From assembly GCA_003820645.1 (NCBI GenBank), contig RPOR01000013.1:1-40826 (forward strand): 40,826 bases of DNA, given 5' to 3'. This DNA comes from Betaproteobacteria bacterium (GTDB lineage Bacteria > Pseudomonadota > Gammaproteobacteria > Burkholderiales > SG8-41). The notes under the pieces are model-generated. The model made no database searches, was not told where the DNA came from, and was given only the letters and a program-made list of their open reading frames with translations. This document shows, one piece after another, positions 1 through 40,826 of the stretch (position 1 is its first letter; every line of letters starts with the position of its first letter). The position numbers and the translations under genes are program-made.

Positions 1-395
1 AGCGGGATGCACTCAAGATCAGCGTGTTCATGAATGTCTTCAACGCCCACTCCAACCGCAGTCCGGTGGATGGTGTCGTGGAGAAAATCTGGTACTTTCC
101 CGGCAGCTTCTTCAACGCGGAGTTGTCGAAGGCTTCCGCGGAAAATGAGCGTGCGGTGATCTATCTGCGCACCCCGGATGGCGAGGATGTGACCTGCGTG
201 CAGGTTGCCGGACTGATTGCCCGTCGTATCCTGTGTTATGCCAAGGCGGGACAGCCGTTGGCACGCGGCCAGCGTTTCGGTTTTATCCGGTTCGGATCCC
301 GGGTTGACGTTTATCTGCCGCTCTCGGCGATACCGCGCGTGACCGTCGGCGACAAGGTCTATGCGACCGCGACCGTGCTGGCCGTCTTGGCCTGA
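1..395 (+). CDS. psd: phosphatidylserine decarboxylase, C-terminal part (5' end outside window)
   Basis: The reading frame is open from the first bases of the window (frame starting at base 3), so the gene begins upstream. The visible part reads [20 protein letters not shown], typical of the short bacterial Psd family. It ends with [11 protein letters not shown], where the Gly-Ser bond is the self-cleavage site that makes the pyruvoyl cofactor on the new alpha subunit. The enzyme converts phosphatidylserine to phosphatidylethanolamine at the inner membrane. It lies directly upstream of pssA, which makes its substrate, and the order psd-pssA-leuA is common in betaproteobacteria. The GTG at 24 is internal and not the start. 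Confidence 0.95.
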
Positions 396-452
396 GACCC
401 GGGTGCAGATCGCACTGACGTCCTCGGTCCCCATGGTTTAAGATGTCCTCCT

Positions 453-1277
453 ATGGCTGAGCCCAAGGACCACAAACTTTTCATCAAATCCCGTTTTGCA
501 AAGCGCGGGATCTATTGGCTGCCCAACCTGTTTACCATTGCGGCGCTGTTTGCCGGCTTTTATGCCATTGTGCAGGCGGTCGGCGGGCGTTTCGAGCAGG
601 CGGCGATTGCGATATTCGTTGCCCTCGTGCTTGACGGACTCGACGGCCGCGTGGCTCGGCTGACTCACACTCAAAGTGCATTCGGCGCCGAACTCGACAG
701 CCTCTCCGACATGGTGTCGTTCGGGGTGGCGCCTGCGCTGGTGGTGTATGTCTGGGCCCTGAAAGACTTCGCCGCGATGCAAACCGTGCCGCTGCTTGGC
801 CCGTGGTTATCCACCAAACTGGGCTGGATCGCCGCGTTCGTCTACTGTGCCTGTGCTGCATTGCGGCTCGCGCGTTTCAATACCAACATCGATGTCGTCG
901 ACAAGCGGTTTTTTCAGGGCATGCCCAGTCCAGCGGCGGCGGCGGTGGTTGCCGGGCTGGTTCTGGCAATGACCGAATATCAGGTGAAAGGTGCTGATGT
1001 GAAATGGCTGGCCTGGGGATTGACGCTGGTCGCGGGCCTGACCATGGTGAGCAATCTGCGGTACTACAGCGGCAAGGACATCAACCTGCGCAAGAGCGTG
1101 CCATTTTCTGCGGTGGTCGCGATCGCGCTGGGCTTCGTATTGCTGATCTCGTTTGCAGGAACGTTGCCCGAACTGCTGTTTACCCTGTTCGCGCTTTATG
1201 GGTTATCGGGATATGCGCTCTGGGTTTATGACAAATTGCGCGGCAAGCGCCTGCCGCCGCCAGCGGCTCCGGGATAG
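453..1277 (+). CDS. pssA: CDP-diacylglycerol--serine O-phosphatidyltransferase
   Basis: 274 aa polytopic inner-membrane protein. It carries the CDP-alcohol phosphatidyltransferase signature: D64-G65-x2-A68-R69-x8-G78-x3-D82-x3-D86, whose aspartates bind the metal and the CDP group. Several hydrophobic segments follow. It condenses CDP-diacylglycerol with serine to give phosphatidylserine, the substrate of the psd product encoded just upstream; the gap is 57 bp. No clear Shine-Dalgarno precedes the ATG at 453, but the protein aligns from its first residues with the KRGIYWLPNLFT start region usual for the family. Together with psd it forms the phosphatidylethanolamine branch. Confidence 0.95.
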   Translation: MAEPKDHKLFIKSRFAKRGIYWLPNLFTIAALFAGFYAIVQAVGGRFEQAAIAIFVALVLDGLDGRVARLTHTQSAFGAELDSLSDMVSFGVAPALVVYVWALKDFAAMQTVPLLGPWLSTKLGWIAAFVYCACAALRLARFNTNIDVVDKRFFQGMPSPAAAAVVAGLVLAMTEYQVKGADVKWLAWGLTLVAGLTMVSNLRYYSGKDINLRKSVPFSAVVAIALGFVLLISFAGTLPELLFTLFALYGLSGYALWVYDKLRGKRLPPPAAPG

Positions 1278-1282
1278 CCGAC

Positions 1283-1311
1283 TTGCGCCGTCAAAAAAAA
1301 CTCGATATATT
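1283..1311 (+). promoter_or_regulatory. predicted sigma-70 promoter of the leuA leader and leuA
   Basis: TTGCGC (1283-1288), a 17-bp spacer containing an A8 run, then TATATT (1306-1311). The expected start point is about 1317-1319, which coincides with the ATG of the leader ORF. Read from sequence only. Confidence 0.6.
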
Positions 1312-1318
1312 TCACCGC

Positions 1319-1405
1319 ATGTGTCGTCCAACGCAGACCCAAGAGTTCTTTTCCCCCGCCGCGCTTGCGCTGGCCGGTCTGCTGCTGCGCGGCCGCGCGC
1401 GCTAA
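1319..1405 (+). CDS. candidate leucine-rich leader peptide of leuA (28 aa)
   Basis: A 28-codon ORF between pssA and leuA. It starts MCRPTQTQE and continues FFSPAALALAGLLLRGRAR, with five leucine codons among codons 16-23, including CTG CTG CTG. No Shine-Dalgarno precedes the ATG. The promoter at 1283-1311 predicts a transcript starting at or within two bases of it, so translation would be leaderless. Downstream, CCCGGA (1437-1442) can pair either with CCGGG (1451-1455) or with TCCGGG (1465-1470). The second choice excludes the hairpin GGGTGC (1468-1473)/GCACCC (1483-1488) just before leuA. Stalling at scarce leucyl-tRNA could choose between these folds. There is no U-run, so control would more likely act on translation or Rho than on an intrinsic terminator. 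That mechanism is inferred. Confidence 0.6.
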   Translation: MCRPTQTQEFFSPAALALAGLLLRGRAR

Positions 1406-1513
1406 CCCTACCCCCAATTCTGCAGTTTCAGTCCGGCCCGGAGCAGGGTGCCGGGAGCCCCAATTCCGGGTGCGCAATCGGTGCACCCCGATGCGATTAC
1501 TGAGGTATCAATC

Positions 1514-3055
1514 ATGGCCAAGGAAAAACTGATCATATTTGACACGACGATGCGCGACGGCGAGCAAAGCCCTGGCGCATCGATGACCCGCGACGACAAA
1601 CTCCGCATCGCCCGGCAGCTGGAGCGCATGCGCGTGGACGTCATCGAGGCGGGTTTCCCTGCCGCCAGCGACGGCGATTTCGCGTCCGTGCAGGCCGTCG
1701 CGCGGGCGATCAGGGACAGCACCATATGTGGTCTGGCGCGCGCCAACGAGCGCGATATTCGCCGCTGCGGTGAGGCTGTCAAGGTGGCCGCACGACCGCG
1801 CGTGCACACGTTCATCGCAACCTCGCCCATCCACATGGAAAAAAAGCTGCGCATGGAGCCTTCGCAGGTCATTGATCAGGCTGTGCGGGCGATCAAGTGG
1901 GCGCGTGAGTACACCGACAATGTCGAATTCTCGCCGGAGGACGCCGGCCGCTCGGATCTCGATTTTCTCTGCCGCATTCTCGAACAGGTGATCAAGGCGG
2001 GGGCGACGACGATCAACGTGCCGGATACCGTGGGCTACACGCTGCCCGACCAGTTCGGGCGGCTGATCCGCAACCTGCGCGAACGCATTCCGAATGCGGA
2101 CAAGGCAATCTGGTCGGTGCATTGCCATAACGATCTCGGTCTGGCCGTCGCCAATTCGCTGTCCGCGGTGCAGAACGGCGCGCGGCAGGTGGAGTGCACC
2201 ATCAACGGTCTTGGCGAGCGCGCAGGCAATGCCGCGCTGGAGGAAATCGTCATGGCTGTGCGCACGCGCCAGGATCTGTTCACCTGCGATACCAATATTG
2301 ATGCTACGCAGATCGTGCCGGCTTCGAAGCTGGTTTCAGGCATCACCGGCTATCCGGTGCAACCCAACAAGGCGATCGTTGGCGCCAACGCGTTTGCACA
2401 TGAATCCGGCATACACCAGGACGGCGTGCTGAAGCATCGCGAGACCTATGAAATCATGAGTGCGGAATCGGTAGGCTGGACCACCAACCGGCTGACGCTG
2501 GGCAAACTCTCCGGACGCAATGCGTTCAAGACGCGCCTGCATGAGATCGGCGTCGACCTCGAGTCGGAAGAGGCGCTCAATGCCGCATTCAAGCGCTTCA
2601 AGGAACTGGCCGACAAGAAGCGCGAAATATTCGACGAGGATCTGCATGCGCTGATTACCGAGGAAAACCTCGAACACATCGAGAACGAGCGCTACAACCT
2701 GTTGTCGTTGACCGCGCATTCCGAGACTGGGGAGCAGCCCTACGCGCGCATCATCATGTCGGACGGCGGCAAGGAACTGCCTTCGCAATCCCACGGCAGC
2801 GGTCCGGTCGATGCGGCATTCAAGGCCATCGAGGCGCTGGTCGCCAGCGATGCCGAACTGCTGCTGTACTCGGTCAATGCCATTACCACCGGTACTGACG
2901 CGCAGGGCGAGGTGACCGTGCGGCTGTCCAAGGACGGGCGCATTGTCAACGGTCAGGGTGCCGATACCGACATCGTGGTGGCTTCGGCCAAGGCCTATAT
3001 CAACGCGCTCAACAAGCTGCACGCGAAAGCGGAACGGCTGAACCCGCAGCTGTAG
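1514..3055 (+). CDS. leuA: 2-isopropylmalate synthase
   Basis: 513 aa, full length for the long LeuA form with the C-terminal leucine-binding regulatory domain. It catalyses the first committed step of leucine synthesis: acetyl-CoA plus 2-ketoisovalerate to 2-isopropylmalate. The HMGL-like TIM barrel starts with [18 protein letters not shown], which holds the metal and substrate residues R14, D15 and E17. The HCHND motif contributes the metal-binding histidines. The C-terminal region from about residue 390 matches the LeuA dimerisation/allosteric domain. The start at 1514 is chosen because GAGGT (1502-1506) precedes it and the family start [12 protein letters not shown] begins there; an in-frame ATG at 1448 would add 22 unrelated residues. 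Leader ORF and promoter lie upstream. Confidence 0.97.
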
Positions 3056-3276
3056 TTGCAGGGATCAGCCGGCAGGGTCAGGTGCGGGCGACGACGATTG
3101 CGGCTATGCTGAAAATGGCTCGTCACATTTGCCGTCGTCCTGTTCGCCCCGGGGTCTGGCCCGGCCGCTGCTTGCCAAGCTCGGTCTCGGGCGATTGCCC
3201 GGGGACCTGCAGCTGGAGCGCCGGGGCAGGACATTCTATTATCCGCTTGCCACCAGCATCATTTTTTCGCTGGTGA

Positions 3277-4883
<1,607 letters not shown>

Positions 4884-4908
<25 letters not shown>

Positions 4909-6608
4909 ATTATTGATTTTATTGATATTATTGCCTGAGTCAAGGGCAGGTTGCGCGGCTGGGCATCGCGCCGCCCCTTGTATTCGATCTGTCCCTCCTT
5001 CAGGCTGCGCTCGCTGATGACGACGCGGTGCGGCACGCCGATCAGATCAATGTCTGCGAACATCGCGCCGGGGCGCTCGTCGCGGTTGTCGAGCAGCACA
5101 TCGATGCCTCCGGCGGCGAGTTCGTCGTACAAGCGGTCGGCGGCTTCCTTGACCTGCGGGCTTTTGTGATAACCGATCGGCACGACGGCGACATCGAACG
5201 GTGCAATGGCCCGCGGGAAAATGATCCCGCGCTGGTCATGATTCTGCTCGATCGCCGCGGCAACGATGCGCGTAACACCGATGCCATAACACCCCATTTC
5301 CATGATCTGGGTTTTTCCGGTCTCGTCGAGGAAACCGAGTTTGAGCGCCTGGGAATACTTGGTGCGCAACTGAAAAATATGCCCGACCTCAATGCCGCGG
5401 CAGATTTCGAGAGTGCCCTTGCCGTCGGGTGACGGGTCGCCGGAGACGACGTTGCGGATGTCGGCGACGACCGGCTCGGCGAAATCGCGGCCGCTGTTGG
5501 CGCCGGTGTAATGGTGGTCATTGGCATTGGCGCCGACGACAAAATCAGCCATCACCGCCACCGCGCGATCGCTCACCACCGTGCCTTTGAAGCCGACGGG
5601 ACCCAGCGACCCGGGATCGGCACCGAATGCGCCGCGGATCGCGGCCGCCGACGAAAATGCGACCGGCTGCTTGACCTGGGCGAGTTTGCCGGCCTTGACC
5701 AGATTGAGTTCATGATCCCCGCGCACCAGCAGCAGCACCGGCCGCTCGTCGACGCCATCGACAACCACGGCCTTGACTGTGCGTTCCGGCGGCAAATTCA
5801 GGAAGGCGCACAGTTCGGGGATGGATCTGATCGCGGGTGTATGCACTTTTTGCAGCGGTTGTGCTGGAGCCGGGCGTCGTGCAGCCGGTGCTACAGCTTC
5901 GGCCAGTTCGACGTTTGCGGCGTAATCGGAGTGCGGACAGTAGGCAATGGCATCTTCGCCGGAATCGGCAAGCACATGGAATTCGTGGGATCCGGTGCCG
6001 CCGATGGAGCCGGTGTCGGCGGCGACCGCGCGGAATTTCAGTCCCAGGCGCGTGAAGATACGGCTGTAGGTGTCATGCATGTTGTGGTACTCGCGGACCA
6101 GGTCAGCGTAATCCGCATGGAAGGAATACGCGTCCTTCATCACGAATTCGCGGCCGCGCATGACACCGAACCGCGGCCTGATTTCATCGCGGAACTTGGT
6201 CTGGATCTGGTAGAAATTCAGCGGAAGCTGGCGGTAGCTCTTGATTTCCCGGCGCACCACGTCGCTGACCACTTCCTCGTGGGTCGGGCCGAAGCAGAAG
6301 TCGCGCTGGTGGCGGTCCTTGATCCGCAGCAGTTCCGGACCATACTGTTCCCAGCGCGTTGATTCGTGCCACAGTTCGGCCGGCTGCACCGCTGGCATCA
6401 GCAGTTCAATGGCGCCCCCCCGGTTCATTTCCTCGCGGATGACGTTTTCCACCTTGCGCAACACGCGCAGCCCCAGCGGCATCCAGGTATAGACGCCGCT
6501 GGTGAGGCGCTTGATCAGCCCGGCGCGCAGCATGAGTTTGTGGCTGATGACTTCCGCCTCGGCAGGGGCTTCCTTCAGCGTGGAAATAAAAAACTGCGAG
6601 ACGCGCAT
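4884..6608 (-). CDS. proS: prolyl-tRNA synthetase (bacterial type with editing domain)
   Basis: 574 aa. The N-terminus [20 protein letters not shown] is typical of bacterial ProRS. Class II motif 2 appears as [20 protein letters not shown]. The YbaK-type insertion domain that hydrolyses Ala-tRNA(Pro) lies at about residues 225-400. Motif 3 is in [14 protein letters not shown], followed by the anticodon-binding domain with [21 protein letters not shown]. The enzyme charges tRNA-Pro in the cytoplasm; a tRNA-Pro gene lies in this window at 16047. The C-terminus ends [15 protein letters not shown] and runs 25 bp into the transglycosylase gene. First gene of a four-gene minus-strand operon. Confidence 0.97.
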
Positions 6609-6674
6609 GCCTGTTCCCGATCCGATAAAACCCTTATTCTACCGAACCTTACGAGCAACCCCGGTAGAGAACGC

Positions 6675-7463
6675 ATGAAATTCCTGCCCAAGTGGCGCCT
6701 GCGCAAGCCGGCGGAGGACGCCAAAACGGTGTATGTCAGCGAGAAGTTCGGCGTGCGTTCGCTGCATATCGGCAGCGATACCGTGCAGAGCGCCATGCGC
6801 ATTTCCCGGCCGAACGATCTGGAGCTGTCCTACACGCGATCGATGATGGCCTTCCTGTTGTTTCACCCGGTCCCGCACAGGGTGTTGATGGTCGGTCTCG
6901 GTGGCGGTTCGGTGGCCAAGTTTGTCTATCATCATCTGCCTGGTGCAACGACGCGGGTGCTGGAGATCGATCCGCAGGTGGTGGCCATCGCCCGGCAATG
7001 TTTTCTGGTACCGCCGGACGACGCGCGATTTCAGGTCACGATCAGTGATGGCGCGGAATACATGGGGCGAAGCGATGTACAGGCCGACGTCATCATGGTT
7101 GACGGTTACAACGCAGAGTCCCATGTCGAGGAACTGGCTACACGCGAGTTTTATGGACATTGCCGCGAGCGCCTGGCACCCGGCGGCGTGCTGGTGGTGA
7201 ACCTGTGGGGCGGTGACCGCCAGTTCAACGATATCCTCAAGCGCATCGAGGACGCGTTTCCGCAGGGCACGCTGTGTTTGCCGGCGCGCAAGCCCGGTAA
7301 TGTGATTGCCTTTGCCTTCCGCGACCCGCCGGGGTCGCTGCGCTGGGATGACCTGGAACAGCGTGCAGCGGCCCTGGAGTCCCGTTACGGCCTGGAGTTT
7401 CCGCAGTTTGTCGCCGGGTTGCGCACCATGAACCGCAGCGATGCCACCGGGCTGCACACCTGA
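6675..7463 (+). CDS. spermidine-synthase-like methyltransferase-fold protein
   Basis: 262 aa. The Rossmann core has [14 protein letters not shown] (motif I), [13 protein letters not shown] with E97 and D99 for the ribose hydroxyls, SDGAEYM with D125, and a DVIMVDGYN strand. This is the spermine/spermidine synthase superfamily fold. The GGGDGG loop of true spermidine synthases reads GLGGGSV here, so the usual aspartate is absent, and no N-terminal beta-strand domain of SpeE length is present. The substrate cannot be named. The start at 6675 is chosen because the frame upstream runs through the divergent proS start region. The intergenic gap to proS is 66 bp. Confidence 0.8.
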
Positions 7464-7546
7464 GATCCATCGTTGCGGCAGGCTTTCATTGCCCGGGGAT
7501 TTGTGAAAAAATCAAGTCCATATGTTCAACAGATCCGGGGATGACC

Positions 7547-8065
7547 ATGATCGATCGAGATGGCTATCGCCCCAATGTCGGAATCGTTTTGTGCAATTGG
7601 AAAAACGAGGTTTTCTGGGGTAAGCGGGTACGTGAGCACTCGTGGCAGTTTCCGCAGGGCGGTATCCACGGCGGCGAGCGTCCGGAAGCGGCGATGTACC
7701 GCGAGTTGCGTGAAGAAGTCGGCCTCAAGCCCGAGCACGTGCAGGTGCTGGGACGCACCCGGGACTGGCTGCGCTACGAAGTTCCGGAACGCTGGTTGCG
7801 GCGCGAATGGCGCAGCAACTATCGCGGACAGAAGCAGATCTGGTTCCTGCTGCGACTGGTGGGCAGGGACTGCGATGTTTGCCTGCGCGCAACGGAAAAA
7901 CCCGAATTTGATGCCTGGCGCTGGCATGAATACTGGGCACCAACCCAGGACGTCATCGAGTTCAAACGTGCCGTCTACGAGCAGGCACTCAACGAACTTT
8001 CCCGATATCTGGTGCGGCACCTGGACCAGCGCAAGCGGCAACGGACACCCCGGGTCGGGGTATAG
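7547..8065 (+). CDS. rppH: RNA pyrophosphohydrolase (Nudix)
   Basis: 172 aa, starting [17 protein letters not shown], the usual RppH N-terminus. The Nudix box is at residues 38-60 ([20 protein letters not shown] and following), with metal-binding E53, E56 and E57. W33-Q-F-P-Q-G-G precedes it, as in the family. The enzyme removes pyrophosphate from the 5' end of RNA and so opens mRNA to RNase E decay. An in-frame ATG at 7541 is possible, but GGGG at 7537-7540 is spaced correctly only for the ATG at 7547. The C-terminus is basic (QRKRQRTPR). Confidence 0.95.
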
Positions 8066-8150
8066 CGCAGCGCGCCGGCGCGGGCAACCGTTGCCGACGT
8101 TGGATGGCTGCTTGAGATCGATGGTTTTTTAATTGAAAGATGAGGCAACG

Positions 8151-8744
8151 ATGGCACGCGACTACCCGGCAATCAAACCGATCTCGCTGGAGACGGATAT
8201 CGGCTATGCGCAGCCGACACAGGTGGTCCTTGAACGCGTGCATATCGACAGCCCTGCCGTGGATGTAATGACCGACTTCACGCGGGTGACAGCGGTCATC
8301 ATTCTTCCCGGAGATACGGTCGATGAGGCGCATCGCCGGATGATTCAGCGCGGCGTGCGCTCGCTGCTGGTCGTCGATCAGGACCGGAAGCTGCACGGGA
8401 TCGTGACCGCCAATGACGTGCTCGGCGAAAAACCGGTCAAGACCGCCGTGCAGCGCGGAGTGCTGCGCAGCGAGCTCCAGGTGCGTGACATCATGACGCC
8501 CCGTGCTGCGCTCGAAGTGCTGGACATGCGTGACGTCAGCACCGCAACCATTGGCCATATCGTGGCTACACTGAAGGCGGCCGGACGGCAGCACACGCTG
8601 GTGGTGGATCAGGACGCCAAGGGCCGGCAGCGGGTACGTGGCGTGTTTTCGGCGACCCAGATTGCGCGCCAGCTGGGTATTGCCATTACCACCGACGCGG
8701 TCGCGCGCACGTTTGCCGATATCGAGGCGAGCCTCGGTCCCTGA
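8151..8744 (+). CDS. CBS-domain pair protein
   Basis: 197 aa. Two CBS motifs form a Bateman module. The first spans about residues 45-100 (VMTDFTRVTAVIILPGDTVD to LHGIVTANDVLGE). The second spans about 108-185 (VRDIMTPRAALEVLDMRDVS to VRGVFSATQIARQL). There is no fused catalytic or transport domain, so it probably senses adenine nucleotides and acts on an unknown partner. TGAGG (8141-8145) selects the ATG at 8151 rather than the TTG at 8133. The genes on both sides give no strong hint; rppH is upstream and rubrerythrin follows behind its own promoter. Confidence 0.85.
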   Translation: MARDYPAIKPISLETDIGYAQPTQVVLERVHIDSPAVDVMTDFTRVTAVIILPGDTVDEAHRRMIQRGVRSLLVVDQDRKLHGIVTANDVLGEKPVKTAVQRGVLRSELQVRDIMTPRAALEVLDMRDVSTATIGHIVATLKAAGRQHTLVVDQDAKGRQRVRGVFSATQIARQLGIAITTDAVARTFADIEASLGP

Positions 8745-8788
8745 TAGTCGCTGGTACTGATCCAGCGCAAACCTTTTCCGATTAAATG

Positions 8789-8818
8789 TTGACTCCACTC
8801 AGGGGTTCGATTTATATT
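8789..8818 (+). promoter_or_regulatory. predicted sigma-70 promoter of rubrerythrin
   Basis: TTGACT (8789-8794), 18-bp spacer, TATATT (8813-8818); TTATAT one base earlier gives a 17-bp spacer. The expected start point is near 8825, at the left edge of the palindrome at 8825-8852. Confidence 0.7.
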
Positions 8819-8824
8819 TCATTT

Positions 8825-8852
8825 ACAGATTAGAGTAAGTCTAAATATCTGT
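8825..8852. promoter_or_regulatory. palindromic operator candidate at the rubrerythrin start point
   Basis: Inner arms TTAGA (8830-8834) and TCTAA (8840-8844) flank GTAAG. Outer arms are ACAGA (8825-8829) and TCTGT (8848-8852), with ATA inserted on the right side. It sits at the predicted transcription start, where a repressor would block initiation. It does not match the Fur, PerR, OxyR, FNR or IscR consensus sequences I know. Confidence 0.5.
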
Positions 8853-8923
8853 GTGGGCAGTTTTCCAAAACTCGCAGTTCAGTGCAAGAATTGACGTAAC
8901 TTTTTGTTTTTAAAGGAGTTTTT

Positions 8924-9343
8924 ATGCAACTCAAGAATTCGAAGACGCATGGAAATTTGAAGGCGGCATTTGCCGGTGAGTCCCAAGCCAATCGCCGCTA
9001 CCTCTACTTCGCAGCGAAGGCCGACGTGGAAGGTCAAAATGACGTGGCTGCCGTGTTCCGTTCCACCGCTGAAGGCGAAACCGGCCATGCGCACGGGCAT
9101 CTTGAATACATGGAACCCTGTGGTGATCCCGCAACCGATCTGCCGATCGGTCGCACCCGCGAAAACCTGAAAGCCGCGATTGCCGGCGAGACCCACGAGT
9201 ACACCGATATGTACCCGGGGATGGCCAAGACCGCGCGCGATGAAGGTTTTGGCGAAATCGCCGACTGGTTCGAGACGCTGGCGAAGGCCGAGCGTTCGCA
9301 CGCGAACCGATTCCAGAAAGCGCTGGACGGCTTGGCCGACTGA
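8924..9343 (+). CDS. rubrerythrin (di-iron domain only)
   Basis: 139 aa ferritin-like four-helix protein. All six expected di-iron ligands are visible: E19, E52 with H55 (ExxH), E89 with E92 (ExxE), and E123 with H126 (ExxH). The C-terminal rubredoxin domain of classic rubrerythrin is absent, so electrons must come from a separate protein. Rubrerythrins reduce hydrogen peroxide in the cytoplasm. AAGGAG sits just upstream of the ATG, and the gene has a strong promoter and operator. A terminator follows at 9367. The next two genes (Fe-S oxidoreductase, DUF3501) often accompany this type in betaproteobacteria, and the oxidoreductase is a candidate electron donor; that link is inference. Confidence 0.92.
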
Positions 9344-9366
9344 GCAGGCGCCCGCCGTTCGTGACG

Positions 9367-9396
9367 GAAAGAGGCGCGCGTGCGCCTCTTTCTTTT
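9367..9396 (+). terminator. intrinsic terminator after rubrerythrin
   Basis: Perfect 11-bp stem GAAAGAGGCGC/GCGCCTCTTTC with a GCGT loop, followed by TTTTC. It lies between rubrerythrin and the Fe-S oxidoreductase, so rubrerythrin would be mostly monocistronic, with read-through into the next genes. Confidence 0.8.
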
Positions 9397-9427
9397 CTGA
9401 CGCTGCAACTGACCGGTAGACCAGATC

Positions 9428-10756
9428 ATGACCGCACGTGAAGGTAGTCTAGAGGCCCCCACCCGGCACCCGCTCGACTGGCAGTCGGGCGATTTTTACA
9501 ACGAAGACAAGCTCAACCATGAACTGGAGCGGGTATTCGACATTTGCCACGGGTGCCGCCGCTGTGTAAATCTGTGCACGGCGTTTCCCAAGCTGTTCGA
9601 TCTCGTTGATGAAAGTCCGACGCTGGAAGTCGACGGCATTCCCAAGAAGGACTACTGGGAGGTTATCGACCGCTGTTACCTGTGCGACATGTGTTACATG
9701 ACCAAGTGTCCGTATGTGCCGCCGCACGAATGGAATGTCGATTTCCCGCATTTGATGCTGCGCGCCAAGGCCGTCAAATTCCGCAAAGGCGGCGTGACGT
9801 TCCGCGACAAGCTGCTGTCGAGCACCGACGCACTGGGCAAGCTCGCTTCGATCCCGGTGGTGGTGCAGATGGTGAATGCGGCCAACAAGGCCGCGCCGGT
9901 GCGCAAAGTCATGGACAGCATGCTGGGCATCCACAGGGATCGCGTGCTGCCCGAATACGACAGCGCAAAGTTCCGCGCGACCGCCAGGCCTGACGCGTCA
10001 TTTCCGGTCAAAGACGGCAAGACCACGCCAGGCAAGGTTGCTATTTTCGCAACCTGTTATATCAACTACAACGAGCCCGGTATCGGCCACGACCTGGTGA
10101 AAATCCTCGCACACAACGAGATCCCGTCGATCATAGTCGACAAAGAAGCCTGTTGCGGCATGCCCAAGCTGGAACTGGGTGATCTGGAAGCCGTAGCCCG
10201 CAACAAGGACGTCAATATTCCGGTGCTGGCGAAGCTGGCGCGGAAAGGTTATGCGATCCTGACCGCGGTGCCCTCCTGCACGCTGATGTTCAAGCAGGAA
10301 TTGCCCTTGATGTTTCCGGGCGATGCGGACGTCAAGGCCGTGGCCGAAGCGATATTCGATCCCTTCGAGTATCTCGTGCTGCGCCACAAGGAGGGGTTGC
10401 TGAAAAGGGTATTCAGCCAGTCGCTGGGCAAAGTGTCGTACCACATTCCCTGTCACCTGCGCGTGCAGAACATGGGACAGAAGACGCGTGAGTTGCTGGA
10501 AATGATTCCGGACACCAAAGTCACCACGGTCGAACGCTGCGCCGGCCATGATGGCACCTGGGGCGTTAAAAGCGAGTTTTTTGAACAGTCGATGAAAATC
10601 GGCCGCCCGGTGTTCCGGCTGATGGGGGATGCCGCCCCTGACTACATCAGTTCTGACTGTGCAATTGCCGGGCGCCATATTGAGCAGGGTATTGGCGGCG
10701 GTGATGCGCAAAAACAGCACCCCCTGACATTGATACGTATTGCCTACGGACTCTGA
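9428..10756 (+). CDS. Fe-S oxidoreductase with heterodisulfide-reductase-type CCG domains
   Basis: 442 aa. Two N-terminal [4Fe-4S] motifs are visible: C40-x2-C43-x2-C46-x3-C50 ([12 protein letters not shown]) and C83-x2-C86-x2-C89 followed by C94-P. Two CCG-type cysteine-rich domains follow, with [13 protein letters not shown] in the first, and [12 protein letters not shown] plus CAGHDGTWG in the second. This is the layout of GlpC/HdrD-like proteins, which bind an unusual [4Fe-4S] cluster and pass electrons to or from a thiol or quinone partner. No membrane segment is evident. The partner is not encoded next to it unless it is rubrerythrin or DUF3501. Nine bases separate it from the DUF3501 start, so those two are one operon. 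Confidence 0.85.
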
Positions 10757-10764
10757 TACCCGCC

Positions 10765-11352
10765 ATGCCACAAATTAGCCAAGATACATTGATGCCCCTC
10801 GAAGCGTACGCCAGAGCGCGGCCGGAGTTCCGCGCCAAGGTGATGGCGCACAAGAAGGACCGCGCGATCCAGCTGGGCACGAACGTGACCCTGATTTTTG
10901 AGGATGAGCTCACCATACGTTACCAGGTGCAGGAAATGCTGCGCGCCGAGCGGATTTTCGAGGCAGCAGGCATCGTCGATGAACTCGAAGCCTACAATCC
11001 GCTGATTCCGGACGGCAGCAACTGGAAGGCCACAATGATGATTGAGTATCCCGATGAAAGCGAGCGTCGACACAAGCTCGCGCAGCTGATCGGGGTCGAG
11101 GATCGAGTCTGGGTTCAGGTGGAGGGCTGTGACCGCGTCTTTGCGATCGCCGACGAGGATCTCGAGCGCGAGAACGCCGAGAAAACCTCTTCGGTGCATT
11201 TTCTCCGCTTTGAACTGACGGCGGAGATGGTCTCTGCACTGCGCGGCGGTGCCACACTCGCCATGGGTATCGACCATCCGAACTACTCGGCCACGATAAC
11301 GCGCGTCGGTGATGTCACCCGTGCGTCGCTACTCGCGGATCTGGCGGCCTAG
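10765..11352 (+). CDS. DUF3501 family protein
   Basis: 195 aa soluble protein, recognised by PLEAYARARPEFRAKVMAHK near the start and RAIQLGTNVTLIFEDELTIR after it, both characteristic of DUF3501. No cysteine motif or catalytic signature is visible. The family is of unknown function and is repeatedly found behind an Fe-S oxidoreductase and rubrerythrin, as here. That argues for a shared job in peroxide or metal stress, which is inference from context only. The start at 10765 follows the oxidoreductase stop by 8 bp. Confidence 0.85.
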   Translation: MPQISQDTLMPLEAYARARPEFRAKVMAHKKDRAIQLGTNVTLIFEDELTIRYQVQEMLRAERIFEAAGIVDELEAYNPLIPDGSNWKATMMIEYPDESERRHKLAQLIGVEDRVWVQVEGCDRVFAIADEDLERENAEKTSSVHFLRFELTAEMVSALRGGATLAMGIDHPNYSATITRVGDVTRASLLADLAA

Positions 11353-11414
11353 TACAGCCGGTTCCATTCACGCACTGGCCCCGCGTTCGTCGTGCAGGCG
11401 GTACAATCCGCCGG

Positions 11415-11954
11415 ATGAAGAATATGCGCTTCCGGTTGAAATGCTGGGCGGCTGCCGGGGTGCTGGTGGCCGGTCCGGTTTTTGCGCAATGGGACGGCTG
11501 GGATTATGCGTTCGAACGCGAAATCAAACCTTGGGCTGAAATGCAGGTACAGATTCCTGCTTATCCCACGGACGATACATTGATACCGCTGGACGTCGGG
11601 TCGGCTACGTCCCACCGGTTTTTCATAGATGGAAAATCCGTATCGACGGGCAGCGACGGCGTGGTGCGGTATACGCTGGTGATCAAGACCGCCGGCGGGG
11701 CAACCAACGTGTCTTTCGAAGGTATCCGGTGCGAAACCCGGGAGCAACGATATTATGCCATCGGGAACCGTGACGGTACCTGGGTGCGTGCCCGTAATTC
11801 ACGGTGGCGGCGCATCGAATTCAAGGAGGTCAATGCCCATCACATCACATTCTACGGCGACTACGCATGCCGCGGGAAAGTCATGGTGGAGTCGGCCGAG
11901 CAGATTGTGCAGGCATTGCGCCGCGGCCCCTCACGGGATCAAAGCCGAGACTGA
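11415..11954 (+). CDS. CNP1-like family exported protein
   Basis: 179 aa with a signal peptide (CWAAAGVLVAGPVFAQ, cleavage after FAQ likely). The mature part matches the CNP1-like family of betaproteobacteria: WAEMQVQIPAYPTDDTLIPL, GVVRYTLVIKTAGGATNVSF and GIRCETREQRYYAIG. Its function is unknown and it probably acts in the periplasm. It faces proB convergently, a recurrent arrangement in this class. A TACAAT hexamer at 11402-11407, flanked by GGCGG/CCGCC, lies 7 bp before the ATG, so a leaderless or very short leader transcript is possible, although no good -35 is seen. An alternative in-frame ATG is at 11424. Confidence 0.85.
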   Translation: MKNMRFRLKCWAAAGVLVAGPVFAQWDGWDYAFEREIKPWAEMQVQIPAYPTDDTLIPLDVGSATSHRFFIDGKSVSTGSDGVVRYTLVIKTAGGATNVSFEGIRCETREQRYYAIGNRDGTWVRARNSRWRRIEFKEVNAHHITFYGDYACRGKVMVESAEQIVQALRRGPSRDQSRD

Positions 11955-11997
11955 TTTGCGGTACTGCGGCCGCAGCCCGGGCGAGCATTGCTGCAAT

Positions 11998-14235
<2,238 letters not shown>

Positions 14236-14253
14236 CAGCAAAACATGGGACGA

Positions 14254-14511
14254 TCAGGCGGGAACGACGCTCACGGTCTGGCGTTGCTGCGGGCCTTTTT
14301 CGGCAAACTGCACTCGCCCATCAACCTTGGCGAACAAGGTATGGTCGCGCCCGATGCCGACATTGTCGCCGGGGTGCATGCGGGTTCCGCGCTGGCGCAC
14401 GATGATGCTTCCTGCCGGAATCAGTTCACCACCGAAGCATTTGACGCCAAGGCGCTTTGATTGTGAGTCGCGCCCGTTACGGGAACTGCCGCCCGCTTTT
14501 TTATGTGCCAT
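14254..14511 (-). CDS. rpmA: 50S ribosomal protein L27
   Basis: 85 aa, the normal L27 length. It starts [20 protein letters not shown] with the flexible N-terminus that reaches the peptidyl-transferase centre, and continues [20 protein letters not shown]. It lies 12 bp downstream of rplU, as in nearly all bacteria. Confidence 0.98.
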
Positions 14512-14523
14512 TGTGTTCTCTCC

Positions 14524-14835
14524 TTAGCCTGCGATGCCGGTGATTTCGAGTTCGGTGAAGTTCTGCCGGTGCCCCTGGCTCTTGCGGTAATGCTTGCGCC
14601 GGCGCATTTTGAAAATGTTCACCTTGTCGCCGCGCCCTTGGGAAAGAACCTTGGCCTTGACTGCCGCACCGGACAGCAACGGAGTGCCGAGCTTGACGCT
14701 GCCGTCCTCGGCAATCATCAGAACCTGGTCAAGGGTGACTTCCGCCCCCACATCCACCGGCAATTGCTCGACCTTGATCTTAGTGCCAGCGCTGACGCGA
14801 TACTGTTTGCCGCCGGTCTTGACTACCGCATACAT
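14524..14835 (-). CDS. rplU: 50S ribosomal protein L21
   Basis: 103 aa, full length. It begins [20 protein letters not shown] and contains [20 protein letters not shown] near the C-terminus, the RNA-binding L21 signature. It is a structural protein of the large subunit and is first in the rplU-rpmA unit. A near-consensus promoter lies upstream at 14871-14899. Confidence 0.98.
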
Positions 14836-14870
14836 GGAAACCTCTCAGCTCGAACCACGGAAAACCGCGA

Positions 14871-14899
14871 ATTATACAAGCTCACCGGAGATCAGTCAA
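14871..14899 (-). promoter_or_regulatory. strong sigma-70 promoter of rplU-rpmA
   Basis: Read on the minus strand: TTGACT (14899-14894), a 17-bp spacer, TATAAT (14876-14871). The -10 is perfect and the -35 is one base off consensus. It gives a leader of about 30 nt before rplU. Confidence 0.85.
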
Positions 14900-15036
14900 A
14901 ACTTCAGCGGTGCGTTATTCTGACAAATAGTTGAGCAGAATCAATGAATTGTAACAGCGTGCCGGACCTGAGTCGGCAACGGCGGCACGCGCAGTGTGCT
15001 GTGAAATTGCTATCATCCGGGTTTTTCGCCCGTCCA

Positions 15037-16005
15037 GTGTTTCTCGAAAACCTACGCCAATTGCTCGCAGCCGACATGCATGCCGTGGATCAGGTGATCC
15101 GCGAGCGCCTGCATTCGGAAGTGGTACTCATCCGCCAGGTGGCCGAGTACATCATCGGCGGTGGCGGCAAACGCCTGCGCCCGGCGCTGGTTTTATTGTC
15201 CGCGGGTGCGCTGGGCTATCGCGGATCTGCACACCATACGCTCGCAGCTGTTGTGGAATTCATCCATACGGCAACACTGCTCCATGACGACGTCGTCGAC
15301 GAATCGGCGCTGCGCCGCGGACGGCCCACGGCGAATACCCTGTTTGGCAATGCCGCATCGGTGCTGGTTGGCGACTTCGTCTACTCCCGCGCGTTTCAGA
15401 TGATGGTGAACGTTGACGACATTCGGGTGTTGCGGGTGCTGGCGGATGCGACCAACGTCATTGCCGAGGGCGAGGTCCTGCAGTTGATGAACTGCCGCAA
15501 CGCCGATATCGACGAAACGAGTTACCTGCAGGTCATTCGCTACAAAACGGCCAAGCTGTTCGAGGCTGCCGGGCGGCTGGGGGCGCTGCTGGCAGGGGCG
15601 CCGTCGGCAGCGGAGGAAGCGATGGCAGCCTACGGCAGCCACCTTGGCACAGCATTCCAGTTGATCGATGACGTACTGGACTACTCGGGCGACGCCGGGG
15701 TCATCGGCAAGAACATCGGCGACGACCTTGCGGAGGGCAAGGCGACATTGCCGTTGATCCGTGTCATGCATCACGGCACGCCAGAGGAGGCTGCGCTGGT
15801 GCGCCGTGCTGTGGCGTCCGGCGGACTTGACGATCTGGCAAGCGTGATGGCGGCGATCCGGCGTTCCGGGGCGCTGGACTACACACGCCGGCAGGCCGAG
15901 ACCGAAGTGGAGGCTGCGCGCGCAGCACTGGAATCCATTCCATCCACGCAGTTCCGGGATTCTTTGCTACAATTGGCACAGTTCGCGGTGACGCGGACGC
16001 ATTGA
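15037..16005 (+). CDS. ispB: octaprenyl diphosphate synthase
   Basis: 322 aa from the GTG at 15037. It is a trans-prenyltransferase with the first aspartate-rich motif in LLHDDVVDESALRRG (D84, D85, D88) and the second in QLIDDVLDYSGD, plus GGGGKRLRPALVLLSAGALG. It makes the polyprenyl tail of ubiquinone by chain elongation with isopentenyl diphosphate. The GTG is preferred because FLENLRQLLAADMHAVDQVI matches the family N-terminus; an ATG at 14944 would add 31 unrelated residues. TATCAT at 15011-15016 is a possible -10. Divergent from rplU, the standard arrangement. Confidence 0.94.
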   Translation: MFLENLRQLLAADMHAVDQVIRERLHSEVVLIRQVAEYIIGGGGKRLRPALVLLSAGALGYRGSAHHTLAAVVEFIHTATLLHDDVVDESALRRGRPTANTLFGNAASVLVGDFVYSRAFQMMVNVDDIRVLRVLADATNVIAEGEVLQLMNCRNADIDETSYLQVIRYKTAKLFEAAGRLGALLAGAPSAAEEAMAAYGSHLGTAFQLIDDVLDYSGDAGVIGKNIGDDLAEGKATLPLIRVMHHGTPEEAALVRRAVASGGLDDLASVMAAIRRSGALDYTRRQAETEVEAARAALESIPSTQFRDSLLQLAQFAVTRTH

Positions 16006-16008
16006 CGG

Positions 16009-16040
16009 AAGGGCACGTGCAACGTGCCCTTCTTGTTTGT
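16009..16040 (+). terminator. intrinsic terminator after ispB
   Basis: Perfect 10-bp stem AAGGGCACGT/ACGTGCCCTT with loop GCA, followed by CTTGTTTGT. It lies between the ispB stop and the tRNA gene. Confidence 0.8.
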
Positions 16041-16046
16041 GCCATT

Positions 16047-16123
<77 letters not shown>

Positions 16124-16262
16124 CGATTTTCTGGATGTCAGCCGGACCGTTCGGATCCGGGTGGTACGATGTTCCCGATTCCGGAGATTTAACGATGGCG
16201 GGCGCAACCGATGTCGACGAGAGCAGCGGACCTGCGGTCCGGGCGCTGGTAGCAGTCCGGCT

Positions 16263-16526
16263 CCGCTGACACCGCCGCAGCGGGCCGTAGTGGGCGATAC
16301 TGACCTCATGACGCGGCATATTCATGTGCCCGATGCCGTGATTGACGCCTTGCCGGGATTTTTCAGTCAGCGTGAGATCGTCGAACTGACCGCGACTTTC
16401 GGGGGCTACAATCTGCTGTCACGTTTTCTGGGGGCATTCGCCGCAGATCCGGCGTCGTTGCCGGTCTGGGACGCAAAAGCTGCAGGTTTACCGCCCGCGC
16501 ACCGCACGCATCCGGTTGTTCGGTAG
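16263..16526 (+). pseudogene. C-terminal remnant of a carboxymuconolactone-decarboxylase family protein
   Basis: The frame reads PLTPPQRAVVGDTDLMTRHI, then VPDAVIDALPGFFSQREIVE and LTATFGGYNLLSRFLGAF. This is the C-terminal helix pair of AhpD-like/CMD proteins (RERAVLAYTDAMTR and EREIVELT patterns in the family). The N-terminal half, including any CxxC site, is missing. Upstream of the match the frame runs into unrelated sequence joined to the tRNA region. An ATG at 16308 could still make a 72-aa peptide. The gene sits 140 bp after tRNA-Pro, so loss of its 5' half could reflect a past deletion or integration at the tRNA. Confidence 0.65.
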
Positions 16527-16537
16527 CTAAGGTATCA

Positions 16538-16768
16538 ATGGCCAAGATTCTGCTCATTGTTATCGCTGTAGCGGCAGCATTCTGGCTGCTGCGCAATCAT
16601 CGCCGGCGCGCAGACCGCGATGCGCAGTCACCGGCTGCCCCGCCGGCGGAGGACATGGTGGGCTGTGCACAATGCGGCGTGCATATGCCCCGCAAGGAGG
16701 CCCTCGAATCGGGACAGCGTTACTTCTGTTCGGGTGAACACGAGCGGGAATTTCGCGGTAAACACTGA
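16538..16768 (+). CDS. PP0621 family small membrane-anchored protein
   Basis: 76 aa. The N-terminal membrane helix (ILLIVIAVAAAFWLL) is followed by a basic stretch and a cytoplasmic metal-binding tail with C43-x2-C46 (GCAQCGVHMPR) and C64 with H68 (YFCSGEHER), a small zinc-finger-like arrangement. It matches the PP0621 family of unknown function, which is typically encoded directly before a PilS-type kinase, as here (9 bp gap). A role with the kinase is suggested only by context. Confidence 0.85.
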   Translation: MAKILLIVIAVAAAFWLLRNHRRRADRDAQSPAAPPAEDMVGCAQCGVHMPRKEALESGQRYFCSGEHEREFRGKH

Positions 16769-16777
16769 GCTTCCGCC

Positions 16778-18388
16778 TTGAATTCTGACGAACCGTCTCT
16801 TCAATCGGATTCCTGGAACGCGGAAGGCTGGCGCCGGCCTCCCGACGCGTACTGGCGCTCGCTGCAGTTGTTCAACGGTTACCGGACAGCCGCCGCATTG
16901 GTGCTGCTGATGGCAGTGGCCTTCTGGGGCGACACGCTGCAGTTCGGCTCGCGGGACATGCGCCTGTTCATGATCGGCGCCGCGAGTTATGCCGCTTTTG
17001 CGCTCGCGATGTTCGCAATCATCCATACGCGCGAGCATTTTACCTGGCAACTTGCGATCCAGGTCGGCGGCGACATCGGGTTTGTCGTGCTGCTGATGTA
17101 TGCCAGCGGCGGACTGTCGAGCGGGCTCGGTTTGTTGTTGCTGACATCGCTGGCGGCGGCGGGTCTGGTCAGCCGCGGCCAACTGACGCTGTTTTTCGCC
17201 GCAATCGCGACCATTGCGGTGCTGCTGGAGCATACCTACGAAATATTGCGGTTTTCGGAGGGCGGCGCGCAATACGCCCAGGTCGGCCTGTTGTCGATTG
17301 CCTATTTCGCGACCGCCTGGCTTGCGCATACCCTCGCCAGGCGTTCGCTGGCGAGCGAGCAGCTGGCCGCGCAGCGGGAGATCGATCTTGCGAATATGGC
17401 GCAGGTCAACCAGTTGGTCATCCAGGACATGGAGCACGGGGTAATCGTTGTCGACGGCGAGGGTATCGTCAGGCAGGTCAATACCGCGGCCGAGCGCATG
17501 ATCGGCGGTTTGCGCGGCGGTGGTGTAGTCGCTCTGAAAGATCGTGCACCGGCGCTGCATGCCCGTGTCGAACAGTGGCTGCGTGATCAGCAGGGTCGCG
17601 AAACGCCCGATGCGTTTGATCTTGGAGCGAACTTGCGCGCGAGGCTGGTGCCGGTTGCCCCGCGGCGCGGCGCTGGCGCAGTCATTTTTCTGGAGGACCT
17701 GGCGCGCATAAAGGCCGAGGCCAGGCAACTGAAGCTCGCAGCACTCGGTCGACTGACGGCGAACATTGCGCACGAAATCAGAAATCCGCTGGGTGCGATC
17801 AGCCATGCTGCCGAATTATTGCAGGAAGAGCCCGAGGTTTCGGCGGGAGCGCAACGGCTGACCACGATTATTCGCGACAATACGCGCCGCCTCGACCGGA
17901 TGGTCAACAACGTGCAGACGTTGAATCGCGGGGAGCGTGCCAAGCGCGAGCGTTTCCTGCTAGCACCTTACCTGCGCGCATTTGTCGAACAATTTGTTGC
18001 CACCGAAAAGCTCGCCGCCAATGTCATCGAACTCCACCTGGAGACGGATCCCCATGTCATGTTTGATCGCGATCACCTGAACCAGGTGTTGTGGAATCTG
18101 TGCCAGAACGCGCTGCGCCACTCGCACCGCGGCCCCGGCAGCATCCGCCTTCTGGTCGGGCGAGCCGGCCGCGGCAACGCGGTAAGATTGGAAGTTGTCG
18201 ATGATGGACCCGGACTGCCGCCGGAATCACGCAGCAAGGTGTTTGAGCCGTTTTTCACGACGTCGCCGGGCGGTACCGGGCTGGGGCTTTATTTGGCACG
18301 GGAAATCTGCGAAGCGAATGGCGCTATGCTTGAATATGTCGAGTCGCCTGGCGGCGCGCGGTTCGCAGTGACCTGCGCTGCAGGCTGA
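16778..18388 (+). CDS. pilS: two-component sensor histidine kinase, PilS type
   Basis: 536 aa from a TTG codon. The N-terminal ~190 residues contain six hydrophobic segments (for example TAAALVLLMAVAFWGDTL, DIGFVVLLMYASGG). A PAS-like region follows (MEHGVIVVDGEGIVRQVNTA). The H-box ANIAHEIRNPLGAISHAAEL has phospho-accepting H332. The ATPase domain shows NLCQNALRHS, VVDDGPGLP and GGTGLGLYLAREI. In the family it senses membrane state and phosphorylates PilR to control type IV pili. PilR follows 13 bp downstream. No pilin gene is in the window, so the target is inferred from homology. Confidence 0.9.
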   Translation: MNSDEPSLQSDSWNAEGWRRPPDAYWRSLQLFNGYRTAAALVLLMAVAFWGDTLQFGSRDMRLFMIGAASYAAFALAMFAIIHTREHFTWQLAIQVGGDIGFVVLLMYASGGLSSGLGLLLLTSLAAAGLVSRGQLTLFFAAIATIAVLLEHTYEILRFSEGGAQYAQVGLLSIAYFATAWLAHTLARRSLASEQLAAQREIDLANMAQVNQLVIQDMEHGVIVVDGEGIVRQVNTAAERMIGGLRGGGVVALKDRAPALHARVEQWLRDQQGRETPDAFDLGANLRARLVPVAPRRGAGAVIFLEDLARIKAEARQLKLAALGRLTANIAHEIRNPLGAISHAAELLQEEPEVSAGAQRLTTIIRDNTRRLDRMVNNVQTLNRGERAKRERFLLAPYLRAFVEQFVATEKLAANVIELHLETDPHVMFDRDHLNQVLWNLCQNALRHSHRGPGSIRLLVGRAGRGNAVRLEVVDDGPGLPPESRSKVFEPFFTTSPGGTGLGLYLAREICEANGAMLEYVESPGGARFAVTCAAG

Positions 18389-18401
18389 AGGGAGGAGGGG
18401 C

Positions 18402-19784
18402 GTGGCAACGGGACAGGTGCTGGTCGTCGATGACGAGGCGGATATCCGGGAGTTGCTCGGCATGACCTTGATCCGTATGGGCCTCGAGCCGCAGTGCGCG
18501 GGCAGTGTGTCCGAGGCCCTGTCGCTGCTCGGGCACACTACATTCGAGTTGTGCCTGACCGACATGCGACTGGTCGATGGTGATGGTCTGTCCATCGTCG
18601 AATACATCACCAGGAACCATCCCAGCCTGCCTGTCGCGGTGATTACTGCGCATGGCAGTGCCGAGAATGCGGTTGCTGCGCTCAAGGCTGGCGCATTTGA
18701 TTACCTCGGCAAGCCGGTGTCGCTCGACCAGTTGCGGGCGCTAGTGCGCGCCGCCCTCAAGCTGCCGCGTCCGGGGGACGAACACCGTGAGGCGGGTGAG
18801 GAAGCGCACTCGGCGCCCGGTGCGCCGCACCTGATCGGTGACTCGCCGCTGATGGCGCAGGCACGGCAGATGATCGACAAGCTGGCGCGCAGCCAGGCGC
18901 CAGTGCAGATCCGCGGCGAGTCCGGTTGCGGCAAGGAGCTGGCAGCCCGCCTGATACACCTCAACGGCGCGCGCCGCGACAGCCCTTTCCTGGCCGTCAA
19001 TTGCGGGGCAATACCGGAGAACCTGATGGAGTCGGAGTTTTTCGGGCACAAGAAGGGGGCATTTACCGGGGCGCTTGCGGATCATGACGGCTTTTTTCAG
19101 GCAGCCGATGGCGGCACGCTGTTTCTCGACGAGGTCGGCGATCTGCCGCTGTCGATGCAGGTGAAGCTGCTGCGTGCGATCCAGGAAAAGCGCGTGCGCA
19201 AGGTCGGTTCGACGAGCGAGGAGCCGGTCGATGTGCGCATCATCAGCGCAACGCACCGTCACCTCGCCGACGAGGTAAAGAGCGGGGCATTCCGGCAGGA
19301 CCTTTATTATCGGCTGAATGTGATCGAACTGCGCATGCCGTCGTTGCGAGAACTGCGCGACGATATTCCACGGCTGGCGGCGGCGATACTCATGCGGCAC
19401 GCTGTCGACGGACGCGTGCCCCGGTTGTCGGCGCCGGCGGAGGCCGCTTTGAAGGACTATCACTTCCCGGGCAATGTCCGCGAACTGGAGAACATACTGG
19501 AGCGCGCCGTGGCGCTGACCAGCGGGGACGAGATTGCGGTCGACGACCTGCAACTCTCGGACGCGCCTGCTGCAGAGCAGGCAGACGGCACAACGGCGGA
19601 CGTTGATGGCCTGCCTTTGCCCGAACGCCTTGAGATGATTGAACGCAAAGCGATACTTGAGGCGCTCGAACGGGCACGCTATAACCAGACGGCAGCCGCC
19701 AAGCTGCTGGGCATTTCCTTTCGTGCGCTGCGCTATCGCATACAGCGCCTCGGCATCAAGCAGGAACTCGATGCCAAGCCCTGA
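18402..19784 (+). CDS. pilR: sigma-54-dependent response regulator, PilR type
   Basis: 460 aa from a GTG preceded by a strong GGAGG. The receiver domain (1-120) has D10, D11, phospho-acceptor D54 (LTDMRL) and K104. The AAA+ domain has Walker A GESGCGKE (172-179), the sigma-54 contact loop GAFTGA (219-224), and Walker B GGTLFLDEVGDL. The C-terminal Fis-type helix-turn-helix is in RYNQTAAAKLLGISFRALRY. It activates sigma-54 promoters after phosphorylation by the upstream kinase. The R-finger region and DNA-binding domain are intact. Confidence 0.93.
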   Translation: MATGQVLVVDDEADIRELLGMTLIRMGLEPQCAGSVSEALSLLGHTTFELCLTDMRLVDGDGLSIVEYITRNHPSLPVAVITAHGSAENAVAALKAGAFDYLGKPVSLDQLRALVRAALKLPRPGDEHREAGEEAHSAPGAPHLIGDSPLMAQARQMIDKLARSQAPVQIRGESGCGKELAARLIHLNGARRDSPFLAVNCGAIPENLMESEFFGHKKGAFTGALADHDGFFQAADGGTLFLDEVGDLPLSMQVKLLRAIQEKRVRKVGSTSEEPVDVRIISATHRHLADEVKSGAFRQDLYYRLNVIELRMPSLRELRDDIPRLAAAILMRHAVDGRVPRLSAPAEAALKDYHFPGNVRELENILERAVALTSGDEIAVDDLQLSDAPAAEQADGTTADVDGLPLPERLEMIERKAILEALERARYNQTAAAKLLGISFRALRYRIQRLGIKQELDAKP

Positions 19785-19793
19785 CATGCGGGC

Positions 19794-20345
19794 ATGAACA
19801 TTGATGCTGCCGGGCTGGCCGATCAGGCCCTGTATATCCCTTCGCCGAACTGCGACGAACGCCCGCCGGACGCGGCGATCGAATTGCTGGTAATCCACAA
19901 CATCAGCCTGCCGCCGGGCGTATTCAGTGGCGAGGCGGTTGTCGACTTGTTCGTGAACCGGCTCGATCCGGCGGCGCATCCGTATTTCGGAACCATCGCC
20001 GGGTTGCGCGTATCCGCGCATTTTTTCATTCGCCGCGACGGCGCGCTGCTGCAATTCGTGCCCTGCGCACTGCGCGCCTGGCACGCCGGGCGGTCGGCAT
20101 GGTGCGGGCGTGAGCGCTGCAACGACTACTCGGTTGGCATCGAACTTGAGGGGGCGGATGATGTGGCATTCACCGATGCCCAATATGACCGTCTTGGCGC
20201 GCTGGCGCGCGCCCTGTACGCGCGTTATCCGATCATCGCCAGCGTCGGGCACTCCGACATCGCACCGGGACGTAAGACCGACCCCGGCGCCCGCTTCGAC
20301 TGGGAACGCTATCGTGCGGGCTTGAGGTCAAAAAAAAGAATTTAA
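19794..20345 (+). CDS. ampD: 1,6-anhydro-N-acetylmuramyl-L-alanine amidase
   Basis: 183 aa, cytoplasmic type without signal peptide. Zinc ligands fit H35 (LLVIHNISLPPG), H153 and D163 (GHSDIAPGRKTDPG), with the usual GIELEG glutamate and K161. It removes the peptide from anhydro-muropeptides imported during cell-wall recycling and so affects AmpR-type beta-lactamase induction where present. Its substrates are products of lytic transglycosylases such as the two in this window. It starts 9 bp after pilR, probably co-transcribed. Confidence 0.95.
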   Translation: MNIDAAGLADQALYIPSPNCDERPPDAAIELLVIHNISLPPGVFSGEAVVDLFVNRLDPAAHPYFGTIAGLRVSAHFFIRRDGALLQFVPCALRAWHAGRSAWCGRERCNDYSVGIELEGADDVAFTDAQYDRLGALARALYARYPIIASVGHSDIAPGRKTDPGARFDWERYRAGLRSKKRI

Positions 20346-20525
20346 AAACAAAAGCTTGTATAGCAATCGGGGTCTCAGTCTCGCGCCCCGGCCTGGCAAC
20401 CACCTTCCCCTTCCAACGCCTGCTCAATCTGCGTGGTGCTGCCTAATTTTTATGCAATTAATCCATTGCTTAACGTTGTTTCCTGCTGTTTCTCAAGAAC
20501 TTTTAAAAAAAGCGTCAAAAAGCTA

Positions 20526-20554
20526 TTGCAGATTGAATATGCGGCCACTAGAAT
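20526..20554 (+). promoter_or_regulatory. predicted promoter of nrdA
   Basis: TTGCAG (20526-20531), 17-bp spacer, TAGAAT (20549-20554). The -10 lies inside the first NrdR-type box. The rest of the ampD-nrdA gap (20346-20525) is AT-rich, and I see no gene in it. Confidence 0.7.
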
Positions 20555-20591
20555 TGGGCGCAAATAACGCGTAAACCACAATATATAGTGG
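20545..20591. promoter_or_regulatory. pair of NrdR boxes upstream of nrdA
   Basis: The box at 20576-20591, CCACAATATATAGTGG, is a palindrome close to the NrdR consensus. A weaker box starts at 20545 (CCACTAGAATTGGGCG), exactly 31 bp earlier, the three-turn spacing typical of NrdR operators. NrdR represses ribonucleotide reductase genes when dATP is plentiful. The nrdR gene is not in the window. Confidence 0.75.
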
Positions 20592-20657
20592 TTGGTGGAC
20601 CGGGAGCCTGTCTCTCTCGGGAAATCAGGAAACCTAAAAAAATCAAGGAGTAATGAA

Positions 20658-23522
20658 ATGCAGATCGCCGTAGAGCCCACCCCGTCCCGCACCACCCCGC
20701 AAATCACCGCGACACCCGAAGACGCCGTACGAGAGGCGCTCTATGCGCAGTACAAGGTGATACGCCGGAACGGTTCGGTAGTGAGCTTCGAGCCGGCGAA
20801 GGTGGCCATTGCGATGACCAAGGCGTTCATTGCGGTGAATGGCGGTCAGGGGGCGGCTTCGGCCCGCGTGCGCGAGCAGGTTGCGGCACTGACTGAAAGC
20901 GTGGTCGCCGCACTGATGCGGCGCCAGCCCTCGGGCGGCACTTTCCATATCGAGGACATTCAGGACCAGGTGGAACTTGCGCTGATGCGCATGGGCGAGC
21001 ATCACGTCGCCCGCGCCTACGTGCTCTACCGCGAGGAGCGCACGAAGGAGCGCGCGCGCCAGCGCGAAGCGCAGCCGGCGGCGATGGCGCAACGCGAGCA
21101 CGTGATCAATGTCATCGACGGTGGTGTGAAACGGCCGCTTGATCTGCCGCGGATTACCGCGCTCGTGGAAAGTGCCTGTGCCGGTCTGGGCCGCGAGGTG
21201 AGCACCCAGCCGATCCTGGACGCAATGCATCGTGATCTCTACGAAGGTGTGCCGATCGAGGAGGTTCGCAAGTCGCTGGTGCTGGCTGCGCGGGGTCTGA
21301 TCGAGCAGGATCCGGGCTACAGCTATGTCACCGCACGCCTGCTGCTGCACACGGTGCGTCTGGAAATCCTCGGCGAGGAAGTCACGCAGGAACAAATGGC
21401 GACGCGTTATGCCGAGTATCTGCCGCAATTCATCAAGAAGGGCATCGCGGCGGAATTGCTGGACGAACGTCTGGCTAGCTACGATCTGCAGGCGCTGGGT
21501 GCGGCACTCGATGCGCAGCGCGATCTCAAGTTCGCCTATCTCGGTCTGCAGATACTCTACGACCGCTATTTCCTGCACATCGGCGGGCAGCGTATCGAGT
21601 TGCCGCAGATCTTTTTCATGCGTGTCGCGATGGGCCTCGCACTCAATGAGCCGGCGGGCGAGCGTGAAGCACGTGCCATCGAGTTCTACAATGTGCTGTC
21701 CAGCTTCGATTTCATGAGCTCTACCCCGACACTGTTCAATTCCGGTACCCGCCGCTCGCAGCTGGCGAGCTGCTACCTGACCACGGTATCAGATGACCTG
21801 GACGGGATTTACGAGGCAATCAAGGAAAATGCGATGCTGCAGAAGTATGCCGGCGGCATCGGCAACGACTGGACGCCGGTGCGCGCGCTCGGCGCGCACA
21901 TCAAGGGCACGAACGGCAAATCTCAGGGTGTGGTGCCGTTCCTGAAAGTGGTCAATGACACGGCGGTTGCCGTCAACCAGGGGGGCAAGCGCAAGGGAGC
22001 GGTTTGCTCCTACCTTGAAACCTGGCATCTGGATATCGAGGAATTCCTGGAGTTGCGGAAGAACACCGGTGATGACCGGCGCCGGACCCATGACATGAAT
22101 ACCGCCAACTGGGTGCCCGACCTTTTCATGAAGCGGGTCATGGAGAACGGTGAGTGGACGCTGTTTTCGCCGTCCGACGTGCCGGACCTCCATGAAAAAT
22201 TCGGCAAGGCCTTCGAGAAAGCTTACCTGGAGTACGAGGCGAAGTGCACCCGCGGCGAGATGAAGCTGTACAAAAAGGTTCCGGCGAACCAGTTGTGGCG
22301 CAAGATGCTTACGATGCTGTTTGAGACCGGGCATCCGTGGATCACCTTCAAGGATCCCTGCAATCTGCGTTCGCCACAGCAGCACGTCGGTGTGGTGCAC
22401 AGTTCCAACCTGTGCACGGAGATCACGCTGAACACCGGTCCGGACGAGATCGCGGTATGCAATCTGGGTTCGGTGAATCTGCCGGCGCACCTCGACTTGT
22501 CCACCGGCCTGCTCGACATGGAAAAACTCAGGCGTACAGTCGGCACCGCGATGCGCATGCTCGACAATGTGATTGATCTCAATTTCTACAACGTCAACAA
22601 GGCACGCAATTCCAACTTCAAGCATCGCCCAGTGGGCCTCGGCATCATGGGCTTTCAGGACTGCCTGCACATGTTGCGCATGCCGTACGGTTCGCCGGCC
22701 GCAGTGGAATTCGCCGACCGTTCGATGGAGCAGATCGCCTACACGACGTATTCGGCGTCAGCCGATCTGGCGGAGGAGCGTGGTCCGTATTCAACCTTCA
22801 AGGGCTCGCTGTGGGAACGGGGCGTGTTGCCGCTGGATTCGGTCAGGCTGCTGGCCGAGGAGCGCGGCGGTTACGTCGAGTGTGACATGTCGACCACGCT
22901 CGACTGGGACAGCCTGCGCAGCCGTATCCAGCGCGTGGGCATGCGCAACTCCAATTGTCTCGCCATTGCACCCACCGCAACCATTGCCAATATCACCGGA
23001 CTGTCGCAGTGCATCGAGCCGACCTACCAGAACCTCTACGTGAAATCCAACCTGTCGGGCGAATTCACGGTCGTCAACGAATTCCTGGTCCGTGACCTGA
23101 AAAAGCTCAACCTGTGGGACGAGGTGATGATCGCCGACCTGAAATATTTCGACGGCACATTGTCGAAGATCGACCGTGTACCGCCAGACGTGCGCAGTCT
23201 GTATGCCACGGCTTTCGAAATGGACGCGAGCTGGCTGGTCGAATGTGCGGCGCGCCGGCAGAAGTGGGTAGATCAGTCGCAATCGCTGAACATTTACATG
23301 GCCGGCGCATCGGGCAAAAAGCTCGACGAAACCTACAAGCTGGCCTGGCTGCGCGGCCTGAAGACGACTTATTACCTGCGCACGCTAGGGGCCACTTCGA
23401 CCGAGAAGTCCACTTCCAAAGCCGGACAGTTGAACGCGGTGCCATCGGACGGCGGCATGTCAGCTGATGAGCAACCCAAGGCGTGCTCGATACTCGATCC
23501 CGAGTGTGAGGCCTGCCAGTAG
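20658..23522 (+). CDS. nrdA: ribonucleoside-diphosphate reductase, alpha (large) subunit, class Ia
   Basis: 954 aa. Two ATP-cone regulatory domains precede the barrel: the first at about residues 30-120 (KVIRRNGSVVSFEPAKVAIA), the second at about 150-240 (VINVIDGGVKRPLDLPRITA). The catalytic domain contains NLCTEITLNTGPDEIAVCNL, with active-site Asn, Cys and Glu residues, and GLGIMGFQDCLHM. The C-terminal tail ends CEACQ, the shuttle cysteine pair. It reduces NDPs to dNDPs with the NrdB radical subunit. The ATG at 20658 has AAGGAG at 20645-20650; an upstream GTG at 20592 would lie inside the NrdR operator region. The doubled ATP cone suggests strong dATP feedback. Confidence 0.96.
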   Translation: MQIAVEPTPSRTTPQITATPEDAVREALYAQYKVIRRNGSVVSFEPAKVAIAMTKAFIAVNGGQGAASARVREQVAALTESVVAALMRRQPSGGTFHIEDIQDQVELALMRMGEHHVARAYVLYREERTKERARQREAQPAAMAQREHVINVIDGGVKRPLDLPRITALVESACAGLGREVSTQPILDAMHRDLYEGVPIEEVRKSLVLAARGLIEQDPGYSYVTARLLLHTVRLEILGEEVTQEQMATRYAEYLPQFIKKGIAAELLDERLASYDLQALGAALDAQRDLKFAYLGLQILYDRYFLHIGGQRIELPQIFFMRVAMGLALNEPAGEREARAIEFYNVLSSFDFMSSTPTLFNSGTRRSQLASCYLTTVSDDLDGIYEAIKENAMLQKYAGGIGNDWTPVRALGAHIKGTNGKSQGVVPFLKVVNDTAVAVNQGGKRKGAVCSYLETWHLDIEEFLELRKNTGDDRRRTHDMNTANWVPDLFMKRVMENGEWTLFSPSDVPDLHEKFGKAFEKAYLEYEAKCTRGEMKLYKKVPANQLWRKMLTMLFETGHPWITFKDPCNLRSPQQHVGVVHSSNLCTEITLNTGPDEIAVCNLGSVNLPAHLDLSTGLLDMEKLRRTVGTAMRMLDNVIDLNFYNVNKARNSNFKHRPVGLGIMGFQDCLHMLRMPYGSPAAVEFADRSMEQIAYTTYSASADLAEERGPYSTFKGSLWERGVLPLDSVRLLAEERGGYVECDMSTTLDWDSLRSRIQRVGMRNSNCLAIAPTATIANITGLSQCIEPTYQNLYVKSNLSGEFTVVNEFLVRDLKKLNLWDEVMIADLKYFDGTLSKIDRVPPDVRSLYATAFEMDASWLVECAARRQKWVDQSQSLNIYMAGASGKKLDETYKLAWLRGLKTTYYLRTLGATSTEKSTSKAGQLNAVPSDGGMSADEQPKACSILDPECEACQ

Positions 23523-23692
23523 AGTGCAGTTGCAGGGCGCGAATCAGGGAAGAATAGGGAAATGCAGGGCAGCTGTTTTTGGTTCAGGGTTTGCTTTGCG
23601 GGTGTGGCGGCGGTTTCACCGATAACCAGTATCAAGATCCGTCGCCTGCCTTGGAAGGTGTCCACCCATAACGCGAATAAAGGAGACTGAGG

Positions 23693-24811
23693 ATGTTGCA
23701 ATTTGAAGAATCGGGGATCACCGGGCCAGGCGTGTTGCCGCATCCGGTAGCAAAAAACGGCACACCCCCGGAAAGCCCCGCAGAAGCTGAGCTGCGTCGG
23801 GTCAATGTTGCGGACAAGCGTGTAATCAACGGCCGGACTGACGTCAACCAGTTGGTGCCCTTCAAGTACAAGTGGGCCTGGGACAAGTACCTCTCCGCAT
23901 GCGCCAACCACTGGATGCCCCAGGAAATCCAGATGAGCCGCGACATAGCGCTGTGGAAGGATCCCAACGGGCTGACCGAGGATGAGCGCCGCATCGTCAA
24001 GCGCAACCTCGGATTTTTTGTTACCGCGGATTCACTGGCGGCCAACAACATAGTACTCGGTACCTACCGTCACATTACTGCGCCGGAGTGCCGTCAGTAT
24101 CTGCTGCGCCAGGCATTCGAGGAGGCTATCCATACACACGCCTATCAATACATCGTGGAGAGCCTGGGCCTCAACGAGGGTGAAATTTTCAATGCTTATC
24201 ACGAGGTGTCGTCGATTCGCGATAAGGATGAATTCCTGATCCCCTTCATCGACGTGCTGACCGATCCATCGTTTCAGACCGGCACCCCGGAGAACGACCA
24301 AAAGCTGCTGAAGAGCCTGATTGTGTTCGCCTGCCTGATGGAGGGCCTGTTCTTCTACGTCGGATTTGCCCAGATTCTTGCCTTGGGCCGGCAGAACAAG
24401 ATGACCGGCGCTGCAGAGCAGTACCAGTACATCCTGCGCGACGAGTCGATGCACTGCAATTTCGGCATTGATCTGGTCAACACGATCAAGCTCGAAAACC
24501 CGCATCTGTGGACCGCCGAATTCCGCGATGAACTGCGCGTGCTTTTCCGCAAGGGCGTCGAACTCGAGTATCGCTACGCAGAAGATACGATGCCCCGCGG
24601 CGTACTGGGTCTCAATGCCGCGATGTTCAAGGAATACCTGCGCTTCATCGCCAACCGCCGTGCCCAGCAGATCGGCCTGGAGACGCTGTTCGAGGGGGCG
24701 ACCAACCCGTTTCCATGGATGGCGGAAATGATCGACCTGAAGAAAGAGCGCAATTTCTTCGAAACCCGCGTCATCGAATACCAGACCGGGGGTGCACTGT
24801 CGTGGGATTAG
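23693..24811 (+). CDS. nrdB: ribonucleoside-diphosphate reductase, beta (radical) subunit
   Basis: 372 aa ferritin-like protein. The first iron ligand is D113 ([13 protein letters not shown]). [14 protein letters not shown] supplies E144 and H147, plus radical tyrosine Y151, four residues after the histidine as in E. coli Y122. [19 protein letters not shown] and [12 protein letters not shown] carry the second-half ligands. It stores the tyrosyl radical that starts catalysis in NrdA. AAAGGAG precedes the ATG at 23693. The gap from nrdA is 170 bp, unusually long for this pair, but no promoter or terminator is clear. Confidence 0.96.
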
Positions 24812-24913
24812 TCATGTTCTTCGCGTTGCCGGACGGAGGCGGTCACTGACCATGCGATTGAGCACAGCGACTCCAGCGCAAAGTGGAGTCCATTGCTGAC
24901 GCAGCCAGACACG

Positions 24914-24959
24914 CGGCGGCGCATTGCACTGCGGTATCAACCGCAAGGCAGCGCCGCCG
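24914..24959. other. large two-tier hairpin between nrdB and the DUF2442 gene
   Basis: The outer stem is CGGCGGCGC (24914-24922) with GCGCCGCCG (24951-24959), 9 bp perfect. Inside is a second stem TGCGGT (24930-24935)/ACCGCA (24940-24945) with loop ATCA. It is followed by GATTCTTTCG rather than a true U-run. It may terminate nrdAB or fold in the DUF2442 leader. A second 7-bp inverted repeat, GACTCCA/TGGAGTC, lies just upstream near 24868-24890. Confidence 0.5.
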
Positions 24960-25005
24960 GATTCTTTCGTGGGTTCAATGTTCATTACCATGGAGGGGCG
25001 ACCAC

Positions 25006-25311
25006 TTGGCACTCAGTCTGAAGTTCCGGCGTTACCGCAGCCGCAGGATCCATCTGCACACCGTTACCGAATTGCGTGCGGAAGACAACTGCACACTCTG
25101 GCTGCGTTTCGATGATGGTCTCGAGGGGCATGTGTACCTTGGCGATCTGGTGGGTGGCGCCGCGCTGGAAGTGCTCTCCGATGCAGCGTCGTTCCGCCGG
25201 GTCGCATTTGACCCGGTGTCCAACGTGCTGACCTGGAGCGGCGGCGTCCGGGTGGATCCCGATTTGTTGTACCGCAACCTGGCGACCAAGGCGGGGGCGG
25301 CGTTGCATTAA
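25006..25311 (+). CDS. DUF2442 domain protein
   Basis: 101 aa from a TTG codon. The core VTELRAEDNCTLWLRFDDGL, then EGHVYLGDLVGGAALEVLSD and FDPVSNVLTWSGGVRVDPDL, matches DUF2442, a small all-beta fold often annotated as a possible antitoxin or regulatory partner. No toxin gene (DUF4160 type) is adjacent. GGAGGGG at 24992-24998 is well placed for the TTG at 25006; the in-frame ATG at 24883 would add 41 residues that cross the hairpin at 24914-24959 and look non-coding. Function unknown. Confidence 0.75.
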   Translation: MALSLKFRRYRSRRIHLHTVTELRAEDNCTLWLRFDDGLEGHVYLGDLVGGAALEVLSDAASFRRVAFDPVSNVLTWSGGVRVDPDLLYRNLATKAGAALH

Positions 25312-25421
25312 GGCGTGGATGGAGGTTCGGCAGAGGGGGCGTCGCCATGCAGTGGCGCGCCAGACAGCGTGTTCTTTCCGCGGGGGAACGCGCACAGTGG
25401 TCAGACGTGACGGAGGTTCGC

Positions 25422-25745
25422 ATGGCAAAGGCGAAGAAGAAGGCAACGAAGAAGGCAACGAAGAAGAAGGCAGCGAAGAAACAAGCGGGCAGCAAAAAGA
25501 AGGTCCCGGCCAGGAAAGTCGCCCGCAAGGCTGCGGGCAAGAAGAGCGTCAGCCGGAAGGCGGGCAAAAAAAAGCCGGCCCGAAAGCCGGCGAAGAAAAA
25601 AGCAGTCAAGAAAAAGCCTGCTATCAAAAAGCGGGCGGCTGTCAGGAAACCCGCACCCCAAGTAATGCCGGGACCGGCTCCGATAGCGCCCCGTCCGATT
25701 GCGATTCCAGGCGCCTGGCCATTTCCGATGGGAAACAAGCCCTGA
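25422..25745 (+). CDS. lysine-rich histone H1-like protein
   Basis: 107 aa, extremely basic. Residues 1-80 are runs of Lys-Lys-Ala and Arg-Lys (AKAKKKATKKATKKKAAKKQ at the start), resembling the tail of eukaryotic histone H1 and the Hc1/BpH1-type proteins of betaproteobacteria. The C-terminal 25 residues switch to a proline-rich neutral segment (PGPAPIAPRPIAIPGAWPFP). It probably binds DNA non-specifically in the nucleoid. GGAGG precedes the ATG at 25422. Low-complexity repeats make the length prone to variation between strains. An overlapping +1 frame is also open but is a shadow of the repeats. Confidence 0.75.
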   Translation: MAKAKKKATKKATKKKAAKKQAGSKKKVPARKVARKAAGKKSVSRKAGKKKPARKPAKKKAVKKKPAIKKRAAVRKPAPQVMPGPAPIAPRPIAIPGAWPFPMGNKP

Positions 25746-26104
25746 CACTTGCGCCGTGCGGCGGAATCGGTCTCGGGAGAAGTCCGATGCCCGTCGCGGG
25801 AGGCGGTTCGCAACCGCGGACAGCAGGGTTGTAAAGATACCCAATCCGCCCGGTCCGGGCAAGGCGCGGTCCGTCCGTGGCGCTTGGTGAACTCATGAAT
25901 AAACATTAACAATCAATTGGTTAATGAGGTTAAAAAAAATTCTCCCGGCATCCCGGCGGTCCGGATTCAGGGCTGATTTCAGGGCATCCGGACCGTGGGT
26001 TTTCCCGGCTGCTGCGGCATGGCGACACGATCCCCGCCCGGGGACGCTAGCGGTGGCGCGCCCTTATATGGGGCCTCACACATTTGTCGTCGGGTGAGGA
26101 ACCC
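25746..26104. other. 359-bp intergenic region with AT-rich palindrome
   Basis: No gene seen. It contains a GCGGTT-CGC-AACCGC hairpin near 25803-25820. An AT-rich patch from about 25895 to 25940 holds the palindrome ATTAAC (25905-25910)/GTTAAT (25920-25925) around AATCAATTG, followed by an A8 run. The palindrome could be an operator or promoter region for the DUF302 gene, but no clear -35/-10 pair is seen. Confidence 0.4.
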
Positions 26105-26578
26105 ATGCGATCGCTGAAGCGGCTGTGCTGGCTATGTCTGCTCTCTGTCGTGGCGTTCGGTGCGCAGGCGGCGACCGCGACGGTGCAGGTGCGTTCGACC
26201 ACAGCCGAGTTTGCCGACGTCAAGGAACGCGTCGTCATGGCGCTGGAGAATCGCGGGCTGGTGTTGAATTACACGGCACGTGTCGGGGACATGCTTGAGC
26301 GTACCGGGCGCGATACCGGACGTGAGCGTCCGGTATACGGCAAGGCAGAAGTTCTCGAATTCTGCAGCGCTGCGCTGTCACGCGATACCATGGAGGCCGA
26401 TCCGCGGAATATCGTGTTCTGCCCCTATGCGATCGCAATTTATACCGAGCCGCAGGCACCGGGCACGGTCCATCTCGCCTACCGGATGCCCGTTGCGTCG
26501 GGATCGGATCGCTCGATCCGTGCGCTGCGCGCAATTGAAGAACTGCTGGCCGGCGTCGTGAATGAGGCGCTGCAGTAG
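26105..26578 (+). CDS. DUF302 domain exported protein
   Basis: 157 aa. The signal peptide is LKRLCWLCLLSVVAFGAQAA, with likely cleavage after AQA. The mature part resembles DUF302: FADVKERVVMALENRGLVLN, then VLEFCSAALSRDTMEADPRN and IVFCPYAIAIYTEP. It therefore probably sits in the periplasm. Two cysteines (one in EFC, one in FCPY) might form a disulfide or bind a ligand. GAGGA precedes the ATG. It is followed by a convergent gene, so it is probably monocistronic. Function unknown. Confidence 0.75.
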   Translation: MRSLKRLCWLCLLSVVAFGAQAATATVQVRSTTAEFADVKERVVMALENRGLVLNYTARVGDMLERTGRDTGRERPVYGKAEVLEFCSAALSRDTMEADPRNIVFCPYAIAIYTEPQAPGTVHLAYRMPVASGSDRSIRALRAIEELLAGVVNEALQ

Positions 26579-26634
26579 ACCTGCGCAGCGTCCGGTATCG
26601 CGCGTACGCGTCCACCGCTGCCCGAGTCCCGGGG

Positions 26635-27681
26635 TCAGGCCGGAAGCTGGTTCACGATCGAGCGGCAGGCGGCGATGGCCGCATCCACGTCGTCCGCGGC
26701 AATATGGCGGTGGGTCACGAAGCGCAGCGAACCCGAATCCGCCGGGCTGACGGCGATACCTCGCGCCTGAAAATCCGCCGCCCACAGGGCAGCGGCACGG
26801 CCACTGGCGCGCACGTTGACCCGCACAATGTTGGTTTCGACGTCGCCTGGATTGAGCATCGAGGCATCCACCGCATGCAGCCCGATCGCGAGCCGTTTGG
26901 CGGTGGCGTGATCGTCTGCGAGCCGGTCGATCATGGTGTCGAGGGCAACGACGCCGGCAGCCGCAATCAACCCGGCCTGACGCATGTTGCCGCCGACCAT
27001 GCGCCGGAACGGCCGCGCCCGTTCGATGAAGGCGCGCGTTCCGCAAAGCAGCGAGCCGATCGGCGCGGACAGCCCTTTTGACACGCAGAAACAGACCGAA
27101 TCGGTATGGCGTGCGATTTCAGCGGCCGGCACGCCCAGCGCGACTGCGGCGTTGAACAGACGCGCGCCGTCCGTATGCACCGGGATGCGATGGTGCCGTG
27201 CGAGTTCGTACACCATTTGCATGTGCGCCAGAGGCAGAATTGCCCCGCCAGCGCCGTTGTGCGTGGTTTCCATGCAGATCAGTGCGGTGCCAAAATTATT
27301 GCGCGTCGTCGGCCGCACGGCCTCGCGCAGCGCAGTTTCGTCCATTGCGCCGCGCAGGCCCGGAATCCCCTTGTAGAACACGCCCGCCACCGCAGCAAGA
27401 CCGCCCAGTTCGGTGTTCAGCATGTGCGCGCCGCGTTCCAGCAGCACCTCGCCGGCGCGCTGCGTGTGTGCGAGCACGGCGACCAGGTTGGTCATCGTGC
27501 CGCTGGGCATGTAGAGGCCGGCCTCCTTGCCGGTGTGCGTGGCAGCCAGCGCTTCCAGTCGCATGACGGTCGGATCGCCGTCGCGGGAATCGTCACCCTG
27601 GCTCGCCTGCTGCATCGAGGCGATCATTGCGGCTGTCGGCTGCGTGACGGTGTCGGTGCGCAAATCAATGATTCTGGTCAT
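26635..27681 (-). CDS. ltaE: low-specificity L-threonine aldolase
   Basis: 348 aa fold-type I PLP enzyme. It begins IIDLRTDTVTQPTAAMIASM, has PSGTMTNLVAVLAHT for the cofactor phosphate, HTDGARLFNA with D171 for the pyridine nitrogen, and CFCVSKGLSAPIGS with the Schiff-base lysine K202. It cleaves L-threonine or L-allo-threonine to glycine and acetaldehyde in the cytoplasm. Length and motifs are complete. The next gene upstream on this strand ends 52 bp away. Confidence 0.93.
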   Translation of the reverse strand: MTRIIDLRTDTVTQPTAAMIASMQQASQGDDSRDGDPTVMRLEALAATHTGKEAGLYMPSGTMTNLVAVLAHTQRAGEVLLERGAHMLNTELGGLAAVAGVFYKGIPGLRGAMDETALREAVRPTTRNNFGTALICMETTHNGAGGAILPLAHMQMVYELARHHRIPVHTDGARLFNAAVALGVPAAEIARHTDSVCFCVSKGLSAPIGSLLCGTRAFIERARPFRRMVGGNMRQAGLIAAAGVVALDTMIDRLADDHATAKRLAIGLHAVDASMLNPGDVETNIVRVNVRASGRAAALWAADFQARGIAVSPADSGSLRFVTHRHIAADDVDAAIAACRSIVNQLPA

Positions 27682-27733
27682 CGGTTCACAAATTCAGGTT
27701 TGGGTGGAAACGCAGGGGCTTCTTGTCGGCGCA

Positions 27734-28345
27734 TCAATAACATTCCTCCTGTCCGGCCGGTTGCACCGGGCGCGCGATGAAACCGAAACGCTCCGGTACC
27801 AAGGCGGCACGGATGGGCCGGACGGCTATGCGTGCGGTGCCGCTCACATCCAGCTCCAGCGCGACCTGTTCGCCGGCTTGCAGCGCATCCAGTGTTGCCG
27901 CCAGCGCTGCGTCGCCGGGTTGCCTGGCGCCGGGCCTGCTGAAGCGGGGCACCAGCATCTCGAGGTCGGCGTCATGCACGAGGCCGACGCCCAGGTCGGT
28001 GTCGAGCAGCAGGTGCCCCGTTTCATCGATATAGGCGGCATGGATGGCAGTGACGGCCGCGCCGCTATGCGACGTCAGCGTCAGCGTGGAATCCGGTGTG
28101 GCAGTGATCCGGTAGATGTGCGGCGTGTAATCCAGCGAGACGTAAACGCGCTGCGGCCCGTTCTGGAAAAACCAGCGGCCCTGATGGTCGTGGCCATAGT
28201 TGCGGCCGAAAAAGGCGGCGATGCCCGGATTCACAACGCGTTCGCCCTTGAGCAGCCAGTTGCCGCGGCGGTCCAGCGACAACCAGCCATAAACCGCCGG
28301 CACGTTGGGCCATTTGGCCATCCCGCGAAGTACGATGTCATCCAT
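27734..28345 (-). CDS. conserved proteobacterial hypothetical protein
   Basis: 203 aa, no signal peptide or membrane segment. It has a conserved-looking N-terminus, KWPNVPAVYGWLSLDRRGNW followed by LLKGERVVNPGIAAFFGRNY, and HDHQGRWFFQNGPQRVYVSL. I have the impression of a DUF2946/DUF2944-like family of unknown function but cannot confirm the number. Trp, His and Asn residues are abundant in the first 80 residues, with a more variable C-terminal half. An alternative start is the ATG at 28321 (MAKWPN). It precedes ltaE with a 52-bp gap and may share its transcript. Confidence 0.7.
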   Translation of the reverse strand: MDDIVLRGMAKWPNVPAVYGWLSLDRRGNWLLKGERVVNPGIAAFFGRNYGHDHQGRWFFQNGPQRVYVSLDYTPHIYRITATPDSTLTLTSHSGAAVTAIHAAYIDETGHLLLDTDLGVGLVHDADLEMLVPRFSRPGARQPGDAALAATLDALQAGEQVALELDVSGTARIAVRPIRAALVPERFGFIARPVQPAGQEECY

Positions 28346-28444
28346 GGCGTCAATTTATCACAGCAGCGTTTAACCCCGATTCGCTGCAGATGGCGTTTAC
28401 AGCAGGGTCGCGGATGTTCCGCCCAGCTGAATCGAGGAGCCCTG

Positions 28445-29239
28445 ATGAAACGCCTGATTGCCGTTACGGCCACGCTGACCGTTTGCGCGCTGTCATCGCC
28501 TGCCGCGGCGATGGGCAGCATTGCCGACATCGTGATTCACGATCGCGCGCAGAATCGCACGCTGCCGGTGCATGTTCATGAAGGACGGCATTATGTCGTC
28601 GGTCGCCCCGGCAACGAGTATGAAATCCGCCTGCGCAACCGGCAGCGCGGCGACATCCTCAGCGTGGTCTCGGTGGACGGGGTGGATGTGATTACCGGCG
28701 ATACCGCCGATTGGCGGCACAGCGGGTACGTGCTCGGTCCGCGGCAGAGTTTCGGCGTCAAAGGCTGGCGCAAGAGCCTCGATCGCACGGCTGCGTTCTA
28801 TTTCACGGCGCTGCCCGATTCCTACGCCGCGCGCACCGGCCGTGCCGACCATGTCGGGGTGATTGGGGTGGCGGTGTTCCACAAGAAACCGGAACCGGTG
28901 GTGCCGCATTGGCCGCCGCGAGTGGACCGCGGTGCCGCGGCAGCCGAATCACCGTTTCCCGCAGCAGCAGCCGATGAACGCGGTGCCGGCGCGGCCGCGC
29001 GCGCAGAAGCGCCGGCAACTGCGGTGCAGAAATCCGCACGCCTGGGCACCGGCCATGGGCGCAGCGAAACGTCCGTGGTGACGTACACGGAATTCGAACG
29101 CGCCACTGCGGCGCCTGCCGAGGTCATCACCATTTATTACGACAGTTATCGCAACCTGGTGGCGCAGGGGATGATCCGCGCACCGTCGCTGGCGCGCCCC
29201 GATCCCTTTCCGGGGCGGTTTGTGCCGGACCCGCGTTGA
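28445..29239 (+). CDS. exported conserved protein upstream of an ECF sigma factor
   Basis: 264 aa. The signal peptide is LIAVTATLTVCALSSPAAAM. The conserved domain (about 25-150) includes RNRQRGDILSVVSVDGVDVI and FGVKGWRKSLDRTAAFYFTA, then DSYAARTGRADHVGVIGVAV. A proline/alanine-rich linker leads to a C-terminal block with LGTGHGRSETSVVTYTEFER and ITIYYDSYRNLVAQGMI. It probably sits in the periplasm. GAGGAG (28434-28439) selects the ATG at 28445 over the long open frame upstream, which is antisense to the 27734 gene. Neighbouring ECF sigma and one-TM genes suggest an envelope-stress unit; its own activity is unknown. Confidence 0.75.
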   Translation: MKRLIAVTATLTVCALSSPAAAMGSIADIVIHDRAQNRTLPVHVHEGRHYVVGRPGNEYEIRLRNRQRGDILSVVSVDGVDVITGDTADWRHSGYVLGPRQSFGVKGWRKSLDRTAAFYFTALPDSYAARTGRADHVGVIGVAVFHKKPEPVVPHWPPRVDRGAAAAESPFPAAAADERGAGAAARAEAPATAVQKSARLGTGHGRSETSVVTYTEFERATAAPAEVITIYYDSYRNLVAQGMIRAPSLARPDPFPGRFVPDPR

Positions 29240-29269
29240 TTTAACGGTGGCTGACGCGACGCCACCGGG

Positions 29270-29298
29270 TTGCCGCCATGCCGAGGCTTCTGCATACT
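29270..29298 (+). promoter_or_regulatory. possible promoter of the ECF sigma gene
   Basis: TTGCCG (29270-29275), 17-bp spacer, CATACT (29293-29298). The ATG follows 11 bp after the -10, implying a leader of only about 5 nt. Modest match. Confidence 0.4.
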
Positions 29299-29309
29299 GG
29301 CACCCGGTT

Positions 29310-29873
29310 ATGCCTACGGACACCGATGCCACCGACGAAGCGCTGATGCTCGGTTATCGTGACGGCGATGCGGCGGCTTTTGACCTGCTTTACGGCCGCC
29401 ACAAGGGCGGCGTCTATCGGTACCTGCTGCGCCAGTGCCGTAATGCGGCACTTGCCGACGAACTGTTCCAGGACGTGTGGATGAATCTGATCCGCGCCCG
29501 CGCCAGCTACACAGTGCAGGCGAAATTCTCGACTTATCTCTACCGGATTGCCCATAACCGGCTGATGGACCAATTTCGCCGCGACGACTGCGGCGTGTCG
29601 TTGGACGACGAATCCGCGCCGATCGATGAACCGGTGGCGCCGCGCAGCACTGAACCTGAACCCGGTACTGTCGCGCGTGAACAGGCGGCGCAGTTGCTCG
29701 CCCTTCTCGATGCCTTGCCGGATGAACAGCGCGCAGCCTTCGTGCTGCAGCAGGAGGGGGGGTTGAGCATCGAGGAAATTGCCGTCGCTACCGGCGTCAC
29801 CCGGGAGACGGCGAAAAGCCGGCTGCGATATGCGCTGGCAAAACTGCGGCAGGGGATGCAGGCATGGCAATGA
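29310..29873 (+). CDS. ECF-type RNA polymerase sigma factor
   Basis: 187 aa. Region 2 (about 20-88) shows AFDLLYGRHKGGVYRYLLRQ, ELFQDVWMNLIRAR and FSTYLYRIAHNRLMDQFRRD. Region 4 (about 130-183) shows LDALPDEQRAAFVLQQEGGL and the helix-turn-helix IEEIAVATGVTRETAKSRLR. It directs RNA polymerase to a small regulon, unknown here. The start at 29310 is chosen because region 2 follows at normal distance; no Shine-Dalgarno is seen. It overlaps the next gene by 10 bp, as sigma/anti-sigma pairs often do. Confidence 0.88.
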   Translation: MPTDTDATDEALMLGYRDGDAAAFDLLYGRHKGGVYRYLLRQCRNAALADELFQDVWMNLIRARASYTVQAKFSTYLYRIAHNRLMDQFRRDDCGVSLDDESAPIDEPVAPRSTEPEPGTVAREQAAQLLALLDALPDEQRAAFVLQQEGGLSIEEIAVATGVTRETAKSRLRYALAKLRQGMQAWQ

Positions 29874-30688
29874 CACCCCGTCCGGACATGGAGCATGATC
29901 CGCAATTGGCGGCGATTTATCGTGCCGGGACGGCGGCAGAACCACCCGCACGCCTTGATGACACGATTCGCGCTGCGGCGCGGCGCGCGGTTGCCGCGGG
30001 TCCGCGCCGCGCCGGCGTCCGCCGCTCGATGGTACCGGTCTCGCTGGCCGCAGTGATCGTGTTGTCGGTAACCGTGGTGACCATGATGCGCGAGCAGGGT
30101 GCGGATCGCCTGGATAGCACAACATTGTCGCCGGAGACTGCGCCGCCAGCCCCTGTTGCGGTGCAACCGGGAGATGCGCGGCCGCCCGTGGTCACGGCGC
30201 CGAAAGTGCCGGAAGCATCGACCGCCCGCCGATCGCCGGCCGCGCCGCCGGGCCTGGTAGCACCGGCGGAACCCGCCGCACCTGCGCCCGCACCGGCCCT
30301 GCAGGCTGATTCACCGCCGCGTAGGGTCACTGCGGAGCCGGGAATGGCGGCACCCGACAGCGAGTCTCCTGCAAAGGCCAAGGCTGCCGAAATGACCCGT
30401 AGCGAGGGGTTTGCCGACACCAGTCGCGACAACGCGGCGGTGCGGTCGCCGCGGCGTTCCGCACCCGCGCCGATGGTTGATGCGGCGAGCGGTGCCGGCG
30501 CATCCGCCAAGTCGGCGGCGCCGGCGGGGAATGCGCTATGGCAAGACCTGGTCCTGGCGCCGCCGGAAAAATGGCTGCAGCGTATCGCTGAACTGCGTCA
30601 CGCCGGCAAAACAGCAGACGCCGCTGCATTGGTGGCTGAGTTCCGTCGGCGCTTTCCGGGCGAAGAACTGCCGCAGGATCTGCGCTGA
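29864..30688 (+). CDS. one-TM alanine/proline-rich protein, possible anti-sigma factor
   Basis: 274 aa. A short cytoplasmic N-terminus (residues 1-54, with RLDDTIRAAARRAV) is followed by one membrane helix at about 55-73 (MVPVSLAAVIVLSVTVVTMM), then a long low-complexity Ala/Pro-rich periplasmic stretch. The C-terminal block is LWQDLVLAPPEKWLQRIAEL and ADAAALVAEFRRRFPGEELP. Topology, and a 10-bp overlap with the sigma gene, fit an anti-sigma factor. The HxxxCxxC zinc motif of ZAS anti-sigmas is absent, so this is inference from position. Confidence 0.7.
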   Translation: MAMTPRPDMEHDPQLAAIYRAGTAAEPPARLDDTIRAAARRAVAAGPRRAGVRRSMVPVSLAAVIVLSVTVVTMMREQGADRLDSTTLSPETAPPAPVAVQPGDARPPVVTAPKVPEASTARRSPAAPPGLVAPAEPAAPAPAPALQADSPPRRVTAEPGMAAPDSESPAKAKAAEMTRSEGFADTSRDNAAVRSPRRSAPAPMVDAASGAGASAKSAAPAGNALWQDLVLAPPEKWLQRIAELRHAGKTADAAALVAEFRRRFPGEELPQDLR

Positions 30689-30691
30689 CCG

Positions 30692-30880
30692 ATGACGGGG
30701 CATCCTGATCCCAAACCGGAAAAGCCGCCTGAGCCGGAGCCGTGGGAATGTTGCCAGAGCGGTTGTGACCCTTGTATTTATGATCGTTATTGGGAAGCGC
30801 TCACTAACTATGAAGCGGCGCTCCGGATCTGGGAAGCACACCAAGCCCGGCCAATTCCCGACCCACAAGACGAGTTATAA
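30692..30880 (+). CDS. small oxidoreductase-like protein with CCxxGCxPC motif
   Basis: 62 aa. A proline/glutamate-rich start (PKPEKPPEPEPWE) leads to CCQSGCDPCIYDRYWEAL, the signature of the small 'oxidoreductase-like protein, N-terminal' family, also known from eukaryotic mitochondrial proteins. The four cysteines could bind metal or a cluster. No function is established that I know of. It starts 3 bp after the preceding stop, so it belongs to the sigma operon. Confidence 0.8.
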   Translation: MTGHPDPKPEKPPEPEPWECCQSGCDPCIYDRYWEALTNYEAALRIWEAHQARPIPDPQDEL

Positions 30881-31143
30881 CCAACTGTTTTAATTGATAT
30901 TGTTTTAACAGCATGGTTTCAACGGTGGCGTCTGGCCCCGTTTGGGGAACTCTTTGCTGCAGTGCAACTCGAATTCTCGAGATTTGCCGGGCTCGAAATC
31001 TCCGATGTGACGGTAAATATCATAAATAGTATTAAAAAACAATAAGTTATATTTTTATTGCTCGCGTCCGCTATTGCCGTTAAACTTCGCGCCCGGCTGT
31101 TGCCCCGAGTCAAGCGCCCGGACTCCGGGTCACGCAGATGCGG
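30881..31143. other. AT-rich intergenic spacer with inverted repeats
   Basis: No gene seen. GC is clearly lower than in the surroundings. It contains CCCC-GTTT-GGGG near 30948-30959, and a perfect 7-bp inverted repeat GAGATTT (30979-30985)/AAATCTC (30996-31002). A very AT-rich patch at about 31015-31058 follows. A terminator for the sigma operon is not obvious. Confidence 0.4.
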
Positions 31144-31172
31144 TTGCGATGTGAGTCTTGAACACCTAGAAT
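31144..31172 (+). promoter_or_regulatory. predicted sigma-70 promoter of the leader and transglycosylase
   Basis: TTGCGA (31144-31149), 17-bp spacer, TAGAAT (31167-31172). The start point is expected near 31178-31180, just before a T7 run and the first strand of the folded leader. Confidence 0.7.
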
Positions 31173-31178
31173 TAGTGA

Positions 31179-31317
31179 GTTTTTTTGAGTGGCCCCCAAC
31201 CTGTAGTGGTTGGTGCTGATCGCAGTCTTAAGGAGACACCCCGTTACCGTAGCGAGGTAACACCCAGCTCAAGGCGTCCGGGTGCAAGCCGGCGCCACTC
31301 CCCAAAGGAGGTTTTGC
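31179..31317 (+). ncRNA. structured 5' leader of lytic transglycosylase, candidate translational riboswitch
   Basis: Stems visible by pairing. P1 GAGTGGC (31187-31193)/GCCACTC (31294-31300) closes the whole leader. P2 is CCAACC (31196-31201)/GGTTGG (31208-31213). P3 is GTCT (31225-31228)/AGAC (31234-31237). P4 is GTTACC (31243-31248)/GGTAAC (31256-31261). P5 is GGCG-T-CCGG (31273-31281)/CCGGCGCC (31289-31296). CTCC (31298-31301) can pair with GGAG (31307-31310) of the ribosome binding site, and CTC (31298-31300) is also the end of the P1 3' strand. Forming P1 therefore frees the site and opening P1 hides it. CACCC (31261-31265)/GGGTG (31280-31284) competes with P4 and P5. I could not match it to a known riboswitch class. 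Confidence 0.55.
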
Positions 31318-32088
31318 ATGTTCGCAAAATCGATTTCAGAACTATCCCCGGAACAGGTGGCGACACCGCTGCACTGGACCCGCAAGATGCTCACGCTGGC
31401 TGTATTTTTTGCCAGCTTTTCCGCCCTCGCCCTGTTGCTCCACGAACGTTACGGCGCCCAATGGCTGGAGGCTGCCTATGCGGCGGTCGAGAGTGAGGCC
31501 AAGGCCGTTTCCGAGCGCGTACTGACGCCACCGCCGGCGCCCGCCGCGCATCCGGACGCTGCCCGCCACAAGGCACTGGCCGATTTTCTGGCCAAGCGCT
31601 ACCAGGTGTCGCCAGCCGTGACGCTCGAGTTCGTGCAGATCGCCCATGCCGAAGCCGGTCGCGTCAACCTCGACCCGCTGTTGATCATGGCGGTAATTGC
31701 CGTCGAATCGCGCTACAACCCGATTGCGGAAAGCGGGGTCGGCGCCAAAGGCCTGATGCAGATCATCCCGAAATTCCATGCCGACAAGCTGGCCGAATTT
31801 GGCGGTGAGAAAGCGGTATTCCATCCGGAATCCAATATCCGTGTCGGTACCCGCATCCTCCGCGAATACCTGTCCCGCACCGGCAACCTGGGTATTGCGC
31901 TGCAGATGTATGCCGGCGCGCTGAGTGACGCGAATGACACTTACACCAACAAGGTGCTGGGCGAGAAACAGCGCCTGCAGCGGGTGGTCGCGACGCTGGA
32001 TGAACCGGCAGCCAGCGCCGTGCGTATCGCACATAACACACACATCGCGCGCGAGGCCCGCCGCATCAATTCGCCGCTCGGCGAATAG
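31318..32088 (+). CDS. membrane-anchored lytic transglycosylase with SLT domain
   Basis: 256 aa. One membrane helix at about 22-42 (MLTLAVFFASFSALALLLHE) anchors a periplasmic SLT domain. AVIAVESRYNPIAESGVGAK holds the catalytic glutamate, followed by GLMQIIPKFHADKL, then NIRVGTRILREYLSRTGNLG and ALQMYAGAL, where most family members have a YN(A/G)G-type motif. It cleaves peptidoglycan glycan strands. The ATG at 31318 has GGAGG at 31307-31311, inside the folded leader. It is followed 32 bp later by a cyclophilin-like gene. Confidence 0.9.
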   Translation: MFAKSISELSPEQVATPLHWTRKMLTLAVFFASFSALALLLHERYGAQWLEAAYAAVESEAKAVSERVLTPPPAPAAHPDAARHKALADFLAKRYQVSPAVTLEFVQIAHAEAGRVNLDPLLIMAVIAVESRYNPIAESGVGAKGLMQIIPKFHADKLAEFGGEKAVFHPESNIRVGTRILREYLSRTGNLGIALQMYAGALSDANDTYTNKVLGEKQRLQRVVATLDEPAASAVRIAHNTHIAREARRINSPLGE

Positions 32089-32120
32089 TCGCTGCAAGCG
32101 TCACGCGGCTTCCTGCCCCT

Positions 32121-32492
32121 GTGGCGAGCATCCGCATTTCCTGGGCCAGCGGGTCGGTGATTGCCGACCTGCAGCCGGGTCCCACGGTGACGAGGCTGCT
32201 GGCGGCATTGCCTTGCGAGTCCACCGTCAGCACCTGGGGCGAGGAGGTGTATTTTTCCCTGCCGGTCGCTGCCAGGCCGGAACCCGGCGCACAGCAGGTG
32301 GTGGATCCCGGCACCGTATGCTTCTGGGTGGAGGGCAGCGCGCTGGCGCTACCCTGGGGGAGGACGCCCGCATCCCGGGCTGACGAATGCCGCCTGGTCT
32401 GCGCCTGCAACGTACTGGGCCGTGTCCGTGGTGACCCTGCCGTATTGAAATCCGCCCGCGACGGCGAAACCATCCGCGTCGACACGATTTAA
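32121..32492 (+). CDS. cyclophilin-like fold protein (TM1367-type)
   Basis: 123 aa from a GTG codon, no signal peptide. The sequence matches the small Cyclophil_like family: TVTRLLAALPCESTVSTWGE, EVYFSLPVAARPEPGAQQVV, DPGTVCFWVEGSALALPWGR, TPASRADECRLV and CNVLGRV near the end. These share the cyclophilin barrel but usually lack the proline isomerase residues; function unknown. Four cysteines, more than usual. It probably shares a transcript with the upstream transglycosylase. Confidence 0.75.
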   Translation: MASIRISWASGSVIADLQPGPTVTRLLAALPCESTVSTWGEEVYFSLPVAARPEPGAQQVVDPGTVCFWVEGSALALPWGRTPASRADECRLVCACNVLGRVRGDPAVLKSARDGETIRVDTI

Positions 32493-32535
32493 GACGCGCC
32501 ACGCCCTATAATTCCCGTAACAGACGGGAGCGACC

Positions 32536-32814
32536 ATGGCCGACCAAGACGTACCCAAGGACTTTTTCGAATTCATGCAGAAAATGTGGAACCCGATGGG
32601 GTTTCCCATTCCCGGCATGATTGCACCGACGATGAACGTCGAAGACCTCGAGAAAAAGATCACCGAGCTGAAAGCGGTCGAGACCTGGTTGACCATGAAC
32701 ACCGGCTTCGTGCAGATGACCATCAAGACGCTGGAGATGCAGAAGGCCGGTCTGGAAAGTCTGCAGTCGGCGGGCAAGGCGGCAGCTGAAAGCGCAAAAA
32801 AAACGCCGAAGTAA
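32536..32814 (+). CDS. PhaM-type polyhydroxyalkanoate granule regulatory protein, short form
   Basis: 92 aa. The core KDFFEFMQKMWNPMGFPIPG, then LEKKITELKAVETWLTMNTG and FVQMTIKTLEMQKAGLESLQ, matches the N-terminal part of PhaM, which binds PHB synthase and granules. The long Lys/Pro/Ala DNA-binding tail of Ralstonia PhaM is reduced to AAAESAKKTPK. It is predicted to be helical and amphipathic. No phaC, phaA or phaB is in the window, so the link to PHA rests on homology. Its stop codon lies in the loop of the following terminator. Confidence 0.75.
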   Translation: MADQDVPKDFFEFMQKMWNPMGFPIPGMIAPTMNVEDLEKKITELKAVETWLTMNTGFVQMTIKTLEMQKAGLESLQSAGKAAAESAKKTPK

Positions 32815-32825
32815 CCGGCGTTTTT
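32802..32825. terminator. bidirectional terminator between phaM-type and FAH genes
   Basis: Stem AACGCCG (32802-32808)/CGGCGTT (32816-32822), loop AAGTAAC, with an A-run on the left and a T5 run on the right. It serves two convergent genes and contains the stop codon of the plus-strand gene. Confidence 0.85.
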
Positions 32826-32842
32826 CCCGGGCGTGGTGAAAC

Positions 32843-33757
32843 TTATTTCGCCGCAATCCGGTTGCGCAGCAGTCCCAATCCTTCCACTTCGGTCTCCAGT
32901 ATGTCGCCGGCCTTCATGAATTCCGGCGGGTTGCGCGCGTGCCCCACGCCGGCCGGCGTGCCGGTCAGGAACAGGTCGCCGGGTTCCAGCGTCAACCCTG
33001 CCGACAGTTCGGCGATCAGGCGCGGGATCTTGAAATACATGTAGCTGGTATCCGAGTCCTGCTTGGTGACGCCGTTGACGCGGCAGGTGATGCGCAGGTT
33101 CTGCGGGTTCTTCACTTCGTCGGCGGTGGTTAGCCACGGCCCCATCGGGCAGTGCCCGTCGAGGCTCTTGCCTTTGAACCACTGCTGACCGTGCTGGCGC
33201 TGCACCTCGCGGGCCGAGACGTCGTTCGCGATCATGTAACCGTAGATGTGTTTCATCGCGTCGGCTTCGGCTATGTTGCGGCCGCCCTTGCCGATGACCA
33301 CGGTCAGCTCCACTTCCCAGTCGAGTTTCTCGGTGACCCCCGGGTGCGACGGTACGTCATCGTAAGGGCCATTGACCGTGGTCGGCGCCTTCGTGAAAAA
33401 CGCCGGGTGCTGGGGCATTTCCTGCACATGCGGGCGTGCCTTGGCACCCTCCTCGAAGTGTTCGACATAGTTCCAGCCGACGCAGAACACGTTTTTGCGC
33501 GGACGCGGAATCGGCGCATGCAGCGTGACCCGGGCCATCGCGTGATGGCCGGTCTTGATGCCGGCCACGGCCTTTTTCACCAGCGCGAGGCCGGTGCGCC
33601 CCGCAGCGACCAGCGCGATCATGTCATTCGCGGGGAAGGGCAGCTTCACGCGCGCCTTTTTCGCGGCGGTTTCGAGGTCGATGATGCTGCCGTCGGCGGC
33701 GATCACGCCGATTTTCGCGGGGCCGCGTCTGGTTGCGGAGTAAGTTGCGAGTTTCAT
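32843..33757 (-). CDS. fumarylacetoacetate hydrolase family protein
   Basis: 304 aa. The N-terminus is KLATYSATRRGPAKIGVIAA. The FAH domain includes NVFCVGWNYVEHFEEG, DWEVELTVVIGKGGRNI (a metal-binding E-x-E type site), IYGYMIANDVSAREVQRQHG and a C-terminal PGDLFLTGTPAGVGHAR. Members hydrolyse or decarboxylate beta-diketo acids in aromatic or sugar-acid breakdown; the substrate cannot be told. The ATG at 33757 follows the iminopeptidase stop by one base and has GGGAGA before it; the extension to 33973 is out of family. Confidence 0.9.
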   Translation of the reverse strand: MKLATYSATRRGPAKIGVIAADGSIIDLETAAKKARVKLPFPANDMIALVAAGRTGLALVKKAVAGIKTGHHAMARVTLHAPIPRPRKNVFCVGWNYVEHFEEGAKARPHVQEMPQHPAFFTKAPTTVNGPYDDVPSHPGVTEKLDWEVELTVVIGKGGRNIAEADAMKHIYGYMIANDVSAREVQRQHGQQWFKGKSLDGHCPMGPWLTTADEVKNPQNLRITCRVNGVTKQDSDTSYMYFKIPRLIAELSAGLTLEPGDLFLTGTPAGVGHARNPPEFMKAGDILETEVEGLGLLRNRIAAK

Positions 33758-33758
33758 T

Positions 33759-34736
33759 TCATTCTCCCTTGATGATGTTCTTGAATTTTTCGGCAGCCCT
33801 GACCAGTTGTGCGCAGATGCCCGGTTCCCACGCGGAATGCCCGGCGTCCGGTACGACGATATATTCCGCTTCCGGCCACGCCCGGTGCAGATCGTCCGCC
33901 GAAACGATCGGGCATACCGCGTCGTAGCGGCCCTGGACGATGATGCCGGGGATGTCACGGATGCGATCGACATTGTCGAGCAACGCGTTCTCCGGCAGGA
34001 AAATATCGTGCTTGAAATAGTGCGCCTCGATGCGTGCCAGGCCCAGTGCGACGACGTCGCCGGCGAAATAAGCCACGGTTTCGGGACTGGGCAGCAGCGT
34101 CGAGCACGAACCCTCGTAGGTGCTCCAGGCCCGCGCTGCCGGCATGTGCACGGCCGGGTCGGGGTCGGTCAGCCGGCGGTGATAGGCAGCGAGCAGATCG
34201 CCGCGCTCTGCCTGCGGTATCGGGTCGGTGAATGTGCGCCAGGCTTCCGGAAACAGGTTGCGCAGGCCGTAGAGGAACCAGTCGATTTCGCTGCGGCGGC
34301 ACAGGAAAATGCCACGCAGGATCAATCCGGTGCAGCGCTGCGGATGGGCCTCGGCGTAGGCGAGCGCCAGCGTGCTGCCCCACGACCCGCCGAATACCAG
34401 CCAGCGCGTGATGCCGAGATGCGCGCGCAGTTGCTCGATGTCTGCAATGAGTAACGGCGTCGTGTTCGCGCTGATGTCGCCCAGTGGCGTCGAGCGCCCG
34501 GCGCCGCGCTGGTCGAAAATGACGATGCGGTAATGTGCCGGATCGAAAAACCGCCGGTGCGCCGGCGCGGCGCCGGCGCCCGGACCACCGTGGAGGAACA
34601 GCACCGGTGCGCCGTGCGGATTGCCGCTTTCCTCAAAATACATGCGCTGCCCGCCGTCGAGCGCAAGCATGGCGGCATGGTAAGGCTCGATCTCGGGATA
34701 GAGTTCGGCGCGCAGGCCGGGAGAAACGTCGGGCAT
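33759..34736 (-). CDS. pip: proline iminopeptidase
   Basis: 325 aa alpha/beta hydrolase. FLHGGPGAGAAPAHRRFFDP holds the oxyanion loop. The nucleophile is S118 in VFGGSWGSTLALAYAEAHPQ. The acid is in IVQGRYDAVCP and the histidine in DAGHSAWEPG. It releases N-terminal proline from peptides in the cytoplasm. This is the short monomeric family type and is complete. It is directly followed by the FAH gene. Confidence 0.93.
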   Translation of the reverse strand: MPDVSPGLRAELYPEIEPYHAAMLALDGGQRMYFEESGNPHGAPVLFLHGGPGAGAAPAHRRFFDPAHYRIVIFDQRGAGRSTPLGDISANTTPLLIADIEQLRAHLGITRWLVFGGSWGSTLALAYAEAHPQRCTGLILRGIFLCRRSEIDWFLYGLRNLFPEAWRTFTDPIPQAERGDLLAAYHRRLTDPDPAVHMPAARAWSTYEGSCSTLLPSPETVAYFAGDVVALGLARIEAHYFKHDIFLPENALLDNVDRIRDIPGIIVQGRYDAVCPIVSADDLHRAWPEAEYIVVPDAGHSAWEPGICAQLVRAAEKFKNIIKGE

Positions 34737-34819
34737 GTCAGGTTACGCTGCGGATGGCAGCGCAACGTTAGCACAAACGCCGTGCAGCGTGTGGTCGGCG
34801 GATGCGCCGAGGCGCCGCG

Positions 34820-35185
34820 CTACATCATGCTGACATGCGCGGCGACGACCCGCCAGCCTTCGGGCAGGCGGACCCAGGTCTGCATCTGGCGTCCGATACG
34901 GCCGTCGCGTTCGAAGTGGATGCTCGCGGTGGCGAAATCACGACCGAAAGTGGTGATCGCCTCGCGCAGGATTTTCCGCGCGAGGCCCGTGGCCGGGCGC
35001 GCGGCGCGGAAGCGCGCAATTTCCTCATGGCCGTAGAGCAGTTCGCCCGCGCCGTAGCGTACCGTATACGGACTCTGCCAGAACAGTTCATCGAGCACCG
35101 CCACATCGTTGGTGACCAGTGCCCGCTCGTAACGTCTGAACGCTGCAGCCACTTCCGCCACCACTTCCGGAATGTTGATCTCCAA
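34820..35185 (-). CDS. AtzH-like / HpxZ-type protein (NTF2-like fold)
   Basis: 121 aa. [20 protein letters not shown], then [20 protein letters not shown] and IARFRAARP, matches the AtzH-like (DUF3225) family, related to HpxZ of oxalurate breakdown and often encoded next to amidases. The fold is a small cone-shaped NTF2 type. No amidase or allantoin genes are adjacent; its neighbours here are the truncated TctC and pip. The gene is complete, but it may be left over from a catabolic cluster whose other parts are lost. Confidence 0.8.
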
Positions 35186-35215
35186 TGCCTCCCCCTCGCT
35201 GCCAGGCCCTGCGGC

Positions 35216-35932
35216 TCAATCCACCTTTACGCCGGTTTCCTTGACCACCTTCGCCCATTTCGCGATGTCCTGTCTGACCACCGCTGTGAACTGCGCGGAA
35301 TTACCATACATCATTTCCGCGCCGCGCAGCGGCTTGTTAATGTCGATCATGTATTGCGTGCGGCCGGCGATCAGGTCCGGCAATGCCGGGCCGCTGCCCT
35401 TGTACGGCACATGGACGGCCTTGATTCCCGTCATCATGTTGAACATCGCCGCACCCAGGTGCGGCAGCGCGCCGTTGCCTGACGATGCAAACGCGAGCTG
35501 TTCGGGTCTGGCCTTGGCCAGCGTCACCAGGTCCTTCACCGATTTCACCGGCAGTCCGTTGGTGACGACCAGCAACTGCGGTGACAGCGCAAACGACGCC
35601 AGCGCCGCCAGATCCTTGCGCGGATCGTAACTGAGGTCCGGATAGATGCTGGGCGCGATCACCACGCCGGCGTTGACGCCCATCAGCAGCGTGTAACCAT
35701 CGGCGGGACTCTTCGCGATCAGCCCGGTGCCGATGGTCGCGCCGGCGCCGCCGCGATTGTCGACGACGACGTTCTGGGCCCACATTTCCGGCAGCGACTG
35801 GGCCACGGCGCGACCGACATAATCGGAAGCGCCGCCCGGCGGAAAGGGAATGATCATGCGTACCGGTTTGGCCGGATAGGCACTGGCGATCTGCGGCAGC
35901 GCGGCCAGCAGCACAAGGGTGATGAGGCGCAT
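35216..35932 (-). CDS. Bug/TctC-type periplasmic binding protein with internal deletion
   Basis: 238 aa, against about 320 for the family. The signal peptide is LITLVLLAALPQIASA. Domain 1 is normal (YPAKPVRMIIPFPPGGASDY, NVVVDNRGGAGATIGTGLIA, GVNAGVVIAPSIYP). The protein proceeds through HVPYKGSGPALPDLIAGRTQ and YMIDIN, then jumps to LRGAEMMYGNSAQFTAVV and IAKWAKVVKETGVKVD, the family's C-terminal end. About 80-85 residues, including the usual LAVT...VPT segment and much of domain 2, are absent with the frame kept. It is probably non-functional in ligand binding. No tctAB transporter genes are nearby. Confidence 0.8.
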   Translation of the reverse strand: MRLITLVLLAALPQIASAYPAKPVRMIIPFPPGGASDYVGRAVAQSLPEMWAQNVVVDNRGGAGATIGTGLIAKSPADGYTLLMGVNAGVVIAPSIYPDLSYDPRKDLAALASFALSPQLLVVTNGLPVKSVKDLVTLAKARPEQLAFASSGNGALPHLGAAMFNMMTGIKAVHVPYKGSGPALPDLIAGRTQYMIDINKPLRGAEMMYGNSAQFTAVVRQDIAKWAKVVKETGVKVD

Positions 35933-36005
35933 CAGCCCCGCGCCTCATCGCAGTGCGCGGTGCAAGGCGCGCTCCGCGCCGCCGGGCCAGCGCAGGGCGC
36001 TACGG

Positions 36006-36011
36006 TATAAT
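36006..36011 (+). promoter_or_regulatory. -10 element upstream of maeB
   Basis: A perfect TATAAT in a GC-rich stretch 59 bp before the maeB ATG. No convincing -35 is seen at the right distance. Confidence 0.45.
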
Positions 36012-36069
36012 CCCGCTCCCGCGCGGCCGAGGCTGCGCGTTCGAATTTTCCGAAAGGCGGTTTCCGCAA

Positions 36070-38367
<2,298 letters not shown>

Positions 38368-38405
38368 GCTGTGCCGGCGGTTTGGTTTTGTAGGTTTTGT
38401 AGTTA

Positions 38406-38474
38406 CCCTCTCCCCGTAGTCTTACGGGGACAAGGGAACACTTGAAACGAAGTAGAGGTAGGCAGGGTGAGGGG
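38406..38474. repeat. REP-like palindromic repeat between maeB and fumC
   Basis: An imperfect hairpin CCCTCTCCCCGTA (38406-38418)/TACGGGGACAAGGG (38423-38436) with loop GTCT, followed by unstructured bases and ending GCAGGGTGAGGGG. CCCTCTCCCC and GGGTGAGGGG are the ends seen in dispersed intergenic repeats of many betaproteobacteria. Only one copy lies in this window. Confidence 0.5.
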
Positions 38475-38534
38475 CCGCTCAGCGGCTCGTTTGTAACTTA
38501 TTGTTTTTATTAATTATTTTATAAGCTGACGACC

Positions 38535-39947
38535 ATGGCCAAATTCCGCATCGAAAACGACACGATGGGCGAGATCGACGTGCCCGACCACATGCTGTGG
38601 GGCGCGCAGACCCAGCGCAGCCTGCACCATTTTCATTTCCCCGGCGAAACCATGCCGCTGCCGGTGGTGCACGCGCAGGTGCTGGTGAAAAAGGCCGCGG
38701 CGCTGACCAACATGGCGTTGGGCGTGCTCGACAAGAAAAAGGGCGCCGCCATCGTCAAGGCCGCCGACGAAGCGCTGACCGGACAATGGGACGAGCATTT
38801 CCCGCTGGTGGTGTGGCAAACCGGCTCGGGCACCCAGACCAACATGAACGTCAACGAAGTGCTGGCCAACCGCGCCTCCGAAATTCTCGGCGGCAAACGC
38901 GGCGCGGCGCGACTGGTGCACGAGAACGACGACGTCAACAAGGGCCAGTCGTCCAACGACACCTTTCCCACGGCGATGCATGTTGCCGCGGTGATCGCGC
39001 TGGAAAAGCAGCTGAAGCCCGCAGTGAAGAAGCTGCGCAACACGCTCGACAGGAAGTCGCGTTCCTTCATGCACATCGTCAAGATCGGCCGCACCCACCT
39101 GCAGGATGCGACGCCGCTGACGCTGGGCCAGGAGTTCTCGGGCTACGTCTCCCAGCTCGACCACGGCCTGCAGCACATCGAGGCCGCGCTGCCGCACCTG
39201 TGCGAGCTGGCGCTCGGCGGCACCGCGGTCGGCACGGGCCTCAACGCGCATCCGAAATTCGCGAACGCCGTCGCCGCGCAGCTGAAAAAGCTGACCGGCC
39301 TGCCCTTCGTCACCGCGCCCAACAAGTTCGAGGCGCTGGGTTCCTGCGACGGCGTGGTCAGTGCCCACGGCGCGCTGAAGACACTGGCAGCGTCGCTGAT
39401 GAAAATCGCCAACGACATCCGCTGGCTGGCCAGCGGCCCGCGCTGCGGCATCGGCGAACTGAGCATCCCCGAAAACGAGCCCGGTTCGTCGATCATGCCG
39501 GGCAAGGTCAATCCGACGCAGTCCGAGTCGATGACCATGGCCTGCTGCCAGGTGTTCGGCAACGACGTCGCGATCAACGCTGGCGGTGCGATGGGCAATT
39601 TCGAACTCAACGTATTCCGGCCGATGGTGATCCGCAACTTCCTGCACAGCGCGCACCTGCTGGCGCATGCCTGTGAGAACTTCGACGAACACTGCGCGGC
39701 CGGCATCGAACCCAACCTCGCGCGCATCAGCCAGCTCACCAACGAATCGCTGATGCTGGTGACCGCGCTGAATCCGCATATCGGCTATGCCAAGGCCGCG
39801 GCCATCGCCAAGAACGCCCACAAGAAGGGCCTGACGCTGAAGGAATCGGCGATCCAGCTCGGCCACCTGACCAGCGCCCAGTTCGACCAGTGGGTCAAGC
39901 CGGAGAGCATGGTCGGCATCAAGATCAAGGTGGCGAAGAAGAAGTAA
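38535..39947 (+). CDS. fumC: class II fumarate hydratase
   Basis: 470 aa. The superfamily signature is [13 protein letters not shown] (G317-Q329), with the mobile catalytic serine S318 or S319. [20 protein letters not shown] and [20 protein letters not shown] supply the other substrate contacts. It is an oxygen-stable homotetrameric enzyme that interconverts fumarate and malate in the TCA cycle. The C-terminus is lysine-rich (KIKVAKKK). The upstream 60 bp are AT-rich and probably hold its promoter. A strong terminator follows. Confidence 0.97.
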
Positions 39948-39973
39948 GTTTCAGCATCAGTAGTTCAAACAGA

Positions 39974-40010
39974 AACGCCTGCCGGCGGTAGTCGGCAGGC
40001 GTTTTCCTTT
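39974..40010 (+). terminator. intrinsic terminator after fumC
   Basis: Perfect 11-bp stem AACGCCTGCCG (39974-39984)/CGGCAGGCGTT (39993-40003), 8-nt loop, then TTCCTTTTG. Confidence 0.9.
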
Positions 40011-40036
40011 TGTAAAGAAAATTTTTAACACCTAAG

Positions 40037-40681
40037 TTACCCATGATGTTTCCGAACTAGAGCTACTACCTGCGCCCGATTCTCTACGCGCTCAGTTGTT
40101 GAGAGACTGCGCTGACGGTTTATGAACGCGCACGGTATGCCTTTCGCACCAACTGCACTACTGCCTTGGCGCCACGCCCACTTGCCAATGAAAACGACAA
40201 CCTTGGGATTGAGCAGATTGAGCCACCGGACGAAATGCTCATTGAGGCATTGCTTTGAAAGTAGTTCTCTGGGCGTGCCGTCGCCGGTTGTGCGACAACG
40301 CACGATGTTGCAGTAAGCGATGTCGTCTAAAGTTAGCCCGCTCTCGATGAGTGGAAAGTGGTTATTTTGGACAGGCCACTGCGGAATGAAGGTTCTGAGC
40401 ACCGTGCGGAGTTCTTTGTACCGCTGTGTTGTCGGTTCATCGCGTAGAGCGCGCAAGGCTGCTGTGTAAGGGAGGTCTTGCGCAGAAAGACTCTTGGGCG
40501 TTCCAGGATTCTGGCCGACGAGGAGAACCCGAACGTTTCTGTATTTTGAACCGATGTAACCCGGCTGTGGCACGTTCTCGCCGTCGTCGCGCAGGGGGTT
40601 GCTGTCCGTGGCCTTTGTGCACAACTTGCAAGAGATAACACGTGCAAATTCGATGTGCCGCCATTCGGCTGATGGGTTCAT
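40037..40681 (-). CDS. uracil-DNA-glycosylase-like protein with iron-sulfur cysteines
   Basis: 214 aa. VRVLLVGQNPGTPKSLSAQD holds motif A as GQNPG (56-60). C18-x2-C21 (ISCKLCTKA), C129 (NIVRCRTTGDG) and C145 (LSKQCLNEH) are spaced like the four [4Fe-4S] ligands of family 4 UDGs, and NPKVVVFIGKWAWRQ is the core strand that follows. The usual HPS/HPAY motif B is not recognisable; INRQRSLS lies in its place. It may be a base-excision enzyme or a non-catalytic relative. GC is lower than its neighbours, suggesting transfer. The ATG overlaps the stop of the upstream membrane gene as ATGA. Confidence 0.65.
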   Translation of the reverse strand: MNPSAEWRHIEFARVISCKLCTKATDSNPLRDDGENVPQPGYIGSKYRNVRVLLVGQNPGTPKSLSAQDLPYTAALRALRDEPTTQRYKELRTVLRTFIPQWPVQNNHFPLIESGLTLDDIAYCNIVRCRTTGDGTPRELLSKQCLNEHFVRWLNLLNPKVVVFIGKWAWRQGSSAVGAKGIPCAFINRQRSLSTTERVENRAQVVALVRKHHG

Positions 40682-40826
40682 CTTGAGCAGGTGTAGTTCC
40701 TATGGTTTTTATTATCCGGGCGGGCCGGAAGGCCAAGTAATCGGTTGATGCGGCGTGTCACCGGCTTCGTCAGGAAATGCACGATGACCAGGCACACGAC
40801 CATGCCGCCGATGAACAACCAGCCCA
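40678..40826 (-). CDS. C-terminal end of a membrane protein, perhaps an MFS transporter (5' end outside window)
   Basis: The 48 complete codons before the stop read GWLFIGGMVVCLVIVHFL, a membrane helix, then TKPVTRRINRLLGLPARP and a polar tail ending NKNHRNYTCSR. The helix-plus-basic-tail pattern resembles the last segment of a major-facilitator transporter, but the piece is too short to be sure. Its TGA (40680-40678) overlaps the UDG-like start codon. Confidence 0.5.
   Translation of the reverse strand, partial: GWLFIGGMVVCLVIVHFLTKPVTRRINRLLGLPARPDNKNHRNYTCSR

Follow-up and report, generated by a model that had tools for sequence, protein, structure and literature searches.

A predicted NrdR-type promoter and a conserved structured leader precede a lytic transglycosylase gene in one family of Burkholderiales

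A lytic transglycosylase (LT) gene of a Betaproteobacteria bacterium is likely to be controlled in two layers, a DNA promoter carrying NrdR boxes and a leader RNA with three hairpins, here called H2, H3 and H4. The gene lies in a window of 40,826 nucleotides, by which we mean the whole stretch of DNA that was analysed; the promoter, leader, LT and nrdA features described below are on its forward strand. Judged by sequence comparison, the conserved promoter and structured leader before LT are real within one family, whose public records are mostly titled Burkholderiales or Betaproteobacteria. LT is a predicted new target of NrdR, the dATP-sensing repressor, because its operator design is common with that of the ribonucleotide reductase gene nrdA and because an NrdR gene was found in 69 of the 74 family genomes. 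In 68 of these genomes the match exceeded the cut-off, and the window genome is included (TIGR00244 at G000:C101:9865-10302, E 3.3e-58). From this shared design we infer both the binding of NrdR at LT and the direction of regulation. An earlier note had presented the region as a candidate riboswitch, and its claims are weighed below together with the other readings.

The transglycosylase gene and its leader within the family

The LT gene (31318-32088) encodes a protein of 256 amino acids with an SLT domain (PF01464, E 4.6e-18), which bears out its earlier identification as a lytic transglycosylase. The protein also weakly matches the MltC, Slt and EmtA models, below their cut-off, as well as solved relatives. 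Downstream of LT, a gene for a PhaM-type polyhydroxyalkanoate granule protein is present at 32536-32811 (NF043076). The predicted 5' untranslated leader, whose start is placed from the -10 element, covers 31179-31317 (about 138-139 nt). It contains the Shine-Dalgarno (SD) element AAAGGAGG at 31304-31311, recognized by sequence, in which GGAG is invariant in alignment A3. An SD-like AAGGAG at 31230-31235 directly precedes H2; many relatives share it, and no start codon follows. Compared with 200 shuffles, none of which folds as well, the leader has a z of -2.55, and it is conserved in one family, so the earlier description of a structured leader stands.

By blastn, the leader was recovered from 18 of the 20 other genomes of the genus (E < 1e-20; missed in G010 and G017), while nothing matched at E < 0.01 in 24 genomes that belong to the same order but to other families. 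A covariance model made from 22 leaders was then run on the 74 family genomes, many of which are incomplete assemblies, and matched 62 of them. The LT gene was found by tblastn at 61 of the 62 best loci; at the remaining one, L105, there are only 80 nt of contig after the model match. Two more weak matches, L126 and L127, have no LT gene, and full-length matches in the family all precede LT, bar the weak match L126 (E 0.01). Fourteen family genomes showed no match or a partial one. Seven of these (G017, G023, G024, G030, G080, G082 and G083) possess a close LT relative (E < 1e-50), and the other seven have more distant SLT proteins alone. Four public metagenome-assembled genome (MAG) records, L031, L055, L057 and L058, are titled Bordetella parapertussis; these titles look doubtful, and their LT genes group with those of other uncultured Burkholderiales MAGs. 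Two alignments are used below: A1, with 22 rows, and A3, whose first 20 rows comprise 19 genus genomes and the close relative L041 and whose rows are related, so that counts taken from it are not independent events.

NrdR-type boxes in the LT and nrdA promoters

The sigma-70-type promoter proposed by the earlier note is present at 31144-31172, with a -35 element TTGCGA (31144-31149), a 17-nt spacer and a -10 element TAGAAT (31167-31172). It is the single sigma-70-like site in a scan of 30700-32600, a result that proves little on its own because shuffled sequences average 0.6 sites. TAGAAT itself is retained by 55 of the 61 family leaders aligned. Furthermore, a genus-wide search with the first hairpin of the leader returned a second recurrent site, located in the window at 20576-20591, 66 nt before nrdA. 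This gene (20658-23522) encodes the 954-residue alpha subunit of ribonucleoside-diphosphate reductase (PF02867, PF00317 and PF03477; NF005544 at 1730.9 bits against a cut-off of 965). In its promoter, TTGC is followed by TAGAAT, 21 nt and a box of the CCACAAnnTATAGTGG type, the part from TAGAAT to the end of the box occupying 20549-20591, and the -35/-10 layout of the LT promoter is the same. The segment 20545-20657, comprising the NrdR-type operator and the leader of nrdA, is the key comparison for the LT promoter.

The first hairpin makes better sense as DNA, namely as box 2 of an NrdR operator with two boxes. This box, CCCCAACCTGTAGTGG at 31194-31209, scores 17.0 with a matrix of nrdA box 2, the 99.9th percentile of the background being -3.9. 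Box 1, the partial palindrome CACCTAGAATTAGTGA at 31163-31178, scores 10.1 with the matrix from 33 nrdA promoters; it contains TAGAAT and therefore overlaps the RNA polymerase site. As in nrdA, where box 1 (20545-20560) also lies over TAGAAT and box 2 occupies 20576-20591, box 1 of LT starts 31 bp upstream of box 2, leaving a spacer of 15 bp and a gap of 21 nt from TAGAAT to box 2. In box 2 of the window, C replaces a conserved A at position 3, so that the box begins CCCC, while the right half of box 1 (TAGTG) is better there than in the genus relatives. Treating the first hairpin as an RNA element was rejected. Two registers fit, one passing a mean pair probability of 0.5 in 20 and the other in 18 of 57 leaders, and the column pair 12/20 is unpaired in 37 of the 57. 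A DNA reading explains both the double register and the mostly unpaired position. It counts against the operator reading that in the window box 2 can also fold as RNA in another register, CCAACC/GGUUGG. The hairpins are of two kinds, the first resembling an operator and the others RNA.

The same design was sought across the family with a strict pattern (TAGAAT, an allowed gap of 19-27 nt, then box 2) and a reversed-pattern control. In the 74 genomes, 84 matches were obtained in 58, all with a gap of exactly 21 nt, against 0 in the control; the LT promoter of the window is not among them because its box 2 begins CCCC. With nrdA of relatives identified by tblastn with the window protein, the gene downstream of the loci that were read was either nrdA or LT, except in G036, where the contig ends, and in G010, whose NrdR-type promoter (L250, G010:C342:1800-1842) has neither nrdA nor LT found downstream. 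A looser pattern applied to 399 genomes of the order yielded 60 matches in 52 genomes (reversed control, 3). Forty-two of these lie outside the family; of the 30 that were read, 28 precede nrdA, and the other 2 stand before a class II reductase gene whose match exceeds the TIGR02504 cut-off. Additionally, a third recurrent site, CCATTACCTATAGTGG, was seen near 501 in L193, L195 and L196 and also in L194; the gene behind it in the first three starts MEALKGVRILDMTHV and appears by eye to encode a CaiB-type CoA transferase.

Sixty-seven LT promoters were scored with the matrix built from 33 nrdA promoters. In 58 of the 67, the best box upstream of LT reached a score attained by at most 2.6e-4 of background positions, a figure that refers to the best of about 150 positions per promoter and to a background that includes the sites themselves. 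A box scoring at least 0 followed TAGAAT in 56 of the 67; over 162,073 positions, the sites among them, 105 score that high. The remaining 11 divide into 6 that lack TAGAAT, one of which (L107) has a good box elsewhere, and 5 that score below 0. The scoring box stands at a gap of exactly 21 nt, corresponding to the 15-bp spacer, in 43 promoters, so that relatives fit the two-box design better than the window does; the other gaps are 30 nt (9 promoters), 31 nt (2), 29 nt (1) and 20 nt (1). The 21-nt gap occurs at LT in genera g1, g2, g3, g4, g5 and g7 and at none in g8, so that the reductase spacing is kept in 6 of the 9 genera sampled. The 12 promoters with gaps of 29-31 nt belong to genus g9 (11) and g6 (1), and their spacers of 23 bp (1), 24 bp (9) and 25 bp (2) add approximately one helix turn. 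In a published Escherichia coli reporter, spacers of 15-17 and 26 ± 1 bp permit repression and those of 18-24 bp do not (PMC12051234). NrdR function at the long-gap LT promoters is consequently uncertain, since 9 of the 12 have a 24-bp spacer, within the derepressed range.

The LT and nrdA promoters lie about 10-19 kb apart on one contig in 12 genus genomes, that of the window included, and the same linkage was observed in G026, G030, G031, G064 and G082. Such proximity would fit a local promoter duplication.

Hairpins of the leader RNA and competing readings

Hairpin H2 (31243-31261) has the sequence GUUACC-GUAGCGA-GGUAAC. Across 61 leaders, two-sided changes occur at 5 of its 6 pairs and 93.4% of cells are paired. 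The loop lacks symmetry, and in related rows 18 G.U cells were counted against 9 A.C cells. The alternative that H2 is a multi-gene operator was examined and rejected: counting the leader site, GTTACC-N4-9-GGTAAC has 1-3 copies per strand in 20 of 21 genus genomes and none in the remaining one, and the reversed control has 0-5, which gives no sign of a regulon. Because it is not a repeated operator, has an asymmetric loop and favors G.U over A.C, we tentatively infer that H2 acts as RNA and not as a DNA element. A loop-loop contact between the first hairpin and H2 was considered and set aside once the first hairpin resembled an operator. Complementarity of the two loops averages 3.02, the permuted value being 2.83, and 2 of 300 permutations scored at least that high; the effect is small and comes from rows that are related.

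Hairpin H3 (31273-31296) varies in sequence while its fold is kept. In every one of the 61 leaders, the segment containing it, from H2 to the ribosome site, folds better than the average of its shuffles (mean z -1.84), whereas the linker before H2, taken as a control, has a mean z of -0.07 (n = 60).

The best-kept element is H4 (31310-31331), an 8-bp hairpin GGUUUUGC-AUGUUC-GCAAAAUC that holds the end of the SD in its stem and the start codon in its loop. Over 61 leaders, 99.8% of cells are paired and 60 hairpins are fully paired; the mean pair probability exceeds 0.5 in 59, and predicted energies range from -5.7 to -8.8 kcal/mol. The coding sequence is constrained accordingly within the stem: Ala is encoded by GCA in 59 of 61 and Lys by AAA in 60 of 61, although elsewhere in these genes the two codons have shares of 11.7% and 32%, and the third base of the Ser codon just past H4 is G, A or C. 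Pairing is kept while the start of the protein shifts between M-x-A-K-S and M-A-K-S. Variation is scarce, with four changed cells that still pair in L110 and L122 and one broken cell in L120. Four g3 genomes (G030, G080, G082 and G083) were found by reading to have the LT gene without H4, and in G017 (L124) the SD and start-codon hairpin are kept while the rest of the leader has no model match. Among the 399 order genomes, an H4-like pattern occurs in 13, namely 10 of 12 sampled family members and 3 outside the family; at these 3 sites, inspection of 300 nt by eye revealed nothing resembling the beginning of an SLT gene. On this pattern of pairing and codon use, H4 probably limits or gates translation initiation. 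The earlier proposal that the leader RNA acts on LT translation is thus probably right, with the amendment that the best-kept element, at 31310-31331, extends past the segment 31144-31317 to which it had been assigned.

What H4 does may be explained in two ways, both compatible with NrdR control of the promoter. It is quite possible, if short of probable, that H4 is a constitutive ribosome site, in which a strong SD and a start-codon hairpin set a fixed output. The near-invariance of its sequence and the invariant SD core in A3 agree with this, but conserved H2 and the kept fold of H3 are left unexplained. Those two features, together with the conservation and codon constraint of H4 and the retention of SD and H4 in G017 where the rest of the leader diverges from the model, would instead suit a translation switch formed by H2-H4 and controlled by a protein, a small RNA or temperature. 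Such a switch would be independent of NrdR and represent a new leader class. We regard it as a tentative alternative. An obvious protein for GGA sites, CsrA, was found in 0 of the 74 family genomes by a search whose positive control was found in 3 of 14 named genomes, and CsrA control through the AAGGAG and SD motifs was ruled out on this ground.

A further reading concerns transcription. A T-tract at 31180-31186 opens the transcribed region, and a T-run of at least 4 is present in 44 of 55 family leaders, compared with 4.6% of background 15-nt windows. UTP-sensitive slippage at this tract, comparable to that at codBA and upp of E. coli, could modulate LT transcription; the mechanism is on record in two reports (PMC6245113 and PMC4448216), and the predicted transcript would begin with a purine followed by U. 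Even so, this is unlikely: the tract sits in the spacer between the NrdR boxes and could serve DNA bending, the start site is itself a prediction from the -10, and 11 of the 55 leaders have no run of 4.

The earlier note had envisaged a ligand-gated riboswitch, in which a 7-bp helix P1 (31187-31193/31294-31300) would form the base of an aptamer and, once released, leave CUCC free to cover the GGAG of the ribosome site. Both complementarities exist in the window, the leader is conserved and structured, and P1 pair 5/113 shows two-sided change in 4 of 22 rows. Nevertheless, conservation of P1 was not confirmed. Of the 22 rows of A1, 9 have it complete; among the first 20 rows of A3, its strands are fully complementary in 9, and the other 11 reach runs of 4-5 bp at most. 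In the covariation check that had been named beforehand, its paired cells (70.5%; A1, 22 rows) equal those of shuffled columns (71.7%), with 433 of 500 shuffles as high. All four CUCC/GGAG pairs form in just 10 of the 22 leaders, and covariation of this helix is not assessable because the GGAG strand never varies and the shuffle control is empty; the anti-SD helix is thus neither proven nor refuted. The competing helix CACCC/GGGTG (31261-31265/31280-31284) occurs in the window row only (1 of 22). The absence of known riboswitch classes was confirmed, with no Rfam match at the gathering threshold for the window leader, under relaxed filters too, or for 20 relatives; the best match of the leader at E up to 10 was a 12-bit CRISPR repeat. 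Given the lack of covariation in P1, the resemblance of the first hairpin to an operator common to nrdA, and the restriction of full-length model matches in the family to LT, bar the weak L126 (E 0.01), a riboswitch built on P1 is rejected and the wider ligand-gated reading is very improbable. More generally, an operator palindrome within a transcribed leader can pass for a riboswitch stem.

Possible function and relation to known systems

In the proposed mechanism, the first layer would act through the NrdR boxes at the -10 and 31 bp downstream. When dATP is plentiful, NrdR loaded with dATP and ATP would repress LT together with nrdA; as DNA synthesis draws dATP down, both genes would be released. 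In the second layer, the transcript would carry H2, H3 and the 8-bp H4, with the SD end held and the start codon looped out. We tentatively propose, as a possibility still short of an even chance, that NrdR controls LT like a reductase gene, thereby timing wall cleavage with the synthesis of DNA precursors, and that a second signal acting on a new class of leader RNA opens H4. Within this one family, the shared promoter design points to a coupling of wall cutting with DNA synthesis. If true, transcription would directly connect the dNTP level with the remodelling of the wall; a limited search of the open-access literature found no paper linking NrdR to a lytic transglycosylase.

On the RNA side, translation-limiting start-codon hairpins place the start codon in the loop and the SD at the foot of the stem, and the LT leader is alike. 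Unlike such hairpins in general, that of LT is almost fixed in sequence across the family and, in the gene of the window, includes codons 3 and 4. Another RNA motif upstream of an annotated lytic transglycosylase is the YjbJ motif of Streptococcus (WRC-39-1); it is described as a pair of hairpins lying some 30 nt before the SD, and it is by this description that it is set apart from the LT leader (PMC11109978).

On the DNA side, the LT promoter shares its design with nrdA in the same genomes. The NrdR box was reportedly defined by Rodionov and Gelfand in 2005. Like the NrdR operators of nrdAB, nrdHIEF, nrdDG and nrdJ, LT has a putative pair of 16-bp boxes, a 15-bp spacer and box 1 over the -10. 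Published work describes operators of paired 16-bp boxes with spacers of 15-16 bp, or 25-26 bp in S. pneumoniae (PMC12051234), a -10 that is covered by box 1 in P. aeruginosa (PMC4409342), and binding of DNA and repression of reductase genes by dATP/ATP-loaded NrdR (PMC9110341). In contrast to reductase operators, that of LT precedes a gene for a peptidoglycan enzyme, its boxes are more degenerate, and 12 of 67 LT promoters have a spacer approximately one helix turn longer. The closest precedent for NrdR on a non-reductase gene, as predicted for LT, is topA of Pseudomonas aeruginosa, the one other direct target named besides reductase genes in the excerpted report (PMC4409342). However, topA has a single box and is activated (PMC4409342), whereas the LT promoter is laid out with two boxes, like those reductase promoters that are repressed.
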